The translations under genes were made by a program, and so were the position numbers. Shown piece after piece: positions 1 through 64,000 of a stretch of DNA of 64,000 nucleotides. Where the stretch lies: assembly GCF_030580675.1 (NCBI RefSeq), contig NZ_JAUQUB010000003.1, forward strand, positions 1 through 64,000, given 5' to 3'. The stretch is from Antiquaquibacter soli. GTDB taxonomy: Bacteria > Actinomycetota > Actinomycetes > Actinomycetales > Microbacteriaceae. Every line of letters starts with the position of its first letter. Position 1 is the first letter of the stretch. The notes beneath the pieces were generated by a model. That model had not been told where the DNA came from and ran no database searches. It saw only the letters and a program-made list of their open reading frames with translations.

Positions 1-438
1 CAAGCCGCCGACCTCAAGCACGGCACCGGGTTCTCCTACCTCGAAGGACAGACCGCGTTCCTGTCCACCGCCACCGCGCAGCGCCTCGCCTGCGACACCG
101 GCTGGCTGCCCGTCCTCGTCAACGGCACCACCCCCATCGACGTCGGCAACACCCAGAGACTTCACACCCCCCGACAACGCATCGCCGCCACCTCACACTG
201 GAACGGCTGCCCCTGGGGCGACTGCGACCGACCACCCACCATGACCGAAATGCACCACATCGAAGCCTGGGATGGCACCAACACCACCCTCGACAACGGC
301 ATCCCCCTCTGCCGCTTCCACCACATGCAACTCCACAACAACCACTGGCACATCCACCAACAACCCCACGGACTCACCGCCATCTCCCCCACCGGAGACG
401 AAGTACCCCTCCGACCCAAAAGCCCATTCACGCAGTAG
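1..438 (+). CDS. DUF222/HNH endonuclease, C-terminal part (5' end outside window)
   Basis: The frame is open from base 1 to a TAG at 436-438, giving 145 residues with no start in view. The second half carries an HNH nuclease core: a CPWGDC cysteine pair, then EMHHIEAW (the first His pair), then NGIPLCRFHHMQLH (Asn, a Cys and the terminal His pair). Cys and His spacing fits a zinc-supported beta-beta-alpha metal fold. In actinobacteria this arrangement is the C-terminus of DUF222/13E12-type proteins. A complete paralogue lies at 51239-52549 on the other strand; the two C-termini are clearly diverged. Substrate and role are unknown for this family. Regulation cannot be judged because the promoter is outside the window. 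Confidence 0.85.
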   Translation, partial: QAADLKHGTGFSYLEGQTAFLSTATAQRLACDTGWLPVLVNGTTPIDVGNTQRLHTPRQRIAATSHWNGCPWGDCDRPPTMTEMHHIEAWDGTNTTLDNGIPLCRFHHMQLHNNHWHIHQQPHGLTAISPTGDEVPLRPKSPFTQ

Positions 439-535
439 AGACTCGCCCGCTCCCTCGCTCGGATCATCCTCGAGTACCAGGGCACCGGCACCCCCGCCGG
501 ATGCCCGCAACGCTCAGCCTCCCTACCGTTGAGGC

Positions 536-1834
536 ATGATCGCCGCACACCCGCAGGGGGCAACCCCACAGGGAGCAACCCCACAGCCGCAGGGAGAATG
601 GACCCGTGCTCACCGAGGTCTCGCCATGATCGGCCGGACCGGCCTGCGCCCCCTCGACCTGGTCCTCGGCGCCGCGGTCCTCGTGATCGGCATCGCCCGG
701 ATCGCGATGACCCTGTACTTCTCCCCCGTCGTGCCGTTCCTCATCGCACTCGGCATGGCGGTGGCCGTCACCCTCCACCGACGCGCACCCGCCGTCGCCC
801 TCGCGCTCGTCTGGGCCACCGCGATCCTGCAGGTCGTCGACGGTCGCGACATCGCACTCGTCCAGCTCGCCGCCGTCATCGTCGCCTACGGCACGAGCCG
901 CTACGGCAGCACCCCCACGCTCATCGCGAGCGTCGCATCCATCCCCGTCGGCGGAGTCGCCGCCGTGCTCTACGCCGCGTTCTGGGGGCCGTCGATCATC
1001 CAGGACTCCGGGCTCGCCGATCTGCTGCGCTTCCTGACGTCGGGCTCCGACATCGCCTTCTACGACAACCCTCTCGCCGGACTCGCCGTCGGCTTCGTGC
1101 TCGTCGCCGCCCTCCTCGGTGCACCGTGGTCACTCGGCCTGGTGCTGCGTCTCCGCGAACGGAGCCGCGCCGCCGAACGCGAGCTCGAAGTCGCCGAGGA
1201 GGAGACGGCGCAAGCCCAGCAGCTCGCCACGGTGCGCGCCGAGCAGGCGCGGCTGGCCCGAGACGTCCACGACGTCGTCGGCCACTCCCTCGCCGTCATC
1301 GTCGCCCAGGCCGACTCCGCCCGCGCACTCCCTGATGACGAGATCGCGGGCATCCGCACCGCCATGGCGAACATCGCCGACACCGCACGACGGTCCCTGC
1401 GCGACGTGCGCACCGTGCTGTCCGACGACGCCGGCCGAGCGGGCACCACCGCGACCGACGACCTCGCCTCCCTCATCGCCGGCGTCCGCAGCGGCGGCAC
1501 CGACGTCGCGGTCGAGGAACTCGGGATGCCCCGGCCCCTGCCACCCGAGCTCGCGGTCGTCGCCTACCGCACCCTTCAGGAGCTGCTCACGAACGCCCTC
1601 AAGCACGGCGTCCCCGCCGACGGCATCGGCGTCGCCCTCGACTGGCGCGACGACCTCGCGATCGTCGTGCGCAACACCGCCGCCCCCGAACCGGGCCCCG
1701 GCGGTGGCAGCGGGCTCGACGGCGTCCGCGACCGACTCGCCGCAGTCGGCGGCACCCTCGAGACCCGCTCCGACGGGGAGGATTGGGTGGCGACCGCACA
1801 CGTGCCGGTCCGGCCGGAGGGGGCGACCGCGTGA
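536..1834 (+). CDS. Sensor histidine kinase (NarL-type two-component system)
   Basis: 432-residue membrane histidine kinase. Residues 40-205 hold about five hydrophobic segments. A short coiled linker follows, then a HisKA_3 dimerisation box (RLARDVHDVVGHSLAV) with His245 as the likely phosphorylated residue. The ATPase domain shows an N box (LLTNALKHG) near residue 350 and a glycine-rich GGGSGLDGVRDRL segment near 395. It overlaps the next gene by GTGA, so it surely pairs with that response regulator. The ATG at 536 is preceded by TACCGT at 524-529 and exactly 6 nt, supporting a leaderless start. An internal ATG at 626 has GAGG seven bases upstream and is the alternative. The stimulus is unknown. 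Confidence 0.92.
   Translation: MIAAHPQGATPQGATPQPQGEWTRAHRGLAMIGRTGLRPLDLVLGAAVLVIGIARIAMTLYFSPVVPFLIALGMAVAVTLHRRAPAVALALVWATAILQVVDGRDIALVQLAAVIVAYGTSRYGSTPTLIASVASIPVGGVAAVLYAAFWGPSIIQDSGLADLLRFLTSGSDIAFYDNPLAGLAVGFVLVAALLGAPWSLGLVLRLRERSRAAERELEVAEEETAQAQQLATVRAEQARLARDVHDVVGHSLAVIVAQADSARALPDDEIAGIRTAMANIADTARRSLRDVRTVLSDDAGRAGTTATDDLASLIAGVRSGGTDVAVEELGMPRPLPPELAVVAYRTLQELLTNALKHGVPADGIGVALDWRDDLAIVVRNTAAPEPGPGGGSGLDGVRDRLAAVGGTLETRSDGEDWVATAHVPVRPEGATA
542..585 (+). repeat. 15-bp tandem duplication in the kinase 5' end
   Basis: Within this stretch two near-identical 15-bp units (GGGGCAACCCCACAG, then GGAGCAACCCCACAG) stand in tandem and encode QGATP twice. The unit is a multiple of three, so the frame is kept. 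If translation really starts at 626 this would be leader sequence rather than coding. Confidence 0.6.
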
Positions 1835-2484
1835 TCAGAGTGCTGCTCGTCGACGACCAGGAACTGTTCCGCTCCGGCGTCGCCGTGACCCTCGGCCACG
1901 AATCCGACCTGGAGGTCGTCGGTCAGGCCGCTAACGGTCGCGAAGCCGTGCGCCTCGTCGCCGAGACCCGACCCGACGTCGTCCTCATGGACATCCGGAT
2001 GCCCGAGCTCGACGGAGTCGAAGCCACCCGCCAGATCTTCGCCCCGGATGCCGCCGCCCGCCGCACGTCCCCGGTGCGGGTCATCGTGCTCACGACCTTC
2101 ACCCTCGACGACCGCGCCGCGACAGCAATCCGCTACGGCGCGAGCGGGTTCCTGCTGAAGGATGCCGCCCCGGAGCTGCTGACCGCCGCCATCCGCACCG
2201 TCCACTCCGGCACCGCCGTGCTCGCGCCCGACGACCTGTCGGTACTGCTCGGCTCGACGCTCCGCGAGAGCACCCCGCCGCCCGCCCAGTTCGGCCTTCT
2301 CACGGAGAAGGAGCGCGAGGTGCTGCTCGAGATCGCGGGTGGCCTGAGCAACGCGGAGCTCGCAGCGAAGCTGTACCTCAGCGAGTCCACGATCAAGACC
2401 CACGTGGGCAGCATCCTGCGCAAGCTCGGGCTTCGCGACCGCGTGCAGGTCGTCGTGTTCGCCTACGAGCACGGACTCGTCTAG
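1831..2484 (+). CDS. NarL/FixJ-family response regulator
   Basis: 217-residue response regulator starting with GTG that overlaps the kinase stop (GTGA). The receiver domain begins VIRVLLVDDQ with acidic Asp8 and Asp9; the phosphoacceptor is Asp54 in VLMDIRMPELDG, and a conserved Lys sits in GFLLKDA. The C-terminal LuxR helix-turn-helix reads LTEKEREVLLEIAGGLSNAE through STIKTHVGSILRKLGLRDR. It is the cognate partner of the upstream kinase and acts as a DNA-binding transcription factor. Its target is not visible; the next gene is convergent. Its TAG stop shares the bases CTAG with the stop of the opposing LtrA gene. Confidence 0.93.
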   Translation: MIRVLLVDDQELFRSGVAVTLGHESDLEVVGQAANGREAVRLVAETRPDVVLMDIRMPELDGVEATRQIFAPDAAARRTSPVRVIVLTTFTLDDRAATAIRYGASGFLLKDAAPELLTAAIRTVHSGTAVLAPDDLSVLLGSTLRESTPPPAQFGLLTEKEREVLLEIAGGLSNAELAAKLYLSESTIKTHVGSILRKLGLRDRVQVVVFAYEHGLV

Positions 2485-3665
2485 CTCGACTTGCTCGACT
2501 CCCGCGGCCCGATCGACGGCACGAGCGCTTCGACGGCGACGATCAGCACGCCGAGCCCGACGGCGAGCGCGAGGGTGACGACCGGCGGCTGCCCCGCGCA
2601 CAGCACCACCACGGGCACAACCGTTGCGACTGTGAGGACCCTCGCGAGCAGCCACCGCCCGGTCGCGATCCGCCAGATCACGACCGTCGCGGTGAGGAAC
2701 ACGGCGAGTCCGCCCCAGAGCGCCGCAGCGCCACGAAGACCCAGCGGCTCGTGCTCGGTGATGTGCCCCAGCACGATCTCGATCCCCAGCGCGATGAGCA
2801 CAATGCCCGCGACGATCGGGAGGTGCAGATCGGTGTAGGCGAGGTTGCCGAGTCGCACCCGGCGCGCCCCGTCCCGCGACGCGAGAACCCTCTCGACCCC
2901 CGGAACGAACCCGTCGAAGTACAGCCACCAGACGAGAACGGCACCACCGATCGCGACGAGCGCGGCGACGAGTCCCGCTGGCCCGGCCTCCCGCAGTCCG
3001 GCGCCGATGGAGATGATGGACTCGCCGATCGCGAGGATGACGATGAGCGAGTAGCGCTCCGCCCAGTGCACCGCCGAGCCGAGCCGCCACGCCCCGCCGC
3101 GTCGCGAACTGAGGATGATGAGCGCCGCGTCGACCACCCACGCGGCGATCCACAGCCACGACTGCGCAGTCCCTCCGAGCACAGCACCGGCGAAGAGCAG
3201 CACGAACGCGGGCGGCAGGGAAGCCGCATTGGTCCGCAAAACCTGGCGGCGCAGTTCCGGCTGGCCGTGAGCGGCGAGCATGAAGAGCACGACGTGCACG
3301 AGCCGCACCACGAGGTACGCGCTGACGAGCAGCACTCGGGGCGCGACCTCGGCCCCGAAGGCGTCGGGGATGCTCACCGCGACGACGAACACAGCCGCGG
3401 TCGCAACCGCGAGCCCGAGCCGCATCACTCCCCGGTCCATCCGCACCTGGTTCGCGAGCCACGTGTACGTCGACCACGAGAGCCAGAGGATGCCGAGCAC
3501 CGTGAGTCCGTGCGCGACTCCCCACACCCCGCGCTCGTGGAGCATGAGCTCCGTGACCCGCGTGAAGGCGAATACGAACACGAGGTCGAAGAACAGCTCG
3601 AACTGGGTGACGCGGTGGCCGTCGCCCGCTGGAGCGATACCGCGCAGAGTGCGCCCGGCGATCAC
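2481..3665 (-). CDS. Low temperature requirement protein A (LtrA) family membrane protein
   Basis: 394-residue polytopic membrane protein of the LtrA family. The family signature is at the N-terminus ([20 protein letters not shown]), followed by about ten hydrophobic segments. LtrA was named in Listeria for growth at low temperature; its biochemical activity is not established. GTG at 3665 overlaps the lpdA TGA by GTGA, which places this gene last in a leftward operon with lpdA, a SnoaL-like gene and a quinone oxidoreductase. A longer frame to 3773 would run far into lpdA and is unlikely to be used. It ends convergently with the response regulator through a shared CTAG. Confidence 0.88.
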
Positions 3666-5059
3666 AGGTTGATCATCTCGCCCGACAGCCCGTGGAACGC
3701 TTCCTGGAGCGCCTCGCCGAGCGTCGGGTGCGTGTGGATGTTCCGCGCGAGCTCCGCCGCGGTCAGGTCCCACTTCTGCGCGAGGGTGAGTTCGGGCAAG
3801 AGCTCGGAGACGTCGGCGCCGATGAGGTGTCCACCGAGGAGCTCGCCGAAGCGGGCATCCGCGACGAGCTTGACGAAGCCGCCGGCATCGCCGATCCCTT
3901 GCGCCTTGCCGTTGGCCTGGAACGGGAACACCGCCACCCGCACCTCGTGCCCCTCGTCGACCGCCTGCCGCTCGGTCAGACCGAACGACGCGACCTGCGG
4001 CTGCGCGAAGGTGACCCGGGGCATCATCCGGTAGTCGCCGAGCGTCATCGTCTCGACGCCCGCGATCGTCTCCGCCGCGACAACGCCCTGAGCCTCGGCG
4101 ACGTGGGCGAGCTGCAGCTTCGCCGTGACGTCGCCGATGGCGAACAGGTGCGGCACGGACGTGCGCATGGTCTCGTCGATCTCGATCGCCCCACGCTCGG
4201 TGAGGGCGACACCGGTCCGCTCGAGGCCGAACCCGGTGACCCGGGGGGCGAAGCCGACGCAGACGAGCACCCGGTCGGCGGTGAGCTGGGATGCTGCACC
4301 GTCCGCTCCCGTGACCGCTACGGTCACCGCGTTCCCCGAGTCCGTCACCGACTCGACCCTCGTCGAGGTGAGCAGCTGAACCCCGAGCCTCCGGTAGCGG
4401 CGGGCGAGCTCCGCGGAGACATCCGGGTCCTCCTGCGGCAGCACGCGGTCGAGGTACTCGACGATGGTCACCTCCACCCCGTACGCGCGCAGCACGTACG
4501 CGAACTCGACACCGATGGCGCCACCGCCGATGATCACGATCGAGCGGGGCAGCTCCCGCTCGAGGATCTGCGTCTCGTAGGTGACGACGTTCTCGCTGAG
4601 CTCCACCCTGGGCGGCAGCCGCACGGTGGAGCCGGTCGCGATGATGGCGTTGTCGAACTCGACGACCTCGGTTCCGCCCGCGGTGAGCTCGACCTCCAGC
4701 CGATGGTCGTCGAGGAAGCGGCCCGTGCCGTCGAACTCGGTGATGCCGTTCTTGCGCATCAGGTAGTGCACGCCTTTGGCCCGGCCCTCGGCGACCTCAC
4801 GGCTGCGATCGACGGCCACCCCGTAGTCCAGCGCCACCTCGCCGGAGATGCCGTACTTCCCCCGCTCCGAGGTGAGCAGGTGCGCGATCTCCGCGTTGCG
4901 CAGCAGCGCCTTCGACGGGATGCACCCGACATTCAGGCACACCCCGCCCCAGTACTGCCTCTCGATGACGGCGACGGACTTGCCCAGCTGCGCGGCCCGG
5001 ACGGCCGCGACGTAGCCGCCGGGGCCGGCACCGAGCACCGCGACATCGACCCGGACCAC
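3662..5059 (-). CDS. lpdA: Dihydrolipoyl dehydrogenase-type flavoprotein disulfide reductase
   Basis: 465-residue class I flavoprotein disulfide reductase, full family length. FAD-binding [11 protein letters not shown] is at residues 10-20, and the redox-active pair CLNVGC has Cys41 and Cys46. The NAD-binding segment is [12 protein letters not shown] near residue 180, and the C-terminal catalytic [10 protein letters not shown] supplies the His-Glu dyad. The enzyme reoxidises dihydrolipoamide in 2-oxoacid dehydrogenase complexes, or reduces another lipoyl or disulfide partner. No E1/E2 genes are nearby, so the physiological partner is open. GTG start 4 nt after the upstream stop, in a leftward redox operon. 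The cysteine spacing and His-Glu make lipoamide the best guess; mycothione reductase is a less likely alternative. Confidence 0.9.
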
Positions 5060-5062
5060 GGG

Positions 5063-5722
5063 TCAGAACACCCCGTTGCCGTGCGGGAGCTCGGCGGGGA
5101 TGAGCGAGATGAGCGTCCAGTGCTCGGCGATGCGCCCGTCGGAGACCCGCCACAGGTCGTTGACGATGGCGGGGGCATCCCCGGCCGTTCCTTCGCCGCG
5201 CGTGAACACGAGATCGCCGTCCGCGACGACCTGGTGCACGGTTCCGCGCGAGTAGGGGCCGGCGGCACCGAGCGCCGGTGCGTGCTCGACGAGGTCGCCC
5301 GTCGGCCCGGCGAGCGCGACGCGGCGGCTCTCCTCGGCGTCGACGTCCGTGGCAGCGGCGGTCGGTCCATCGACGGCCGCGCGCGGGTCGGCGCTCGAGG
5401 AGGGGGCGAGCGCATCCCAGTGCTCGACGATGCGGCCGTCGGCGACCCGCCAGACGTCGAATCCGACGACCGGCCCCGGCCCGTACCCGTAGTAGAGCCC
5501 GTGGGTGACGACGAGGTCGCCGTCGGCGATCGACCGCACGAGCTCGTAGCGGAAGGCCTCCGGCAGGTTCGCCATGAGTCCCCGGATGCCGTCGAGCCCA
5601 TCCACCCCGAGGGCGGAGTGCTGCACGTACACGGGCCCGAAGAAGTCGTCGATGGCCGAGGGATCCTTCTCCCCGAAGAGCCGAGTGACGGCGGCGACGA
5701 CGGTCTGCTGAGCGGTGGTCAT
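5063..5722 (-). CDS. SnoaL/NTF2-like protein with an internal repeat
   Basis: 219 residues, cytoplasmic. The N-terminal half is a SnoaL-like ester-cyclase/NTF2 fold, and its second part is partly repeated at the C-terminus: SIADGDLVVTHG then WRVADGRIVEHW, against VVADGDLVFTRG then WRVSDGRIAEHW. The usual SnoaL-like domain is about 130 residues, so this is a domain plus a partial duplication joined by an acidic Ala-rich linker. The start ATG has a good Shine-Dalgarno (GAAAGGA). It lies 20 nt after the quinone oxidoreductase stop and 4 nt before lpdA, so it is operonic. Such proteins are often small-molecule isomerases, cyclases or hydrolases; the substrate cannot be told. Confidence 0.78.
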   Translation of the reverse strand: MTTAQQTVVAAVTRLFGEKDPSAIDDFFGPVYVQHSALGVDGLDGIRGLMANLPEAFRYELVRSIADGDLVVTHGLYYGYGPGPVVGFDVWRVADGRIVEHWDALAPSSSADPRAAVDGPTAAATDVDAEESRRVALAGPTGDLVEHAPALGAAGPYSRGTVHQVVADGDLVFTRGEGTAGDAPAIVNDLWRVSDGRIAEHWTLISLIPAELPHGNGVF

Positions 5723-5742
5723 GGGTGTTCCTTTCGCGGGGC

Positions 5743-6678
5743 TCACGCGACGGTGAGCACGACTTTGCCGGGGGCGTGCGGCCCGGTGTGGGCCTGCGCC
5801 GCGTCGGCGAGGGGGTATGTTGCGGAGATCGTGGGGCGCAGTGCGCGAGCGGCGGCGAGGTCGGCGAGCGCGGTCATCCCGAGCCGGTCCGCTTCGACGA
5901 AGAGCCCGGCGACGCGGACGCCGAGCTCGGCGGCGACGGGCGCGAGCGCGGGCAGCGATTGCGGCAGCGTGACGACGAGGATGCCCCCCGGCCGCAGCAC
6001 GCGCAGCGCCCGGAGCGAGTTCTCCTCGCCGACGACCTCGAGCACCACGTCCGCGTCGGAGATCTGCGTTGCGAAGTCCGCGGACCGGTAGTCGACGGCG
6101 CGGTGGGCGCCGAGCGCGAGCACGTGGTCGATCGTCGCCGCGGAGGTGACAGCAGTCACCTCGGCGCCGAGGTGCGCGGCGATCTGCACGGCGAGGTGGC
6201 CGACGCCGCCCGCGGCTCCGGTGATGACGACGCGGTCGCCCGGCCCGACGTGGGCGGTGTCGACGAGCGCCTGCCACGCGGTGAGTCCGGCGAGCGGCAG
6301 CGCGGCGGCCCGCACGTGGTCGAGCACGGCCGGCTTGGGCACGAGAGCGCGGGCGGGGGCGACGACGAACTCGGCGTACGCGCCGGCGCCGCGCGGGAAG
6401 GGGAGCAGCCCGAACACCTCGTCACCGGGACGGTGCACGGTGACCCCCGGGCCGACGGCGGCGATCTCGCCAGAGACATCCCACCCGAGCACGAACGGGG
6501 GCTGTCCGCTGAAGACGCCGCGCTGACGGTTCATGTGGTCGGCGGGGTTGACCCCGGCAGCGTGGACCCGCACGAGCACTTCGCCGATCCCAGGAGTGGG
6601 CCGCGGCACGGTGCCGAGGTGCAGCAGCTCGGGCCCGCCCACCGAATCCTGCACGACAGCCGTCATCGTCTCGCTCAC
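5743..6678 (-). CDS. NADP-dependent quinone oxidoreductase (zinc-free MDR family)
   Basis: 311-residue medium-chain dehydrogenase/reductase of the quinone oxidoreductase branch. The N-terminal GroES-like domain carries VRVHAAGVNPADHMNR; the Rossmann glycines are in VVITGAAGGVGHLAVQIAAHLGA near residue 155. No catalytic zinc cysteines are seen, consistent with the zinc-independent quinone or enone reductases. It is the first gene of the leftward operon ending in LtrA and is divergent from a GlxA-type regulator. GTG at 6678 has TAGCGT at 6685-6690 and exactly 6 nt between, fitting a leaderless start; an in-frame ATG lies four codons inside. Control by the divergent regulator is inferred from position. 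Confidence 0.88.
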   Translation of the reverse strand: MSETMTAVVQDSVGGPELLHLGTVPRPTPGIGEVLVRVHAAGVNPADHMNRQRGVFSGQPPFVLGWDVSGEIAAVGPGVTVHRPGDEVFGLLPFPRGAGAYAEFVVAPARALVPKPAVLDHVRAAALPLAGLTAWQALVDTAHVGPGDRVVITGAAGGVGHLAVQIAAHLGAEVTAVTSAATIDHVLALGAHRAVDYRSADFATQISDADVVLEVVGEENSLRALRVLRPGGILVVTLPQSLPALAPVAAELGVRVAGLFVEADRLGMTALADLAAARALRPTISATYPLADAAQAHTGPHAPGKVVLTVA

Positions 6679-6712
6679 GGTTCCACGCTAGGCAGCACCG
6701 CACGACGGGCCA

Positions 6713-6741
6713 ATGACTCGTTCGTCACCTTTCGATACAAT
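6713..6741 (+). promoter_or_regulatory. Promoter of the GlxA-type regulator gene
   Basis: A -35-like ATGACT (6713-6718), a 17-bp spacer and -10 TACAAT (6736-6741, five of six consensus) stand 6 nt before the ATG at 6748, so transcription should begin on the A of the start codon. TGAC and GTCA form a weak inverted repeat (6714-6727) over the -35. Confidence 0.7.
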
Positions 6742-6747
6742 TGCGCC

Positions 6748-7698
6748 ATGACTGCTCACCGCGTCGTCGTGCTCGCCCAGGAGGGCGCCTACCCGTTCGA
6801 GCTCGGCATCCCTGCTCGGATCTTCGGTGCCACGGACGGCGCCTACGACGTTCAGTTGACGACCCCGACCGGCGGCGCGATCACGACGAACGCGGGCTTC
6901 TCGGTGGTTCCGGCGGTCGGCCCCGACGTGCTCCGCACCGCGGACACCGTCATCGTCGCCCCCGTCGACCCGTACCAGCTGCGGCCGTCGCTGACCGCCG
7001 AGATGGAGGCCGCACTCGCGCTCGTGCGACCGGATGCCCGGCTCGTGTCCATCTGCACCGGGAGCTTCACGCTCGCCGCGGCGGGACTCCTCGTCGGACG
7101 CACCGCCGCCACCCACTGGCAGTGCGCGCCCCTGTTCCGCGACTGGTACCCCGACGTGGAGCTCGACGAGAACGTGCTGTTCAGCGGCGACAGCTCGCTC
7201 GTCACCTCCGCCGGCGCGGCATCCGGCATCGACTTGTGCCTGCACCTCATCCGCGAGGACCACGGCGTCGAGCTCGCGACGCTCGCCGCCCGCCGCTGCG
7301 TCGTCGCCCCGCACCGCGAGGGCGGTCAGGCCCAGTTCATCGAGCGACCGATCCCGGATGCCCCGGACCTGTCGACCTCGGCCACTCGGGCCTGGGCGCT
7401 CGAGCGCCTCGCCGACGACCTCACCATCCCGCGGCTCGCCCAGCACGCCCACATGAGCGAGCGGACGTTCGTGCGTCGCTTCCGCGCCGACACGGGCCTC
7501 GCCGTGCGCGAGTGGCTGACGCAGCAGCGGCTCGTCGCCGCCCGGCGTCTCCTCGAGACCACCGAGCTGGGCATCGACTCGGTCGCCGCGGAGGTCGGCT
7601 ACGCGACGGCGACCTCGCTACGCCGCCACCTCGCCACCCACCTCGGGGTCTCCCCCACCACCTACCGGCGCTCGCACCGGGTCCGCGACGCGGCCTGA
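6748..7698 (+). CDS. GlxA-family transcriptional regulator (DJ-1/PfpI + AraC HTH)
   Basis: 316 residues in two domains. Residues 1-190 form a DJ-1/PfpI-like fold (VVVLAQEGAYPFELGIPARIFG; nucleophile elbow SICTGSFTLAAAG with a Cys). Residues 210-316 are a double helix-turn-helix of the AraC family (MSERTFVRRFRADTG, then VAAEVGYATATSLRRHLATHLGVSPTTYRR). GlxA-like regulators control oxidative or amine and betaine catabolism genes in other bacteria; here the likely target is the divergent oxidoreductase operon, and perhaps itself. A well-formed promoter predicts a leaderless mRNA. The ligand is unknown. The cysteine elbow may be catalytic or only ligand-binding. Confidence 0.88.
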   Translation: MTAHRVVVLAQEGAYPFELGIPARIFGATDGAYDVQLTTPTGGAITTNAGFSVVPAVGPDVLRTADTVIVAPVDPYQLRPSLTAEMEAALALVRPDARLVSICTGSFTLAAAGLLVGRTAATHWQCAPLFRDWYPDVELDENVLFSGDSSLVTSAGAASGIDLCLHLIREDHGVELATLAARRCVVAPHREGGQAQFIERPIPDAPDLSTSATRAWALERLADDLTIPRLAQHAHMSERTFVRRFRADTGLAVREWLTQQRLVAARRLLETTELGIDSVAAEVGYATATSLRRHLATHLGVSPTTYRRSHRVRDAA

Positions 7699-7708
7699 GG
7701 CTCGCGGG

Positions 7709-8629
7709 CTACCCCGCGGTGAGCCGATCGAGCTCCTCCCGGATCCGCCGCAAGTGGTCGGGCGACACCTTGTACCCGGCCTCGAGCTCGGCGATGCGGG
7801 TGCGGAGCGCCTCGAGCTCGGCCTCGTGCTCGGTGGGCGCGGCATCCCGGGCCGCATCCTTGCCGACCTCCTCGCGAGCCTGATCCATCGCGGTGAGCAC
7901 GATGCCGATGAGCACGTTGAGCACGGTGAAGACGATGAAGAACATGTAGGTGAGGAAGTACAGCAGCGCGAACGGCGTCACGTCGAGCCCGCTGAGGAAG
8001 GTGTCGGGGAAGTTCTCGAGCGTGAGCATGACCGTGAGCGTGAGCATCGCCGTGCCGATGTTGCCCCACCGCTCGGGGTCGGCCGCACCGAACAGGTACA
8101 CGCCCGCCATCCCGTAGATGAACATGAGGAAGCCGATGAGCACGGCGAGGTTCGCGAGCGGCGCGACCGACTTGATCATCGAGAGCATGAGGATGCGCGC
8201 CTCCGGCAGGAAGCGGAAGATGCGCAGGATGCGCAGCAGCCGCACGAGCCGGAAGATCACGGTGCCGTTGTTGAGGAACGGGATCGCCACGACCACCACG
8301 AAGTCGAACACGTTCCACGGGTTGCGGAAGAACATCCACGGCTTCGTGCCGTACGAGACGATGCGCAGCACGAGCTCGGCGGTGTAGAAGATGATCGCGA
8401 CCTGGTCGATGATCTGGGCGACGCGAGCCGCCCCCGGGTCGAGGTCGGCGAAGGTCAGCATCGCGAGCGAGACGGCATTGGCGAGGATGACCGCGATGAC
8501 GACGATCTCGAAGGCGTTGCCGTACAGGATGCGCGCCAACCAGGCGATCCGGTAGGCGGGCAGCTCCACTTCGGTGCTGCTGAAGAGGCCGGGGCGAACC
8601 TGCGACGACGGGGACTCGGGCGTGCTCAT
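7709..8629 (-). CDS. Voltage-gated cation channel, bacterial Nav (NaChBac) type
   Basis: 306 residues with six transmembrane segments, acting as a homotetrameric pore in the cytoplasmic membrane. S4 carries arginines 127, 130, 133, 136 and 139 at perfect three-residue spacing (FRLVRLLRILRIFR), a voltage sensor. The pore loop ends in TLENFPD (203-209), matching the TLESW filter of NaChBac with the Glu kept, Ser replaced by Asn and Trp by Phe. The C-terminus (265-305) is a charged coiled coil, as in tetrameric bacterial sodium channels. Selectivity cannot be decided by eye; the Asp after the filter could favour divalents. ATG at 8629 is 6 nt after TAATCT on the minus strand. The PadR gene lies 21 bp upstream, on the same strand. 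Confidence 0.88.
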   Translation of the reverse strand: MSTPESPSSQVRPGLFSSTEVELPAYRIAWLARILYGNAFEIVVIAVILANAVSLAMLTFADLDPGAARVAQIIDQVAIIFYTAELVLRIVSYGTKPWMFFRNPWNVFDFVVVVAIPFLNNGTVIFRLVRLLRILRIFRFLPEARILMLSMIKSVAPLANLAVLIGFLMFIYGMAGVYLFGAADPERWGNIGTAMLTLTVMLTLENFPDTFLSGLDVTPFALLYFLTYMFFIVFTVLNVLIGIVLTAMDQAREEVGKDAARDAAPTEHEAELEALRTRIAELEAGYKVSPDHLRRIREELDRLTAG

Positions 8630-8650
8630 GCCGAGAGATTAGCGGGAACG

Positions 8651-9259
8651 CTACTCGGCTGCGCCCTCGAGTTCTGCGGCGATCTGCTCGATCCACTCGC
8701 GGCTCCAGGTGAGCTCCCCGGAGCGCACCCGCGCGAGCAGACCGTCGACCTGGTCGAGGTCGGCGTCGAGGAGCGCGACGCGGTAGCGCTCGTCGAGTTG
8801 GAACAGGTCGGGCAGCCCGATCTCCTGGCCCGCGGCGAGGCCGTCGAGTAGGGCGGCGCGCTCGGACTCGAGCAGTGCGCGACGGGCGGCAAGGGCATCC
8901 GCGACCTCCGACGGCGTCGCGAGCATGGCGAACGAGAGGGCCGCGGTGAAGCCGATGCGCTCGGATGACGCGAGGTAGTGCAGCAGCGCGGCCCGGGCCT
9001 CGGCCTCCCCCGCCGCCGTCACCCGGTACACCGTGCGCTCGGGGCGCCGACTGTCTCGCTCGGTGGCGTGCACCTCGACGAAGCCGGCGCGGCCGAGCCT
9101 CTCGAGCACGGGGTAGAGCGATGCGCGGGTGGGAACCGCGACGATCTCGGTCTTGCCGCGCTCCTGCAGCACGCGGAAGAGCGCATACACGTGAAGAGGC
9201 CGCTCGGCGAGGGTGGCGAGCACGACGAACGCGAGGGGGGAGCGTCGGTCGGCGGCCAT
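8651..9259 (-). CDS. PadR-family transcriptional regulator
   Basis: 202 residues. The N-terminal winged helix is typical of PadR (FVVLATLAERPLHVYALFRVLQERG, then SLYPVLERLGRAGFVE and a wing containing RRPERTVYRVT). A long helical C-terminal half follows, as in the larger Vir-type PadR repressors that dimerise through it. Transcribed in the same direction as the channel gene, 21 bp upstream of it, and divergent from an FAD monooxygenase gene. The -10 TATCCT stands 6 nt before ATG 9259, so probably leaderless. An inverted repeat in the divergent gap is the likely operator. PadR proteins usually repress and are released by phenolic or drug-like ligands. Confidence 0.88.
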   Translation of the reverse strand: MAADRRSPLAFVVLATLAERPLHVYALFRVLQERGKTEIVAVPTRASLYPVLERLGRAGFVEVHATERDSRRPERTVYRVTAAGEAEARAALLHYLASSERIGFTAALSFAMLATPSEVADALAARRALLESERAALLDGLAAGQEIGLPDLFQLDERYRVALLDADLDQVDGLLARVRSGELTWSREWIEQIAAELEGAAE

Positions 9260-9283
9260 GAGGCCAGGATAGTTGCATGCGGC

Positions 9284-9304
9284 ATTAGTTGATGTTTTAC
9301 TAAT
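9284..9304. promoter_or_regulatory. Candidate PadR operator
   Basis: ATTAGT (9284-9289) and ACTAAT (9299-9304) form a perfect 6-bp inverted repeat with a 9-nt T-rich spacer, lying in the divergent gap between padR (start 9259) and the monooxygenase (start 9338). AT-rich symmetric sites of this size are usual for PadR repressors. Position, not similarity to a known site, is the basis. Confidence 0.6.
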
Positions 9305-9337
9305 CGCTCATTGACCAAGAGCAACGAAGGAGCAACC

Positions 9338-10507
9338 ATGACCGCGATCATCATCGGCGGCGGAATCGCGGGCACGGCGACCGCCCTCGCCCTGCACCGC
9401 GCCGGAATCGAATCGGCGATCTACGAGTCCCGACCGACCGCCTCCACCGGCGTCGGGTCGTTCCTCACCCTCGCCGTGAACGGCGTCGCCGTGCTCGACG
9501 AGCTCGGAGTGCGGCCGCTCGCGAGCATCCCGACCCCGCGCATGCGGCTCGCGCTCGGCAACGGCGACGTGCTCACCGAGTTCCCGATGGGCGAGGGCAC
9601 CCTCTCGGTGCGGCGCTCCGAACTGTACGACGCGCTGCTCGAGGCCGTCGCGGATGCCGGCATCCCGGTGCACTACTCGAAGCAGATCGTGGACCTCGAG
9701 ACGTCGCCCACCCGGAGCACCGCGCACTTCGCGGACGGCACGAGCGCGAGCGGGTCGCTGCTCGTGGGAGCCGACGGCATCGGATCTCGCGTGCGGTCGC
9801 TCCTCGATCCGCGAGCGCCGCGCGCCCGCTACCTCGGCCTCCTCAACACCGGCGGCTTCTCGAGCGGTGTCGAGGTGCCGACGGAGCCCGGGGTCATGCA
9901 CATGATGTTCGGCCGGGACACGTTCTTCTCGTGGCTCGCCTCGGGCGACGGCGAGGTGTGGTGGTTCGCGAACCCCGCCGAGCGGCACGAGCCCGACCGC
10001 GCGAGGCTCGCGGAGATGACGAGCGAGTACTGGCGCTCGCGACTGCTCGATCTCGTGCACCGCGACGACCCGGTCGCCACTCGCGTGCTCGAAGCCAGCG
10101 ACGAAATCACTCCGGCGTGGGCGATGCACGACTTCCCCGACGTCCCGGTCTGGCACCGCGGGTCGGCGGTGGTCGTCGGCGACGCCGCGCACGCGGCATC
10201 CCCGTCGTCCGGCCAGGGGGCGTCGATGGCTCTCGAGGACGGGCTCGCCCTCGGGATGCTCGTCGCCGGCACGCCGGATGCTCCCACCGCTCTCGCCCGT
10301 TTCGAGGCACTCCGCCGCCCGCGCGTCGACCGGGTCATCGCGCAAGGCAAGGCGAGCAGCGCGGGGAAGGCGCCGGGGCCCTTCCGACCGCTGCGGGATG
10401 CGATGCTGCGCTGGTACTTCGGCAAGCCGCGCCCGGCCACCGATACCGCGTGGCTGTGGGACTACCGCGTCGCCGATGACGTGCGGGGGGCCTTGACAGG
10501 CAAGTAA
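9338..10507 (+). CDS. FAD-dependent monooxygenase (PHBH/TetX-like)
   Basis: 389-residue group A flavin monooxygenase. It has the N-terminal dinucleotide motif IIIGGGIAGTATALALHRAG, the middle DG motif (LLVGADGIGSRVR near 150), and the second FAD motif VVVGDAAHAASPSSGQGASMALEDG near 285. These enzymes hydroxylate small aromatics or drugs using NAD(P)H and oxygen. The ATG at 9338 has AAGGAG 6 nt upstream and was chosen over a TTG nine codons earlier. A PadR gene is divergent; PadR proteins often govern phenolic or antibiotic detoxification, which fits. The stop codon TAA lies inside the ArsR-family operator of the next gene. Confidence 0.9.
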   Translation: MTAIIIGGGIAGTATALALHRAGIESAIYESRPTASTGVGSFLTLAVNGVAVLDELGVRPLASIPTPRMRLALGNGDVLTEFPMGEGTLSVRRSELYDALLEAVADAGIPVHYSKQIVDLETSPTRSTAHFADGTSASGSLLVGADGIGSRVRSLLDPRAPRARYLGLLNTGGFSSGVEVPTEPGVMHMMFGRDTFFSWLASGDGEVWWFANPAERHEPDRARLAEMTSEYWRSRLLDLVHRDDPVATRVLEASDEITPAWAMHDFPDVPVWHRGSAVVVGDAAHAASPSSGQGASMALEDGLALGMLVAGTPDAPTALARFEALRRPRVDRVIAQGKASSAGKAPGPFRPLRDAMLRWYFGKPRPATDTAWLWDYRVADDVRGALTGK

Positions 10508-10522
10508 TGACTTGCCTATTGT
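10493..10522 (+). promoter_or_regulatory. Promoter with embedded palindromic operator for the ArsR-VOC operon
   Basis: -35 TTGACA (10493-10498, perfect), 18-bp spacer, -10 TATTGT (10517-10522), then 6 nt to the GTG at 10529. Between them lies AGGCAAGTAATGACTTGCCT (10498-10517): perfect 8-bp arms with a 4-nt centre. A dimeric repressor here would block RNA polymerase directly, and the ArsR-type product of the next gene is the obvious candidate. Confidence 0.85.
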
Positions 10523-10528
10523 CGACTC

Positions 10529-10810
10529 GTGGTCGACGTCTTCCACGCCCTGAGCGACAGCACCCGCCGCGCGATCCTCGACGAACTCGTCGATCGCGAC
10601 GAGCAGACCCTCTTCGAGATCTGTACCCGGCTGGCGATGAAGCACGGGCTCACCTCGAGCCGCCAAGCCATCTCGCAGCACCTCGACGTGCTCGAGCGGG
10701 CCGGCCTCGTGGTGACGGAGAAGCGCGGTCGCTACAAGTTCCACACGTTCGACCCCGCACCGCTCGCGCAGATCGCCGAGCGCTGGCCCCTTCCGAAGGA
10801 GACCCCATGA
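10529..10810 (+). CDS. ArsR-family winged-helix regulator
   Basis: 93 residues, essentially only the winged helix: MVDVFHALSDSTRRAILDEL, then a recognition region SSRQAISQHLDVLERAGLV and the wing VTEKRGRYKFH. No metal-binding cysteines are present, so it belongs to the non-metal ArsR/SmtB-like group often linked to VOC or START-domain genes. It overlaps the next gene by ATGA and is probably cotranscribed. The GTG start coincides with the predicted transcription start of a strong promoter, so translation should be leaderless. The perfect palindrome in its promoter implies autorepression. Confidence 0.9.
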   Translation: MVDVFHALSDSTRRAILDELVDRDEQTLFEICTRLAMKHGLTSSRQAISQHLDVLERAGLVVTEKRGRYKFHTFDPAPLAQIAERWPLPKETP

Positions 10811-11193
10811 AGATCTCGGCAATGTCGATCTTCGTCGATGACCAGCAGAAGGCCCTCGCCTTCTACACCGACGTGCTCGGCTTCGTGCCGATCGCGAACA
10901 TGCCGCTCGGCGAGCACAGCTGGATCACCGTCGCCTCGCCGGAGGCGCCCGAGGGCACCCAGATCTCCCTCGAGCCGAAGGACCACCCCGCGGTGCGCCC
11001 GTTCACCGAGGCGCTCGTCGGCGACGGCATCCCCTGGACATCGTTCGGCGTCGACGACGTGCAGGCCGAGTACGACCGGCTCGTGAGCTCGGGGGTCGTC
11101 TTCACCCAGGCGCCGACGACCATGGGGCCGGTGACGACGGCCGTCTTCGACGACACCGTCGGCAATCTCATCCAGATCGCCGCGATGAACTAG
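10807..11193 (+). CDS. VOC-family (glyoxalase/bleomycin-resistance-like) protein
   Basis: 128 residues, one vicinal-oxygen-chelate module of two beta-alpha-beta-beta-beta repeats (ISAMSIFVDDQQKALAFYTDVLGF; DDTVGNLIQIAAMN at the end). A potential metal ligand, His38 (GEHSWITV), precedes the first half's Glu-rich strand. VOC proteins are metal-dependent lyases, isomerases or binders of toxic ligands; the substrate is unknown. ATG overlaps the ArsR stop (ATGA), so translation is coupled and the ArsR protein likely controls it. Its TAG shares CTAG with the stop of the convergent reductase gene. Confidence 0.88.
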   Translation: MKISAMSIFVDDQQKALAFYTDVLGFVPIANMPLGEHSWITVASPEAPEGTQISLEPKDHPAVRPFTEALVGDGIPWTSFGVDDVQAEYDRLVSSGVVFTQAPTTMGPVTTAVFDDTVGNLIQIAAMN

Positions 11194-11786
11194 CGCGCGT
11201 ACTGCGGCGGGCGCCCCGTCGGCCGGTAGACCGACAGCACGATCCCGCTCGGAGTGACTCGCGACGAGTGCAGGTCGAGTGCGGCATCCGGTCCTGCCGG
11301 CGGGAAGAGCCGCTCGCCCTGCCCCACGACCACGGGGAGCGTCATGAGCTCGAGCTGGTCGACGAGGCGGTGGGCGAGGAGCCAGCGCACGAGCATCCCG
11401 CTGCCGGGCACGACGAGGTCGCCGTCGCCCTTCGCCTTCAGCCACTGGATCCGGGATGCCACGTCCCCATCGAGCACGGTGGTACCGGTCCACGACGGTT
11501 CCGTGAGCGTCGTCGAGGCGACGTAGCGCGGAGCCGCGCGGAGGGCGTCGGCGATGGGGCCCTCCTGGTGCGGCCAGTAGTCCGCCCAGATGTCGTAGGT
11601 CACGCGGCCGAGGAGGAACGCGGCGGCCTCCGAGTAGGTGCGCACGATGTACTCGCCCGACTCCTCGTCGCCGATCGGAAGCGACCATCCGCCCCGGGTG
11701 AACCCGCCGCGCGTGTCCTCGGCGGCGCCTCCCGGACCCTGCATGACCCCGTCGAGCGAGACCATCGTCGTCGTGACGAGCCTCAC
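11190..11786 (-). CDS. Dihydrofolate reductase-family protein (RibD C-terminal fold)
   Basis: 198 residues with the RibD_C/DHFR-like fold: MRLVTTTMVSLDGVMQGPGG at the start, FLLGRVTYDIWADYWP near 60, and a nucleotide-binding VVPGSGMLVRWLLAHRLVD near 125. Such stand-alone proteins are common in actinobacteria, bind NADPH and have no settled substrate; they are not the folate-pathway DHFR. GTG at 11786 overlaps the transporter stop (GTGA), so it is cotranscribed with the MFS gene. Function as a reductase is inferred from fold only. Confidence 0.85.
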   Translation of the reverse strand: MRLVTTTMVSLDGVMQGPGGAAEDTRGGFTRGGWSLPIGDEESGEYIVRTYSEAAAFLLGRVTYDIWADYWPHQEGPIADALRAAPRYVASTTLTEPSWTGTTVLDGDVASRIQWLKAKGDGDLVVPGSGMLVRWLLAHRLVDQLELMTLPVVVGQGERLFPPAGPDAALDLHSSRVTPSGIVLSVYRPTGRPPQYAR

Positions 11787-13180
11787 GCGGCCACCTCCTC
11801 GACGGGCTTCACCGACTCCTCGTTATCGGCGTACTGCGCCGAGATGCGCCGGTACGACTTCGTGAGGAACGCGAGAGCCGCCGCGACGACCATGACGAGC
11901 CCGCCGACGAGGAAGACGAGCGCGATCCCGCGCGCCTGCCCCTCCCCGAGCAGCCAGCCCCACGACTGCTGGCCCGCGTCGGAGTTCATGTAGGGGATGA
12001 TCACGAACTCCGCGATCGGGGCGATGAGGAACGCGGTGATGGGTGCCGCCGCCGACTCGAACGCCTGCGCGAACCCGAAGACGCGGCCCTGCGTACGGAA
12101 CGGCACGACCTTCTGGATGACTGTCTGCTCGGCCGCCTCGACCGCCGGGATGATGGTCATGTACAGGAAGATGCCGACCACGTAGAGCAGCCACCACTCG
12201 CGGATCGTGAACATCGCCCCGAGGAATCCCATCACCATGACGAGCAGCAGCATGGTGCGGATCGGGTTGCGGCCGAGGCCGAACTTCGCGATGAGCAGGC
12301 CGCCCACGATGAAGCCGGTCGACGAGATGCCGAGCACGACTCCCCAGATCTCCACCGGGAACAGCTCGAGTCCGTACGGGTCCATGAGCGCCATGTAGAC
12401 GCCGCCGATGAGGTTGTTGAACGTCGAGAAGACGATGAGGGCGAAGAGCCCGGTGACTGCGCGCACCGCGGTGATGCTGCCGCGCAGGTCGAGGAAGGGC
12501 GCTCGCTCGGCGACGTGCGGCTTCTCCTCGGGGATGCGCAGGAACAGAAGGTGCACGAGGGCGAGTGCGGTCAGGACGATCGCGATGAGGAGGGTCCAGC
12601 CCATCCCGAGCAGTCCGACGGAGAGTCCCGAGAAGATGCTTGTCACGAGGAACGCGATGCCCTGCACGGTGCCGACGAGGCCGTTCGCGTTCGCGTGGCG
12701 CTCGACCGGCACGAGCAGCGTGACCGTCGTCGAGAGCGCGATGTTGCGCATGTTCTCGATGACGCCGCCGAACAGGATGATGCCCGAGAACAGCCAGAAC
12801 CACGGACCCCCGAGGTCGAGCAGCGCCTCCTCCGGGAACACCAGGTACAGCCCGCCCGCGATCGAGAATGCGACGAGGGTGACGGTGCCGGCGAACAGCA
12901 TCGCCGCGTGCTTGCGGTGCCGGTCGACGATCGTGCCGAAGACCATCGAGAAGAGCGCGACGAACAGCATGTACGCGCCGCCGATGATGCCCGTCGCGAG
13001 TACCGAGCGGGTCTCGAGGTACACCCAGAAGGTCAGTGCCCACCACAGGTAGCTCGTCGTGATGTTCGCGAGCGCCGTGTTGACGAGCACCTGCAGGAAG
13101 GTGCGCATGCCGTCGGCGGGAGGGGTGTGGGCGGGGCTTTCGGGGGCGGTGGTGGCAGGGGTGGCGTCATCGGTCGTCAT
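11783..13180 (-). CDS. Major facilitator superfamily transporter
   Basis: 465 residues with twelve predicted transmembrane helices and an unstructured, Pro/Ala/Thr-rich N-terminus of about 25 residues. The loop 2-3 region reads FGTIVDRHRKHA, a version of the MFS motif A. The overall layout (long early loop, VERHANANGLVGTVQG in the middle) resembles the enterobactin-exporter-like or drug-efflux MFS group. It is the first gene of a two-gene unit with the DHFR-like gene. Promoter TCGACA-17-TAGAGT lies just upstream. The substrate is unknown. Confidence 0.88.
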   Translation of the reverse strand: MTTDDATPATTAPESPAHTPPADGMRTFLQVLVNTALANITTSYLWWALTFWVYLETRSVLATGIIGGAYMLFVALFSMVFGTIVDRHRKHAAMLFAGTVTLVAFSIAGGLYLVFPEEALLDLGGPWFWLFSGIILFGGVIENMRNIALSTTVTLLVPVERHANANGLVGTVQGIAFLVTSIFSGLSVGLLGMGWTLLIAIVLTALALVHLLFLRIPEEKPHVAERAPFLDLRGSITAVRAVTGLFALIVFSTFNNLIGGVYMALMDPYGLELFPVEIWGVVLGISSTGFIVGGLLIAKFGLGRNPIRTMLLLVMVMGFLGAMFTIREWWLLYVVGIFLYMTIIPAVEAAEQTVIQKVVPFRTQGRVFGFAQAFESAAAPITAFLIAPIAEFVIIPYMNSDAGQQSWGWLLGEGQARGIALVFLVGGLVMVVAAALAFLTKSYRRISAQYADNEESVKPVEEVAA

Positions 13181-13189
13181 CGTGAATCC

Positions 13190-13218
13190 ACTCTATGTGG
13201 ACAGCGTTTACATGTCGA
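13190..13218 (-). promoter_or_regulatory. Promoter of the MFS-reductase unit
   Basis: On the minus strand: -35 TCGACA (13218-13213, five of six), 17-bp spacer, -10 TAGAGT (13195-13190). The predicted start of transcription near 13183 leaves a leader of only about 3 nt before ATG 13180. Confidence 0.7.
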
Positions 13219-13221
13219 GCG

Positions 13222-13707
13222 CTACAGGGACGGCTTGCCCCGGTTCCGCCGCCTCATCTCCTTCGGCGCCCGCTCACCGAGGAACGACCGACCCGAGGCC
13301 ACCACGAAGCCGTGCCGCAGCGCCTCACGACCGATGAGCATGCGGAAGCCCATCGCGTCGCGGTTCGTGAGCGTCACCTCCGCCGTGAGCTCGCGGTCGA
13401 CGAGGATGACCCGCATGAGCACCACGAAGCGCTCCTGCACGTGCCCCGACGAGCTGCGCACCCGCCGCCGATCGTGGATCGGGAGCTCGACGACGACCTC
13501 GTCCTCGTACGACTCCTGCCACGGGCGCACCCGGAAGCGCACCCAGTCCTCGCCCTCGCGATCGAACTGCTTGATCTTGTAGGCGTGCAGCGACGACGTG
13601 CGCGCCCCGGTGTCGAGCTTCGCCTTGATCCAGGGGATGCCGACATCCGGCAGCTGCACCCATTCTCGCCAGCCCGCGAGGGTGTTTGAATGGGGTGTCC
13701 TACTCAC
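13222..13707 (-). CDS. RimB-like retropepsin-fold protease (PF05618, Zn_protease family)
   Basis: 161 residues. The motif AKLDTGARTSSLHA (near 29-42) contains the Asp-Thr-Gly-Ala active-site signature of retropepsin-like folds; VTLTNRDAMGFRMLIGREAL closes the domain. These proteins were first labelled ATP-dependent zinc proteases. In Pseudomonas the homologue RimB works with RimK, trimming glutamates that RimK adds to ribosomal protein S6. Here it is divergent from a rimK gene with only 26 bp between starts, the same functional pairing. GTG at 13707 has CAAGAT then 6 nt upstream. Whether it removes glutamates here is inference. Confidence 0.85.
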   Translation of the reverse strand: MSRTPHSNTLAGWREWVQLPDVGIPWIKAKLDTGARTSSLHAYKIKQFDREGEDWVRFRVRPWQESYEDEVVVELPIHDRRRVRSSSGHVQERFVVLMRVILVDRELTAEVTLTNRDAMGFRMLIGREALRHGFVVASGRSFLGERAPKEMRRRNRGKPSL

Positions 13708-13733
13708 CGCTCCATCTTGGCAGGGCCTCCCCC

Positions 13734-14924
13734 ATGAAACTCGCGATCCTGTCGCGCGCGCCTCGCGCCTACTCGACGCTGCGCCTGCGCGCGGCGGCCG
13801 AGCAGCGCGGACACCTCGTCCGCGTCCTCAACACCCTGCGCTTCGGCATCGACCTGACGGGGGATGAGCCGGACCTGCAGTACCGCGGCAAGCGCCTCAG
13901 CGACTACGACGCGATCCTCCCGCGCATCGGCAACTCGATCACCTACTTCGGCACCGCCGTCGTCCGCCAGTTCGAGCAGATGGACGTGTACACGCCCAAC
14001 ACCGCCAACGGCATCTCCAATGCTCGCGACAAGCTGCGCGCCACCCAGATCCTCTCGCGGCACAACATCGGGATGCCCGCCACGACGTTCGTGCGCAACC
14101 GGGCCGACGTCCGACCCGCCATCGAGCGGGTCGGTGGCGCCCCCGTCGTCATCAAGCTGCTCGAGGGCACCCAGGGGATCGGAGTCATCCTCGCCCCCGA
14201 GGTGAAGGTCGCCGAGGCGATCATCGAGACACTGCAGTCGACGAACCAGAACGTGCTCATCCAGCGCTTCGTCAGTGAGAGCCGCGGCCGGGACATCCGT
14301 GCCCTCGTCGTGGGCGACCGCGTCGTCGCCGCGATGCGCCGCACCGCGAAGGGCGACGAGTTCCGGTCGAACGTGCACCGCGGCGGCTCCGTCGAAGCCG
14401 TGGCACTGCCCGCCGAGTACGAGCAGGCCGCCGTGCGCTCGGCGCAGATCATGGGCCTGCGGGTCGCGGGCGTCGACATGCTCGAGGGCGCGGACGGCCC
14501 GCTCGTGATGGAAGTCAACTCCTCGCCCGGGCTCGAGGGCATCGAGACGGCTACCCAGCTCGACGTCGCCGGTGCGATCGTCGACTACATCGCCGGGCAG
14601 GTCGCGTTCCCCGAGATCGACGTGCGCCAGCGCCTCAGCGTCTCGACCGGCTACGGCGTCGCCGAGCTCCTCGTGCACAACAACGGCGACTTCGTCGGCC
14701 AGAAGCTCGGCGACACGAACCTCGCCGAGCGCGACATCACCGTGCTCACCGTCCACCGCGGTGCCACCGTCATCCCGAACCCGAAGCGCAGCACCGTGCT
14801 CGAGGCGGGCGACCGACTGCTGTGCTTCGGAAAGCTCGAGGAGATGCGCTCCATGATCCCGGAGCGGCGCCGGCGGCGGGCGAAGGTGCGCAAACTGCCT
14901 GCCGAAGCACTGCCGACGGACTAG
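13734..14924 (+). CDS. rimK: RimK-type alpha-L-glutamate ligase fused to a TrkA-C (RCK_C) domain
   Basis: 396 residues. Residues 1-292 are a full RimK ATP-grasp ligase: TPNTANGISNARDKLRATQILSR, the ATP loop VVIKLLEGTQGIGVIL, and the metal-binding end VMEVNSSPGLEGIE (Glu260, Asn262). RimK adds glutamates to protein C-termini, classically ribosomal protein S6. Residues about 303-375 (YGVAELLVHNNGDFVG to LEAGDRLLCFGKLEEM) are a TrkA-C/RCK_C ligand-binding domain, normally found on potassium channels and transporters. A basic tail follows. The ATG at 13734 was chosen because it starts the RimK fold; a frame from 13686 would overlap the divergent gene. The appended domain suggests allosteric control by a nucleotide or ion. 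Confidence 0.9.
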   Translation: MKLAILSRAPRAYSTLRLRAAAEQRGHLVRVLNTLRFGIDLTGDEPDLQYRGKRLSDYDAILPRIGNSITYFGTAVVRQFEQMDVYTPNTANGISNARDKLRATQILSRHNIGMPATTFVRNRADVRPAIERVGGAPVVIKLLEGTQGIGVILAPEVKVAEAIIETLQSTNQNVLIQRFVSESRGRDIRALVVGDRVVAAMRRTAKGDEFRSNVHRGGSVEAVALPAEYEQAAVRSAQIMGLRVAGVDMLEGADGPLVMEVNSSPGLEGIETATQLDVAGAIVDYIAGQVAFPEIDVRQRLSVSTGYGVAELLVHNNGDFVGQKLGDTNLAERDITVLTVHRGATVIPNPKRSTVLEAGDRLLCFGKLEEMRSMIPERRRRRAKVRKLPAEALPTD

Positions 14925-14928
14925 CGGC

Positions 14929-15819
14929 GTGCTCACCGTGCTCCTGGGGCTGGGTACAGCCCTCGTCTTCGGTGCTGCCGACTTCTTCGGCGGTCTCGCC
15001 GCCAAGCGCATGAGCGCGCTGCTCACCACAGCCGTGTCGGCTCTCGCCGGGCTCGTGGCGGTGGCGCTCATCGGGCTGCCGCTGCTCGGCGGCGCATGGT
15101 CGACCGAGGCGGTGTGGCTCGGCATCCTGTCCGGCGTGGTCGGGGCCACCGCGATCGCGTTGCTGTACGCGTGCCTCGCGATCGGGCCGATGAGCATCCT
15201 CTCGCCGCTCACCGCCGTCGTCAGCGCGATCGTGCCGCTCACCGTCGGCCTGATCGGCGGCGAGCGCCTCGGCCCCCTCGGCTACGTCGCCCTCGCCCTC
15301 GCTCTCGTCGCGATCGTGCTCGTCGGCTACACACCGCCCGGGTCGGGGGATCTCGTGCGGGGGGCGGTGCGGCCGAGCCTGCGCGCGCTGCTCATGGCCG
15401 TCGCATCCGGTGCCGCGATCGGGGCGTTCCTCATCATCATCGACGCGACACCCGATGACTCGGGGATGCTCCCGCTCGTGTTCAACCGGGCCACGAGCTC
15501 GGTGCTCATGTTCGCCGCCGTCGCCGTCGTGGCCATCGCCGCCTGGCGGCGCGGCACGGGGGCTGCCGCGAGTACGCGGGCCACGCGCGCGGGCATCCTC
15601 ATCGCCGTCGTCTGCGGCGTGCTCGACGTCACCGCCAACGCGGGAGTGCTCCTCGGCGTCCGGCTCGGCGACCTGTCCATCGTCGCCGTGCTCACCGCGC
15701 TGTACCCGGCGGGCACGATCATCCTCGCCGCGGTCGTGCTCAAGGAGCGCATCGCGGTGCTGCAGTACGTCGGGCTCGCGTTAGCCATCGGCGCGGCCGC
15801 GCTCCTCGCCCTCGCCTGA
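14929..15819 (+). CDS. EamA/DMT-family transporter
   Basis: 296 residues with ten hydrophobic segments in two five-helix EamA halves (ALVFGAADFFGGLAAKRMS; then GTIILAAVVLKERIAVLQYVGLALAIGA at the end). Drug/metabolite transporters move amino acids, metabolites or drugs across the membrane; the substrate is unknown here. GTG begins 4 nt after the rimK stop, so it is likely cotranscribed with rimK, though no functional link is known. Ends convergently with the LPG-synthase-like gene. Confidence 0.88.
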   Translation: MLTVLLGLGTALVFGAADFFGGLAAKRMSALLTTAVSALAGLVAVALIGLPLLGGAWSTEAVWLGILSGVVGATAIALLYACLAIGPMSILSPLTAVVSAIVPLTVGLIGGERLGPLGYVALALALVAIVLVGYTPPGSGDLVRGAVRPSLRALLMAVASGAAIGAFLIIIDATPDDSGMLPLVFNRATSSVLMFAAVAVVAIAAWRRGTGAAASTRATRAGILIAVVCGVLDVTANAGVLLGVRLGDLSIVAVLTALYPAGTIILAAVVLKERIAVLQYVGLALAIGAAALLALA

Positions 15820-15842
15820 TCCGCGAGTTGCGGGCAGGCGCG

Positions 15843-16784
15843 TCACTCGTACTCGCTCGTCGCCTCGTCACGCGCGCGCAACCGACGCCGCATCAGGAGC
15901 ACCACGACGACGGCGATCCCCGCGAGCAGGAGGTCGCCCGCGGTGAACATCGCGCGCGACACGAGAGCGAGGGCCGAGGCATCCGCGAGGGGCACGATCG
16001 ACACGAGCACGGCGATCACCACGAACTCGCGCACCCCCACCCCCGACGGCAGCACGAACGCGATGAGGCTCGCCGTGAACCCGAGGCTCAGCGCCGCGCC
16101 GAGCATGATGACGCTGAGCGGGGTGGCGGGGGCGAACTCGACCGCGAGCAACTGAAGGTGCACCCCGTAGAGCACGTACGAGACGAGCGACCAGGCGACC
16201 GCGACGAGGATCGTGCGGAACCGCACCCGGTGCTCGAGGGCGGGTCGCCGGAACACCTTGAGCACGAGGTTCGACAGCCACGTCATCACGCGCGGATGCA
16301 GGCACACGAGCCCGATCGGCAGCAGCAGGTACAGCCAGCCGAACGCCGCGTGCTGCGCCGCCAGCTCCGGAACGATCGACAGGCCGAGGACGAGGGATGC
16401 CACGACCCCGATGCCCGCCGCATACAGCGCAGTCACGAGCACTCGAGCCCTCGCGACCCCGTACTGGCGCCCGAGCTCCATCTGCATGACGTACGCCCAC
16501 ACCGACCCGGGCACGTACTTGCCGAGCTGACCCACGAGCATGATCTGCGCGCCGCGCGGCAGGGGCACCACGTGCCCGAGCCCGTTCAGCAACGTCACCC
16601 AGCTGAGCACGTTGGCGAGCATCCCCAGCAGCAGCGCGACGCTCGACAGCACGATCGCGCCGACCGGGATCGCCCGGATGACCTCGGCGATGTCACTCCA
16701 CTGCCGGGCGAAGAACGCCACCGCGAAACCGACGACGACCACGAGGAGCACGTAGCGGACGACGGTCACCGCGCGCGCTTTCAC
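15843..16784 (-). CDS. Lysylphosphatidylglycerol synthase TM-region (UPF0104) family protein
   Basis: 313 residues, about eight transmembrane helices, with the family landmarks GQLGKYVPGSVWAYVMQMELGR near 95 and LPSGVGVREF near 250. It is the flippase-like membrane half of MprF proteins, without the synthase domain. Stand-alone copies in actinobacteria often sit near glycosyltransferases and are thought to be lipid transporters. Here it is divergent from a polyprenol-phosphate mannosyltransferase with only 17 bp between start codons. GTG 16784 is 6 nt from a -10 TAGGGT that overlaps the opposite gene's -10. Confidence 0.87.
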   Translation of the reverse strand: MKARAVTVVRYVLLVVVVGFAVAFFARQWSDIAEVIRAIPVGAIVLSSVALLLGMLANVLSWVTLLNGLGHVVPLPRGAQIMLVGQLGKYVPGSVWAYVMQMELGRQYGVARARVLVTALYAAGIGVVASLVLGLSIVPELAAQHAAFGWLYLLLPIGLVCLHPRVMTWLSNLVLKVFRRPALEHRVRFRTILVAVAWSLVSYVLYGVHLQLLAVEFAPATPLSVIMLGAALSLGFTASLIAFVLPSGVGVREFVVIAVLVSIVPLADASALALVSRAMFTAGDLLLAGIAVVVVLLMRRRLRARDEATSEYE

Positions 16785-16789
16785 TGGGC

Positions 16790-16796
16790 TACCCTA
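16790..16796. promoter_or_regulatory. Overlapping divergent -10 elements
   Basis: TACCCT (16790-16795, plus) and TAGGGT (16796-16791, minus) overlap by five bases, and each stands exactly 6 nt from a GTG start, 16802 on the plus strand and 16784 on the minus. Both mRNAs would be leaderless and the two polymerases could not bind together. -35 matches are weak on both sides. Confidence 0.6.
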
Positions 16797-16801
16797 ACCC
16801 G

Positions 16802-17584
16802 GTGGCCTCTGGGAGAACGCTCGTGATCGTCCCGACGTTCGACGAGCGCGAGAGCATCCAGGTCATCCTCCCGCGAGTGCTCGCGACCGGGGTCGACGTG
16901 CTCGTCGTCGACGACTCGAGCCCCGACGGCACGGGCGCTGTCGTCGCCTCGTTGGCCGCCTCCGAGCCGCGGCTCTCGCTGCTCACCCGCACATCGAAGG
17001 ACGGCATCGGGCCCGCGTACCTCGCCGGCTTCGCGTGGGGTCTCGAGCGCGGCTACGACGTGCTCGTCGAGCTCGACGCCGACGGCTCGCACCCGCCCGA
17101 GGACATCCCGAGGCTGCTCGCCGAGCTCGCCGACCCCGCGGTCGGCGGTGTCATCGGGTCGCGCTGGGTGCCCGGCGGTCGGGTGGTCGGCTGGCCGCTG
17201 TACCGCCGGCTGATCAGCCGAGGCGGCAGTTGGTACGCGCGCGGAATGCTCGGGCTGGGGGTCCGCGACGTGACGGCGGGTTTCCGCGCCTACCGCGCCT
17301 CCGTGCTGCGCGCCGTGCACCTCGAGGACGTCGAGTCGCACGGCTACTGCTTCCAGATCGACATGACCCGGCGCATCGCGGGTGCGGGCTACCGGCTCGT
17401 GGAGGTACCGATCGTGTTCCGCGACCGGGAGCTCGGCGAGTCGAAGATGTCGGGCGCGATCGTGGTGGAGGCGATGCTCAAGGTGACGGGCTGGGGCGCG
17501 CTGGAGCTATGGGCGAAGGCCATTTCTGGCCTTCGCCGCGACGCCAGCGCCGACCGCCGTCCCGGCGGTCGGTTTCCGAAGTAG
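16802..17584 (+). CDS. Polyprenol monophosphomannose synthase (DPM1-like GT2)
   Basis: 260-residue family 2 glycosyltransferase. The N-terminal GT-A fold shows VIVPTFDERESIQ, VVDDSSPDGTG (DXD-like, nucleotide-sugar binding), LVELDADGSHPPEDIP and GSRWVPGG, followed by FQIDMTRRIAGAGYRLVEVPI. This set is diagnostic for dolichol/polyprenol-phosphate mannose synthases, which transfer mannose from GDP-mannose to polyprenyl phosphate for lipoglycan or glycoprotein assembly. It lacks the membrane domain of longer Ppm1 proteins, so it acts at the inner membrane face. The last 23 residues are encoded by two strong hairpins and look like an add-on. GTG chosen from the 6-nt -10 spacing. Confidence 0.9.
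   Translation: MASGRTLVIVPTFDERESIQVILPRVLATGVDVLVVDDSSPDGTGAVVASLAASEPRLSLLTRTSKDGIGPAYLAGFAWGLERGYDVLVELDADGSHPPEDIPRLLAELADPAVGGVIGSRWVPGGRVVGWPLYRRLISRGGSWYARGMLGLGVRDVTAGFRAYRASVLRAVHLEDVESHGYCFQIDMTRRIAGAGYRLVEVPIVFRDRELGESKMSGAIVVEAMLKVTGWGALELWAKAISGLRRDASADRRPGGRFPK
17498..17571. terminator. Double hairpin overlapping the 3' end of the mannosyltransferase gene
   Basis: GCGAAGGCCA (17513-17522) pairs with TGGCCTTCGC (17527-17536) around a TTTC loop, flanked by an outer GCGCTGG/CCAGCGC pair (17498-17504, 17544-17550). A second stem, CGACCGCC/GGCGGTCG (17551-17558, 17564-17571), follows directly. All lies within coding sequence, between convergent genes, so it may end transcription in both directions. 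Confidence 0.55.
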
Positions 17585-17599
17585 CTTTCGGGCGGGTAG

Positions 17600-19702
<2,103 letters not shown>

Positions 19703-19945
19703 GGTGATGTTCTCTCCGGGTTGTTTTTCTCAACGCATGGCACACCACGGCGAAACGCCATGGCGATGCAGAACCCGGGCAGTCGTTGACCGAGGCCGTC
19801 ACATACATTCGTGTGATTGTCGACAGCAGGATTAGCTGTCGAACCGGCCCGCAAGACTCACAAACCCACTGCGCGCACTAGTGCGCTGTCTTGAGCCGAC
19901 CGACCCACGTTACACCATCCCAGCTTCGGCAGCTAGGGTATGCGG
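19703..19945. promoter_or_regulatory. Structured 5' leader of the DEAD-box gene and divergent promoter region
   Basis: 243 bp between divergent genes. It contains three inverted repeats: a CCACGGCG/CGCCATGG stem (about 19752-19770, one wobble), TCGACAGC/GCTGTCGA with a 7-nt loop (19820-19842), and the perfect palindrome GCGCACTAGTGCGC (19873-19886). A TAACGT -10 candidate on the minus strand near 19908 would give a leader of about 200 nt. Long leaders are typical of cold-induced helicase genes; cold control here is inference. TAGGGT at 19934-19939 serves the esterase. Confidence 0.5.
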
Positions 19946-20959
19946 ATGCGCACGGCCCCGACCCTTCTCGCGTCGGCCTGCGCTCTCGCGCTGCTGATGG
20001 CGGGATGCTCCCCCACCGGCGACGATTCCGAGCGCGTCGAACCCACCGCTCAGCCCGTGTACCCGGTGCTGCGCACCTACCCCGAAGTCCCCGTGATCGA
20101 GGACATCGAGTACGGCGTCGCCGACGACGGGCAGCCCCTGCTGCTCGACGCGTGCTTCCCGACGGACAACGGCATCGATGACCTCGAGTCGGAGCCCCGA
20201 CCGGCGATCGTGTCGATCCACGGCGGCAGCTGGATGCGCGGCGACAAGGCCAACCTCAACTGGCGGGCGGTGTGCCAGTGGCTCGCGTCGGAGGGGTTCG
20301 TCGTCGTCTCGGTGAACTACCGGCTCGCCCCCGCATCCGTGTTCCCGGCGCAGCTCGACGACGTCAGTCAGGCCGTCGGGTGGCTGCGCGACCCGGTCAC
20401 CGTGGAACGCTACAACCTCGACCCCGACCGCATCGGCGCGTTCGGGGGCTCGGCGGGCGGCAACCTCGCGGCGCTCCTCGGCACCGCGGGAACCGGCGAC
20501 TGGACGAGCGGCTCGCGCGTCGCCGCGGTCGCCGAGCTCAGCGGTCCGACGGACTTGCGCGAGCGCATCCCGACCACCGACAGCTACAACCAGGACTTCG
20601 GCGACGTGCAGCTCGCCTACACGGGGTGCGCCGAGCTCGCGGGGTGCGCGGCGGCCGCCGCGGCATCCCCGATCACCTCGGTGGATGACTCCGACCCGCC
20701 GTTCTTCGTCGGGCACTCCGTCGACGAGTTCATCCCGCTGTCGCAGTCCGACGACTTCGTGACCGAGTTGCGCAGCGTGGGCGTGCCCGTCACGTACGTG
20801 ACGGTCGAGGGGAGCCTGCATTCGATCGGAATGCTCGACGCCGCCATGCAGCAGCGCATCGTGGCGTTCTTCCGCGACACCCTGTCGTTGAACGCCGTCA
20901 CCCGCGTGACGCCGCCGGACGCCGACGCCGACGCCGACGCCGACGAGGCCTCTCAGTAG
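19946..20959 (+). CDS. Lipoprotein alpha/beta-hydrolase (esterase/lipase, HSL/BD-FAE-like)
   Basis: 337 residues. The signal peptide ends in a lipobox (LLMAGC), so the protein is anchored outside the membrane. The oxyanion motif HGGSWMRG, nucleophile elbow FGGSAGGNL, acidic residue in VDEFIP and His in GSLHSIGM give a complete hydrolase triad of the carboxylesterase group. Substrates are probably acyl or acetyl esters. ATG 19946 was chosen over one two codons upstream because TAGGGT (19934-19939) is exactly 6 nt before it. The C-terminus ends in an Asp-Ala run encoded by a hexanucleotide repeat. Likely cotranscribed or read into by the GNAT gene 9 bp downstream. Confidence 0.88.
   Translation: MRTAPTLLASACALALLMAGCSPTGDDSERVEPTAQPVYPVLRTYPEVPVIEDIEYGVADDGQPLLLDACFPTDNGIDDLESEPRPAIVSIHGGSWMRGDKANLNWRAVCQWLASEGFVVVSVNYRLAPASVFPAQLDDVSQAVGWLRDPVTVERYNLDPDRIGAFGGSAGGNLAALLGTAGTGDWTSGSRVAAVAELSGPTDLRERIPTTDSYNQDFGDVQLAYTGCAELAGCAAAAAASPITSVDDSDPPFFVGHSVDEFIPLSQSDDFVTELRSVGVPVTYVTVEGSLHSIGMLDAAMQQRIVAFFRDTLSLNAVTRVTPPDADADADADEASQ
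20917..20944 (+). repeat. GCCGAC hexanucleotide microsatellite
   Basis: Four or so tandem GCCGAC units at the esterase 3' end encode alternating Asp-Ala. Unit number could vary by slippage without shifting the frame. Confidence 0.7.
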
Positions 20960-20968
20960 ACTCGGCCC

Positions 20969-21415
20969 GTGCCCGTCGCCATCGAACCCGCCCGCCAGAG
21001 GGACGTCGAGGCGCTCCTCGACGGCAGCGAGCAGTTCGCGCTTTCGCTCTACCCGCCGGACAGCTGCTACCTCCTCGACGTCTCCGAGCTCGAGGCCCCG
21101 GGCGTCGAGGTCTTCGTCGCCCGGGTCGACGACGTCGCCCTCGGGATGGCCGCGCTCGTGCCCTACGACGGCTACGGCGAGCTCAAGCGACTGTTCGTCG
21201 ACGACCGCGCCCGAGGCCAGGGTCTCGCCGGCCAGCTGCTCGCCGCCGTCGAGGACCGCGCCCGCGAGCGCGGCTTGCCGGTGCTGCGGCTCGAGACGGG
21301 CCCGCTCTCGGTCGCCGCGATCGCGCTCTACGGCAAGCACGGCTACGAGCGCATCCCCAACTTCGGGCCCTACGTGGGCGACGAGCACAGCTACTGCATG
21401 GAGAAGCCCCTGTAG
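20969..21415 (+). CDS. GNAT-family N-acetyltransferase
   Basis: 148-residue GNAT fold. The acetyl-CoA pyrophosphate loop is in VDDRARGQGLAGQLLAAVEDRA (R-x-x-G-x-A variant) and the C-terminal part is AIALYGKHGYERIPNFGPY, typical for small-molecule or protein N-acetyltransferases. The acceptor is unknown. GTG 20969 is preceded by TAGACT (20957-20962) and exactly 6 nt; the first three bases of that -10 are the stop codon of the esterase gene, so it may have its own leaderless transcript as well as read-through. Convergent with the NUDIX gene. Confidence 0.87.
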   Translation: MPVAIEPARQRDVEALLDGSEQFALSLYPPDSCYLLDVSELEAPGVEVFVARVDDVALGMAALVPYDGYGELKRLFVDDRARGQGLAGQLLAAVEDRARERGLPVLRLETGPLSVAAIALYGKHGYERIPNFGPYVGDEHSYCMEKPL

Positions 21416-21425
21416 CTGCGCCGAG

Positions 21426-21893
21426 CTAGCGCTCGAAGCGGGTGGTGCCGTCGAACTCGACGGCGAGCCGGATGCGTCGGCTCATGTCATCCGACATCGG
21501 CGGCAGCGCGTCCAGAGGGAACCACCGCGCCTCCGTGTTCTCGCCGTCGGCGGGGTACGGATCCCCTGAGACCCACGAGCACCGGAACGCGATATCGAGG
21601 AACTGCGACTGGTCGCCGTTCTCGTAGACGTGCGGCGGCAGCACGTGAACCCACGTAATCGCCTCGGCGCGAACGACGACTCCGGCCTCCTCGAGCGTCT
21701 CCCGTTCCGCCGCGATCGCGGGCTCCTCGGCGGGGTCCACGATGCCGGTCACGGCGGTCCACTGGCCGTTGTCGGCGCGCTTGACGAGCAGTACCTCGTC
21801 GCCGCGCAGCACGACCGCGGTCACACCGGTGAGCCACAACCAGTCGGTGCCGATCTTCTCGCGCAGGGCGAGCACGAACTCAGGGGTGGCCAC
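21426..21893 (-). CDS. NUDIX hydrolase
   Basis: 155 residues. A complete Nudix box, GIVDPAEEPAIAAERETLEEAGV, lies near 49-71 with the REUXEEXGU core. The fold hydrolyses nucleoside diphosphates linked to another moiety; VLLVKRADNGQWTAVTG is typical of housecleaning enzymes or those acting on sugar nucleotides, NADH or NTPs. GTG at 21893 follows TAGGCT with 6 nt between (minus strand, 21905-21900), and that -10 overlaps the stop codon of the RND pump gene, so it is probably transcribed on its own. Confidence 0.9.
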   Translation of the reverse strand: MATPEFVLALREKIGTDWLWLTGVTAVVLRGDEVLLVKRADNGQWTAVTGIVDPAEEPAIAAERETLEEAGVVVRAEAITWVHVLPPHVYENGDQSQFLDIAFRCSWVSGDPYPADGENTEARWFPLDALPPMSDDMSRRIRLAVEFDGTTRFER

Positions 21894-21902
21894 CCCGCGA
21901 GC

Positions 21903-24900
21903 CTAGCCCGCGACCGCAGCCGCCTTCGCCGCACGCTTCGCCTCGCGCCGCTCCTTCGCCCCCTCGACGAGGTAGTACAGCACCGGCAGCACCACGAGAG
22001 TGAGCAACGTCGACGAGATGAGTCCGCCGATCACGATGATGCCGAGCGGCTGCGAGATGAACCCGCCGTGACCGGTGAGCCCCATCGCGAGCGGGATGAG
22101 CGCGAAGATCGTCGCCGCCGCCGTCATGAGGATGGGCCGCAGTCGTCGGGATGACCCGTGGATCACCGCATCCCGCACGGTCATGCCGCGCTCCCGGTAC
22201 TGGTTGACGAGGTCGACGAGCACGATCGCGTTCGTCACGACGATGCCGATGAGCATGAGCACGCCGATGATCGACGCGACACCGAGCGGGATGCCCGACG
22301 CGAGCTGCAGGAGGATCGCGCCGGTCGCCGCGAACGGCACCGAGACGAGCAGCAGCAGCGGCTGGCGGAGGCTCTTGAACGTGGCGACCATGACGACGTA
22401 GACGATGAGGATCGCGACGAGCAGCGCGAGCCCGAGCTGCGAGAAGGCGTCCGCCTGTTGCGCCGTGACTCCGCCGATCTCGGCGGTCACCCCGGCCGGC
22501 AGGTCGAGCGACTTCAACTCCGCCGACACCACCTGCGACGCCGTTCCGACGTCCTCACTGCTCGGCGTCACCGCGATGGTCGCGCTGCGCACCCCCTTGA
22601 TGGTCGTGATGCTCGACGGCCCGTCGGTCTGCTCGACGGTGGCGAGGGTGCTGAGCGGCACGACACCGAGCGCGGTCGGGATGCCGAACTCCCGCAACTC
22701 CTCGATCGTCGTCGGCGCGTCCTCGTTGAGGATGTAGATCGACATCGTGTTCTCGTCGATGACCACGGACCCGACGGCGCTCGGGTTCATCGCCGCGGTG
22801 ACGATGCCGCCGACCGCGATCTCGGTGAGCCCGTACTGCGCGGCGGTGTCGCGGTCGACCGCGACCTCGATGAACGGCTGCTCCGCCGAGAGGTTGCTCG
22901 TCGCCTGCGCGACCACGTCGAGCTTCTGCATCGCCTGCTGGATGTCGTCGGCCGCTTGCGTCAGCTCCGCCTCGGTCGTCGCGGTCACGGTGATGTTGAT
23001 CGTGGATGACCCGAACCCGCCCTGGGCCGCCGAGAGCGACACCTCGCCCACGTCGTCGAGCTTCTCGAGCCGATCGCGGATGTCGGCCTGCAGCTCGAGC
23101 TGGTCGGCGTCGGGGTCGGTCGTGAGCGAGAACGTCGCTCCGCTGGAGCCGCTGAACGCGGCGCGGAGGGAGCTGCCACCGGTTCCGATGGAGAGCTGGA
23201 CGGTGTCGACGCCGGGGATGTCGAGCAGGGCATCCTCGACCTTCTTGGCGGCGTCGTCCTTGGCCTCGAGGCTCGCGCCGAGCGGGAGCTTCTGGGTGAC
23301 GGTGACCGTGTTCTGGCCGGAGTCGCCGATGAAGTTGGTCGGCAGCAGGGTCGCCGCCGCCCCGGATGCTCCGAGGATGAGCACCGACGCGACGAGCACC
23401 ACGGCACCCTTCCACGTCTTCGAGAGAGTCCACTCGATGATCGGCAGGTAGGCCTTCTGGAGGCGCGTCGGCTTCTCGAGCTCGTCGTGGCCCTCCTCGA
23501 GCGGGGCCTCCGCGTGCTTGTGCTTGCGATTGCCCAGGAACCAGTACGCGAGCACGGGCACGATCGTGAGCGAGACGAAGAGGGATGCCGCGAGCGCGAT
23601 CGTCACCGTGAGCGCGAAGGGCCGGAACAGCTCCCCGGTGATGTCCCCGACGAGGGCGAGGGGGAGGAACACCGCGACCGTCGTCACGGTGGAGGCCGTC
23701 ACCGCACCGGCGACCTCGCGGACGGCCGAGAGGATGGCGGGCAGCTTCTCCTCGCCGAGCGAGAGGTGCCTCTTGATGTTCTCGATGACGACGATCGAGT
23801 CATCCACCACTCGACCGATCGCGATCGTGAGGGCGCCGAGGGTGATGACGTTGAGGGTGTATCCGGCCGTCTGCATGCCGATGAAGGTGATGAGCACCGA
23901 CACCGGGATCGAGATCGCGGCGACGACCGTCGAGCGGAACGACCAGAGGAACAGGAAGATCACGACGACCGCGAACGCGAGACCCAGGAGTCCCTCGGTG
24001 GCGAGCGAGTTGATGGACTCCTCGATGAACGGCGCCTGGTCGAAGACGACGGTGAACTTCGTGTTGCCGCCGAGCGCCTCCTCGAGTCCGGGCAGCGCGG
24101 CGACGACCTCGCGCGACACCGAGACGGTGTTGCCGGACGGCTCCTTGGAGATCGCGACCGTCACCGACGGCTCCCCGTTGACGCGGGAGATGCCCGTGAC
24201 GGGGTCGTCCACGATCTCGACGGTCGCCACGTCCGCGATCGTCGTGAGACCGGCCGTGCCGAGCAGGGGGAGCGCGGCGATGTCGTCGGCGCTCGACAGC
24301 CGGGTGCCCGCCTGCACGGTGAGCGTCTGCCCGTCCTCGGTGATCTGGCCCGCCGGCAGGAGCACGCCGTTGGCGTCGAGCGCGTTCTGGATCGACTGGG
24401 TCGTCAAGCCGCTCGCGAAGAGCTTGAGCGGGTCGGGCGTGATGACGACGCGCTGGGTGGTCGCGCCCAGGAGGGAGGCGTCGCTCACGCCGTCGAGCTT
24501 CTCGAGGTCGACGAGGGTGGATGACTCCAGCCGAGCTGCGAGGTCGACCGGGTCGAGGTCGCTCGTCACGGCGAGCTGGATGACGGGCAGATCGGAGAAG
24601 TTGAACGTCAGCACCTGGGTGTCGACGGAGTCCGGCAGCTGGTTGGAGATGCGGTTGATCGCCGACTGGATCTTCTGCTCGGCGGTCGCGATGTTCGTGC
24701 CGTACGTGAACGCGGCCGTGATGCTCGACACGTTCGCGCTCGAGGTAGCGGTGGTCGAGTCGAGGCCGGCGACACCCTGGATGGCCGCCTCGAGCGGGGT
24801 CGAGACATCCTTGTCGACGACGGCGGGGCTCGCCCCCGGGTACGTGCTCACGATGAAGACCTGCGGCAGCGAGAGCGACGGGATGAGCTCCTGCTTGAGG

Positions 24901-24995
24901 GTCGTCAGCGAGAGACCGCCGAAGATGCCGACGACGATCGTGACGAGGGCGATGAGCGCGCGGTTGCGCAGGCTGAAGACCGACAAAAGATGCAC
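21903..24995 (-). CDS. RND-family efflux permease (AcrB/Swr-like)
   Basis: 1030 residues, twelve transmembrane helices in two halves with large extracytoplasmic loops after TM1 and TM7. The proton-relay signature GRVVDDSIVVIENI (two Asp) is in TM4, and the N-terminus MHLLSVFSLRNRALIALVTIVVG is the usual RND TM1. Related actinobacterial proteins are called efflux RND transporter permease subunits; no periplasmic adaptor or outer channel is encoded nearby, as expected for a monoderm. The substrate is unknown. GTG 24995 is preceded by GATAAT five bases upstream (25006-25001), a good -10 for a near-leaderless mRNA. Upstream is the MocR gene, 60 bp away. Confidence 0.9.
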   Translation of the reverse strand: MHLLSVFSLRNRALIALVTIVVGIFGGLSLTTLKQELIPSLSLPQVFIVSTYPGASPAVVDKDVSTPLEAAIQGVAGLDSTTATSSANVSSITAAFTYGTNIATAEQKIQSAINRISNQLPDSVDTQVLTFNFSDLPVIQLAVTSDLDPVDLAARLESSTLVDLEKLDGVSDASLLGATTQRVVITPDPLKLFASGLTTQSIQNALDANGVLLPAGQITEDGQTLTVQAGTRLSSADDIAALPLLGTAGLTTIADVATVEIVDDPVTGISRVNGEPSVTVAISKEPSGNTVSVSREVVAALPGLEEALGGNTKFTVVFDQAPFIEESINSLATEGLLGLAFAVVVIFLFLWSFRSTVVAAISIPVSVLITFIGMQTAGYTLNVITLGALTIAIGRVVDDSIVVIENIKRHLSLGEEKLPAILSAVREVAGAVTASTVTTVAVFLPLALVGDITGELFRPFALTVTIALAASLFVSLTIVPVLAYWFLGNRKHKHAEAPLEEGHDELEKPTRLQKAYLPIIEWTLSKTWKGAVVLVASVLILGASGAAATLLPTNFIGDSGQNTVTVTQKLPLGASLEAKDDAAKKVEDALLDIPGVDTVQLSIGTGGSSLRAAFSGSSGATFSLTTDPDADQLELQADIRDRLEKLDDVGEVSLSAAQGGFGSSTINITVTATTEAELTQAADDIQQAMQKLDVVAQATSNLSAEQPFIEVAVDRDTAAQYGLTEIAVGGIVTAAMNPSAVGSVVIDENTMSIYILNEDAPTTIEELREFGIPTALGVVPLSTLATVEQTDGPSSITTIKGVRSATIAVTPSSEDVGTASQVVSAELKSLDLPAGVTAEIGGVTAQQADAFSQLGLALLVAILIVYVVMVATFKSLRQPLLLLVSVPFAATGAILLQLASGIPLGVASIIGVLMLIGIVVTNAIVLVDLVNQYRERGMTVRDAVIHGSSRRLRPILMTAAATIFALIPLAMGLTGHGGFISQPLGIIVIGGLISSTLLTLVVLPVLYYLVEGAKERREAKRAAKAAAVAG

Positions 24996-25055
24996 ACGTG
25001 ATTATCGCTCGCTGGGCTGGGAGCGGGCGTACTCCACAGGGAGTAAGTGTGCGCG

Positions 25056-26471
25056 CTACACGACGGCGGCGAGGTCGTCCGCCGGGGTCGGCACGGGGTA
25101 GCGCATCACGTGCGCCCACGCGGCGGCGAGGGCGTCCACCGCCCGCTCCGTCTCCTCGGCGGAGTAGGAGAAGGGGATGCGGATGAACCGCTCGAACGCC
25201 CCGTCGACCCCGAAGCGCGGGCCGGCGGCGATGACGAGCCCTTCGTTGCGGGCGGCGATCGCGAGCTGGGAGCTCACCGGCTCGCCGAGGTTCACCCACG
25301 AGGTGAGGCCACCGCCGGTGTGCGGCACGCGCCACTCGGGCAGCCGGTCGTGCAGCAGGCGGGCGAGCCGGTCGCGGCCCTCGCGCAGGAGGGCGCGCCG
25401 CTGGGCGAGCACGGCGTCGAAGTCGCGGAGCAGGTGGGCGACGATGAGCTGCTCGAGCATCGGGGTGCCGAGGTCGCCCGACGCCCTGGAGCGCACGAGT
25501 CGCTGGATGAGCGTGCGGTCGGCGCGGATCCAGCCGATGCGCAGGCCGCCCCACACGGTCTTGCCGACGGAGCCGACGAGGATCGCCGAGCCGTGCACCG
25601 CCATCGGCGGCGGCGAGGGCTGCCCGTCGAGGCCGAGCTCGGCCATGGTCTCGTCGGCGACGATCGTCGTGCCGTGGCGCGCGGCGAGCGACAGCAGCCA
25701 CTCGCGCTGCTCGTCGGGCATGGTGCGGCCTGTGGGGTTGTGGTTGTCGGGCATGAGGTAGCCGAGCGCGGGGCTCGAGCGCTGGATGGCCTGTTCGAGG
25801 GCGAGTGCATCCCACCCCTCGTCGGTGGTCACGCTCACCGGCAGCACCCGGGCGCCGGCGGTGCGCAGCGCGTCGAGGGCGTGCGGGTAGGTGGGGTGCT
25901 CGATGAGGGCGCGGTCGCCGCGGCCCATAACGGTGCGGGCGATGAGCGCGATGGCGTGCTGCGCGCCGATCGTCACCATGACCTGGTCGGGCGTCGTCGG
26001 CAGCCCGCGCAGGGTGTAGCGATCGGCGATCGCCTCGCGCAGCTCGGTGAGGCCGTACGGGTCGAAGCCGGACTCCCCGAGCACGGTGGGCAGCTGCTCG
26101 GCCGCGACGCGCGCCGCCTCCGCGACCTGGGGGATCGCCGGCATCGTCGCCTTGCTGAAGTCGAGGAGGTCGGGATGCCCGCCCTCGATGCTCACGGGGG
26201 GCCGCAACGGCAGCTGCGCAACGCTCCCGGAGCCGCGGGTGCTGTGCAGGTGCGACGTCGCGCGGAGCTCGGCGTACGCGGCGGTGACGGTGGTGCGGCT
26301 GACGCCGAGCTGAGCGGCGAGCTCGCGCTCGGCGGGCAGTCGCGTGCCGGTGGGGATGCGACCGTCGAGGATGAGCAGCCGGATGCGGTCGGCGAGCGCG
26401 GCGTAGGCGACCCCGGCATCACGCCACCCGGCGAGAAGGGTGGCCAATGCGCGAGCTGACAGCGTACTCAT
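25056..26471 (-). CDS. MocR-type PLP-dependent regulator (YczR-like)
   Basis: 471 residues. The N-terminal GntR winged helix (TRLPAERELAAQLGVSRTTV) is joined by a short linker to a fold-type I aminotransferase domain. The PLP-binding lysine is in LVGSVGKTVWGGLRIGW; YLMPDNHNPTGRTMP and VMVTIGAQHAIALIAR are aminotransferase landmarks. MocR proteins sense PLP or amino compounds and regulate a neighbouring gene. Here the divergent neighbour is a YczE-type membrane protein; yczR-yczE pairing is known in Bacillus and actinobacteria. ATG 26471 has TAATCT and 6 nt upstream (26483-26478), so leaderless. Inverted repeats in the gap are the likely operator. Confidence 0.9.
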   Translation of the reverse strand: MSTLSARALATLLAGWRDAGVAYAALADRIRLLILDGRIPTGTRLPAERELAAQLGVSRTTVTAAYAELRATSHLHSTRGSGSVAQLPLRPPVSIEGGHPDLLDFSKATMPAIPQVAEAARVAAEQLPTVLGESGFDPYGLTELREAIADRYTLRGLPTTPDQVMVTIGAQHAIALIARTVMGRGDRALIEHPTYPHALDALRTAGARVLPVSVTTDEGWDALALEQAIQRSSPALGYLMPDNHNPTGRTMPDEQREWLLSLAARHGTTIVADETMAELGLDGQPSPPPMAVHGSAILVGSVGKTVWGGLRIGWIRADRTLIQRLVRSRASGDLGTPMLEQLIVAHLLRDFDAVLAQRRALLREGRDRLARLLHDRLPEWRVPHTGGGLTSWVNLGEPVSSQLAIAARNEGLVIAAGPRFGVDGAFERFIRIPFSYSAEETERAVDALAAAWAHVMRYPVPTPADDLAAVV

Positions 26472-26485
26472 GGGGCCAGATTACA

Positions 26486-26523
26486 GGATTGGCCTCTTGA
26501 GTCCAGTCCAATCCGGTAATTGG
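26486..26523. promoter_or_regulatory. Candidate MocR operator with three half-sites
   Basis: GGATTGG (26486-26492) is inverted at CCAATCC (26508-26514), 15 nt apart; CCAAT (26508-26512) is inverted again at ATTGG (26519-26523), 6 nt apart. Three related half-sites in alternating orientation between the divergent genes resemble the direct-plus-inverted layout of known MocR operators. Confidence 0.6.
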
Positions 26524-26531
26524 ATACTCAG

Positions 26532-27170
26532 GTGACCAGTCCACGTCTTCTCATGGCCCGCCGCATCGCCCAACTGCTCGTCGGGCTGTTCTGCTACGGC
26601 TTCGGCATCGCGCTCATGGTGCGCGGGGCCATCGGCGTCGCGCCGTGGGACGTGCTCAGCCAGGGCATCTCCCTGCAGACCGGCCTGCCGTTCGGGTTCG
26701 TCACCAACCTCATCGGCGTCGCCGTGCTCCTGCTGTGGATCCCGATCCGCCAGAAGCCCGGCATCGGCACCATCCTCAACGTGCTGCTCGTCGGCCCGAG
26801 CGCGCAGGTCGGCTTGTGGGTGATCCCCGAAGTCGACGACCTCGTCACGCGAGTCGTCCTGTTCGCCGGCGGGCTCGCGCTCGTCGCCGTCGCGACCGGA
26901 CTCTACATCGGGGCGCGGTTCGGACCCGGGCCGCGGGACGGGCTCATGACGGGCATCCACCGCCGCTGGGGGTGGCGGATCTGGATCGTCCGTACCGCGA
27001 TCGAGGTGACCGTGCTCGCGATCGGCTGGCTGCTCGGCGGCAACGTCGGCATCGGCACCCTCGCCTTCGCCCTGCTCATCGGACCCATGGTCGGGGTGAC
27101 CATGCCCCTGCTGAGGGTGCCGGAACCGGCATCCGACGAACCGACGCCGCGCGAGGAGGTGACCACGTGA
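26532..27170 (+). CDS. YczE/YitT-type membrane protein
   Basis: About 212 residues with five or six transmembrane helices. It carries the family pattern GLFCYGFGIALMVRGAIGVAPWDVLSQGIS near the N-terminus and ARFGPGPRDGLMTG midway. YczE-like proteins are integral membrane proteins of unknown transport role; the genes are often paired with MocR regulators, as here. The start is uncertain: GTG 26532 was chosen because GGTAAT (26515-26520) is a fair -10 just upstream; TTG 26520 and ATG 26553 are alternatives. The stop overlaps the next small gene by GTGA, so the two are coupled. Confidence 0.83.
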   Translation: MTSPRLLMARRIAQLLVGLFCYGFGIALMVRGAIGVAPWDVLSQGISLQTGLPFGFVTNLIGVAVLLLWIPIRQKPGIGTILNVLLVGPSAQVGLWVIPEVDDLVTRVVLFAGGLALVAVATGLYIGARFGPGPRDGLMTGIHRRWGWRIWIVRTAIEVTVLAIGWLLGGNVGIGTLAFALLIGPMVGVTMPLLRVPEPASDEPTPREEVTT

Positions 27171-27289
27171 CCGCACTGCTCATCGGCCTCGCCGCGATCG
27201 CCCTGTGGGGGATGCTCGGCACGATCGAGCTCGTCGCCCGCGACGGCTACGGCCGCATCCCGACGCGCTACTACTACCCGATCGTCTAG
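27167..27289 (+). CDS. Small single-pass membrane protein (40 residues)
   Basis: GTG at 27167 overlaps the yczE-like stop (GTGA) and has a strong Shine-Dalgarno, GAGGAGG, seven bases upstream. The 40-residue product has one hydrophobic helix (LLIGLAAIALWGMLGTIEL) followed by a polar tail, VARDGYGRIPTRYYYPIV, rich in Arg and Tyr. Small actinobacterial proteins ending in a DGYGR-PTR motif recur, from memory, but no function is known. The coupled start and following terminator argue it is real and cotranscribed with yczE. Confidence 0.75.
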   Translation: MTALLIGLAAIALWGMLGTIELVARDGYGRIPTRYYYPIV

Positions 27290-27294
27290 CCGCT

Positions 27295-27325
27295 AACGGC
27301 CCGCCCCGCGGGGAGGCGGGCCGTT
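27295..27325. terminator. Bidirectional GC hairpin terminator
   Basis: AACGGCCCGCC (27295-27305) pairs perfectly with GGCGGGCCGTT (27315-27325) around a 9-nt loop. It lies between the convergent small-protein gene and the TipA-like gene; each strand ends with TT after the stem. Confidence 0.85.
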
Positions 27326-27332
27326 CGTGGCG

Positions 27333-27752
27333 CTACAGCTGGCGCTCCGCGTACTCGAGCATCGAGTCGCGCACGAACCGCGCGTTCTCGATGCCGCCGT
27401 AGTTCGCGGCGAACCGCTCGTCGGCGACGTACATCTCGGCGAGCCCCGTGAAGTACTCCTTCGTCGGGGCCCCCGTGCCGTAGCCGGGGGCGCCGGGGAT
27501 GGTGCTCAGCCAGTCGGCCTGGCGCTTCGCGAGGGCCTGCGCCGTCTCGCTGTCGGGAGCGACGCCGTCGCCCGCGGCGACCATCCAGTCGAAGCCGAGC
27601 TCCGCGGCGAAGGTCCTGAACTCCGCCTTCTCGGCGTCGGACTTCGCCCGCCACCAGGCGTCGCTGTCCGCGTAGGACTTCTTCCCCCACCGCGCCTCGA
27701 CCTCCTCCTTGTACTGGGTGTGGTCGAAGCCGTCGAACATCTTCTCTGCCAT
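27333..27752 (-). CDS. Internal start: free TipAS-like antibiotic-binding domain
   Basis: An in-frame ATG at 27752 would give a 139-residue protein, MAEKMFDGFDHTQYKEEV onward, almost the size of Streptomyces TipAS (144 residues). It is preceded by AAGGAGGTGA (27769-27760), the same ten-base Shine-Dalgarno used for the full-length protein, placed 8 nt before the ATG. In the Streptomyces tipA gene the short form is likewise translated from an internal in-frame start and sequesters the drug. The same arrangement here is inferred from sequence only. Confidence 0.8.
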   Translation of the reverse strand: MAEKMFDGFDHTQYKEEVEARWGKKSYADSDAWWRAKSDAEKAEFRTFAAELGFDWMVAAGDGVAPDSETAQALAKRQADWLSTIPGAPGYGTGAPTKEYFTGLAEMYVADERFAANYGGIENARFVRDSMLEYAERQL

Positions 27753-28091
27753 CAGTTGTTCACCTCCTTCAATGCTGTCGATCGTCGATTCGACCGCCGA
27801 GATCTGACGGTCGATGCGCTGCCTCTCCTGCTGCAGCCAGGCCAGGTGCGCGCGGAGGGCGTGGCCGTCGTCGCGTTCTCCCGCGAGCACGTCGGCGATC
27901 GCCGGGATGCCGAGCCCGAGGTCGCGCAGCATGAGGATGCGCTGCAGCCGCACGAGCGCGAGCTCGTCGTAGTAGCGGTACCCGTTGCTGCCGACCCGCG
28001 AGGGCGGGAGCAGTCCGACGTCGTCGTAGTGCCGGAGCGTGCGGGATGTGGTTCCCGCGAACTTCGCAATGTCCTGGATGGACCAGTCCAT
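27333..28091 (-). CDS. TipAL-like MerR regulator (MerR HTH + TipAS domain)
   Basis: 252 residues. Residues 1-70 are a MerR helix-turn-helix (WSIQDIAKFAGTTSRTLRHYDD and GYRYYDELALVRLQRILMLRDLG), then a dimerisation helix, then from about 114 a TipAS antibiotic-recognition domain (FDHTQYKEEVEARWG, DWLSTIPGAP). In Streptomyces, TipAL binds thiopeptides covalently and activates its own promoter. ATG 28091 has AAGGAGG upstream; TTG at 28094 is an alternative. The promoter has the over-long 19-bp spacer typical of MerR targets, with a palindrome in it, so autoactivation is likely. An internal start probably yields the free TipAS domain as well. The ligand is unknown. Confidence 0.9.
   Translation of the reverse strand: MDWSIQDIAKFAGTTSRTLRHYDDVGLLPPSRVGSNGYRYYDELALVRLQRILMLRDLGLGIPAIADVLAGERDDGHALRAHLAWLQQERQRIDRQISAVESTIDSIEGGEQLMAEKMFDGFDHTQYKEEVEARWGKKSYADSDAWWRAKSDAEKAEFRTFAAELGFDWMVAAGDGVAPDSETAQALAKRQADWLSTIPGAPGYGTGAPTKEYFTGLAEMYVADERFAANYGGIENARFVRDSMLEYAERQL
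27760..27769 (-). promoter_or_regulatory. Internal Shine-Dalgarno for the TipAS-like form
   Basis: AAGGAGGTGA on the minus strand, inside the TipAL-like coding sequence where it encodes EGG. A near-perfect anti-16S match in mid-gene is improbable by chance and decides the second start at 27752. Confidence 0.85.
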
Positions 28092-28116
28092 CAACCATCA
28101 CCTCCTTCGCTGATTC

Positions 28117-28147
28117 ACGGTAGAGGTTGACGCAGCGTCAATGTCAA
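28117..28147 (-). promoter_or_regulatory. MerR-type promoter with palindrome in a 19-bp spacer
   Basis: Minus strand: -35 TTGACA (28147-28142), 19-bp spacer, -10 TACCGT (28122-28117). The spacer holds the perfect palindrome TTGACGCAGCGTCAA (28127-28141). Over-long spacers with a central dyad are the hallmark of promoters that MerR proteins twist into activity. Confidence 0.9.
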
Positions 28148-28155
28148 GCGACTCC

Positions 28156-28731
28156 TCAGGGCGTCGGTCGAGCCCGGAGGTGGATGCGCTTGCCCTCCTT
28201 GCTGAAGATCGAGAGCACCTCGGCCGGGCCGCGACCGGTCGCCGCGAGCCAGTGGGGGATGCGCGTGTCGAACTCGGCCGCCTCACCGGGCCCGAGCGTG
28301 AGGTCCTGGTCGCCGAGCACGAGCCGCAGCCGGCCGGAGAGCACGTAGAGCCACTCCTGCCCGTCGTGGACCTTGGGCTCGGGGACCGCGACGACGCCGG
28401 GCTCGTTCGCCGGGAACGTCACCTTGTAGGTCTGCACCGCGCTCGACTCCGGCGACAGCGACTCGTACTGCGTGTGCCCTATGCGGCTCGTCGTGCGCCG
28501 CACCCGCGGGTCCGGAGCGGCCCGCGGAACGATGTCGTCGAGCTCGAGCCGAAGCGATCGGGCGATCGGCACGACGAGCTCGAGGTTGGGCGCGCGCTTG
28601 CCCGCCTCGAGTCGCGAGAGTGTGCTCGAGGAGATGCCCGTCGCCGCCGACAGCTCGGCGAGAGTCATCCCGCGCTTCTCGCGCCAGGCCTTGAGCCGCG
28701 GGCCGATGAGGGAGAGCGAGTCGTCGGGCAT
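28156..28731 (-). CDS. XRE-family regulator with C-terminal cupin
   Basis: 191 residues. An N-terminal XRE helix-turn-helix (LKAWREKRGMTLAELSAATGISSSTLSRLEAGKRAPNLE, residues about 13-51) is followed by a cupin barrel (EWLYVLSGRLRLVLGDQDLTLGPGEAAEFDTRIPHWLAA) that likely binds a small ligand or metal. Regulators of this type control the adjacent divergent gene. Here that is a thioredoxin-reductase/methyltransferase fusion. ATG 28731 is preceded by AAGAAT and 6 nt (28743-28738), predicting a leaderless mRNA; this -10 abuts a palindrome that is the probable operator, so autorepression is likely. Confidence 0.9.
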   Translation of the reverse strand: MPDDSLSLIGPRLKAWREKRGMTLAELSAATGISSSTLSRLEAGKRAPNLELVVPIARSLRLELDDIVPRAAPDPRVRRTTSRIGHTQYESLSPESSAVQTYKVTFPANEPGVVAVPEPKVHDGQEWLYVLSGRLRLVLGDQDLTLGPGEAAEFDTRIPHWLAATGRGPAEVLSIFSKEGKRIHLRARPTP

Positions 28732-28742
28732 GATCCCATTCT

Positions 28743-28769
28743 TGCCGATTCGGCATCATAGTTTGCCGA
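28743..28769. promoter_or_regulatory. Shared operator of the XRE regulator and the divergent fusion gene
   Basis: TGCCGATTCGGCA (28743-28755) is a perfect palindrome around one base; a third half-site, TTGCCGA, follows at 28763-28769. The palindrome abuts the XRE -10 (28743-28738), while TTGCCG (28763-28768) acts as -35 for the divergent gene with an 18-bp spacer to CATCCT (28787-28792). Confidence 0.75.
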
Positions 28770-28798
28770 GGATGCCCGAGCCCGCCCATCCTGGCACC

Positions 28799-30409
28799 AT
28801 GCACAGCTCACACCCGCATCCGCAGCCCTCCCCCGAGAACCCCTGGGACGTCATCGTCGTCGGCGGCGGAGCCGCCGGGCTCAGCGCCGCCCTCATCCTG
28901 TCCCGCGCCCGGCGCCGGGTGCTCGTCATCGACTCCGCGGAGCCGCGCAACCGCTTCGCACCGCACATGCACGGGGTGCTCGGCCGCGACGGCTACTCCC
29001 CGCTCGACCTCGTCGCCGACGGCCGACGGGAGGTGCGCGCCGCGGGAGGCGTCGTGCTCGACGACCGGGTCATCCGCACGACCGCGACGGGCAGCGGGTT
29101 TGCCGTGGAGACGCAGGGCGGCACCCGCTACACCGCCCGCCGGCTCGTCGTCGCGACCGGGTTGCGCGACGAGCTCCCCGCGATCCCGGGGCTCGCCGAG
29201 CAGTGGGGCCGGGGAGTGGTGGCGTGCCCGTACTGCGACGGCTTCGAGTCGCGCGGTCGCCGGATCGGCGTGCTGCTCGGATCCGCGGCGGGCATCCACA
29301 AGGCGCACCTGCTCGCGCCGTACTCGCCGGAGGTCACGGTCTTCTCCGCTCTCGCCGGGGAACTGCCGTCCGAGGAGCACCGCGTGCTCGGGGAACGGGG
29401 CATCCGGGTCGAGGAGCGGGCAGTCACGGACGTCGTCGCGAGTGACGGCGCCCTCTCCGGCCTGCGCCTCGCCGACGGCTCGGTCGTCGGCCTCGACGTG
29501 GTGTTCGCCGAGCCCCTGCCGGTCGCCCTGGACGGTCCGCTGCGCGACCTCGGTGCGGAGACGACCGAGTCGCCGTTTGGAGGCTGGGTCGCCGTCGATA
29601 CGACCGGGCGCACGAGCATCGACGGCGTGTGGGCCGTCGGCAACGTCGCGAACCCGGGCGCCCTGGTCCCCGTGGCCATGGGCGCGGGGGCGGCGGCCGC
29701 GCTCGCGATCAACGGCGAGCTCGTCGCCGAGGAGGTGGCGGCGGCCGCAGAGCGGGCGCGCCTGGCCGAGCCTGCCGACTTCTGGGAGCACCGCTACCGC
29801 ACCGAGCGCCGGGAGGCCGGCCGGGTGTGGAGTGGACGCGTCAACGCCGCCGTCGCCCAGGAGGTCGACGGCCTCCCGGCGGGCCGAGCGCTCGACCTCG
29901 GCTGCGGCGAGGGCGCCGACGCCGTGTGGCTCGCCGAGCGCGGCTGGCGGGTGACGGGCGTCGACATCTCGGCGACGGCGCTCTCGGTCGCCGAGGCTGC
30001 TGCCGCGGAGGCCGGCGTGACGGACCGTGTCGAGTGGGTGCGCACCGACCTCGCGGACTGGCGGCCGGAGGGCGAGTTCGACCTGGTCACCGCGTCGTTC
30101 CTGCACTCCCCCGTGGAGCTTGATCGCGAGCGGATCCTGCGCCGAGCGGCGGCAGCCGTCGCCCCGGGCGGCACCCTGCTCGTGGTCGGGCACGCCGCTT
30201 TCCCTCCCGGGTCCGCGCACGGGCACGGCGATGCTCCGCCCCTCCCCTCGGCGGAGGAGGTGCTCGCCGCCCTGGAGCTGCCCGACGGGTGGCGGGTCGA
30301 GACGTGCGAGCAGCGCGACCGCGTCGCGACCGGGCGGGACGGGCATCCGGTGACTCTCGTCGACTCGGTGCTGCGGGTGCGGCGCGGGATCGATCGAAAC
30401 GCGATATAG
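28799..30409 (+). CDS. Thioredoxin reductase-like flavoprotein fused to a SAM methyltransferase
   Basis: 536 residues. Residues 15-315 are a low-molecular-weight thioredoxin-reductase-like module: FAD motif VIVVGGGAAGLSAALILSRA, redox motif CPYC (Cys143, Cys146), NADPH motif VLLGSAAG. Residues 325-536 are a class I SAM methyltransferase: ALDLGCGEGADAVWLAERGW (motif I at about 364), VTGVDISATAL, and DLVTASFLHSP. Such fusions are annotated as bifunctional in actinobacteria, but the joint reaction is not known; redox control of a methyl transfer or detoxification of an electrophile are options. ATG 28799 fits the 6-nt rule with CATCCT; ATG 28772 is an alternative. Likely controlled by the divergent XRE-cupin protein. 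Confidence 0.88.
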   Translation: MHSSHPHPQPSPENPWDVIVVGGGAAGLSAALILSRARRRVLVIDSAEPRNRFAPHMHGVLGRDGYSPLDLVADGRREVRAAGGVVLDDRVIRTTATGSGFAVETQGGTRYTARRLVVATGLRDELPAIPGLAEQWGRGVVACPYCDGFESRGRRIGVLLGSAAGIHKAHLLAPYSPEVTVFSALAGELPSEEHRVLGERGIRVEERAVTDVVASDGALSGLRLADGSVVGLDVVFAEPLPVALDGPLRDLGAETTESPFGGWVAVDTTGRTSIDGVWAVGNVANPGALVPVAMGAGAAAALAINGELVAEEVAAAAERARLAEPADFWEHRYRTERREAGRVWSGRVNAAVAQEVDGLPAGRALDLGCGEGADAVWLAERGWRVTGVDISATALSVAEAAAAEAGVTDRVEWVRTDLADWRPEGEFDLVTASFLHSPVELDRERILRRAAAAVAPGGTLLVVGHAAFPPGSAHGHGDAPPLPSAEEVLAALELPDGWRVETCEQRDRVATGRDGHPVTLVDSVLRVRRGIDRNAI

Positions 30410-30461
30410 CTTGACACCCGCCAACTCGCGATATAACGTGAATAGCACAACACGCGATATA
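30400..30461. promoter_or_regulatory. Three CGCGATATA repeats over the DUF4097-PadR promoter
   Basis: CGCGATATA occurs at 30400-30408, 30427-30435 and 30453-30461, spaced 27 and 26 bp, with the pseudo-palindromic form GCGATATAGC. The promoter is TTGACA (30411-30416), 17 bp, TAACGT (30434-30439), so copy 2 covers the -10 and copy 3 lies in the leader. The PadR protein of the operon is the likely ligand. Copy 1 includes the stop codon of the upstream gene. Confidence 0.8.
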
Positions 30462-30481
30462 GCGCGAGAAGGGAGGGCCCG

Positions 30482-31285
30482 ATGGCCCAGGAGAAGTGGA
30501 TGATCGATGGCGAGAAGACCATCGACATCGAGATGATCCGCAAGCTCAAGGTCGGGCTCATCGCCGGGCAGGTCAACATCATCGGCCACGACGAGCCCGG
30601 TGCCCGCGTCGAGGTGCACTCCGTCAGCGGTCGCGAGCTCAAAGTCACCGTCGACGGCGACACCCTCGAGGTCGACCACCCCCAGCTGCGCTGGGACAAC
30701 TTCATCGAGGTGTTCTCCCAGTGGCGCGGCGGGGCCGCCCGCGCCGACATCAGCATCACCGTGCCGCGCGACGTCGCGCTCAAGTTCGGGGTCGTGTCGG
30801 CGAGCGGCCTCATCACGGGCATCCACGAGGATGCATCGATCTCCACCGTCAACGGCGACCTCGTTATCGACGACGTCTCCGGCCACCTGCAGCTCAACGC
30901 CGTCAGCGGCGAGATCTCGGTGCGCAACCACTACGGCTCGATCACCGCGCACACCGTGAGCGGCGACATCACCGCATCCGGGGAGATCCTCCGCTACTCG
31001 TCGGACAGCGTCTCGGGCGACGTGTTCCTCGACGTCGCGGGCATCCCCGACGAGATCAAGGTCAACACCATCAGCGGCAGCATCACCACTCGGCTCGAAG
31101 CCGACGTGCCCGCCCAGTACCGCATCAACACCGTGAGCGGTCGGCTGCAGCTCGACAACTCCGAGATCCGCGGGGTGCGCGGTGCCTACACCGGGCGCTA
31201 CGGTCAGCTCGAGCAGCGCTGGCTCGAGTTCAAGGCCAACACCGTCTCCGGCGACATCTCGGTGCTCCACGCGGTGACGGCATGA
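30482..31285 (+). CDS. DUF4097-family beta-strand repeat protein
   Basis: 267 residues with no signal peptide or membrane helix. The body is a right-handed beta-helix-like run of short repeats of the type V-SG-I (VSGRELKVTVDGD, VSASGLITGIHED, VNGDLVIDDVSGHL, VSGEISVRNHYGSITA, VSGDITASGEIL, ISGSITTRLEADV). This is the DUF4097 adhesin-like family, often found in one operon with a PadR regulator. Biochemical role unknown. ATG has GGGAGGG 7 nt upstream. It overlaps the padR gene by ATGA. Three CGCGATATA operators cover its promoter. Confidence 0.88.
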   Translation: MAQEKWMIDGEKTIDIEMIRKLKVGLIAGQVNIIGHDEPGARVEVHSVSGRELKVTVDGDTLEVDHPQLRWDNFIEVFSQWRGGAARADISITVPRDVALKFGVVSASGLITGIHEDASISTVNGDLVIDDVSGHLQLNAVSGEISVRNHYGSITAHTVSGDITASGEILRYSSDSVSGDVFLDVAGIPDEIKVNTISGSITTRLEADVPAQYRINTVSGRLQLDNSEIRGVRGAYTGRYGQLEQRWLEFKANTVSGDISVLHAVTA

Positions 31286-31893
31286 CCCCGCCGGTCTTCG
31301 CCCACGGACACCTGAGGCTGTACCTGCTGAGCCTGCTCGCCGAGTCGGGTCGCGGGATGCACGGCTACGAGCTCATCCAGGCACTCGGCGACCGCTTCGG
31401 AGGCACCTACGTGCCGAGCGCCGGCACGATCTACCCCCGACTCGCGAAGCTCGAGGAGGAGGGGCTCGTGACGAAGGTGGCCGACGGCCGCAAGACCGTC
31501 TACGAGATCACCGACGCGGGTCGAGCCGAGCTCGCCGCCCGCCAGTCGGAGCTCGACGGCATCGAGAACGACCTCACCGACTCGGTGCGCCGGCTCGCCG
31601 ACGAGGTGCGCTCGTCCGTCAACGACGCGATGCGGTCCCTGCGGGCCGAGCTCGCCGCCGCCGCTCGGGAGGCTCGCACCGAGGCCCGCAGCGAGGGACG
31701 GTCGCAGAAGGCTGAGCAGACGCCCGACCACGTCCAGTCGCGCATCCAGCTGCAGCAGGCGGAGTCGCTGCTCGCGGCCTTCCGTGCCGACGTCCGGACG
31801 GAACTGAGGATGCGGGCCGCTCGCGCCGACCTCCCTGCCGAGGTCGTGGAGCGCTTGCGCTCGGGGCTCGACGCCCTCCGCAAGCAGCTCTAG
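31282..31893 (+). CDS. PadR-family regulator with helical C-terminus
   Basis: 203 residues. A PadR winged helix (LRLYLLSLLAESGRGMHGYELIQALGDRFGGTYVPSAGTIYPRLAKLEEEGLV) is followed by a long, highly charged helical tail (about 95-203, many Arg, Glu, Ala) likely used for dimerisation. ATG overlaps the DUF4097 stop. PadR proteins paired with DUF4097 genes generally repress their own operon; the three spaced repeats upstream support this. The inducing signal is unknown. Confidence 0.9.
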   Translation: MTPPVFAHGHLRLYLLSLLAESGRGMHGYELIQALGDRFGGTYVPSAGTIYPRLAKLEEEGLVTKVADGRKTVYEITDAGRAELAARQSELDGIENDLTDSVRRLADEVRSSVNDAMRSLRAELAAAAREARTEARSEGRSQKAEQTPDHVQSRIQLQQAESLLAAFRADVRTELRMRAARADLPAEVVERLRSGLDALRKQL

Positions 31894-31907
31894 CCCCTCG
31901 ACTTCCC

Positions 31908-31960
31908 CGCACGGGCACACCTCGCTCGCAGCGGCGCGGCGAATTAGCGGCGCCCGTGCG
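31908..31960. repeat. Inverted repeat between convergent genes
   Basis: CGCACGGGC (31908-31916) is inverted at GCCCGTGCG (31952-31960) with 35 nt between. It lies between the stops of the padR gene and the secreted-protein gene and may form a terminator; no U-tract is present. Confidence 0.45.
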
Positions 31961-31996
31961 AGTTGCGCGAGCCCTTACGAGCGGGAGCGCGGCGAC

Positions 31997-32641
31997 TCAG
32001 TCCGCGTAGCGGATCGGGATGTACAGGTCCTGCACCCGGTCGTTCAGTGCGGTGTGGTCGTTGCGCGAGTAGATCGCGCACCGGTCGACTCGGCAGTCGA
32101 AGCCGTCGCCCGCGGGGTCGCCCACCTCGAGGTACGCGGTGAAGGTTCCCGCGGCGAGGTCGTCGTAGCTGCGGGCGCCGAAGAGCTTCCACGCCCAGTC
32201 GTCGTTGATCCAGTTGCTCGGCGCGTACTGCACGGTGCCGGCCGCGACATCCGTCTGCTCCTGGTCGGGAACACCGCCGACGCACGGACCCGGCTTGACC
32301 GACGGGTCGTCGGGGATGACGCAGATCGCGACGTAGATCCCGCGCGACGAGTCGTACCCGCTCCCGCTCACGATGAGCCGCTGCCCCACCTCGAGGGCGG
32401 ACGTGTCGATCGTGCCGCCGGCCTCGGGCGACAGCACCATCATGTCGCGGGTGCGACCGTCATCCCCCGTCGCCGACACCTCGAGGGGGAACTCGTCGAC
32501 GGGCGCCTCCTGGTTGGCCGACCCCTGATTCTGGTGGGTGAGGATCGGTACGGCGAGGATCGCGACCGGCACGAGCAGCACGACGACCGCCGCGAGCACG
32601 ATCCACGGCCACCGGCGGCGCCGGACGCGAGGGGAGGACAT
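31997..32641 (-). CDS. Membrane-anchored protein with neocarzinostatin-like domain
   Basis: 214 residues. A basic N-terminus (SSPRVRRRRWPW) and one hydrophobic helix (12-35) anchor or export it; the rest is extracytoplasmic. Residues about 80-210 show LEVGQRLIVSGSGYDSSRGIYVAICV and FDCRVDRCAIYSRNDHT, which resemble the cysteine pairs and strand order of neocarzinostatin-type apoproteins. The resemblance is by eye and binding function is inferred. No lipobox. ATG 32641 is preceded by TAGAAT and exactly 6 nt (32653-32648), one of the best -10 boxes in the window, so the mRNA should be leaderless. Confidence 0.65.
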   Translation of the reverse strand: MSSPRVRRRRWPWIVLAAVVVLLVPVAILAVPILTHQNQGSANQEAPVDEFPLEVSATGDDGRTRDMMVLSPEAGGTIDTSALEVGQRLIVSGSGYDSSRGIYVAICVIPDDPSVKPGPCVGGVPDQEQTDVAAGTVQYAPSNWINDDWAWKLFGARSYDDLAAGTFTAYLEVGDPAGDGFDCRVDRCAIYSRNDHTALNDRVQDLYIPIRYAD

Positions 32642-32668
32642 GGGGGAATTCTAGGGCGCGGTCGCGAG

Positions 32669-32696
32669 TTGACTTGGGTTTCGGCAGGAGTACGCT
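32669..32696 (+). promoter_or_regulatory. Promoter of the APC permease-FluC operon
   Basis: -35 TTGACT (32669-32674), 16-bp spacer, -10 TACGCT (32691-32696), 8 nt before GTG 32705. The leader would be at most 1-2 nt. Confidence 0.75.
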
Positions 32697-32704
32697 AGCC
32701 CTCC

Positions 32705-34753
32705 GTGACAGACGAAACCCGGTCACCCAAACGGTGGCTGATCGGGGAGCCCCTGGCGAGCGACAAGCTCGAGGGCCAGCTCCTCCCCAAGCACTTGGCG
32801 CTCCCCATCTTCGCGAGCGACCCCCTCTCCTCCGTGGCCTACGCGCCGCAGGAGCTCCTCATGATCCTGCTGCTCGGCGGGCTCGCGTTCCTCTCCTTCG
32901 CGCCGCCCGTCGCGGCGGCCGTCGTCATCCTGCTCATCGTCGTCGTGATGAGCTACCGCCAGCTCATCAAGGCGTACCCGAGCGGCGGCGGCGACTACGA
33001 GGTCGCGTCGAAGAACCTGGGCGAGAAGGCCGGGCTGGTCGTGGCATCCGCGCTCCTCGTCGACTACATCCTCACCGTCGCGGTGTCGGTGGCCTCCGGC
33101 GTCGACAACATCATCTCCGCCTTCCCGCAGCTCAACCCGTTCCGCGTCGAGATCGCGGTCTTCTTCGTCGTCGTGCTCGCCGCCGTCAACCTGCGCGGGG
33201 TGCGCGAGTCGAGCAAGGCGTTCGCGATCCCCACGTACCTCTTCATCGGGTCGATCGCGGTCATGGTCGTCACCGGTCTCGTCCGCACCCTCCTCGGCGA
33301 CCCGCCCGTCGCGGAGAGCGCCGACCTCGTCGTCGAGGCGGAGCACCTCGGTCAGGCGGCGTTCATCCTCCTGCTGCTGCGCGCCTTCGCGAGCGGATGC
33401 GCCGCCCTCACGGGCGTGGAGGCCATCTCCAACGGCGTGCCGGCCTTCCGCCGCCCGAAGATCAAGAACGCGCAGCGCACGCTCGTCGCGATGGGCGCCA
33501 TCGCCATCTCGCTCTTCGTCGGTCTCGTCACGGTCGCCCTCATCGCCGGCGTGCACTACATCGACTGCACGGAGCTCGTCGACTTCGCCGGGTGCGCACC
33601 CGGCGACGACCCGCAGCGCAGCCTCATCGCCCAGATGGCCGCGGCGACGTTCGGCAACAACACCGTGTTCTTCTTCGTGATCCAGGCCGCGACGGCGGCG
33701 GTGCTCCTCCTCGCCGCGAACACCGCGTTCAACGGGTTCCCGCTCCTCGGGTCGGTGCTCGCGACCGACCGCTACGCACCGAAGTCGCTCGCGACCCGCG
33801 GCGACCGGCTCATCTTCTCGAACGGCGTCATCGCCCTGTCGATCGCGGCGACCGTGCTCCTGGTGCTGTTCCAGGCGGACGTCACCACCCTCATCCAGCT
33901 CTACATCATCGGCGTGTTCGTCTCGTTCACGCTCGGCCAGACCGGCATGGTGCGGCACTGGTGGCGGATGCTCAAGAACGGCTGCTCCGACCGGGCATCC
34001 GTCTGGCGCGGCCTCGTCATCAACTTCATCGGCGCGATCATGACGGCGAGCGTGCTCATCATCGTGACGATCACGAAGTTCACCCACGGCGCCTGGATCG
34101 TCTTCATCATCATGCCGATCCTGTTCCTGCTCATGCTCGGCGTGAACCGGTACTACCGCGATGTCGACAAGGAGATCGAGGCCGACCCGACGACCCGCTT
34201 CGGGGCGACGGGCGACCACGCGATCGTGCTCGTCGGCCGCATGCAGAAGCCGGTTCTCAAGGCTCTCGACTACGCGATCGCCGCGCGCCACGACTCGATC
34301 GAGGCCGTGCACGTCTCCATCGACGACCACGCGAGCGAGCAGCTCGAGAAGGACTGGGTCGCCCAGAACATCAAGGTGCCGCTGACGATCATCGAGTCGC
34401 CCTACCGCGACATCAGCGCGCCGCTCGCGAAGTACATCAAGTCCCGCCGCGCGGAGCACGGGGCCGAGGTCGTGACGGTGTACACGCCGCAGTTCATCGT
34501 CGGGCACTGGTGGGAGAACCTCCTCCACAACCACAAGGCCCGTCGCATCCGTCAGAAGCTCTCGCTCGTGCACGGCGTCGTGATCGCGATCGTGCCGTGG
34601 CTGCTCGACTCGTCGGACCTCATCTACGGCCGCCGGTCGCGCCCCGTGCCCGGCCAGGACCGCCGCGGCGAGCCGCGCCGCCCGGTGCAGCGCAAGCCGA
34701 TGCCGCCGGCTCCCCCGGCGCCCAAGCCGGCCGGCAAGGCCAAGGGCAAGTAG
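32705..34753 (+). CDS. APC-family permease (KUP/amino-acid type) with cytosolic C-domain
   Basis: 682 residues. About twelve transmembrane helices occupy residues 40-480, with the family start ASDPLSSVAYAPQELLMILLLGG and the unwound-helix SYRQLIKAYPSGGGDYEVASKNLG. A cytosolic C-terminal domain (about 500-640; GDHAIVLVGRMQKPVLKALDYAIA) looks like a universal-stress-like regulatory module. The tail is Pro/Lys-rich. The group imports amino acids or potassium; the substrate is not assigned. It starts with GTG under a good promoter and is followed at once by two fluC genes, so all three may share an mRNA. Confidence 0.88.
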   Translation: MTDETRSPKRWLIGEPLASDKLEGQLLPKHLALPIFASDPLSSVAYAPQELLMILLLGGLAFLSFAPPVAAAVVILLIVVVMSYRQLIKAYPSGGGDYEVASKNLGEKAGLVVASALLVDYILTVAVSVASGVDNIISAFPQLNPFRVEIAVFFVVVLAAVNLRGVRESSKAFAIPTYLFIGSIAVMVVTGLVRTLLGDPPVAESADLVVEAEHLGQAAFILLLLRAFASGCAALTGVEAISNGVPAFRRPKIKNAQRTLVAMGAIAISLFVGLVTVALIAGVHYIDCTELVDFAGCAPGDDPQRSLIAQMAAATFGNNTVFFFVIQAATAAVLLLAANTAFNGFPLLGSVLATDRYAPKSLATRGDRLIFSNGVIALSIAATVLLVLFQADVTTLIQLYIIGVFVSFTLGQTGMVRHWWRMLKNGCSDRASVWRGLVINFIGAIMTASVLIIVTITKFTHGAWIVFIIMPILFLLMLGVNRYYRDVDKEIEADPTTRFGATGDHAIVLVGRMQKPVLKALDYAIAARHDSIEAVHVSIDDHASEQLEKDWVAQNIKVPLTIIESPYRDISAPLAKYIKSRRAEHGAEVVTVYTPQFIVGHWWENLLHNHKARRIRQKLSLVHGVVIAIVPWLLDSSDLIYGRRSRPVPGQDRRGEPRRPVQRKPMPPAPPAPKPAGKAKGK

Positions 34754-34756
34754 TCC

Positions 34757-35146
34757 GTGCGCGACGTGCTCGCAGTGCTCGCGGGCGGGCTCGTCGGCAC
34801 CGGGCTGCGCCTGGGACTGGACTCGGTGCTGCCCCACGAAGGCTTCGCCGTGTCGACGCTCGTCGCCAACACGGTCGGAGCGTTGGCGCTCGGGATGCTC
34901 GTCGCCCGCCTGTGGGACCGTGTACCCTCCTGGCTCCGCGCCGGACTCGGTGCGGGACTCCTCGGCAGCTTCACGACGTTCTCGGCCCTCGCGGTGGCGC
35001 TCGTCTCGCTCGGCGCGGCGGGGGACTGGATGCCCGCCCTCGCCTACCTCGTCGCCACGATGGCCCTCGGGCTCGGCGCCGCCTGGCTCGGCTTGCGCAT
35101 CGGTCGCCCGCGCGCGACGGCCCCCCTCGATCTGGTGGACGAGTGA
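34757..35146 (+). CDS. crcB: Fluoride exporter subunit CrcB/FluC, copy 1
   Basis: 129 residues, four transmembrane helices. The hallmark Asn is in VANTVGALALGML, and the channel motif is GLLGSFTTFSAL. FluC channels export fluoride as antiparallel dimers; bacteria with two adjacent genes make heterodimers of opposite topology. GTG lies 3 nt after the permease stop. It overlaps the second copy by GTGA. No crcB fluoride riboswitch is apparent upstream, so fluoride induction is not supported. Confidence 0.92.
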   Translation: MRDVLAVLAGGLVGTGLRLGLDSVLPHEGFAVSTLVANTVGALALGMLVARLWDRVPSWLRAGLGAGLLGSFTTFSALAVALVSLGAAGDWMPALAYLVATMALGLGAAWLGLRIGRPRATAPLDLVDE

Positions 35147-35508
35147 CTCCCGCCGTCATCGTCACCGTCCTCCTCGCGGGAGCCCTCGGCGCACTCGCCC
35201 GCTACGGCGTCTCGCGCGCCCTCGCCACCCGCCCGAGGTTCCCGTGGGCGGTGCTGCTCGTCAACGTCGTGGGGTCGGCCATCGGCGGCATCGTGCTCGG
35301 GCTCGCGGAGGCGGGCGCGGTCTCGCCGGAGTGGCGGCTCATCCTGCTCACCGGATTCTGCGGAGGGCTCACGACGTTCTCGACTTTCAGCGTGGAGACG
35401 GTGCAGCTCGTGCTCGACGGCCGCGGGCGCGCAGCGATCGTCAGCGTCGGCGCGAACCTCGTGCTCGGGATCGCGGCGGCGGCGATCGGCTACCTGATCG
35501 CGCGATAG
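35143..35508 (+). CDS. crcB: Fluoride exporter subunit CrcB/FluC, copy 2
   Basis: 121 residues, four transmembrane helices. VNVVGSAIGGIVLGL holds the pore Asn, and FCGGLTTFSTFSVETVQL the Phe-box and Thr-Thr-Phe-Ser filter, closer to the family consensus than copy 1. The start GTG overlaps the stop of copy 1 (GTGA), which gives equal translation of the two halves of a heterodimer. Downstream is a 14-bp perfect palindrome and then the VanY-like gene. Confidence 0.92.
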   Translation: MTPAVIVTVLLAGALGALARYGVSRALATRPRFPWAVLLVNVVGSAIGGIVLGLAEAGAVSPEWRLILLTGFCGGLTTFSTFSVETVQLVLDGRGRAAIVSVGANLVLGIAAAAIGYLIAR

Positions 35509-35525
35509 CCGGTACCTGAGGACCA

Positions 35526-35539
35526 GGGGACCGGTCCCC
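35526..35539. promoter_or_regulatory. Perfect 14-bp palindrome
   Basis: GGGGACCGGTCCCC between the fluC pair and the VanY-like lipoprotein. With no loop it is unlikely to be a terminator; it could be a protein-binding site. No regulator is known. Confidence 0.4.
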
Positions 35540-35598
35540 GCGGATGATCCGGCGCGGCCGCCTCGCGCCGGAGGCTAGGGGAGTCGAAAGGACATCCC

Positions 35599-36204
35599 GT
35601 GCGTCAGCCCCTCCTCCGTCCCCTCGCCCGCCTCGCCCTGGCCGTCGCGTTCATCGGCGTGCTGGCCGGGTGCGCGACCCCGGCCGCCGACCGCAGCATG
35701 GAATCGAGTGAGCCCGGGTCGAGCATCCCCGCCCCTCCCGACCTGGGCAGTGCGGGGCTCACCGAGGCGGACGGCTATGTCGCCCCAGGGGTGTGGCTCA
35801 CACTCGACGACGACGTGCCGGCGATCACCAACCTCGAGGACGACCTCCGCGCTGCCCTCGATGCGGCGGCCCTCTCCGCCCGGGAACGAGGTGTCGAGTT
35901 CTCGTTCACGAACGGCTGGCGCAGCGCCGCCTACCAGCAGTACCTCTTCGATCGGGCCGTCGAGGAGTACGGCAGCGAGGAGGAGGCGAGCCGCTGGGTC
36001 AAGCGCGCCGACGAGTCCCGGCACGTCACCGGCGGCGCGGTGGACGTCGCCACGTCCGACGCCATGGACTGGCTCAACCGGTTCGGTGCCGAGTTCGGCC
36101 TCTGCCAGATCTACGCGAACGAACTGTGGCACTTCGAGCACGTGCCCGGAGTGGATGCGGAGTCCGGTTGCCCGGCGCAGCTCACCGACAGCAGCGCGGG
36201 CTAG
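35599..36204 (+). CDS. VanY-family D-alanyl-D-alanine carboxypeptidase lipoprotein
   Basis: 201 residues. Signal peptide with lipobox VLAGC (Cys at about 25). The peptidase domain has the zinc signature SRHVTGGAVDVA (SxHxxGxAxD) and the ELWHFE catalytic motif, with a preceding NGWRSAAYQQYLFD. The enzyme trims the terminal D-Ala from peptidoglycan stem peptides outside the membrane. GTG start with Shine-Dalgarno GAAAGGA. Its stop shares CTAG with the convergent ATPase gene. A second VanY-like enzyme lies after purF. Confidence 0.9.
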   Translation: MRQPLLRPLARLALAVAFIGVLAGCATPAADRSMESSEPGSSIPAPPDLGSAGLTEADGYVAPGVWLTLDDDVPAITNLEDDLRAALDAAALSARERGVEFSFTNGWRSAAYQQYLFDRAVEEYGSEEEASRWVKRADESRHVTGGAVDVATSDAMDWLNRFGAEFGLCQIYANELWHFEHVPGVDAESGCPAQLTDSSAG

Positions 36205-37352
36205 CGCTTCGGCCAGCTCCAGGGCGGCTCCTCGAGCATCCCGCGTCCCGCGACGACGGTCTCGCCCGTGTGCTTCTCCAAGTCGATGCGGGAGGCGTCG
36301 GCGAGCGCCGCCGCCAGTCGCGACGAGTGGGTGACGACGACGACTTGCGACCGGGTCGCGGCATCCGCGATGAGCTCGGCGAGAGGCTCGGTGAGGTCGG
36401 GGTGCAAGCTCGTCTCGGGCTCGTTGAGCACGAGCAGCCCGGGCGGGCGCGGGCTGAGGAGCGCGGCCACCCAGAGCAGGTAGCGGACCGTGCCGTCGGA
36501 GAGCTCGGCGGCCGCGAGCGGCCGGAGCATCCCGGGTTGGCGCAGGGCGAAGCCGAACCAGCCGTCCCGGTCGTCCACCTCGAGCCGACTGCCGGGGAAG
36601 GCGCGGTCGATCGCCGTGTCGAGACCGGTGCCGAGCTCGCGCACCGTCTGCAGCGCCGCCGCAAGGGATGACCCGTCCGCGGGGAGCACGGGAGTGCGGG
36701 TTCCCGGCGCGAGCCGACGGGCCGGCGCCTCGGCGTCGGTGCGCACGTGGTCGTAGAAGCGCCAGGATCTCAGCTGCTCGCGCAGCGCCATCAGCTCGGG
36801 AGCGGCATCCGGATCCGCGAACTCGCTGAGGATGCTGTCGTACGCCCGCACTCGGTGGGGGTGGTGCGCCCACTCGCCCGAGCCGTCGCGCCACCGCACG
36901 TCGGCACCGCGGCGCTCGGTGAGCACCGTGCCCGGGCGCAGCACCGGCCCGCTCCACACCGACTCGACCTTGATCTCCGGGTCGAGGGCGAACATCGTGC
37001 GCTCCGACGGCACCGGCAGCCCGAACTCGATCGAGTAGCTGAGCTCGTCCGCGGCGAAGCCGAGGCGCAGCGCGACCGGGCCCGTGCGGCGCGTGCCCTG
37101 CACGGGCACCTCGCCCGAGCGCATCCCGCGGCTCACCGTCTCCGGGCCCGCCCACAGCGTGCTCGAGAGGCCGCCCTCGCGAGCGAGCGCCCCGATCGCG
37201 CCGCCGAGGGATGCCTCGGCCAGTAGCCGCAGCGAGCGGTACACGCTCGACTTGCCGGTGCCGTTGGCGCCCGTCACGACGGTGAGGCCCGACAGCGGCA
37301 CCACCAGGCGACGCAGCGAGCGGTAGTTCTCGACGGCGAGGGTGCGCAGCAT
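36201..37352 (-). CDS. AAA family ATPase (RecF/OLD-like)
   Basis: 383 residues. MLRTLAVENYRSLRRLVVPLSGLTVVTGANGTGKSSVYRSL holds the Walker A of the SMC/RecF-type ATPases. The C-terminal half has the signature loop LSDGTVRYLLWVAALLS, Walker B LLVLNEPETSLHPDL and the H-loop VVVTHSSRL. No TOPRIM domain is fused, and no partner gene is adjacent. Such proteins act in DNA repair or as stand-alone nuclease-like defence ATPases; function is not assigned here. ATG 37352 is preceded by TAGCCT and exactly 6 nt (37364-37359). Divergent from the LLM gene. Confidence 0.87.
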   Translation of the reverse strand: MLRTLAVENYRSLRRLVVPLSGLTVVTGANGTGKSSVYRSLRLLAEASLGGAIGALAREGGLSSTLWAGPETVSRGMRSGEVPVQGTRRTGPVALRLGFAADELSYSIEFGLPVPSERTMFALDPEIKVESVWSGPVLRPGTVLTERRGADVRWRDGSGEWAHHPHRVRAYDSILSEFADPDAAPELMALREQLRSWRFYDHVRTDAEAPARRLAPGTRTPVLPADGSSLAAALQTVRELGTGLDTAIDRAFPGSRLEVDDRDGWFGFALRQPGMLRPLAAAELSDGTVRYLLWVAALLSPRPPGLLVLNEPETSLHPDLTEPLAELIADAATRSQVVVVTHSSRLAAALADASRIDLEKHTGETVVAGRGMLEEPPWSWPKR

Positions 37353-37396
37353 CCCGCCAGGCTAACCGCGCGCGCCGACAGGCGTAGCGTGGGCTC

Positions 37397-38266
37397 ATGC
37401 GCTTCGGATTCCACCTCTTCGACATGACCCTCCCCGGCGGCCCCGCGGGCCTCGCGCCGGCGATCCGCTCGGCCGCCCGCACCTCCGACGAGATCGGGGC
37501 GAGCTGGTTCACCGTGATGGACCACTTCTTCCAGATGGAGCAGTTCCGAACCGCCCACGACCCGATGCTCGAGGGCTACACGACCCTCGGTTTCGCGGCC
37601 GGCGTGACCGAGCGCGTGAAGCTCGGCACCGTCGTCACGGGCGTCACGTACCGGCATCCGGGCATCCTGTCGAAGACGGTCACGACGCTCGACGTGCTGA
37701 GCGAGGGCCGCGCGTTCCTCGGGATCGGCGCGGCCTGGTACGAGCGCGAGCACCTCGCCCTCGGTGTGCCGTACCCGCCGCTCAAGGAGCGCTTCGAGCG
37801 GCTCGAGGAGACCCTGCAGATCGTGCTGCAGATGTGGAGCGACGACGAGGGCCCCTTCGTCGGGCAGCACTACCACCTCGCCGAGACGATCTCCGTGCCG
37901 AAGCCCGTGCAGTCGCCGCGCCCGTCGATCGTCATCGGCGGCAGCGGCGAGAAGAAGACGCTGCGCCTCGTCGCCCAGTACGCGGATGCCACGAACCTCA
38001 TCGCCCCCGACGCCGAGACCGTCACCCGCAAGCTCGAGATCCTGCGCGAGCACTGCGACGCGGTCGGGCGCGACTACGACTCGATCGAGCGCACCGCCCA
38101 GTTCCGGCTGCTGCCCGACTTCGATCCGGACGAGGTGCTGCGGGATGCTGCCGCCTTCGCCGCGGCGGGCATCCAGCACCTCCACTTCGGGGTGCTCGGA
38201 CCCGACCCCGCCGGCTCGATCGCCCGCTTTGGCGACGAGATCGCGGAGCGCTTCAGCCTGCTGTAG
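37397..38266 (+). CDS. LLM-class (luciferase-like) F420/FMN-dependent oxidoreductase
   Basis: 289 residues, TIM-barrel luciferase-like fold: RFGFHLFDMTLPGGPAGLAP, TLDVLSEGRAFLGIGAAWYEREH, PYPPLKERFERLEE, PSIVIGGSGEKKTLRLVAQYAD. These positions and length match the F420-dependent subclass common in actinobacteria. The substrate is unknown. ATG 37397 follows TAGCGT at 37385-37390 with 6 nt. Divergent from the ATPase and adjacent by 1 base to the ABC permease stop. Confidence 0.88.
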   Translation: MRFGFHLFDMTLPGGPAGLAPAIRSAARTSDEIGASWFTVMDHFFQMEQFRTAHDPMLEGYTTLGFAAGVTERVKLGTVVTGVTYRHPGILSKTVTTLDVLSEGRAFLGIGAAWYEREHLALGVPYPPLKERFERLEETLQIVLQMWSDDEGPFVGQHYHLAETISVPKPVQSPRPSIVIGGSGEKKTLRLVAQYADATNLIAPDAETVTRKLEILREHCDAVGRDYDSIERTAQFRLLPDFDPDEVLRDAAAFAAAGIQHLHFGVLGPDPAGSIARFGDEIAERFSLL

Positions 38267-39136
38267 CTACCCCTTCTCCGCCCCCGAGGTGGTGTTCATG
38301 ATGCGGCGCTGGAAGATGAAGAACAGCACGGCGACCGGGATCGACATGAGCACCGCCGCCGCGAGCTGAAGCGGGTACTGGTTGCCGGAGCCGAGCTCGC
38401 CGGACGTGAGCGACGCGACACCGGTGGTGAGCGTGTTGAGGTCGGCGCTCTGCCGCGAGATCACGAAGTGCGAGAACTCGTTCCACGACCCCTGGAAGCT
38501 CAGGATGAACAGGGTGATGAGCGCGGGCCGCGCCATCGGCAGCACGACCGACCAGTACGTGCGGAACACTCCGGCCCCGTCGATTCGCGCGGCCTCCTCG
38601 ATGCTCGCCGGAACGGACTCGAAGAACTGCTTCATGATGAAGATGCCGCCCGCGTCGATGATGAGCGGGAGGATCATCCCGCCGAAGGTGTTGTAGAGGC
38701 CGAGCTCCTTGAGGATGAGGAACCGGGGGATGAGCAGCACCACGTTCGGCACCGCCATCACCGCGATGAGGCCGGCGAAGACGATCCCGCGCCCGCGGAA
38801 CTGCAGCCGCGACAGCGCGTAGCCGGCGAGCGAGTCGAAGAACACGCGGCACACGGTCACGATCACCGTGATGATCGCGGAGTTCGCGGTCCACTGCAGC
38901 AGCGGCACCGTGGTGAAGAGCCGCTCGTAGGCGGCGGCGGTCCAGATCTGCGGCACGAGCGAGAGCGGGTTCTGCGTCGCATCCGCGTCTGTCTTGAAGC
39001 TCCCCGCGACCGAGATGAGGAACGGGTAGATGTAGACGAGCGCGAGCAGCACGAGCAGGAGGTAGCCGATCAGCAGCGAGGTTCTCGCGCGCGGAGTCAT
39101 CCGTGCCCGCCGCTTCGGCAGCGCGGTAGCGGTCAT
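38267..39136 (-). CDS. Carbohydrate ABC transporter permease (MalG-like)
   Basis: 289 residues, six transmembrane helices. The EAA loop reads SIEEAARIDGAGVFRTYWSVVLPMARPAL, which docks the ATPase subunit. A basic, disordered N-terminus precedes TM1. It overlaps the other permease by ATGA (start 39136, upstream stop at 39133). Last gene of the sugar operon; no ATP-binding subunit is encoded here, so a shared MsiK-like ATPase elsewhere is expected. Confidence 0.92.
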   Translation of the reverse strand: MTATALPKRRARMTPRARTSLLIGYLLLVLLALVYIYPFLISVAGSFKTDADATQNPLSLVPQIWTAAAYERLFTTVPLLQWTANSAIITVIVTVCRVFFDSLAGYALSRLQFRGRGIVFAGLIAVMAVPNVVLLIPRFLILKELGLYNTFGGMILPLIIDAGGIFIMKQFFESVPASIEEAARIDGAGVFRTYWSVVLPMARPALITLFILSFQGSWNEFSHFVISRQSADLNTLTTGVASLTSGELGSGNQYPLQLAAAVLMSIPVAVLFFIFQRRIMNTTSGAEKG

Positions 39137-40260
39137 CGCCGCACCACCCCCTCGGCGCCCGCGGCCCCGACGGCAGTGTTCGCCGCCCCCTGCTGCGCGA
39201 GGGCGTGCAGCCGCGCGTCCGCCTTGCGGGCGCGCCGGATGCCCGACCGCCCCAGATCGCGATCCCTCAGCACCCACCGCTGCAGCAGGGTGAGCGCGAC
39301 GATGATGAGGAAGAGGATGAACGAGATCGCCGCCCCCTCGCCCCAGTTCAGTTCGCTGAACGACGTGTCGTACGCGAGGAACGCGGGGGTCAGCAGGGTC
39401 TTGCCGGGAGCCCCCCGACCGGTGAGGTAGATCTGGTCGAACACCTGCCACGTGCCGATGAGGCCGAGGGTGAGCACGGTGAAGAGGGCGGGCTTGAGCA
39501 TGGGCAACGTCACCGAGAAGAAGGTGCGCACGGCTCCCGCGCCGTCGACCATGGCGGCCTCGTCGATCTCCTCGCCGACGTTCTGGAGCGCGGCGAGGAA
39601 GATGAGCATGAACGTGCCCGACGTCGTGAAGACGGCGAGGGTGATGAGCACGCACATCGCCACCGAGGGCCCGCTGAGCCACTCCCAGCCGCTCACCCCG
39701 AGGAAGCCGGGCGCGGCGAGCGCCTCGGGGGGCGAGGTCACCCCGACGCCGGCGAGGAGGATGTGGATGACTCCGCGCGGGTCGGCGAACCAGTTGGGGC
39801 CGTTCACGCCGAACCACCCGAGCAGCGCGTTGACCGCGCCGGAGGCGGTGAACAGGAAGATGAAGATCGTGGTGATCGCGACCGAGCTCGTCACCGAGGG
39901 GAAGTAGAACGCGGTGCGGAAGAAGCCGCGCCCGCGCAGCACCCGGCGGTTCACCTGCACGGCGAGGAACAGGGCGAGCGCGGTCTGCAGCGGCACGACC
40001 GCGAGCACGTAGTACGCGTTGTTGCGGATGGACGTGCCGAAGTCCTTCTGCGCGAGTCCCGGGTCGGTGAGCACCGCCGCATAGTTCTCGGCGCCGACGA
40101 GCGACGAGTTGCCGAGCGGCGACCCGAGCCCGTTCCAATTGCTGAAGCTCACGTACAGCGCGAGCCCGATCGGCACCACGAGGAACAACCCGATGATGAC
40201 GATCGCGGGCGCGACGAACGCCCACCCGTAGTACCTGTCACTCCGACGAAGCTTCGACAC
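39133..40260 (-). CDS. Carbohydrate ABC transporter permease (MalF-like)
   Basis: 375 residues, longer than usual because of an extended periplasmic region and a C-terminal tail of about 45 residues rich in Ala, Arg and Gly. EAA loop: IDEAAMVDGAGAVRTFFSVTLPMLKPALF. The N-terminus SKLRRSDRYYGWAFVAPAIVIIGLFLVVPIG is typical for MalF-type sugar permeases. GTG start with AGGAG six bases upstream. It follows the binding-protein gene after a 135-bp gap carrying a very stable hairpin. Pairs with the MalG-like permease through ATGA. Confidence 0.92.
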   Translation of the reverse strand: MSKLRRSDRYYGWAFVAPAIVIIGLFLVVPIGLALYVSFSNWNGLGSPLGNSSLVGAENYAAVLTDPGLAQKDFGTSIRNNAYYVLAVVPLQTALALFLAVQVNRRVLRGRGFFRTAFYFPSVTSSVAITTIFIFLFTASGAVNALLGWFGVNGPNWFADPRGVIHILLAGVGVTSPPEALAAPGFLGVSGWEWLSGPSVAMCVLITLAVFTTSGTFMLIFLAALQNVGEEIDEAAMVDGAGAVRTFFSVTLPMLKPALFTVLTLGLIGTWQVFDQIYLTGRGAPGKTLLTPAFLAYDTSFSELNWGEGAAISFILFLIIVALTLLQRWVLRDRDLGRSGIRRARKADARLHALAQQGAANTAVGAAGAEGVVRR

Positions 40261-40311
40261 GAGTTACTCCTAGGCCCATCCCCACCACGGGGAGCTGGAT
40301 GTATACGGAAG

Positions 40312-40385
40312 CTGCGGCGGGTCGATCGGATGGCTCGGGTGGGCCGGGCCTCTACGGGCGGAGCCGTCCGATCGACCCGCCGCAG
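40312..40385 (-). promoter_or_regulatory. Long intercistronic hairpin after the sugar-binding-protein gene
   Basis: CTGCGGCGGGTCGATCGGA (40312-40330) is matched perfectly by its inverse complement (40367-40385), 19 bp; one wobble pair and GGCTC/GAGCC then extend it to about 25 bp around a 24-nt loop. Placed between binding-protein and permease genes, it should slow exonucleases and favour the binding protein mRNA, as seen between malE and malF in enterobacteria. Confidence 0.8.
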
Positions 40386-40395
40386 CGGGGACGAG

Positions 40396-41613
40396 CTACT
40401 CCGCCTCGTCGAGCGCCGCCTGCAAGTTCGACTGCAGCGCAGCCAGCATTGCCGCAGCATCCCCTCCGACGAGCCCCTCGAGCTGCGCGTTGAAGTCGCC
40501 GATCACGGTCGCCGACCCGGCGAAGTTCACGGGGCTGACGGCGTAGTCGCTGCCAGCGACGAACGACGCGTTCTCGGGGTAGTTCTCGCTGTAGGTCGCC
40601 GCAGCCGACTGGGTCGACGGGATGACGCCGAACGCGTCCGCGAAGGCGAGCTGCTGCTCGTCCGAGGTGAGGTACTCGACGAGCGAGACGGCGGCGTCGC
40701 GGGTGTCGGAGTTCGCGGGGATGCCCCAGCAGTTGCTGAACGTGAAGGTGGACTTCCCGCCCGGTCCCGCCGGGAGTTCGACCGCCTGGTAGTTCGTGTC
40801 GGGGAAGTCGCCCTGGATGCCCTTGATCCACGGTCCCTCGATGACCATCGCGGCCTTGCCGGCGCCGAGTGCCTCACCGGCCCAGCCGGCGGAGAGCTCG
40901 GACGGGAACTTCAGCACTCCCTCGTCGTGCAGCTTCTGAACGAACTGCAGGCCCTCGAGGTTCTCGGGGCTGTCGGCGGTGACGGTGTCGCCGTCGACGA
41001 GCTGTCCGCCCGCCTGGTTCATGAAGACGCCCACTCGCGCGTACTCGAGACCGAACGACAGTCCCACGGTGCCCGCGGAGGTGAGGGTGCGCGCCGCGGC
41101 TTCGAGGCCGGCCCAATCGGTGGGGATATCGGCATCCGTCAGTCCCGCCGCCGCCCACAGATCGGTATTGATGATGAGGCCGAGGGTGGAGAAGTCCTTC
41201 GGTGCGCACGTGAACGTGCCGTCGTAGGTGTAGGTGTCGACGAGCCCCTGGTAGAAGTCGCCCGCGTTCGGGAGCTCCTCCGCATAGGGGTCGAGGTAGC
41301 CGTTGCTCGCGTACGTCGCGAACTGGTCCCAGCTCATGTAGAAGAGGTCGGGCGCGTCATCGCCCGCGAATCCTTGGCTGAGCTGCTGGGTCAGGTCGCT
41401 TGCCGCGACGACCGTGACGGTCGCGTCGTTGTCGGCCGCCCACGAGTCCGCTGTGGCCTGGACGGCCTCCGTCTCGGCGTCGCCGCTCGACCCGATCAGG
41501 ATCTCCAGCTCGTTGCCCCCGTCGGACGAGTCACCGCCCCCTGCCGCGCACCCGCCCAGGACGACCGCGAGGCCGATCCCGAGCGCGAGGGCGCTCCGTG
41601 TCGTGTTTCTCAT
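40396..41613 (-). CDS. Sugar-binding lipoprotein of an ABC transporter
   Basis: 405 residues. Signal peptide with lipobox VLGGC. The mature protein starts with a Gly/Asp/Ser linker and a strand ELEILIGSSGDAETEAVQATADSW, typical of family 1 carbohydrate-binding proteins; the C-terminal half shows AGKAAMVIEGPWIKGIQGDFP and SVEYLT-type helices. It captures a sugar outside the membrane for the two permeases downstream. ATG has GAGAGGAACAGGCA upstream. It lies 12 nt after the LacI gene, so it belongs to a LacI-controlled operon. The sugar is not identifiable. Confidence 0.92.
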   Translation of the reverse strand: MRNTTRSALALGIGLAVVLGGCAAGGGDSSDGGNELEILIGSSGDAETEAVQATADSWAADNDATVTVVAASDLTQQLSQGFAGDDAPDLFYMSWDQFATYASNGYLDPYAEELPNAGDFYQGLVDTYTYDGTFTCAPKDFSTLGLIINTDLWAAAGLTDADIPTDWAGLEAAARTLTSAGTVGLSFGLEYARVGVFMNQAGGQLVDGDTVTADSPENLEGLQFVQKLHDEGVLKFPSELSAGWAGEALGAGKAAMVIEGPWIKGIQGDFPDTNYQAVELPAGPGGKSTFTFSNCWGIPANSDTRDAAVSLVEYLTSDEQQLAFADAFGVIPSTQSAAATYSENYPENASFVAGSDYAVSPVNFAGSATVIGDFNAQLEGLVGGDAAAMLAALQSNLQAALDEAE

Positions 41614-41625
41614 TGCCTGTTCCTC

Positions 41626-42708
41626 TCAGTTGCCGCCGGGATCGCTCCCGGCCTCCTCCACGACCGTCAGGTGACTCGACCGGCGGACGATGAGCTTGGG
41701 GGCGACGAGCCGGTGCGCCGAGCGCTCCGTGACCTCGTCGGCTGTCAGGACGCGGTGACCCTGCTCGCCCATGAGCAGGTCGAGGGCGGTCGCGGCGATC
41801 TCGTCGGTGCGCTGGTCGACGCTGGAGAGGCCGACCGCCTTCGCGACGGGGGTGTTGTCGAAGCCGATGACGGGGAAGCCGCGGCGGCCGGCCTCGGTGA
41901 CCGCCATCATGGCGCCGAGGGCGACGGAGTCGCTGACGCAGACGAGCGCGTCGACGAGCCGGAGCGGCAGCAGCTTCTCGACGGCCATACGTGCCCCGGG
42001 CACGCTCTCCTCGACGCGCACGGTGAGCAGCTCGAGCTCGTGGTCGGTCAGGTCGAACTGCTCGCGCATCGCCGTCGTCCAGCCGCGGCGGCGGTCGTCG
42101 CCGGTGGCGGAGCCGGCGGGCCAGCCGAGGAACCCGATGCGACGGATGCCCCGCCCGATGAGGTGGCGCGTGGCATCCAGCACTCCCGCGAAGCCGTCGA
42201 CGTCGACCCACCGGTGGTCGGGGGACTCGGCGTGCTCCTCGCCCCAGGGTCGGCCGAAGCTTACGAACGGCATCCCGGCGTCGATGAGCCAGGGGATGCG
42301 CGGGTCGCCGTAGTAGGTGGAGGTGATGACGACGGCGTCGACGTCGGCGCCGTCGCGGAGGGCGCGGAGCTGCGCGAGCTCGTCGGCGGGGTCGGTCGCC
42401 GTGAACAGGAGCACGCGCATCCCCCGCTCGGCGGCGCGAGCGGTGAGGTCGTGGAGGAAGCGGTCGAGGATGGACCCGGAGATGCCGTTGGTGATGGGGT
42501 CCATGCGGATCGCGATCGTCGACGAGTACTGCGAGCGCAGTCGTCGGGCGGACGCGTGCGGGTGGTAGCCGAGCCGGTCGATGACGTCGCGGACTCGCTC
42601 GCGGGTCTCCTCGCGCACGATGTCGGGCGCGTTGAGCACGTTCGACACCGTCTGGCGGGAGACGGATGCCTCGCGCGCGACGTCCTCGATCGTGGGGAAT
42701 CGCGCCAC
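41626..42708 (-). CDS. LacI-family transcriptional regulator
   Basis: 360 residues. The HTH (TIEDVAREASVSRQTVSNVLNAPDIVREETRERVRDVIDRLGY) and hinge helix precede a periplasmic-binding-like sensor domain (VSFGRPWGEEHAESPDHRWVDVDGFAG). First gene of the sugar operon, 12 nt before the binding-protein gene. GTG 42708 has AAGGAG upstream. A palindrome with central CG, GGTTTGATCGTTCAAACC, lies 23 nt upstream and is the expected operator, so it controls its own operon. The effector sugar is unknown. Confidence 0.92.
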   Translation of the reverse strand: MARFPTIEDVAREASVSRQTVSNVLNAPDIVREETRERVRDVIDRLGYHPHASARRLRSQYSSTIAIRMDPITNGISGSILDRFLHDLTARAAERGMRVLLFTATDPADELAQLRALRDGADVDAVVITSTYYGDPRIPWLIDAGMPFVSFGRPWGEEHAESPDHRWVDVDGFAGVLDATRHLIGRGIRRIGFLGWPAGSATGDDRRRGWTTAMREQFDLTDHELELLTVRVEESVPGARMAVEKLLPLRLVDALVCVSDSVALGAMMAVTEAGRRGFPVIGFDNTPVAKAVGLSSVDQRTDEIAATALDLLMGEQGHRVLTADEVTERSAHRLVAPKLIVRRSSHLTVVEEAGSDPGGN

Positions 42709-42730
42709 GGGTCTCCTTCGGCCGGCGGTG

Positions 42731-42748
42731 GGTTTGATCGTTCAAACC
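42731..42748. promoter_or_regulatory. LacI-family operator
   Basis: GGTTTGATCGTTCAAACC: 7-bp inverted arms around TCGT, with the central CG typical of LacI-family sites. It lies just upstream of the regulator gene. Confidence 0.85.
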
Positions 42749-42766
42749 CTGCGATCCACCGTGCGC

Positions 42767-42780
42767 CCCCCGTTCGGGGG
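42767..42780 (-). terminator. Short GC hairpin after lspA
   Basis: CCCCC (42767-42771) and GGGGG (42776-42780) pair around GTTC, directly downstream of the lspA stop. No U-run follows, so termination strength is uncertain. Confidence 0.5.
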
Positions 42781-42813
42781 CCGTCAACCCGTTGCCAGAA
42801 CGCTCGCTCTGCG

Positions 42814-43380
42814 CTAGTCGGCGTCGCTCGCTGCGGTGTCCGTCGCGGATTCCGACGCCGCCGTCTCGGCTGGCACGCGCCCGGTGTCGACCTTGAACAG
42901 CACGAGGATGACCGCGAGGGCTGCGCCGAGCACGATCATGATGTCCGCGACGTTGCCGACGAACCAGTCGAAATAGCCGATGAAGTCGACGACGTGGCCG
43001 CGCGCGAAGCCGGGCTCGCGGAAGAGCCGGTCGCCGGCATGCGTGATGGCCCCGCCGAGGATCATCCCGAGCACGATCGCCCACGCGAGCGAGCGCACCT
43101 TCCACGCGTACCAGCCCACCGCGACGGCTGCCGCGACGGCGACGAGGGCGAGGATCCAGGTGTAGCCGGTGCCGAGGCCGAACGCGGCCCCCGGGTTGTA
43201 GACGAGCACGAAGCGGATCCAGTCGCCGATCACCGGGATGACCTGCCCGTCGGAGAGGTTCTCCTCCGCCCACCACTTCGTGAGCTGGTCGACGGCGACG
43301 ATCACGACGGCGATCGCGAGGGTCAGCCAGAACCAGCGGTGCGACGCTCGGGCGGCGGGAACGGTCGGGGATTCGGTCAT
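42814..43380 (-). CDS. lspA: Lipoprotein signal peptidase (signal peptidase II)
   Basis: 188 residues, four transmembrane helices. It cuts prolipoprotein signal peptides after lipidation; several substrates lie in this window. VDQLTKWWAEENL, YNPGAAFG, and the two catalytic Asp regions GGAITHAGDRLF and VDFIGYFDWFVGNVADI are present. The usual GN before the first Asp is replaced by TH, and 5-6 residues are inserted before GHVVDF. The C-terminus is acidic and Ala/Ser/Thr rich. ATG has GAGG upstream and lies 3 nt after the monooxygenase stop, so they are cotranscribed. Confidence 0.92.
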   Translation of the reverse strand: MTESPTVPAARASHRWFWLTLAIAVVIVAVDQLTKWWAEENLSDGQVIPVIGDWIRFVLVYNPGAAFGLGTGYTWILALVAVAAAVAVGWYAWKVRSLAWAIVLGMILGGAITHAGDRLFREPGFARGHVVDFIGYFDWFVGNVADIMIVLGAALAVILVLFKVDTGRVPAETAASESATDTAASDAD

Positions 43381-43383
43381 GGA

Positions 43384-44499
43384 TTACCTCGATGCCTGGA
43401 GCTTGGAGAGAGTCGCGATGACCTGGCGGGCGATCATCCTGCCCGCCCGGTTCGCGCCGATGGTGGACGCCTGCGGGCCGTAGCCTGCGAAGAAGATGCG
43501 GGGGTCCTTCCAGGATGCGCCCTGAGCGACGACGACGCCGCCCTCCTTCTCCCGCAGCTTGAGCGGGGCGAGGTGGCGCAGCTCGGGCCGGAACCCGGTG
43601 GACCAGATGATCGCGTCGGCTTTCTTGAACGCGCCGTCGGCCCAGCGCACGCCGTCGGGCTCGATCGAGGCGAACATGGGGCGGGGGGTGAGCACACCCC
43701 GGTCGATTCCCGCCTGGATGCGGCGCGTGCGCGGCACTCCCGTGCCGCTGACGATCGAGGGGAGCGCCCGACCCGCGCGGGCCGCCTCGTCCTGCATCCG
43801 CACCGCCTCGATGCGGGCCTCGAGGTTGAGGTCGCCGTCCTCGAGGAAGTCGATCGGACGCCGGCTCACCCAGGTGAGGTCGGATGCCACGCCCTCGAGC
43901 TCGAGCAGGAAGCCGATCGCCGACGTGCCCCCGCCGACGACCACGACGCTCTGGCCGCGGAAGTCCTCGGCCGAGCGGTACTCGCCGGTGTGGAGGTGGC
44001 GGCCCTCGAAGGACTTGAGACCCGGGTACCACGGGATGAACGGGGCGCCCCACGTGCCGGTCGCATTGACGATCGTCACCGTGGTCACCTCTTTCTCGTC
44101 GTCACCGTCGAGGGTGAAGTTGACCTTGAGGTCGGTCCCCCAGTTCTCGACGGATGTGACGTCGGCGGGGCGCACGACCTGCAGCCCGAAGTGCTGCTCA
44201 TACTGCCGGTAGTACTCGGCCACGATGTCTTTGGCCGGGGCGTGGCGGTCGGCCGTCTCGAAGCTGAGGCCGAGCTCCTCCATGCCCGGGAGGTCGTTGA
44301 TCTTGTGCGCCGATCCGATGCGCAGCGACTCCCAGCGGAACTGCCACGCGCCGCCGGTTCCGGGGCCGCGATCGAGCAGCACGAAATCGTTGCCCGGGTC
44401 CAGTCCGAGTCGCCGGAGGTAGTAGCCGACGGACAGCCCCGCCTGTCCAGCACCGATGACGACGACGGAGGTGTCGGCGCGCTCATCGGTCACTGGCAT
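43384..44499 (-). CDS. FAD/NAD(P)-dependent monooxygenase (flavin-containing, Baeyer-Villiger-like)
   Basis: 371 residues. Two dinucleotide motifs, VVVIGAGQAGLSVGYYLRRLG and SVVVVGGGTSAIGFLLELEG, bracket the FAD and NADPH sites; the C-terminal region has ADAIIWSTGFRPEL (ATG-like motif). The pattern is that of group B flavin monooxygenases such as putative flavoprotein oxidoreductases acting on heteroatoms or ketones. The substrate is unknown. TAACGT lies 1 nt before the ATG at 44499 and 7 nt before an in-frame GTG at 44493, so the shorter protein is possible. Cotranscribed with lspA downstream. Confidence 0.85.
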   Translation of the reverse strand: MPVTDERADTSVVVIGAGQAGLSVGYYLRRLGLDPGNDFVLLDRGPGTGGAWQFRWESLRIGSAHKINDLPGMEELGLSFETADRHAPAKDIVAEYYRQYEQHFGLQVVRPADVTSVENWGTDLKVNFTLDGDDEKEVTTVTIVNATGTWGAPFIPWYPGLKSFEGRHLHTGEYRSAEDFRGQSVVVVGGGTSAIGFLLELEGVASDLTWVSRRPIDFLEDGDLNLEARIEAVRMQDEAARAGRALPSIVSGTGVPRTRRIQAGIDRGVLTPRPMFASIEPDGVRWADGAFKKADAIIWSTGFRPELRHLAPLKLREKEGGVVVAQGASWKDPRIFFAGYGPQASTIGANRAGRMIARQVIATLSKLQASR

Positions 44500-44616
44500 A
44501 ACGTTACCCGGAGTGCGCCGAGAGCGTAGTGGATAGCGGCCCGGGCTCGGGCCTGCGTGATAAGATCGTCGCTAGTTTTCATTCACCCTGTTCGCAGACA
44601 CAAGAGGGGGTCTCGC

Positions 44617-44838
44617 ATGGGGCGCGGCCGTCAAAAGGCAAAGCACACCAAGGTCGCTCGAGACCTCAAGTACTTCAGCCCGGACACGAACTACAACGCT
44701 CTCGAGCGCGAGCTCGCCGGTTCCGGCGATGCGCGCCTGTCCGAGGACCTGGAGAAGTGGCCGGAGTACGTCGACACGTACGCCGATGATTACGAGGACG
44801 ACCTCGAGGACTCCGACGAGGAGTCGAAGACCGCCTAG
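44617..44838 (+). CDS. DUF3073 protein
   Basis: 73 residues: MGRGRQKAKHTKVARDLKYFSPDTNYNALERELAG and an acidic Glu/Asp-rich C-terminus. It is a small, conserved actinobacterial family of unknown function, regularly found next to purM, as here. ATG 44617 has GAGGGGG upstream; a frame from 44557 is not supported. A TAAGAT box at about 44561-44566 is a plausible -10. Convergent with purM. Confidence 0.92.
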   Translation: MGRGRQKAKHTKVARDLKYFSPDTNYNALERELAGSGDARLSEDLEKWPEYVDTYADDYEDDLEDSDEESKTA

Positions 44839-44849
44839 CGCGGACTCCG

Positions 44850-45956
44850 CTACGGGCGGTACTCCCCGGTGAGTCGTACGGCGCCGCCGTCGACTCCCTT
44901 GGCACCCTGCACCCAGTCGTCGCTCGGCGCCAAGGCCCCCGAGCTCACCCGACCGGCGACCCACGCCGGGAGCCCCGAGCTGGCGAGCGACGCGATGACC
45001 GCGTCCGCAGCATCCGGGTCCACCACGGCGATCATTCCGATGCCGAGGTTCCAGGTGCCCTCACTCGATTCGAGGGTCGCGCCCGCCATGGTCGACAGCG
45101 CGCGGAACACCTCCGGCGGCGACCACGTCGAGCGCTCCAGCTCGGCCCACGTGCCCGCGGGCAGCACGCGCGCGAGGTTCGCGGCGATGCCGCCCCCGGT
45201 GACGTGGCTGAGCGAGTGGACGGCTCCGGGATGCTCGCCCAGCAGCCCCACGAGCGGCGTCGTGTACAGGCGCGTCGGCTCGAGCAGCACCTCTCCCACG
45301 AGACCGCCGAGTTCCGCCGAGGTATCGGTGAAGCCGATGCCGCGCTCGCGGAGGATGTGGCGCACGAGCGAGAAGCCGTTGCTGTGCAGCCCGGACGAGG
45401 CGATCGCGATCACGACGTCGCCGTCGGCGACGCGGTGGGGGCCGAGCAGGGCATCCGCTTCGACAGCGCCGACCGCCGCGCCCGCGACGTCGTAGTCGTC
45501 GGGGCCGAGGAGTCCGGGATGCTCGGCCGTCTCTCCTCCGACGAGAGCGGTGCCGGTCGCCTCGCACGCTTCGGCGATTCCGCGGACGATGTCGGCGATG
45601 CGCTGCGGGTACACCTTGCCGCACGCGATGTAGTCCGTCATGAAGAGGGGAGTCGCGCCGACCACGATGATGTCGTCGACGACCATGCCGACGAGGTCCT
45701 GGCCGATCGTGTCGTGCTTGTCGATCGCTTGGGCGATCGCGACCTTCGTGCCGACGCCGTCGGTCGAGGTGGCGAGGATGGGGCGGTCGAAGGCCTTGAG
45801 GAACGACACGTCGAACATGCCCGCGAAGCCGCCGACGCCGCCGAAGACGTTCGGGCCGTGCGTGCGCGAGACCGCGGACTTCATGAGTTCGACGGCGAGG
45901 TCGCCGGCCTCGGTGTCGACACCGGCGCGGGCGTAGCTGGAGGAGTTGCCGCTCAC
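44850..45956 (-). CDS. purM: Phosphoribosylformylglycinamidine cyclo-ligase (AIR synthetase)
   Basis: 368 residues, complete PurM. SYARAGVDTEAGDLAVELMK, the ATP-binding DGVGTKVAIAQ, MVVDDIIVVGATPLFMTDYIACGKV, ALVGGETAEHPGLL and HVTGGGIAANLARVLP are all present. It makes aminoimidazole ribonucleotide with ATP in step five of purine synthesis. GTG 45956 is preceded by TACGCT and 6 nt (45968-45963), predicting a leaderless mRNA. Unlike the usual actinobacterial order, it is not downstream of purF on the same strand: a two-component system lies between, and purF is on the opposite strand. Confidence 0.96.
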   Translation of the reverse strand: MSGNSSSYARAGVDTEAGDLAVELMKSAVSRTHGPNVFGGVGGFAGMFDVSFLKAFDRPILATSTDGVGTKVAIAQAIDKHDTIGQDLVGMVVDDIIVVGATPLFMTDYIACGKVYPQRIADIVRGIAEACEATGTALVGGETAEHPGLLGPDDYDVAGAAVGAVEADALLGPHRVADGDVVIAIASSGLHSNGFSLVRHILRERGIGFTDTSAELGGLVGEVLLEPTRLYTTPLVGLLGEHPGAVHSLSHVTGGGIAANLARVLPAGTWAELERSTWSPPEVFRALSTMAGATLESSEGTWNLGIGMIAVVDPDAADAVIASLASSGLPAWVAGRVSSGALAPSDDWVQGAKGVDGGAVRLTGEYRP

Positions 45957-46001
45957 CCGACCAGCGTACCGGTCACGTGATCGCGCCTCGCCGTCACGCG
46001 A

Positions 46002-46691
46002 TCACGCGATCACGAGGTCGTGCCGGTGCGCGAACACGACAGCCTGCACTCGGCTGCGCAGGTCGAGCTTGCGGAGGATCGCCGCGACATGGGTCTTGAC
46101 GGTGGCTTCGCTCACGTAGGCCGCGGTCGCGATCTCGGCGTTCGAGAGACCTCGCGCGACGAGCAGGAAGATCTCGCGCTCCCGCGGGCTCAGGGCATCC
46201 AGCGCCGCCTGCCGCCGTGACGACGAAGTCGGCCCGCCCATCTGTGCGACGAGCTCGAGGGTCTCGGCGAGGTCCGGGATCGCGTCGCCCGCGTGGACGG
46301 TGCGGATGCTCGACAGCACTTGCGCGGGGCGGGCGTCCTTCGTGAGGAACGCGCTCGCCCCCGCGTCGAGCGCCTGCACCACGACATCGTCGCGCCGCAG
46401 GGTCGTGAGGACGATCACGCGCGGGCGGCCGTCGGCGTCCGCGGTGGCGAGGAGGGATCGGGTCGCGTCGATGCCGTTGCTTCCGGGCATCCGCAGATCC
46501 ATGAGCACGATGTCGGGATGCGCCGCAGCCGCGAGCGCGACCGCCTCGGTACCGTCGTCCGCCGTGCCCACGCACTCCATGTCGTCCTGCGCGTCGATGA
46601 GCATCGCGATGCCCGACGCGAAGAGCGGCTGGTCGTCGACGACGAGGACGCGGGTGGGCGCCTGCTCAGACTTCACAACCCGCTCAGGCAT
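46002..46691 (-). CDS. NarL/FixJ-family response regulator
   Basis: 229 residues. Receiver with VLVVDDQPLFASGIAML (Asp19, Asp20), phosphoacceptor Asp65 in VLMDLRMPGSNGIDATR, and Lys in AFLTKDARPAQ. C-terminal LuxR HTH: LSPREREIFLLVARGLSNAEIATAAYVSEATVKTHVAAILRKLDLRSR. Its start overlaps the kinase stop by 8 bp. It pairs with the kinase upstream; the pair is inserted between purM and purF. Targets unknown. Confidence 0.92.
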   Translation of the reverse strand: MPERVVKSEQAPTRVLVVDDQPLFASGIAMLIDAQDDMECVGTADDGTEAVALAAAAHPDIVLMDLRMPGSNGIDATRSLLATADADGRPRVIVLTTLRRDDVVVQALDAGASAFLTKDARPAQVLSSIRTVHAGDAIPDLAETLELVAQMGGPTSSSRRQAALDALSPREREIFLLVARGLSNAEIATAAYVSEATVKTHVAAILRKLDLRSRVQAVVFAHRHDLVIA

Positions 46692-47940
46692 CGACGAGAT
46701 CCTCCGATGCCGGCACGGGCCGAGTGGGGATGAGCGCCGTCACGAGGAACCCCTCGCCGTCGGGCGCGGCGCTCAACCAGCCGCCCGCGAGTCGGGCGCG
46801 CTCCTTCATCCCCGCGATGCCCACGCCGCGCGAGGCCGACGTCGCGGGCGCGTCGCCGCCCGGTCTCGAGACCACGAGCACCGCGAGGCCCGGTCCCTGC
46901 CAGTCGAGGGTGACGCGGGCCGTCGACGAGGGGCCCGCGTGCTTGAGGGCGTTCGTGAGGCTCTCCTGCACGATCCGGAATACGGCGAGCTGCTTGGCGG
47001 GAGCGAGCTCGCGGGGCTCCCCGAGGATCTGGAGGGTCGCATCCATCCCCACTCCGCGCATGCGCTTGATGACGTCGTCGAGGTCCTGGATGCCCGGGGT
47101 GACAGCCGTGAGGTCGTCGTCGTGGATGCGTTCCACGAGTGTCCGCACATCGGTGAGCGCTCCGCGACCCACCTCCGCGATCGTGGACAGCGCGTCGCCG
47201 GCGACCCGGGGTTTCTTCGACTGGAGCGCGAGCGCGCCCTCCGCTTGCGACACGATGACGGCGAGGGAGTGGGCGAGGGCGTCGTGCACGTCGCGGGAGA
47301 TGCGCGCGCGGTCCTCGGCGAGGCGCAGCTCGAGGTCGGTCTCGACGAGTCGGACCTCGGCGGTCGAGAGCTCCCGGCCGATGCGGCGCTCGCGCAGCAG
47401 GCTGCGACCGGCGATCCCGATCGACCAGAGCGAGATGTAGAAGACGAGGGCGACCACGGTCAGCGTGATGAAGTGCTCGCGGTGGGGGTAGGAGCCGGAG
47501 TAGTTGACCCCGCCGACCCAGCTGGTCCAGTAGCCCTCCTGGATGCTCGGAATCATCATCCTCGACGCGAACAGCAGCGCGGTCACCACTCCGACCGGCA
47601 GAACGACCTTGCGCGCGAGCCCCTCTCCGGTGAAGGCGACGACCAGGGCGACGAATCCCGCCGCCTCGTACATGGGCCAGGTCTGCGCCGCGACGGGATA
47701 CAGCACCCCCACGAGTTGCAGGATCGGGATGACCGTGATGAGGCCGAGCGAGACGAGAGGCAGGAACCCCGACAGGCCGATTGCGACAGCGAAGAGCGCG
47801 AAGACGACGGTCTTCCCGTCGAGACTCGCGCGACCGGCCTCGGCGATGATCCAGAGCACGAGGTAGGCGACGGCCCCGGCGACGGGGATCCAGCGGAAGT
47901 GCTTGAGCAGCAGGCGTACCGCGGGCTTGAGCTTCTCCAT
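46684..47940 (-). CDS. Sensor histidine kinase (NarL-type)
   Basis: 418 residues with five or six transmembrane helices in the first 190 residues, a HisKA_3 region (RARISRDVHDALAHSLAVIVSQAEG) and a HATPase (VQESLTNALKHAGPSS; GVGIAGMKERARLAGG). It transfers phosphate to the downstream regulator. The signal is unknown. ATG 47940 (MEKLKPAVR) is 6 nt after TACCGT on the minus strand (47952-47947), whereas a longer frame from 47979 lacks support, so 47940 was chosen. Divergent from purF with a 156-bp gap. Confidence 0.9.
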   Translation of the reverse strand: MEKLKPAVRLLLKHFRWIPVAGAVAYLVLWIIAEAGRASLDGKTVVFALFAVAIGLSGFLPLVSLGLITVIPILQLVGVLYPVAAQTWPMYEAAGFVALVVAFTGEGLARKVVLPVGVVTALLFASRMMIPSIQEGYWTSWVGGVNYSGSYPHREHFITLTVVALVFYISLWSIGIAGRSLLRERRIGRELSTAEVRLVETDLELRLAEDRARISRDVHDALAHSLAVIVSQAEGALALQSKKPRVAGDALSTIAEVGRGALTDVRTLVERIHDDDLTAVTPGIQDLDDVIKRMRGVGMDATLQILGEPRELAPAKQLAVFRIVQESLTNALKHAGPSSTARVTLDWQGPGLAVLVVSRPGGDAPATSASRGVGIAGMKERARLAGGWLSAAPDGEGFLVTALIPTRPVPASEDLVDA

Positions 47941-48096
47941 GCCGCAACGGTAGGCCGCGTCATCCCCGGATTCCAGCATGAAGGCGAGCTTTCATCCGAA
48001 GTGATGACAGGCGGTTCCCGGCGAACTGTATGCGAAACTTAGATGTACCGCCTCTGGTACGACACCCCTCCGAGCACCAGGGAGTCCCCGCAGCTC
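47941..48096. promoter_or_regulatory. Divergent promoter region between the kinase and purF
   Basis: 156 bp. It holds the kinase -10 TACCGT on the minus strand and a possible purF -35, ATGACA (48004-48009), without a convincing -10; the region TATGCGAAACTTAGATG follows. No purine riboswitch fold is evident. Nothing else is clear. Confidence 0.4.
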
Positions 48097-49554
48097 ATGT
48101 GCGGCATCGTCGGCATCGTCTCCACGCATCCCGTCAACCAGCAGGTCTATGACGCGCTCTCGCTGCTCCAGCACCGCGGCCAGGACTCCACCGGCATCGC
48201 AACCTCCGAGGGCAGCACGCTGCACATGTTCAAGGCGAAGGGGCAGGTGCGCGAGGCGTACCGCACGCGCGACATGCGCAGCCTCCTGGGCACGATGGGT
48301 CTCGGCCACGTGCGCTACGCGACGAAGGGCAACGCCAACCGCGAGGAGGAGGCGCAGCCGTTCTACGTGAACGCGCCGTACGGCATCACCCTTGTGCACA
48401 ACGGCAACCTCACGAACACGCGAGAGCTCACCGAGGAGCTCTTCCACATCGATCGGCGCCACCTCAACACGTCGAGCGACACCGAGCTGCTCGTCAACGT
48501 GCTCGCGAACGAGCTGCAGGCGCAGATCTCGGGCAACGACCTCGACCCCGATCAGGTCTTCGGCGCGATCACCCGACTGCACGAGCGCGTCGAGGGCTCC
48601 TACGCGGCCATCGCCCTCATCGCCGGCAAGGGACTCCTAGCGTTCCGCGACCCGTTCGGCATCCGCCCGTTGGTGCTCGGTAAGCGCAGCACAGGATTCG
48701 TCGGAGCGGAGTGGGTCGTGGCATCCGAGTCCCTCGTCCTGGAGTCGGGTGGCTACGAACTCGTGCGCGACATCGCTCCCGGTGAGGCGGTCTTCATCAC
48801 CCCGGACGGCGAGATGACGAGCCGGCAGTGCGCGGCGAACCCCCGGCTCATCCCCTGCTCGTTCGAGTACGTGTACCTCGCTCGACCCGACTCGGTGATG
48901 AACGGCATCTCGGTGTACGAGGCGCGGCTGCGGCTGGGCAACCGGCTCGCCGACACGATCGCGAAGTACACGCCGATGGGCGACATCGACGTCGTCATGC
49001 CCATTCCTGACTCGTCGCGGCCGGCCGCCATGCAGGTGGCACAGAAGCTCGGGGTCGAGTACCGCGAGGGCTTCTACAAGAACCGCTACGTCGGCCGGAC
49101 GTTCATCATGCCCGGCCAGGAGCAGCGCAAGAAGTCGGTGAAGCAGAAGCTCAACGCGATGTCGACGGAGTTCAAGGGCAAGAACGTGCTCATCGTCGAC
49201 GACTCGATCGTGCGCGGCACCACCTCCAAGGAGATCGTGCAGATGGCGCGCGAGGCCGGCGCGAACAAGGTCACCTTCACGTCGGCGGCGCCGCCCGTGC
49301 GCTTCCCGCACGTCTACGGCATCAACATGCCGTCGCGCCACGAGCTCATCGCGCACGGGCGCACCTACCCGGAGATCGCGACCGAGCTCGGTGCCGACTA
49401 CCTGATCTACCAGGAGGTCGCCGACATGCAGGCCGCCATCATCGAGGGTTCGGATGTCACGGCCCTCGAGATGAGCTGCTTCACGGGCGACTACGTCACC
49501 GGGTCGGTCACCCCCGAGTACCTCGCGTGGGTCGAGGCGACCCAGCTGAGCTGA
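48097..49554 (+). CDS. purF: Amidophosphoribosyltransferase (glutamine PRPP amidotransferase)
   Basis: 485 residues from ATG 48097. MCGIVGIV starts with the catalytic Cys that becomes N-terminal after Met removal; LLQHRGQDSTGIAT, FIMPGQEQRKKSVKQKLN and the PRPP loop VLIVDDSIVRGTTSKEI are all in place. It commits PRPP to purine synthesis. An 18-residue extension from 48043 could act as a propeptide as in Bacillus, but the Met-Cys start makes it unnecessary. A VanY-like gene overlaps its stop (TGATG) and is probably cotranscribed. Confidence 0.95.
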   Translation: MCGIVGIVSTHPVNQQVYDALSLLQHRGQDSTGIATSEGSTLHMFKAKGQVREAYRTRDMRSLLGTMGLGHVRYATKGNANREEEAQPFYVNAPYGITLVHNGNLTNTRELTEELFHIDRRHLNTSSDTELLVNVLANELQAQISGNDLDPDQVFGAITRLHERVEGSYAAIALIAGKGLLAFRDPFGIRPLVLGKRSTGFVGAEWVVASESLVLESGGYELVRDIAPGEAVFITPDGEMTSRQCAANPRLIPCSFEYVYLARPDSVMNGISVYEARLRLGNRLADTIAKYTPMGDIDVVMPIPDSSRPAAMQVAQKLGVEYREGFYKNRYVGRTFIMPGQEQRKKSVKQKLNAMSTEFKGKNVLIVDDSIVRGTTSKEIVQMAREAGANKVTFTSAAPPVRFPHVYGINMPSRHELIAHGRTYPEIATELGADYLIYQEVADMQAAIIEGSDVTALEMSCFTGDYVTGSVTPEYLAWVEATQLS

Positions 49555-50744
49555 TGCAGGTCGATCGGCGCCGTTTCCTGTTTCCGATCGTCGGGATCGT
49601 CGCCGTTCTCGTGGCGGCCGCGATCGTCGTCGTCGCGGTGGTCGTGCCGCAGCGGGCGGAGCTCGACGCGGCGACCGCGCGGCTCGCTGCCGCCGTCGGC
49701 GAACGGGATGCCGCTGCGGCGGCGGTCGAGGAGGCCCGGGCGGCGTTGCTCGCGGCGGGGGACGAGGCATCCGGGCTCGTGGCGGTCGTCGGGCGGGGTG
49801 CGGTCGCGGACCCCGCGACGCTGGATGCCCTCGCCGCCGTCACCGTCGATGCCGGCGAGCCGCCCGTGACCGCCGCAGTGCCCGCGAGCCCCGGCGACGC
49901 TGCCGCGATCGATGCGGTCACCGCCCGTGTCGAGGGGGAAACGGCGGTGCTCGAGGACCGGGTCGCGTCGCTTGCCGCGGACCGGGATGCTGTGGCCGGG
50001 GCATCCCGCTCGGTGGTGGCGTCCGTGCACGCGTGGGGGCTGAACACGCCCACCCCGCCGCACGCTCCCGCCGATGCGGCTGCCGCGTACACGACCGCGC
50101 TCGACGCGCTGGCGGAGCCCGCGGATGATGCGGACCTCGTCGGTCTCGTGACCGCGTTCCGCACCGCGTTCACGACGGCCCTCGCCGCGCATGAGGTCGC
50201 GTCGCGCTCGCTGGACGCTGCGTCGGTGCAGCCGACGATCATCAACGGCACCCTCATCGCGAACAAGACGTTTCGGATCCCGAGCAGCTATGGTGCGGGG
50301 CTGACGCCGGAGACGGAGGCGGCGTTCGCCGCGATGCAGGCGGAGGCGGCGAGTCTGGGTCTGGACCTCTACATCTCGAGCGGGTTCCGGTCGTTCGCGT
50401 CGCAGGAGGCGATCTACGGAAACTATGTGGCGACGCAGGGTCAGGCGGAGGCCGACACGCACTCGGCTCGACCCGGTCACAGCGAGCACCAGACGGGTCT
50501 GACGTTCGACCTCAACTCGATCACTGAGGCGTTCGGCTCCACACCGGAGGGCATCTGGGTGCGCGACAACGCCCACCGCTTCGGCTTCATCGTTCGCTAC
50601 CCGCCCGGTAAGGAGGCGATCACGGGCTACATCTGGGAGCCCTGGCACCTCCGCTTCGTGGGCGTGCCGCTCGCGACCGAGCTGGTCACGACCGGCCTGA
50701 CTGTCGAGGAGTACTTCGGCATCACGTCGGCGTACTCGTACTGA
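49554..50744 (+). CDS. VanY-family D,D-carboxypeptidase with coiled-coil stalk
   Basis: 396 residues. A basic N-terminus and hydrophobic helix (FLFPIVGIVAVLVAAAIVVVAVVV) anchor it; a stalk of about 190 residues, Ala-rich with heptad-like pattern, spans the wall. The C-terminal peptidase has SSGFRSFASQEAIYGNYVA, the zinc motif SARPGHSEHQTGLTFDL and EPWHLRFVG. It removes the last D-Ala of stem peptides. ATG overlaps the purF stop, so expression follows purine synthesis; the link is unexplained. Confidence 0.9.
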   Translation: MQVDRRRFLFPIVGIVAVLVAAAIVVVAVVVPQRAELDAATARLAAAVGERDAAAAAVEEARAALLAAGDEASGLVAVVGRGAVADPATLDALAAVTVDAGEPPVTAAVPASPGDAAAIDAVTARVEGETAVLEDRVASLAADRDAVAGASRSVVASVHAWGLNTPTPPHAPADAAAAYTTALDALAEPADDADLVGLVTAFRTAFTTALAAHEVASRSLDAASVQPTIINGTLIANKTFRIPSSYGAGLTPETEAAFAAMQAEAASLGLDLYISSGFRSFASQEAIYGNYVATQGQAEADTHSARPGHSEHQTGLTFDLNSITEAFGSTPEGIWVRDNAHRFGFIVRYPPGKEAITGYIWEPWHLRFVGVPLATELVTTGLTVEEYFGITSAYSY

Positions 50745-50761
50745 CCGGTGAGCCTGGCAGG

Positions 50762-51220
50762 ATGACCCGCATGAACCAGTGGCGTCGACTCGCGGCCGCT
50801 CTGGCCGACCCGCACCGCGCCGAGACGTGGGCGCGGGCGTTGCTCGGCCAGGAGCAGCCTGACGACAAGCGCACTCGCAAGGCTCTCGACGAGCTGGCGG
50901 CGGCGGGTCTCGTCGATGCCGACGGGCGGGCGACGGATGCTTTCGCGCGGCTTCTCGCCGAGAACCCGGCGGTCACGCGCGAGGGGGTCGACCGTTGGCT
51001 GCGAGACGGACGCATCGACTCGTTCCCGGCCCGGCCCAAGGACCGCCTCGAGTTGCTGCGGTGGGTCGCTGCCCGCTTGCCCGAGCGGGAGCTCACCGAG
51101 GCGGAGGTCGGCGAGCACCTGTCCCTCGTGACGGGTGACGTCGCGACGCTGCGCCGATATCTCGTGGATGCCGGACTCCTGCACCGCGCCGCCGACGGTT
51201 CGGGCTACCGGCGCGCGTAA
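50762..51220 (+). CDS. DUF2087 domain protein
   Basis: 152 residues. The C-terminal half is DUF2087: FPARPKDRLELLRWVAARLPERELTEAEVGEHLSLVTGDVATLRRYLVDAGLLHRAADGSGYRR, a winged-helix-like region often on regulators. The N-terminus resembles a helical ArsR-like domain (WRRLAAALADPHRAETWARALLG). DNA binding is plausible but not shown. The start may be ATG 50771 (CAGGAT is 7 nt upstream) rather than 50762. Convergent with the HNH gene. Confidence 0.82.
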   Translation: MTRMNQWRRLAAALADPHRAETWARALLGQEQPDDKRTRKALDELAAAGLVDADGRATDAFARLLAENPAVTREGVDRWLRDGRIDSFPARPKDRLELLRWVAARLPERELTEAEVGEHLSLVTGDVATLRRYLVDAGLLHRAADGSGYRRA

Positions 51221-51238
51221 CCGCCCCCGGGCGTGCGG

Positions 51239-52549
51239 CTACGCGGCGGCGACGCGTGGTGTGGTTGATCTGGTGGGTGTCCAGTGGGGGATGCCGGGTC
51301 CTCGGATTTCGGGGAGTCCGTCTGTGATGCGCCAGTGCCAGGGTCCGGTGTCGACGGTGTGGTGGTGCCAGTAGCAGAGCAGGATGCCGTTGTCGACGTG
51401 GGTGGGTCCGCCGTCCCTCCAGGGGGTGACGTGGTGTACCTGTAAGGCGTAGTGGGGGCTGGTGCAGCCGGGGGTGGAGCAGCGGTTGCCGTCACGGGCG
51501 GCGATGGTGAGGCGTTGGGTGGGGGTGAAGCAGCGTTGGGGTGTGCTGATCCCGAACGCGGCGCCGGCGGCGGTGAGGGTGACGATGCGGAACCCGTTCG
51601 CGTCGATGAAGCGCTCGATACTGGCCCGGGAGACGGGGACATTCGATCCGGCCATGACACCGATCGGGTCACCCGCGCGGCCGTCCTCGTGGGCGAGATC
51701 CTCCAGGGTGGTGGTGACCACCACCGTCACGGGCATCCCATCCAACACGGGGGCGTCTTTGGCGCGGGCGGCGGCGATGAGGATGGTCGCGAGGGTGTCG
51801 TGGCGGCGCTGCTCCGGGGTGCGGGTATCAGTTGGCTCGTAGAGCGCGAGGTCGGGTTCCTCAGTGAACCGGGGGGTGCGGCGGTGGGCCTCCATCAACC
51901 CCAGCAGCAGCGACCCCACTTCAGGCATCAATAGCCCTGACACCGGGACAAGACCATCCGCATCCGGGCTGCCGGCTCGAAACGACCGGCGCCGCCTCGC
52001 GCGTTCCTCCCGCGGCCTGGCCCCGTCCGGGTCGATCGCGGCGGTGATCAGCGAGAACTGTCCCGCCAGCGACGTCACCGACTGCGGCACCACCGGGTGC
52101 GAACCAGAAGCATCCGACCCGGAGGCCAAGTTCACCAAGACCTGCTCGGTCGCCCCCAGCAACCCCGGCTCCACGTGCGCCTGCACGGCACCGAGCTGTC
52201 GAGTGATGAGCTCAGCAGCATCCAACCCCACCCGCTCCAACGAGGCAGCCAGCACCGGCAACCGTGCCGGCACCTCCGCCCCCGTCAACGACCGGTCCAC
52301 CCGTGTGACCGCCGCGACCGCCAACCGGGCCCGGGCCGTCTTCTCTGACACCCGCGCCAGAGTCGCGACCGCCGCCACCGGCGAGGCGAACCCCAAAGCC
52401 TCCGCCGCCCCCGTATCCACCGAACCCGCGACCCGCACCCGCGCGGCATCCACGACCCGACCGATCTCCTCCACCGCCACCACCCCGTCCACACCCGACG
52501 GCAGGGCGTCGAGCAGCTCACGCAGAGCGGTCAGGGCAGGAGAAGTCAT
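51239..52549 (-). CDS. DUF222/HNH endonuclease (13E12-type), complete
   Basis: 436 residues. The N-terminal 300 residues are the helical DUF222 domain (ALRELLDALPSGVDGVVAVEEIGRVVDAARVRVAGSVDTGAAEALGFASPVAAVATLARVSEKTA); the C-terminus is an HNH core with CSTPGCTSPHYALQVHHVTPWRDGG and NGILLCYWHHHTVD. Function is unknown; homologues are multi-copy in actinobacteria. ATG 52549 has CAAAAT and 6 nt upstream, so probably leaderless. A perfect SOS box lies 9 bp beyond that -10, implying LexA control and induction by DNA damage. A diverged paralogue enters the window at base 1. Confidence 0.92.
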   Translation of the reverse strand: MTSPALTALRELLDALPSGVDGVVAVEEIGRVVDAARVRVAGSVDTGAAEALGFASPVAAVATLARVSEKTARARLAVAAVTRVDRSLTGAEVPARLPVLAASLERVGLDAAELITRQLGAVQAHVEPGLLGATEQVLVNLASGSDASGSHPVVPQSVTSLAGQFSLITAAIDPDGARPREERARRRRSFRAGSPDADGLVPVSGLLMPEVGSLLLGLMEAHRRTPRFTEEPDLALYEPTDTRTPEQRRHDTLATILIAAARAKDAPVLDGMPVTVVVTTTLEDLAHEDGRAGDPIGVMAGSNVPVSRASIERFIDANGFRIVTLTAAGAAFGISTPQRCFTPTQRLTIAARDGNRCSTPGCTSPHYALQVHHVTPWRDGGPTHVDNGILLCYWHHHTVDTGPWHWRITDGLPEIRGPGIPHWTPTRSTTPRVAAA

Positions 52550-52570
52550 ACCCCCATTTTGCCCGGACTA

Positions 52571-52586
52571 TCGAACCTATGTTCGA
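52571..52586. promoter_or_regulatory. SOS box (LexA-binding site) of the DUF222-HNH gene
   Basis: TCGAACCTATGTTCGA: perfect 6-bp inverted arms TCGAAC/GTTCGA with a 4-nt centre, exactly the actinobacterial LexA consensus. It lies between the presumed -35 and -10 (52561-52556) of the divergent minus-strand promoter, where LexA would block transcription. Confidence 0.92.
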
Positions 52587-52608
52587 CTGAATCAGAATCT
52601 GTGGAGAA

Positions 52609-52935
52609 CTACTTCTGAGGAGAGTCGTCCTCGTCGACAACCTCGGCCTCCAAGGCCGGCGCCTCCACCGACTCCACCTCCGCCGCGACGACGCGCGCCC
52701 GCTTCGACGAGCGGCGGTCGAGCACGAGCGCGACGAGAGCCCCCACCGCAACACCGAACGGCACGGTGTAGAGCGAGAAGTACGCGAACAGCGCCGCGAA
52801 GCCGACCGCCGGATCCGACGGGAAGAGAGAGGTGACGATGAGCGTCGCGATGAGCGCGAGCCCGCCGCCCACGACCATGAACGCGCCGAACTTGGGCGCG
52901 CGGCGCACGCGGACTTCGGTGGGCTGATCGGTCAC
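52609..52935 (-). CDS. Small membrane protein (two TM helices)
   Basis: 108 residues. VTDQPTEVRVRRAPKFGAFMVVGGGLALIATLIVTSLF is a first helix after a basic N-terminus; a second follows (FGVAVGALVALVLD), then a charged, acidic C-terminus. Found beside the sterol-carrier-like gene in related genomes, from memory. No catalytic motif. GTG 52935 is preceded by GAGAAT and exactly 6 nt (52947-52942), so it probably has a leaderless mRNA. Role unknown. Confidence 0.75.
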   Translation of the reverse strand: MTDQPTEVRVRRAPKFGAFMVVGGGLALIATLIVTSLFPSDPAVGFAALFAYFSLYTVPFGVAVGALVALVLDRRSSKRARVVAAEVESVEAPALEAEVVDEDDSPQK

Positions 52936-52939
52936 GGAA

Positions 52940-53299
52940 CTATTCTCCCACCCACCGGACGGGGACATAGCCGGACAGGTCGGCTCGGGAGCCTGAGGCG
53001 TGCACGGACCCGGATGCGACGGCCTCCGCCCAGGGCTGCGACCCCGTCGCGAGGGCGAGCCAGGTCGCGGCATCCATCTCGATCACGTTCGGGGGCGTGC
53101 CTCGCGTGTGGCGCGGCCCTTCGATGGCCTGCACCGCACCGAACGGAGGCACACGCACCTCGACCGAATTGCCTTCGGCCGACTCGGCGAGCACCTGCAG
53201 CAGGTAGCGCACAGCGGTCGCCCGGTCGGGCGCGGAACCGGCGAGCGCCGCCTCGACCGCCGCGACGCCGATCTCGGCAGGAATCCGTTTCGGAGGCAT
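52940..53299 (-). CDS. Bacterial sterol-carrier-like (SCP_3) protein
   Basis: 119 residues. MPPKRIPAEIGVAAVEAALAGSAPDRATAVRYLLQVLAE, then VEVRVPPFGAVQAIEGPRHTRGTPPNVIEMDAATWLALATG, the pattern of the small SCP-2-like/mycothiol-associated SCP_3 family. It probably binds a hydrophobic ligand; no enzyme residues are seen. The gene is typical of the purine cluster in actinobacteria. ATG 53299 is 6 nt after TAGCGT on the minus strand (53311-53306). It stands 4 nt before the small membrane gene. Confidence 0.8.
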   Translation of the reverse strand: MPPKRIPAEIGVAAVEAALAGSAPDRATAVRYLLQVLAESAEGNSVEVRVPPFGAVQAIEGPRHTRGTPPNVIEMDAATWLALATGSQPWAEAVASGSVHASGSRADLSGYVPVRWVGE

Positions 53300-53338
53300 A
53301 CCCCTACGCTACGCGCGACCACCGCCCACGCTACGGCC

Positions 53339-53785
53339 CTACGGCGCAACCGCCTCGCGGTACTCCTTGTAGCCCGGGCCGAGCACCGCGAGGATCGAGA
53401 TCGACCCGACCGCGCCCGCGAACCCTGCCGACCAGTCGAGGTCGCGCGTGTCGATCCCGGTGACCACCGAGAGCACGCCGGTCGAGACGATCGCGAGCTC
53501 CAGCAGCACCCACGCGACGGCGATGACGCGCACCGTCGTCGTTGACCTCACGAACACGGTCGTGGTGACGCCGTGGCGCAGGATGAAGGTCGCGAAGAGT
53601 GCCCCGATGAGGGTCGAGACGAAGGCGAGCGCGACGGCGACGAGCGACGGCAGCTCGAACTCGGCGGCGCTCGCGAGACCGATCACGAGCAGCCACGTGT
53701 TGATGACGGCCGCCGCCCAGTAGACGGCGAGCCACACTCGCTGGGTGAGGGGCGCCTTCGGGCGCACGTGCTCGGCGTCGGTCAT
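53339..53785 (-). CDS. Uncharacterised four-helix membrane protein
   Basis: 148 residues, four transmembrane helices (WLAVYWAAAVINTWLLVIGLASAAEF, then two more, and GFAGAVGSISILAVLG). Acidic N-terminus. No recognisable motif. ATG has AAGGGAGAGACC upstream (Shine-Dalgarno). It is the first of a leftward trio ending in the two-helix protein. Function not assigned. Confidence 0.7.
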   Translation of the reverse strand: MTDAEHVRPKAPLTQRVWLAVYWAAAVINTWLLVIGLASAAEFELPSLVAVALAFVSTLIGALFATFILRHGVTTTVFVRSTTTVRVIAVAWVLLELAIVSTGVLSVVTGIDTRDLDWSAGFAGAVGSISILAVLGPGYKEYREAVAP

Positions 53786-53797
53786 GGTCTCTCCCTT

Positions 53798-53837
53798 GCG
53801 GTGGGATGCGGCAGGATGCGGTGGGATGCGGCGGCGG
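53798..53837 (+). repeat. 20-bp imperfect tandem repeat
   Basis: Two copies of a unit beginning GCGGTGGGATGCGGC lie upstream of purD, between divergent genes. Could be a duplicated site or slippage product; no role inferred. Confidence 0.45.
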
Positions 53838-53885
53838 CCCTATTGTGTCGGTTCCGTGCATCCACGCGCTAGGTAGGGTTGAGGC

Positions 53886-55127
53886 GTGCGAATCCTCGTC
53901 CTCGGCTCCGGTGCGCGTGAGCACGCCATCATCACCTCCCTGCTCAGCGAGAACGCGGGCCACGAGATCATCGCAGCACCGGGCAACGCGGGCATCGCGG
54001 CGGTCGTCGACACGGTCGCCCTCGACCCGACGCGAGGCGACGTCGTGAGCGCCTACGCCCTCGACAACGACATCGAGCTCGTCGTCATCGGCCCGGAGGC
54101 ACCGCTCGTCGCGGGTGTCGCGGACGCCCTCCGCCAGCGCGGCATCGCCGTCTTCGGTCCCGGCAAGGCCGCCGCCGCGCTCGAGGGCTCGAAGACGTTC
54201 GCGAAGCGGATCATGGATGACGCGGGCGTCCCCACCGGCCGTGCAACCCGCGCGGGCACGATCGACGAAGCGCTCGAGGCCATCGACGAGTACGGCGCCC
54301 CCTACGTCATCAAGGCCGACGGACTCGCCGCCGGCAAGGGGGTGCTCGTCACCCCGGACCGCGACGCCGCCGTCGCCCACGCGGACTACTGGCTCGCCCA
54401 GGGAGCGGTGCTCGTCGAGGAGTACCTCGCCGGCCAGGAGGTCTCGCTCTTCCTGCTGAGCGACGGCCACACCGTGCTTCCGCTGTCGCCCGCGCAGGAC
54501 TACAAGCGCGTCTTCGACGGCGACGAGGGCCCCAACACCGGCGGCATGGGCGCGTACAGCCCGCTGCCGTGGCTGCCGGAGGGCTTCGTCGACGAGGTCA
54601 TCGACACGATCGCGGTCCCGACGATCCGCCAGCTCGCGAGCGAGCGCACCCCGTTCATCGGTCTGCTCTACTGCGGGCTCATCGTCACGAGCAAGGGCAT
54701 CCGCGTCATCGAGTTCAACGCGCGCTTCGGCGACCCCGAGACTCAGGTCGTGCTGCCCCGGCTGCGCACCCCCCTCTCCGGGCTGCTGTTCGCGGCGGCG
54801 ACGGGCGAGCTCGCGTCGCACCCACGCCCCGAGTTCTCGGACGACGTCGCGGTCACGGTCGTGCTCGCGAGCGAGGGCTACCCGGAGGACCCGATCACCG
54901 GCCGCCCGATCACCGGCCTCGACATCGTCCACGACGTCTCGATCGCTCACGCCGCGACCGCTCTCGTCGACGGCCAGTACGTCGCCACCGGCGGTCGCGT
55001 CCTCAGCGTCGTCGGCCTCGGTGCAGATTTCGCGGATGCCCGGCGCAAGGTCTACACCGCCCTCGAGTCGATCTCCCTCGAGGGTGCCCACTACCGCACC
55101 GACATCGCCCAGCGGGTCGCGCAGTGA
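53886..55127 (+). CDS. purD: Phosphoribosylamine-glycine ligase (GAR synthetase)
   Basis: 413 residues, ATP-grasp enzyme. [64 protein letters not shown] and [20 protein letters not shown] are standard PurD landmarks; [15 protein letters not shown] holds the loop that closes on phosphoribosylamine. It makes GAR in step two of purine synthesis. GTG 53886 follows TAGGGT (53874-53879) with 6 nt, so leaderless. It overlaps purC by GTGA. Confidence 0.96.
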
Positions 55128-56008
55128 GCGACGACGCGACGAAGGGGGCCGGGCAGGTGCTCGACGGCTGGGAGCACGTCTACTCGGGCAAGGTGCGCGA
55201 CCTGTACCGGTCGGCCGAGCATCCGGGCCTCGTGCTCATGGTCGCGAGCGACCGGGTGAGCGCGTTCGACCACGTGCTCGAGCCGGGCATCCCGGGCAAG
55301 GGGGAGCTGTTGACGCGGCTCAGCCGCTGGTGGTTCGCGCACCTGGATGTTCCGAACCATCTGGCCGCGGACGAGTCGGCGATCCCGGCGGAGGTCACGA
55401 GCCGCGCCATGCTCGTCCGCACCCTCGACATGTACCCGATCGAGTGCGTCGTGCGCGGCTACCTCGTCGGCAGCGGGTGGGCCGAGTATCGCCAGTCGCA
55501 GTCGGTGTGCGGCATCCCGCTTCCCGCCGGCCTCGGCGAGGGCGACCGCCTGCCGGAGCCGATCTACACTCCCGCGTTCAAGGCACCGATGGGCGAGCAC
55601 GACGAGAACATCAGCTTCGAGCGCAGCGTCGAGCTCGTCGGCCTCGACGCCGCGACGGCGTTGCGGGATGCCTCGCTCGCGATCTTCGCGGCGGCCTCGG
55701 CGATCGCGGAGGAACGCGGTGTCATCCTCGCCGACACGAAGTTCGAGTTCGGCGCCGACCCGGAGACCGGCGAGCTGACCCTTGCCGACGAGGTGCTCAC
55801 CTCCGACAGCAGCCGGTACTGGGACGCCGAGCTCTACGCCGCCGGTGGCGCCGATCGGCTCTCGAGCTTCGACAAGCAGATCGTGCGCGACTGGCTCGCG
55901 GCGAACTGGGACAAGACAGGAACCCCGCCGACTCTCCCGCACGAGATCGTGGAGCAGACCGCCGCGCGCTACCGGGAGCTCCTCGAGCGCCTCACCGGTG
56001 GTGTGTAA
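55124..56008 (+). CDS. purC: Phosphoribosylaminoimidazole-succinocarboxamide synthase
   Basis: 294 residues, typical of the longer actinobacterial form. VYSGKVRDLYRS near the N-terminus, ASDRVSAFDHVLEPGIPGKGELL, LVRTLDMYPIECVVRGYLVGSGW, and ADTKFEFGADPETGELTLADEVLTSDSSRYWDAELY are diagnostic. It joins CAIR with aspartate. GTG overlaps the purD stop (GTGA), so the two are translationally coupled. No other purine genes follow. Confidence 0.96.
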   Translation: MSDDATKGAGQVLDGWEHVYSGKVRDLYRSAEHPGLVLMVASDRVSAFDHVLEPGIPGKGELLTRLSRWWFAHLDVPNHLAADESAIPAEVTSRAMLVRTLDMYPIECVVRGYLVGSGWAEYRQSQSVCGIPLPAGLGEGDRLPEPIYTPAFKAPMGEHDENISFERSVELVGLDAATALRDASLAIFAAASAIAEERGVILADTKFEFGADPETGELTLADEVLTSDSSRYWDAELYAAGGADRLSSFDKQIVRDWLAANWDKTGTPPTLPHEIVEQTAARYRELLERLTGGV

Positions 56009-56047
56009 AGCTCACCCAGCGCCCCCCGCGTCGGGCATGCTAATCGC

Positions 56048-57133
56048 ATGACCGTCTTGCCGCCGCCCGGCCCCGCTCCCCTCGAGCCCGCCGCGCCGGT
56101 CGTTCACACGGAGATCCCGGCCGTCCCCGGCCGTCGTCGGCGGTGGGTCCCGGTCGTGCTCGCCGGGGGCGCGCTGCTCGCCCTCCTCGGCGGCGCGGCG
56201 GTCGCCGTCGCGATCGTGTCCGCCCAACGCACGCCGCAGGCCGCGGCGTCGGCGTTCCTCGACGAGCTCGTGGCCGGGGATGCCGCGGGCGCCCAGTCGC
56301 TCCTGGCGAGCATCCCGAGCGGCAATCCCGTGCTCCTCCAGCCGGACACGTACGCGGCGACCTCCGACCGCCTCGACGGCTACACGGTGCTCTCCACCGC
56401 GGTGGACGGATCGAGCGCCACGGCGGAGGTCGAGTTCGAGCAGGCGGGCGAGCGGTACACGCAGGAGCTGCCTCTCGTGCTCGTGCGCAAGGATCTCGGG
56501 CTCTTCGACGTGTGGCGCATCTCGAGCGACGCCCTCCCCTCCGTGTACGTGACGTTCGCGCGGCCCGACAGCATGGGGCTCGAGGTCAACGGCACCGAGT
56601 TCGGCGGGCTCGAGGGCGCCTTCGATCTCGATGTCCCAGCCTTCCCCGGCACGTACGACTTCGAGCCGATCGGCGGCACCGACTACTACGGCGCCGAGCC
56701 GGTCACAGTCTCGCTGCGCTTCGACGACACGGATGACCCGGCCACCGTCGCGCTCCCGGTGCGACTCACCGACGCGGGAGTCGCCGCCGCCACCTCCGCC
56801 GTGGATGCGACTCTCGACGCGTGCCTCGCCCAACCGGTCCTCGCGCCCCAGCCGAACTGCGGATTCTCCGTCGCCCAGGATGACGCGACCTACTCGAACG
56901 TCCGCTGGACCCTCGTCACCCGCCCCGCCGTGACCTTCGGCGAGTACTCCGCCGGGGACGGGTGGGCGGTCATCCCCGCCTCCCCCGGCACCCTGCGCCT
57001 GGATGCGGACTACGAGACCGCGACGGAGCGCGGCACCGCGCAGAGCGTGATCGACGGGTTCGAGCAGTCGGGGGCGATCAGCTCGATCGACGAGTCGGGC
57101 ACGGCCGTCTTCGAGAGCGTGGAGTACCGCTAG
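56048..57133 (+). CDS. Membrane-anchored extracytoplasmic protein, unknown function
   Basis: 361 residues. A Pro-rich cytosolic N-terminus, one transmembrane helix (VPVVLAGGALLALLGGAAVAVAIV) and an extracytoplasmic region of about 300 residues (QAAASAFLDELVAGDAAGAQSLLASI, then beta-rich repeats). The QA-x-x-A-x-x-FL region is like the DUF4878 or NTF2-like anchored lumenal domains. Two Cys in CLAQPVLAPQPNC might form a disulfide. ATG 56048 has CATGCT and 6 nt upstream, a weak -10. Its stop shares CTAG with the convergent marR gene. Confidence 0.7.
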   Translation: MTVLPPPGPAPLEPAAPVVHTEIPAVPGRRRRWVPVVLAGGALLALLGGAAVAVAIVSAQRTPQAAASAFLDELVAGDAAGAQSLLASIPSGNPVLLQPDTYAATSDRLDGYTVLSTAVDGSSATAEVEFEQAGERYTQELPLVLVRKDLGLFDVWRISSDALPSVYVTFARPDSMGLEVNGTEFGGLEGAFDLDVPAFPGTYDFEPIGGTDYYGAEPVTVSLRFDDTDDPATVALPVRLTDAGVAAATSAVDATLDACLAQPVLAPQPNCGFSVAQDDATYSNVRWTLVTRPAVTFGEYSAGDGWAVIPASPGTLRLDADYETATERGTAQSVIDGFEQSGAISSIDESGTAVFESVEYR

Positions 57134-57564
57134 CGCAGTCGCGCGCTGATGCCGGTGGCGAGCGCCGCGAGGGTCTCGAGTTCGGCATCCGCGAGCCCGT
57201 GGAGGGCGGGGAGACGCACCTCCGCGACCTGTCCCGGGGTGACGGCGCGCACAACGCCCTCTCCCGCGCCGGTCAGCTCCAGGTGCGTGACGCGGCGATC
57301 GCTCGCCGACTTGGAGCGGCGCACCCAACCGGACCGCTCGAGGCTCGCGACCGCGTGGGTGAGGCGGCTCGTGGAGTACCCGAGTTCTGCCGCGAGCTCG
57401 GACATCGTGAGTCGGTGCTCGCCCGCCTCGTACAGGAAGACGAGCAGCTTGTAGTACGCGTGCGGGATGCCGCCGTCCCGGCGCGACTGCCGGTCGAGCG
57501 CTTCATCGAGCGAGTGGGCGAGCATCACGAGCGCTCGCCAGGCCTCCTGCTGCCGGGCATCCAC
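57130..57564 (-). CDS. MarR-family transcriptional regulator
   Basis: 144 residues. The winged helix reads LTMSELAAELGYSTSRLTHAVASLERSGWVRRSKSASDRRVTHLELTGAG, with the wing Arg-Arg. Homologues control the divergent ring-cleavage or detoxification gene. GTG 57564 is 6 nt after TAGCCT (57576-57571), leaderless. The palindrome and a neighbouring dyad in the 49-bp divergent gap are the likely operator. Ligand unknown. Confidence 0.9.
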   Translation of the reverse strand: MDARQQEAWRALVMLAHSLDEALDRQSRRDGGIPHAYYKLLVFLYEAGEHRLTMSELAAELGYSTSRLTHAVASLERSGWVRRSKSASDRRVTHLELTGAGEGVVRAVTPGQVAEVRLPALHGLADAELETLAALATGISARLR

Positions 57565-57585
57565 CGCCCCAGGCTATCGGAATAT

Positions 57586-57605
57586 TTGAACTCTCAACTA
57601 AGTTG
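57586..57605. promoter_or_regulatory. Candidate MarR operator
   Basis: CAACTAAGTTG (57595-57605) is a perfect palindrome around one base; TTGA/TCAA (57586-57597) forms an overlapping dyad. Both lie between the marR and VOC start codons, close to the marR -10. Confidence 0.65.
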
Positions 57606-57613
57606 GGTTCGAC

Positions 57614-58483
57614 ATGAGCACGAACGAACCCCTCCTCGCCGCCGACACCGCCATGGGCCCGGTGACACTGCGCGTCGGCGATCTGGACGCGATGACCCGC
57701 TATTACCGGGATGCTGTGGCCCTGAGCATCCTCGAGGAGACCCCCTCCTCGGTCGTCCTCGGCCGCGGCGCCGTCCCGTCGATCGTGCTCGAGCACGCCC
57801 CGGAGCTCAAGCACGCGAGCCCCCGAGATGCCGGGCTCTTCCACACCGCGATCCTGTTCGACACCGAAGAGGCCCTCGCCGCCGCGGTGTACTCGGTCGC
57901 CCGCCAGTACCCGAACACGTTCACCGGCAGCTCCGACCACCTCGTGAGCAAGGCGTTCTACTTCACCGACCCCGAGGGCAACGGCGTCGAGCTGTACTGG
58001 GACCGCGACCGCACCCAGTGGAGCTGGGCGCACGGCACGATCGAGATGGGGACGGTGTTCCTCGACCCGAACCGGTTCCTGCAGGAGCACCTCACCGAGG
58101 CGGCCGTGGAGGCACCCGCGATCGGCGGGGCCCGTGTCGGGCACGTGCACCTTCAGGTGGGGGACATCCCGTCCGCCCGCGAGTTCTACGTGTCGCGCCT
58201 CGGCTTCGACGAGACCGCCGCTTACGGACCGCAAGCGCTCTTCGTGAGCGCGGGCGGGTACCACCACCACATGGCGATGAACACGTGGAACAGCCAGGGC
58301 GCGGGCAAGCGCGGCCTCGCGCTCGGCCTCGGCCGGGTCGACATCGAGGTGCCGTCGACGGACGACGTCGGCGCGCTCGTCGAGCGCATGAGGCACTACG
58401 GCGTCGAGACCCGAGACGACGGTAGGTCGGTGAGCTTCGACGACCCCTGGGCGAACCTCATTCGGGTGGTCGCGGCGAGCTAG
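57614..58483 (+). CDS. CatE-like two-domain VOC dioxygenase
   Basis: 289 residues made of two VOC modules (AMGPVTLRVGDLDAMTRYYRDAVALS; ARVGHVHLQVGDIPSAREFYVSRLGFDE). Metal ligands are likely His at HTAILFD, His in HVHLQV, and Glu in the final GVELYWDRD strand. The layout and length match the CatE/YfiE-type extradiol or quinone-related dioxygenases that MarR regulators control in bacilli. The natural substrate is unknown. ATG 57614; no clear Shine-Dalgarno. Confidence 0.85.
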   Translation: MSTNEPLLAADTAMGPVTLRVGDLDAMTRYYRDAVALSILEETPSSVVLGRGAVPSIVLEHAPELKHASPRDAGLFHTAILFDTEEALAAAVYSVARQYPNTFTGSSDHLVSKAFYFTDPEGNGVELYWDRDRTQWSWAHGTIEMGTVFLDPNRFLQEHLTEAAVEAPAIGGARVGHVHLQVGDIPSAREFYVSRLGFDETAAYGPQALFVSAGGYHHHMAMNTWNSQGAGKRGLALGLGRVDIEVPSTDDVGALVERMRHYGVETRDDGRSVSFDDPWANLIRVVAAS

Positions 58484-58499
58484 GGCTTCGCGTGGCCGG

Positions 58500-59510
58500 T
58501 CAGCCGCCGAGCCGCTCGTCGAGCTCGCGGATGACCGGCCACGCGCCCTCCTCCGAGTTCGAGAGGACGACGAGGTCGACGCCGTCCTCGAGGTAGTGGC
58601 GGACGATCCCGGACACCCCGGGGTTCACGCCCTCCTTGTAGTAGGAGCGCACCGTGCCGTCCTCGTTCATGTCGAACTCGAGACCGAAACCGAACATCGT
58701 CGACTCGTCGTGCTCCACCTGGGGAGTGAAGAACTCCTCAGTGTGCTCCGCGTCGAGGAGGGTGCCGTCGCGGACGGCGTCGAGGAAGCGCAGCAGATCG
58801 GCCGCGGTGACCTGCGCCCCGGCATCCGGCGACCCGATGGGCGGGTAGGAGTAGATGTTCGAGCGCCACACCCCGTCGACGAGGTCCCAGCCCTCCGCGA
58901 CGCGGGGGGCGGCGTCCCGGCGGTCGTAGAAACCGGAGTCGAGCATCCCGGCCCTCGTGAACACCTCGTCGAACACGTACTGCCGATACGGCACGCCCGT
59001 GACCTTCTCGATGGCCAGCCCGGCGAGCACGTAGCCCACGTTGCAGTAGCGGCACACCGTGCCCGGCTCCGCGAGCGGCTCCTTGTGCACGAACTGCGGG
59101 AGGAAGTCCTTCGTCTGAATGATCGAGTAGTTCGGGATGTCGGTGAAGAGGGCCTCGTAGCTCTCGCCGGCCTCCTCGTCCGCGTCATCCGCGATGCCGC
59201 TCGTGTGGGTGAGCAGGTGCAGCAGCGTGACGGCCGGGCTGATGGTCGTGCCCGCCAGGTCGACGTAGTGGTGGATGCTCGTCTCGAGGTCGAGCTCGCC
59301 CTTGCCGACGAGCTGCAGCACGCCGACCGCGGTGAACAGCTTCGTGATCGACGCGGTGTCGAAGCGCGTGTCGAGCGTGTTCGGCACTCCCCAGCGCTGG
59401 CTCGCGAGCCCCGTCGCCTGCTCGAACAGCGTCGTCGGGCCGCGGCGAACGACCACCGCCCCGCTGAAGTCGTGGTCGGCGAGGAAGGCGTCGAGTCCGG
59501 AGGTGTCCAT
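58500..59510 (-). CDS. Serine hydrolase (class C beta-lactamase/DD-peptidase fold)
   Basis: 336 residues. SITK (catalytic SxxK) sits in TASITKLFTAVG, YCN (YxN) in RYCNVGYVLAG, and the KTG-like end near SGIVRHYLEDG. No signal peptide is obvious, so it is probably cytosolic, an esterase or amidase rather than a cell-wall enzyme. ATG 59510 was chosen because MDTSGLDAFLADHDFSG starts the fold; TACGCT lies 7 nt upstream (59523-59518). Divergent from the SGNH hydrolase with 27 bp between starts. Confidence 0.87.
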   Translation of the reverse strand: MDTSGLDAFLADHDFSGAVVVRRGPTTLFEQATGLASQRWGVPNTLDTRFDTASITKLFTAVGVLQLVGKGELDLETSIHHYVDLAGTTISPAVTLLHLLTHTSGIADDADEEAGESYEALFTDIPNYSIIQTKDFLPQFVHKEPLAEPGTVCRYCNVGYVLAGLAIEKVTGVPYRQYVFDEVFTRAGMLDSGFYDRRDAAPRVAEGWDLVDGVWRSNIYSYPPIGSPDAGAQVTAADLLRFLDAVRDGTLLDAEHTEEFFTPQVEHDESTMFGFGLEFDMNEDGTVRSYYKEGVNPGVSGIVRHYLEDGVDLVVLSNSEEGAWPVIRELDERLGG

Positions 59511-59537
59511 GGCCTCCAGCGTAGCTAGCATGGCCCC

Positions 59538-60278
59538 GTGAACGCCCTTCGCCGACTCAGCCGAGTGGCCGTCATCCCGACCGGTGCGGTCGTCTACCTG
59601 CAGGGCCGACGGTTGCGCCGCGACGTCCCGCGATTGCCGGATGCCGCGCTCCCCTGGCACGGGGAGCTCCCCGGCCCCGACCCGCTCCGACTGCTCGTGC
59701 TCGGCGACTCGACCGCCGCGGGAGTCGGTGCCGACACCCAGGACGAGGCCCTCCCCGGTCAGCTCGGCCGCGAGCTGTCCGCGCTCACCGGCCGCGGGGT
59801 GAGCTGGCGCGCGATCGGCGAGAACGGCGCCGACGCCCGCGAGTTGATCGAGCGCTACCTCGACGAGGCGTGCGCACTCGGGCCGCAGGACGTGGTGTTC
59901 CTGAGCATCGGGGCGAACGACGCCCTCGGGCTGCGCTCGCGGGGTGCGTTCGTGCGCGACATCCGGGTTCTGCTCGATCGGCTGCGGGAGGCGTCGCCGG
60001 ATGCCGCCATCCTCATGTCGAGCCTGCCGGCGTTCTTCCGCTTCGAGCTGCTGCCGCAACCCCTCAAGTGGCACCTGTACCTGCACTCCCGCAGTCTCGA
60101 GGACGGCGCGCGGGCCGTGGTCGAGGCGTTTCCCGGGGCGCACATGTCGCCGCCGCCCCCGCCGTACACGGAGGGGTTCTTCGCGAGCGACCTGTTCCAC
60201 CCGGGCCCGATCGGCTACCGCGACTGGGCGCGGTTCGCGGTGGAGGACGCGGTCAGCGCGGGGATGCTGCGCGGCTGA
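59538..60278 (+). CDS. SGNH/GDSL-family hydrolase
   Basis: 246 residues. Block I LLVLGDSTAAGVGADTQ (Ser in GDS), block III SIGANDALG, and block V DLFHPGPIGYRDW (Asp and His). The N-terminus has a hydrophobic stretch (SRVAVIPTGAVVYLQG) that may anchor it. Such esterases or lipases act on acyl or acetyl groups. GTG 59538 follows TAGCAT (59526-59531) with 6 nt. A nested inverted repeat lies downstream. Confidence 0.87.
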   Translation: MNALRRLSRVAVIPTGAVVYLQGRRLRRDVPRLPDAALPWHGELPGPDPLRLLVLGDSTAAGVGADTQDEALPGQLGRELSALTGRGVSWRAIGENGADARELIERYLDEACALGPQDVVFLSIGANDALGLRSRGAFVRDIRVLLDRLREASPDAAILMSSLPAFFRFELLPQPLKWHLYLHSRSLEDGARAVVEAFPGAHMSPPPPPYTEGFFASDLFHPGPIGYRDWARFAVEDAVSAGMLRG

Positions 60279-60315
60279 GGCGCTCGTGGCGTCGACCCGG
60301 CGCACCCAACCGCAC

Positions 60316-60377
60316 GCGCGGGAGGTGCTGCTTCGCGCGGGAGTCACACCTCCCGCGCTCGGCACCAGCTCCCGCGC
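60316..60377. terminator. Nested inverted repeats between convergent genes
   Basis: GCGCGGGAGGTG (60316-60327) pairs with CACCTCCCGCGC (60347-60358) over a 19-nt loop. GCGCGGGAG occurs twice forward (60316, 60335) and twice inverted (60350, 60369), so alternative stems are possible. Likely bidirectional terminator. Confidence 0.65.
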
Positions 60378-60406
60378 TAGGAGCGGGTGGGCGGTCGCCG
60401 ACCCGG

Positions 60407-61609
60407 TCAGCGGGGGAGCGCTACCCGCCGCCCCACGATGCTAGCCGCGAGCACTACGGCGACGACGAGCACCCCCGCGACCCACGCGAGCCCGGCGTAG
60501 CCGACGAGGGCGAGCACCGGTCCGGCGAGCGCACCACCGCTCGCCCCGGCGAGGCTCATGATCGTGTCGGTGCGGCCCTGCACCTTGAGCCGCGCCTCGC
60601 CCGTCACGAGGTCGGACACGAGAGCCGACCCCGCCACCGTCGCGGAGCTCCAGCCCAGTCCGAGCAGGATGAGTGCGACGACGACGGCGAGCTCGTTCTC
60701 CGCCCCGAAGCCGATGGTCAGCACGGCGAGACCGAGCAGCAGCTGTCCGAGAAGGATGAGCGGGATGCGGCCCCAGCGGTCGCTGAGCCAGCCGAAGAGC
60801 GGCGAGAGCGCGAACATCCCCGCGACATGGAGGCTGATCGTGAAGCCCACCACGGTGAGGCTCGCGCCGTGCGTGGTGAGGTGGACGGGCGTCATCGACA
60901 TGATCGACACCATCACGGCATGGCTCGCAGCGATCGCGGCGATTGCGAACACGAGAGCGGTGCGGCCCCGAACGATCCCCTCGTCGGCCGGAGCGAGCTC
61001 GACGACGCGACCGCGCGCGAGGTCGAGCGGGTCGGGCCGGAGCGCGACGAGGTAGAGCAGCACCGCGACGAATTGCGCGGCGATCGCGATGACGAAGGAG
61101 CCGGTGTGCTCCGGCAGGCCGAGGGCGAGCTGGATGCCCTCCCCCGGGCCGAACAGGTTGGGCCCGGCGACCGCGCCGATCGTCGTCGACCACACCACGA
61201 GCGACAGGTCGCGACCGCGGCGCTCCGGCTCGGCATTGTCCGTCGCGGCGAAGCGCGCCTGGAGCCCCACCGCGGTGCCGACGCCGAGCAGGGCGAACCC
61301 GAGCACGAGCAGCGGGAACACCTGGATGCCCGTCGCGACGACCGTGAGCACCGAGCCGACACCCGACAGCCCTGCCCCGAGCGCGAGCGCCGGCCGACGC
61401 CCCATACGGCGGGCGAAGCGCGCGAGCGGGATGGATGCTGCTGCCGCCCCCAGCGTCGACCCCGTGGCCGCGGCGCCGGAGAAGCTCGGCCCGGCCATCT
61501 CGTTGGCGATCACGGCGCCCATCGCGAGCGTCGCGCCCTGCCCGAGCCCCTGGAGGATCTGCCCCGCGACGAGGGTTCCGACGATGCGCGATTGGACGGT
61601 GGTGCTCAC
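60407..61609 (-). CDS. Major facilitator superfamily transporter
   Basis: 400 residues, about twelve transmembrane helices. RFARRMGRRPALALGAGLSGVG gives motif A, and SDRWGRIPLILLGQLLLG the second copy of motif A in the C-half. The start IVGTLVAGQILQGLGQGATLAMGAVIANEMAG resembles drug-efflux MFS proteins. GTG 61609 is preceded by CAGACT and 6 nt (61621-61616), a weak -10. The substrate is unknown. Confidence 0.87.
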   Translation of the reverse strand: MSTTVQSRIVGTLVAGQILQGLGQGATLAMGAVIANEMAGPSFSGAAATGSTLGAAAASIPLARFARRMGRRPALALGAGLSGVGSVLTVVATGIQVFPLLVLGFALLGVGTAVGLQARFAATDNAEPERRGRDLSLVVWSTTIGAVAGPNLFGPGEGIQLALGLPEHTGSFVIAIAAQFVAVLLYLVALRPDPLDLARGRVVELAPADEGIVRGRTALVFAIAAIAASHAVMVSIMSMTPVHLTTHGASLTVVGFTISLHVAGMFALSPLFGWLSDRWGRIPLILLGQLLLGLAVLTIGFGAENELAVVVALILLGLGWSSATVAGSALVSDLVTGEARLKVQGRTDTIMSLAGASGGALAGPVLALVGYAGLAWVAGVLVVAVVLAASIVGRRVALPR

Positions 61610-61714
61610 CCGCCTAGTCTGCCCTGCGACGCCCTGCCGGGGACCCGGCGATGCGGCACCCGCGGCTCCGATATCCTGATCGCGCCTCACTGCCCGGGAC
61701 TCGACAGGAGCCTC

Positions 61715-63352
61715 ATGATCGTCCGCCGAGTCGTCGCCGCCGCGCTCGCCGCCCTCCTCACCGCCACCGCCCTGACCGCGTGCCTGCCCGGCGACTCCAG
61801 CCGGGTCGTCGTCGGCGGCGAGGGCTTCATCGCGCGAATCGCGGGCGTGACGGTCTCGGGTCCCGCTGGTGTCGCCCCCGAGGGCACCGAGGTGCGACTG
61901 GAGGCGATCGACGCGCCCCTCCCGGGCGACGTCAGCTCCTTCGCCGCCGCGACGGGCACCGCCGTCTCCCTCACCCTGGATGGCGGAAAGCTCCAGCCCG
62001 CCGAGCCGCTCGAGGTCGAGTTCAGCGTGCCCGAATCGGACGACCCGGTCTTCGTCCTCGGCGAGGACGCGAGCACCGGCACCGGCACCGCGTTCGTCGA
62101 CTCTCAGTGGGATGCCGAGCGCGGGGTCGTCACGGCGACCGTCGACCACCTCTCCTGGTTCTCCCCCGTGGCCGTCGACGAGAAGAAGTTCAGCGACACC
62201 GTCGCGGACTGGATCGAGCAGTCCGCCGGAGTGAACACCGCGCGCCCGGACTGCGTCGGCGCCGACGAGGAACTCACGTTCTCGAGCATCCCGGACAACA
62301 TCGTCTGGCCGTGCGCGACGGAGCAGGGCGACTCGGTGGAGTTCAGCCTCCAGTCGAACTCCGGGCTCGTGTGGGAGGTGCTCACCGAACCCCAGGCCGA
62401 CTACGAGCCGCTCACCGCCCTCACGCTCTCCGGCATTGCCACGATCGAGCTCGCCAAGACCGTCGCGGCGGGCCTCCAGGGCGACACCGTGCTCCTGCCG
62501 CTCGAGACCGTGAAGGGATCGTTCGAGCTCGGGGAGGCTCCCTACACGATCGCGCTCCAGGTCGAGCCCGGTCTGTCGCAAGTCACCACGCTCCTCTTCG
62601 GCCTGAGCATGATGTTCCCGTCGAAGTGGCTCGACCTCATCTCGAAAGCCGAGTGCCTGGTCGACGTCGTGAAGTCGGCGACCTCGTCGCCCAGCGGGGA
62701 GACCTGGCGCACCGTCTGGGGGTGCGCGGCGAGCATCCTCACCGGTGCCGGCGGCGCACTGCTGAGCATTCTCACCACCGGGCCCGGACTCTTCGCGACG
62801 CAGATGGACGGGCTCAGCCGCGAGCTCAGCCAGACCAACACGGTGCAATTCACCCTCGGCTACAGCGACCCCACGCAACTCGACGACAAGCCCGCCGGGG
62901 CGTCGTGGCTGTACGAGCTGCCGCAGGAGATCGTCGCCGACCCCGCCGAAGAGGTCGCCGCCCCGGTTCCGGTCGGTGACGGGACCGTCGTGTTCCAGCA
63001 CAGCTCGAGCGTGTGGGTGGGCTGCGAAGGCAAGGCCCACAAGATCATCTTCTACCTCGACGGGGACTACACCGAGCTGAGCTTCGGCCTGGGACTGCAG
63101 GCGCACGCGCCCGAAGGGATGACGGCGGACATCGAGATGCGCGCCGTCGCCGAGGAGGACAGCCGACTTGTGCTGCCCGAGAACTACTCGGGGGAAATCG
63201 GTCGCTGGAGCATCACGCGCGGCCAGCCGCTCGAACGGCAGACCGTGGATGTCACCGGCGTGTGGTCGGTGTCCGTGTCCGCCATCACGAGCACCCCGTG
63301 CGGCTCGGCGGACATCGGCTACGCGGCCCTGCTCGACGCCTACGTGCGCTAG
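61715..63352 (+). CDS. Large lipoprotein of unknown function
   Basis: 545 residues. Signal peptide with lipobox LTAC; mature start CLPGDSSRVVVGGEGF. The first 150 residues form a beta-rich Ig-like region (VTVSGPAGVAPEGTEVRLEAID, LEVEFSVPESDDPVFVLGED, and the DHLSWFSP motif). The remainder has several Cys (RPDCVGADEELTF, WPCATEQ, WGCAAS, EGKAHKI, STPCGSADIGY) which may form disulfides outside the membrane. TATCCT at 61672-61677 and AGGAG before ATG 61715 show a leadered mRNA, unlike most neighbours. Function not assigned. Confidence 0.75.
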   Translation: MIVRRVVAAALAALLTATALTACLPGDSSRVVVGGEGFIARIAGVTVSGPAGVAPEGTEVRLEAIDAPLPGDVSSFAAATGTAVSLTLDGGKLQPAEPLEVEFSVPESDDPVFVLGEDASTGTGTAFVDSQWDAERGVVTATVDHLSWFSPVAVDEKKFSDTVADWIEQSAGVNTARPDCVGADEELTFSSIPDNIVWPCATEQGDSVEFSLQSNSGLVWEVLTEPQADYEPLTALTLSGIATIELAKTVAAGLQGDTVLLPLETVKGSFELGEAPYTIALQVEPGLSQVTTLLFGLSMMFPSKWLDLISKAECLVDVVKSATSSPSGETWRTVWGCAASILTGAGGALLSILTTGPGLFATQMDGLSRELSQTNTVQFTLGYSDPTQLDDKPAGASWLYELPQEIVADPAEEVAAPVPVGDGTVVFQHSSSVWVGCEGKAHKIIFYLDGDYTELSFGLGLQAHAPEGMTADIEMRAVAEEDSRLVLPENYSGEIGRWSITRGQPLERQTVDVTGVWSVSVSAITSTPCGSADIGYAALLDAYVR

Positions 63353-63369
63353 CTGCCTAGGCTGGTGGC

Positions 63370-63993
63370 GTGTCGCGGTTCGAGTCGGTCGAGGAGCTCG
63401 TCACCCACCTCTCGAGGCCGCTCGAGCGGCGCCGCGTGGTGGGGATCGCGGGGGCACCCGGGGCGGGCAAGTCGACCATCGCCGAAGCGGTGGCGCGGAG
63501 CATCCCGACCGCCGCGCTCCTGCCGATGGACGGCTACCACTACCCCCAATCGGTGCTGCGCGACCTCGGCCGCCGCGACCGGATGGGGGCGCCCGACACG
63601 TTCGACGTCGACGCGTTCGTCGCGACGCTCGAGAGCGTTCGCGTCTCCGACGTCGCCGTGCTCGCCCGCGGGTTCGACCGCACCATCGAGGAGCCCGTGC
63701 CCGACGCGATCACGATCGCCCCGGAGAAGTGCACCGTCATCGTCGAAGGCAACTACCTGCTGCTCGACTCCGGCGGCTGGGAGCGCGTCGCGCCGCTGCT
63801 CGACGAGTCGTTCGTGATCGAGGTCGACGACGCCGTGCGCATCGAACGGCTCGTCGCGCGCCACATCCGCTTCGGCAAGAGCGAGCCGGATGCCCGTGCC
63901 TGGGCCCTCGGACCCGACGAGTCCAACGCCCGCCTCATCGCCGCCACCGCGAGCCGCGCCGACCACGTGATCGCGCTGGACGCCGGACGGTAG
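63370..63993 (+). CDS. Nucleoside/pantothenate-kinase-like P-loop kinase
   Basis: 207 residues. Walker A GIAGAPGAGKSTIAEAV, then LLPMDGYHYPQSVLRDLGRRDRMGAPDTFDVDAF (base or sugar contact; DGYHYP is typical of the uridine kinase/pantothenate-kinase-like group), VIVEGNYLLLDSGGWERV, and the lid helix RHIRFGKSEPDARAWALGPDE. It may phosphorylate a nucleoside or a sugar such as fructose; family assignment is firm, substrate is not. GTG 63370 follows TAGGCT (63358-63363) with exactly 6 nt. It ends 7 bp before the end of the window. Confidence 0.88.
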   Translation: MSRFESVEELVTHLSRPLERRRVVGIAGAPGAGKSTIAEAVARSIPTAALLPMDGYHYPQSVLRDLGRRDRMGAPDTFDVDAFVATLESVRVSDVAVLARGFDRTIEEPVPDAITIAPEKCTVIVEGNYLLLDSGGWERVAPLLDESFVIEVDDAVRIERLVARHIRFGKSEPDARAWALGPDESNARLIAATASRADHVIALDAGR

Positions 63994-64000
63994 ACTGGGG

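Follow-up and report, generated by a model that had tools for sequence, protein, structure and literature searches.

The window, i.e., the whole stretch of 64,000 nucleotides from Antiquaquibacter soli that was analysed, carries on its plus strand a gene for a RimK-type alpha-L-glutamate ligase with a C-terminal RCK_C (TrkA_C) domain (13734..14924, 396 aa; Pfam and NCBIfam matches) and, divergent from it on the minus strand, a gene for a RimB-like retropepsin of the Zn_protease family (13222..13707, 161 aa). The two start codons are separated by a gap of 26 bp (13708..13733). The fused ORF begins with an ATG at 13734 and its stop codon ends at 14924. A TTG-started ORF of 412 aa overlaps the RimB-like gene by 22 bp; when the ATG-started protein is aligned with full-length relatives, the alignments begin at its residue 1 or 2. 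On the plus strand, the ORF encodes a RimK pre-ATP-grasp domain (Rimk_N, residues 1-94, 13734..14015; Pfam PF18030, E 4e-34), a RimK ATP-grasp domain (residues 97-286, 14022..14591; PF08443, E 5e-57), a conserved linker (residues 287-308, 14592..14657) where RimK without RCK_C, called plain RimK here, has a short terminal tail, the RCK_C domain (residues 309-373, 14658..14852; PF02080, E 3.6e-11) and a basic tail, which is more weakly conserved in the alignment of fused proteins (residues 374-396, 14853..14921). The first-pass annotation had read this gene from its letters as a RimK-TrkA_C fusion and placed the extra domain at about residues 303-375; all three domains are indeed matched in one ORF, and the TrkA_C match reaches 43.2 bits against a gathering cut-off of 27.

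At the level of families, the fused protein scores 245.3 bits against TIGR00768, above the NCBIfam cut-off of 143.4, whereas the best-scoring named family, S6--L-glutamate ligase (NF007764), gives 323.9 bits and misses its curated cut-off of 331. The best solved relatives of the RimK core (7qyr, 7qys, 5zct and 4iwx) all bear the name glutamate ligase or S6 modification protein; they match within residues 1-287 only, with 318.5 bits for the alpha-L-glutamate ligase 7qyr. The RCK_C domain matches solved Ktr, BusR and KhtT chains weakly in a single-sequence search (E 0.016, 0.019, and 0.38, respectively). The residues K100, K141, R203, D248, E260, and N262, which we take to be catalytic, are the same in E. 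coli RimK and in all 104 fused proteins aligned; five of them (K100, K141, D248, E260, N262) are presumably the ATP/Mg residues of the ATP-grasp site. Judged by its domains, the ORF is a complete RimK-type alpha-L-glutamate ligase with predicted activity.

The divergent neighbor matches PF05618 (Zn_protease) with an E-value of 2.5e-37 and has a DTGA motif at residue 32, which confirms the RimB-like protease that had been proposed 26 bp from RimK, although its score of 113.7 bits misses the cut-off of 200 of the NCBIfam RimB equivalog. Among 96 loci with a RimB match the DTGA motif is present in 91 and DSGA in two, and in the remaining three the inspected stretch did not show the motif. The aspartate D31 of the corresponding DTG motif is reported to be required for cleavage by Pseudomonas RimB (PMC11957791). 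A CATC(T/C)TGGCAGG-like stretch in the gap at 13708-13733 was seen by eye, uncounted, in many relatives, and perhaps represents ribosome-binding or promoter elements of the RimB and RimK genes. rimA (EAL) was not found at the locus, where the genes flanking RimB and RimK match MFS_1 and EamA. The MFS transporter adjoining RimB (11783-13180, minus strand) resembles H+ antiporter and macrolide-efflux models far under their cut-offs. Elsewhere in the window a long ORF on the minus strand (17600-19702) looks by eye like a DEAD-box helicase with an N-terminal run of repeated PAYGDRK-like units.

Distribution, conservation and origin of the fusion

The fusion is genuine: it is conserved across many actinobacteria, and its gene often neighbors one for a RimB-like protease. 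A contig scan gave at least 522 confirmed relatives, and the best 80 of these (L035-L114), all with actinobacterial titles, match from residue 1 to at least residue 376 with 81-91% identity. In a phylum sample of 396 genomes, 21 have a full-length fused match, the copy in genome G326 having an internal stop, and a 22nd (G299) matches without the N-terminal part; these 22 are spread over eight families. Of 120 Microbacteriaceae genomes, 33 encode the full-length fusion, a further 15 give weak matches only, and no plain RimK of comparable score was found in the 120. The survey proposed earlier has thus shown that the fusion recurs, with counts that cover Actinomycetota genomes and the best 80 loci of the contig scan. 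TrkA_C was present in all 43 fused proteins scanned, own protein included, and matches extend past residue 373 in the best 80 loci, the 21 phylum-sample proteins and the 33 Microbacteriaceae, the last two sets overlapping. A chance extension or an artefact, which the first-pass annotation would have recognized by a missing TrkA_C match or by lack of the domain in close relatives, is ruled out by the 43 of 43 matches and the recurrence across families. A plasmid-borne fusion was rejected as well: only one of 106 matching plasmid records covers at least 80% of the query, and it is a plain RimK of 301 aa.

The 104 aligned sequences, some of which are near-duplicates, comprise the own protein, 19 phylum-sample loci (the stop-bearing one was dropped), the 80 best loci and four Microbacteriaceae. 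The mean majority-residue fraction is 0.906 in each core domain, 0.915 in the linker, 0.826 in RCK_C, and 0.747 in the tail. Within RCK_C, 15 of 65 positions are invariant, among them D334, L338, R342, P348, N349, and P350. Pairwise dN/dS, calculated from 2481 of the 3240 pairs of 81 sequences, which are non-independent pairs, is 0.16 for core plus linker, 0.36 for RCK_C and 0.40 for the tail. Therefore, RCK_C is under purifying selection, which is weaker than that on the catalytic core.

In a tree of the RimK core (56 rows, residues 1-288, midpoint root) the 33 fused rows form one clade (100/100) on a branch of length 0.85, and the 23 plain RimKs lie outside of it. With such a long branch, substrate use may have changed in the fused clade. 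Plain RimKs stop after 291-304 residues in 22 of 23 cases and after 328 in the other. A fused and a plain RimK occur together in genomes G194 and G326. Among the matches listed, the separate RCK_C gene closest to a plain RimK is that of genome G331, at a distance of about 7.6 kb. When RCK_C subfamilies were compared in a hand-picked sample, citrate-transporter, antiporter and channel types all matched. At four further loci (L214, L217, L219, L227), frames of ~300-430 aa carry a related RCK_C without a further Pfam match.

Partner genes of the fused RimK

RimB lies divergently beside RimK in all 80 of the best 80 of at least 522 relatives. Among the 22 phylum-sample genomes with the fusion, eight have RimB as the divergent neighbor, five have it on the same strand at a distance of up to 3 kb, and nine have it elsewhere in the assembly. 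PF05618 was detected in all 22 fused and in 13 of 14 plain-RimK genomes, but in none of the eight RimK-less genomes searched, so that RimB accompanies RimK with or without RCK_C; plain RimK has RimB as neighbor in 8 of 14 genomes. A third gene encodes an AstE/AspA-type hydrolase (PF24827), which gives a strong match in 16 of the 17 fused genomes outside the Microbacteriaceae and in 10 of the 14 plain-RimK genomes, and it is located within 3 kb of RimB in 24 of the 26 genomes carrying it. The hydrolase gene was also found near RimB and RimK at L091:3528-4937 and at 23 further loci of the 113 compared, and plasmids of Phaeobacter and Acaryochloris have RimB, plain RimK and the hydrolase together. 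It was not found in the own or in four other Microbacteriaceae genomes, and it is present in Agrococcus (L100), a member of that family. The trio can be read as synthesis and endo-cleavage of glutamate chains, perhaps with trimming of their ends by the hydrolase; the Antiquaquibacter soli version has the synthesis and cutting genes only. In another genome (G140, L194:1930-6304) an MgtE-type transporter gene is followed on one strand by a PhoU/RCK_C double protein, then by an ORF whose frame is uncertain and by the fused RimK-RCK_C, and this neighborhood makes a link of the fused RimK to divalent cations possible.

Acceptor, signal and possible role

We infer the activity, product, allosteric control and signal of the fused enzyme as follows. 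As an ATP-grasp enzyme of the RimK class, it would add L-glutamates in alpha linkage, and the resulting poly-alpha-L-glutamate may be free in the cytoplasm or sit on an acceptor, generally one other than S6. The fused RCK_C may act as a built-in control of ligase activity or chain length. RCK_C domains of other proteins dimerise, and a ligand can sit in the dimer cleft. The neighboring RimB-like protease would cut the glutamate chains and probably also stimulate the ligase, as Pseudomonas RimB is reported both to remove glutamates and to stimulate poly-alpha-glutamate synthesis by RimK (PMC11957791). To this reading, a maker and cutter pair of poly-alpha-glutamate whose maker is controlled via RCK_C by an ion, a proton or a metabolite, we give about an even chance.

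Glutamylation of ribosomal protein S6 by the fused enzyme, as in E. coli and Pseudomonas, with RCK_C tying translation to its signal, appears unlikely on balance. The top named family is S6--L-glutamate ligase, albeit below its cut-off, and the S6 of Antiquaquibacter soli (L132) has a long tail with a terminal Glu, which leaves S6 a possible acceptor in this strain. However, a C-terminal Glu of S6 was found in only one of the 22 fused genomes, namely the own, compared to 3 of the 11 plain-RimK genomes whose S6 is complete (in a twelfth it was cut, and two genomes gave no S6 match) and 1 of 24 RimK-less genomes. Thus, S6 is no conserved acceptor, and S6 glutamylation is, as far as its C-termini indicate, not what keeps the fused enzyme conserved. 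Moreover, a lysine at the penultimate position of S6 is reported to abolish the RimK reaction in Pseudomonas (PMC4741518), and RimK may have other roles where S6 lacks a terminal Glu (PMC11957791). The six Microbacteriaceae genomes examined have an S6 with an Ala/Lys-rich C-terminal extension, 119-127 residues compared to 91-112 in the other 52; among these six, the own S6 is the only one with a Glu terminus. Of the S6 target suggested in the first-pass annotation there thus remains a possible acceptor in this organism, whereas it fails as a general one. The second messenger c-di-AMP, which was also suggested there, has lost its ground as RCK_C ligand and was rejected for this organism on the absence of a DAC cyclase. 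RCK_C is an established c-di-AMP domain (PMC10117811; PMC8517857) that serves as sensor in KtrA, KhtT, CpaA, BusR, and CpeA, one of the nearest solved relatives is BusR (E 0.019), and DAC was found in 15 of the 22 phylum-sample genomes with the fusion as well as in all 14 named fusion-bearing genomes of Nocardioidaceae and Intrasporangiaceae. In contrast, the DAC domain PF02457 was not found in the own genome in a search in which it was present in 50 of 60 genomes, nor in any of 120 Microbacteriaceae genomes, with 11 of 14 named controls positive, nor in any of the 24 named Microbacteriaceae genomes with the fusion; this survey of named genomes, whose completeness is not given, covered 38 of 39 loci. 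Since DAC is absent in the own and the 120 family genomes, c-di-AMP is very unlikely as ligand here. The published c-di-AMP signature is not present either: in a hand alignment, the D, R, and N of the signature are replaced by N, A, and T in the own protein and, in the family, mostly by G, by various residues and by T, and the spacer is shorter by one residue. However, this adds little against c-di-AMP, because BusR also departs from the signature and yet binds c-di-AMP (PMC8517857). Position 331, which the hand alignment pairs with a BusR pocket residue and with the signature Arg, varies among relatives (W, R, E, A, S, G, P, L, D, or T), and an Arg there does not track the presence of DAC. 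The lack of DAC has not visibly relaxed the domain, as the identities of RCK_C and ATP-grasp are similarly related in Microbacteriaceae without DAC (0.797 vs. 0.896, nine sequences) and in DAC-bearing lineages (0.695 vs. 0.824, 14 sequences). Taken together, a c-di-AMP-sensing RCK_C is barely conceivable in this organism. With S6 weak as a general target and c-di-AMP unsupported, the proposed link to translation is a guess.

It is highly improbable that c-di-GMP regulates the RimK core while RCK_C plays a secondary role; Pseudomonas RimK is reported to respond to c-di-GMP (PMC4741518) and the own genome has a GGDEF match, but it is the only one. A possible, if doubtful, alternative is that RCK_C senses nothing and serves for dimerisation or docking, with RimB, a RimK oligomer or a transporter's RCK protein as the partner. 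The domain is more weakly conserved than the core, with a dN/dS about twice as high, and one pocket position is free, since residue 331 varies without constraint if its hand alignment with BusR is right; the domain may therefore be such a module without a ligand. RimB is also a constant partner. However, RimB adjoins plain RimK without RCK_C in the 8 of 14 genomes mentioned above, Pseudomonas RimK works with RimB without RCK_C (PMC11957791), and the 104 sequences share D334, R342, P348, N349, and P350 without exception, though possibly for structural reasons.

For the preferred pair of maker and cutter under RCK_C control, the signal is more likely to be an ion, a proton or a common metabolite than c-di-AMP; among the remaining candidates there may also be no ligand at all. 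A potassium link of the fused RimK may be considered by analogy, from the company that the RCK_C domain keeps. In the own genome the other TrkA_C proteins found are two by Na+/H+ exchanger genes, which we read as resembling KhtT, and one TrkA by TrkH. The genome thus keeps three transport-linked RCK_C proteins (L001, L002, L004) in a family without a DAC match in 120 genomes. Glutamate is a main counter-ion of K+. A more specific proposal is a counter-ion buffer gated by potassium or pH and made up of RimK-RCK_C and RimB, in which RCK_C would read the ionic state and thereby set how much glutamate is locked as poly-alpha-glutamate by the ligase and freed by the protease, which we regard as quite unlikely. 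The Rlo system of P. aeruginosa is described as important under osmotic stress (PMC12239564), and glutamate-modification genes are reported to be commoner in brackish than in marine aquatic genomes in a comparison that cites, among others, the RimK poly-Glu paper (PMC10219603). Together with the MgtE/PhoU-RCK_C context these are weak hints that make an ionic or osmotic role plausible.

The first-pass annotation knew of no described example of the fusion, and likewise a search of titles and abstract openings, mostly of open-access literature, found no description of a RimK-RCK_C fusion; we expect that protein databases already show this domain layout. Should RCK_C indeed control the ligase, this would be a case of direct action on an enzyme by a domain that has been studied as a gate of K+ transport. 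It would also equip RimK, about whose role beyond S6 modification little is understood, with an input of its own. The fusion makes two questions testable, namely the purpose of poly-alpha-glutamate and the signal of RCK_C in bacteria without a detected c-di-AMP cyclase domain.

Comparison with known systems

Like the RimKs of E. coli and Pseudomonas, the fused protein has Rimk_N and the RimK ATP-grasp domain over the whole core, and the active-site residues checked are those of E. coli. It differs by the extra linker and RCK_C and by an S6 acceptor that is not conserved. The RimB-like retropepsin partner with its DTG motif is shared with the RimB-RimK pair and with the RimBK hybrid, but the part fused to RimK in the latter is RimB instead of RCK_C (PMC11957791). 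In the main text of that paper, which counts the Streptomycetales among the orders with rimK alone, a word search gave no hit for actino, potassium or c-di-AMP (PMC11957791). The Rlo system of P. aeruginosa also combines a retropepsin with an ATP-grasp protein, poly-Glu cutting and an osmotic phenotype, whereas its protease is secreted, a membrane protein, RloB, takes part, and the passages on the system mention no RCK_C (PMC12239564). The RCK proteins of K+ and cation transport (KtrA/TrkA, KhtT, CpeA) belong to the same domain family as the fused RCK_C, but they serve transporters and have no attached enzyme. BusR comes close in another respect, as its RCK_C is also part of a soluble non-channel protein, although BusR is a GntR-type repressor with a DNA-binding partner domain, binds c-di-AMP and has other pocket residues (PMC8517857). 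It is a precedent that an RCK_C domain on a non-channel protein can be a ligand-driven regulator (PMC8517857).
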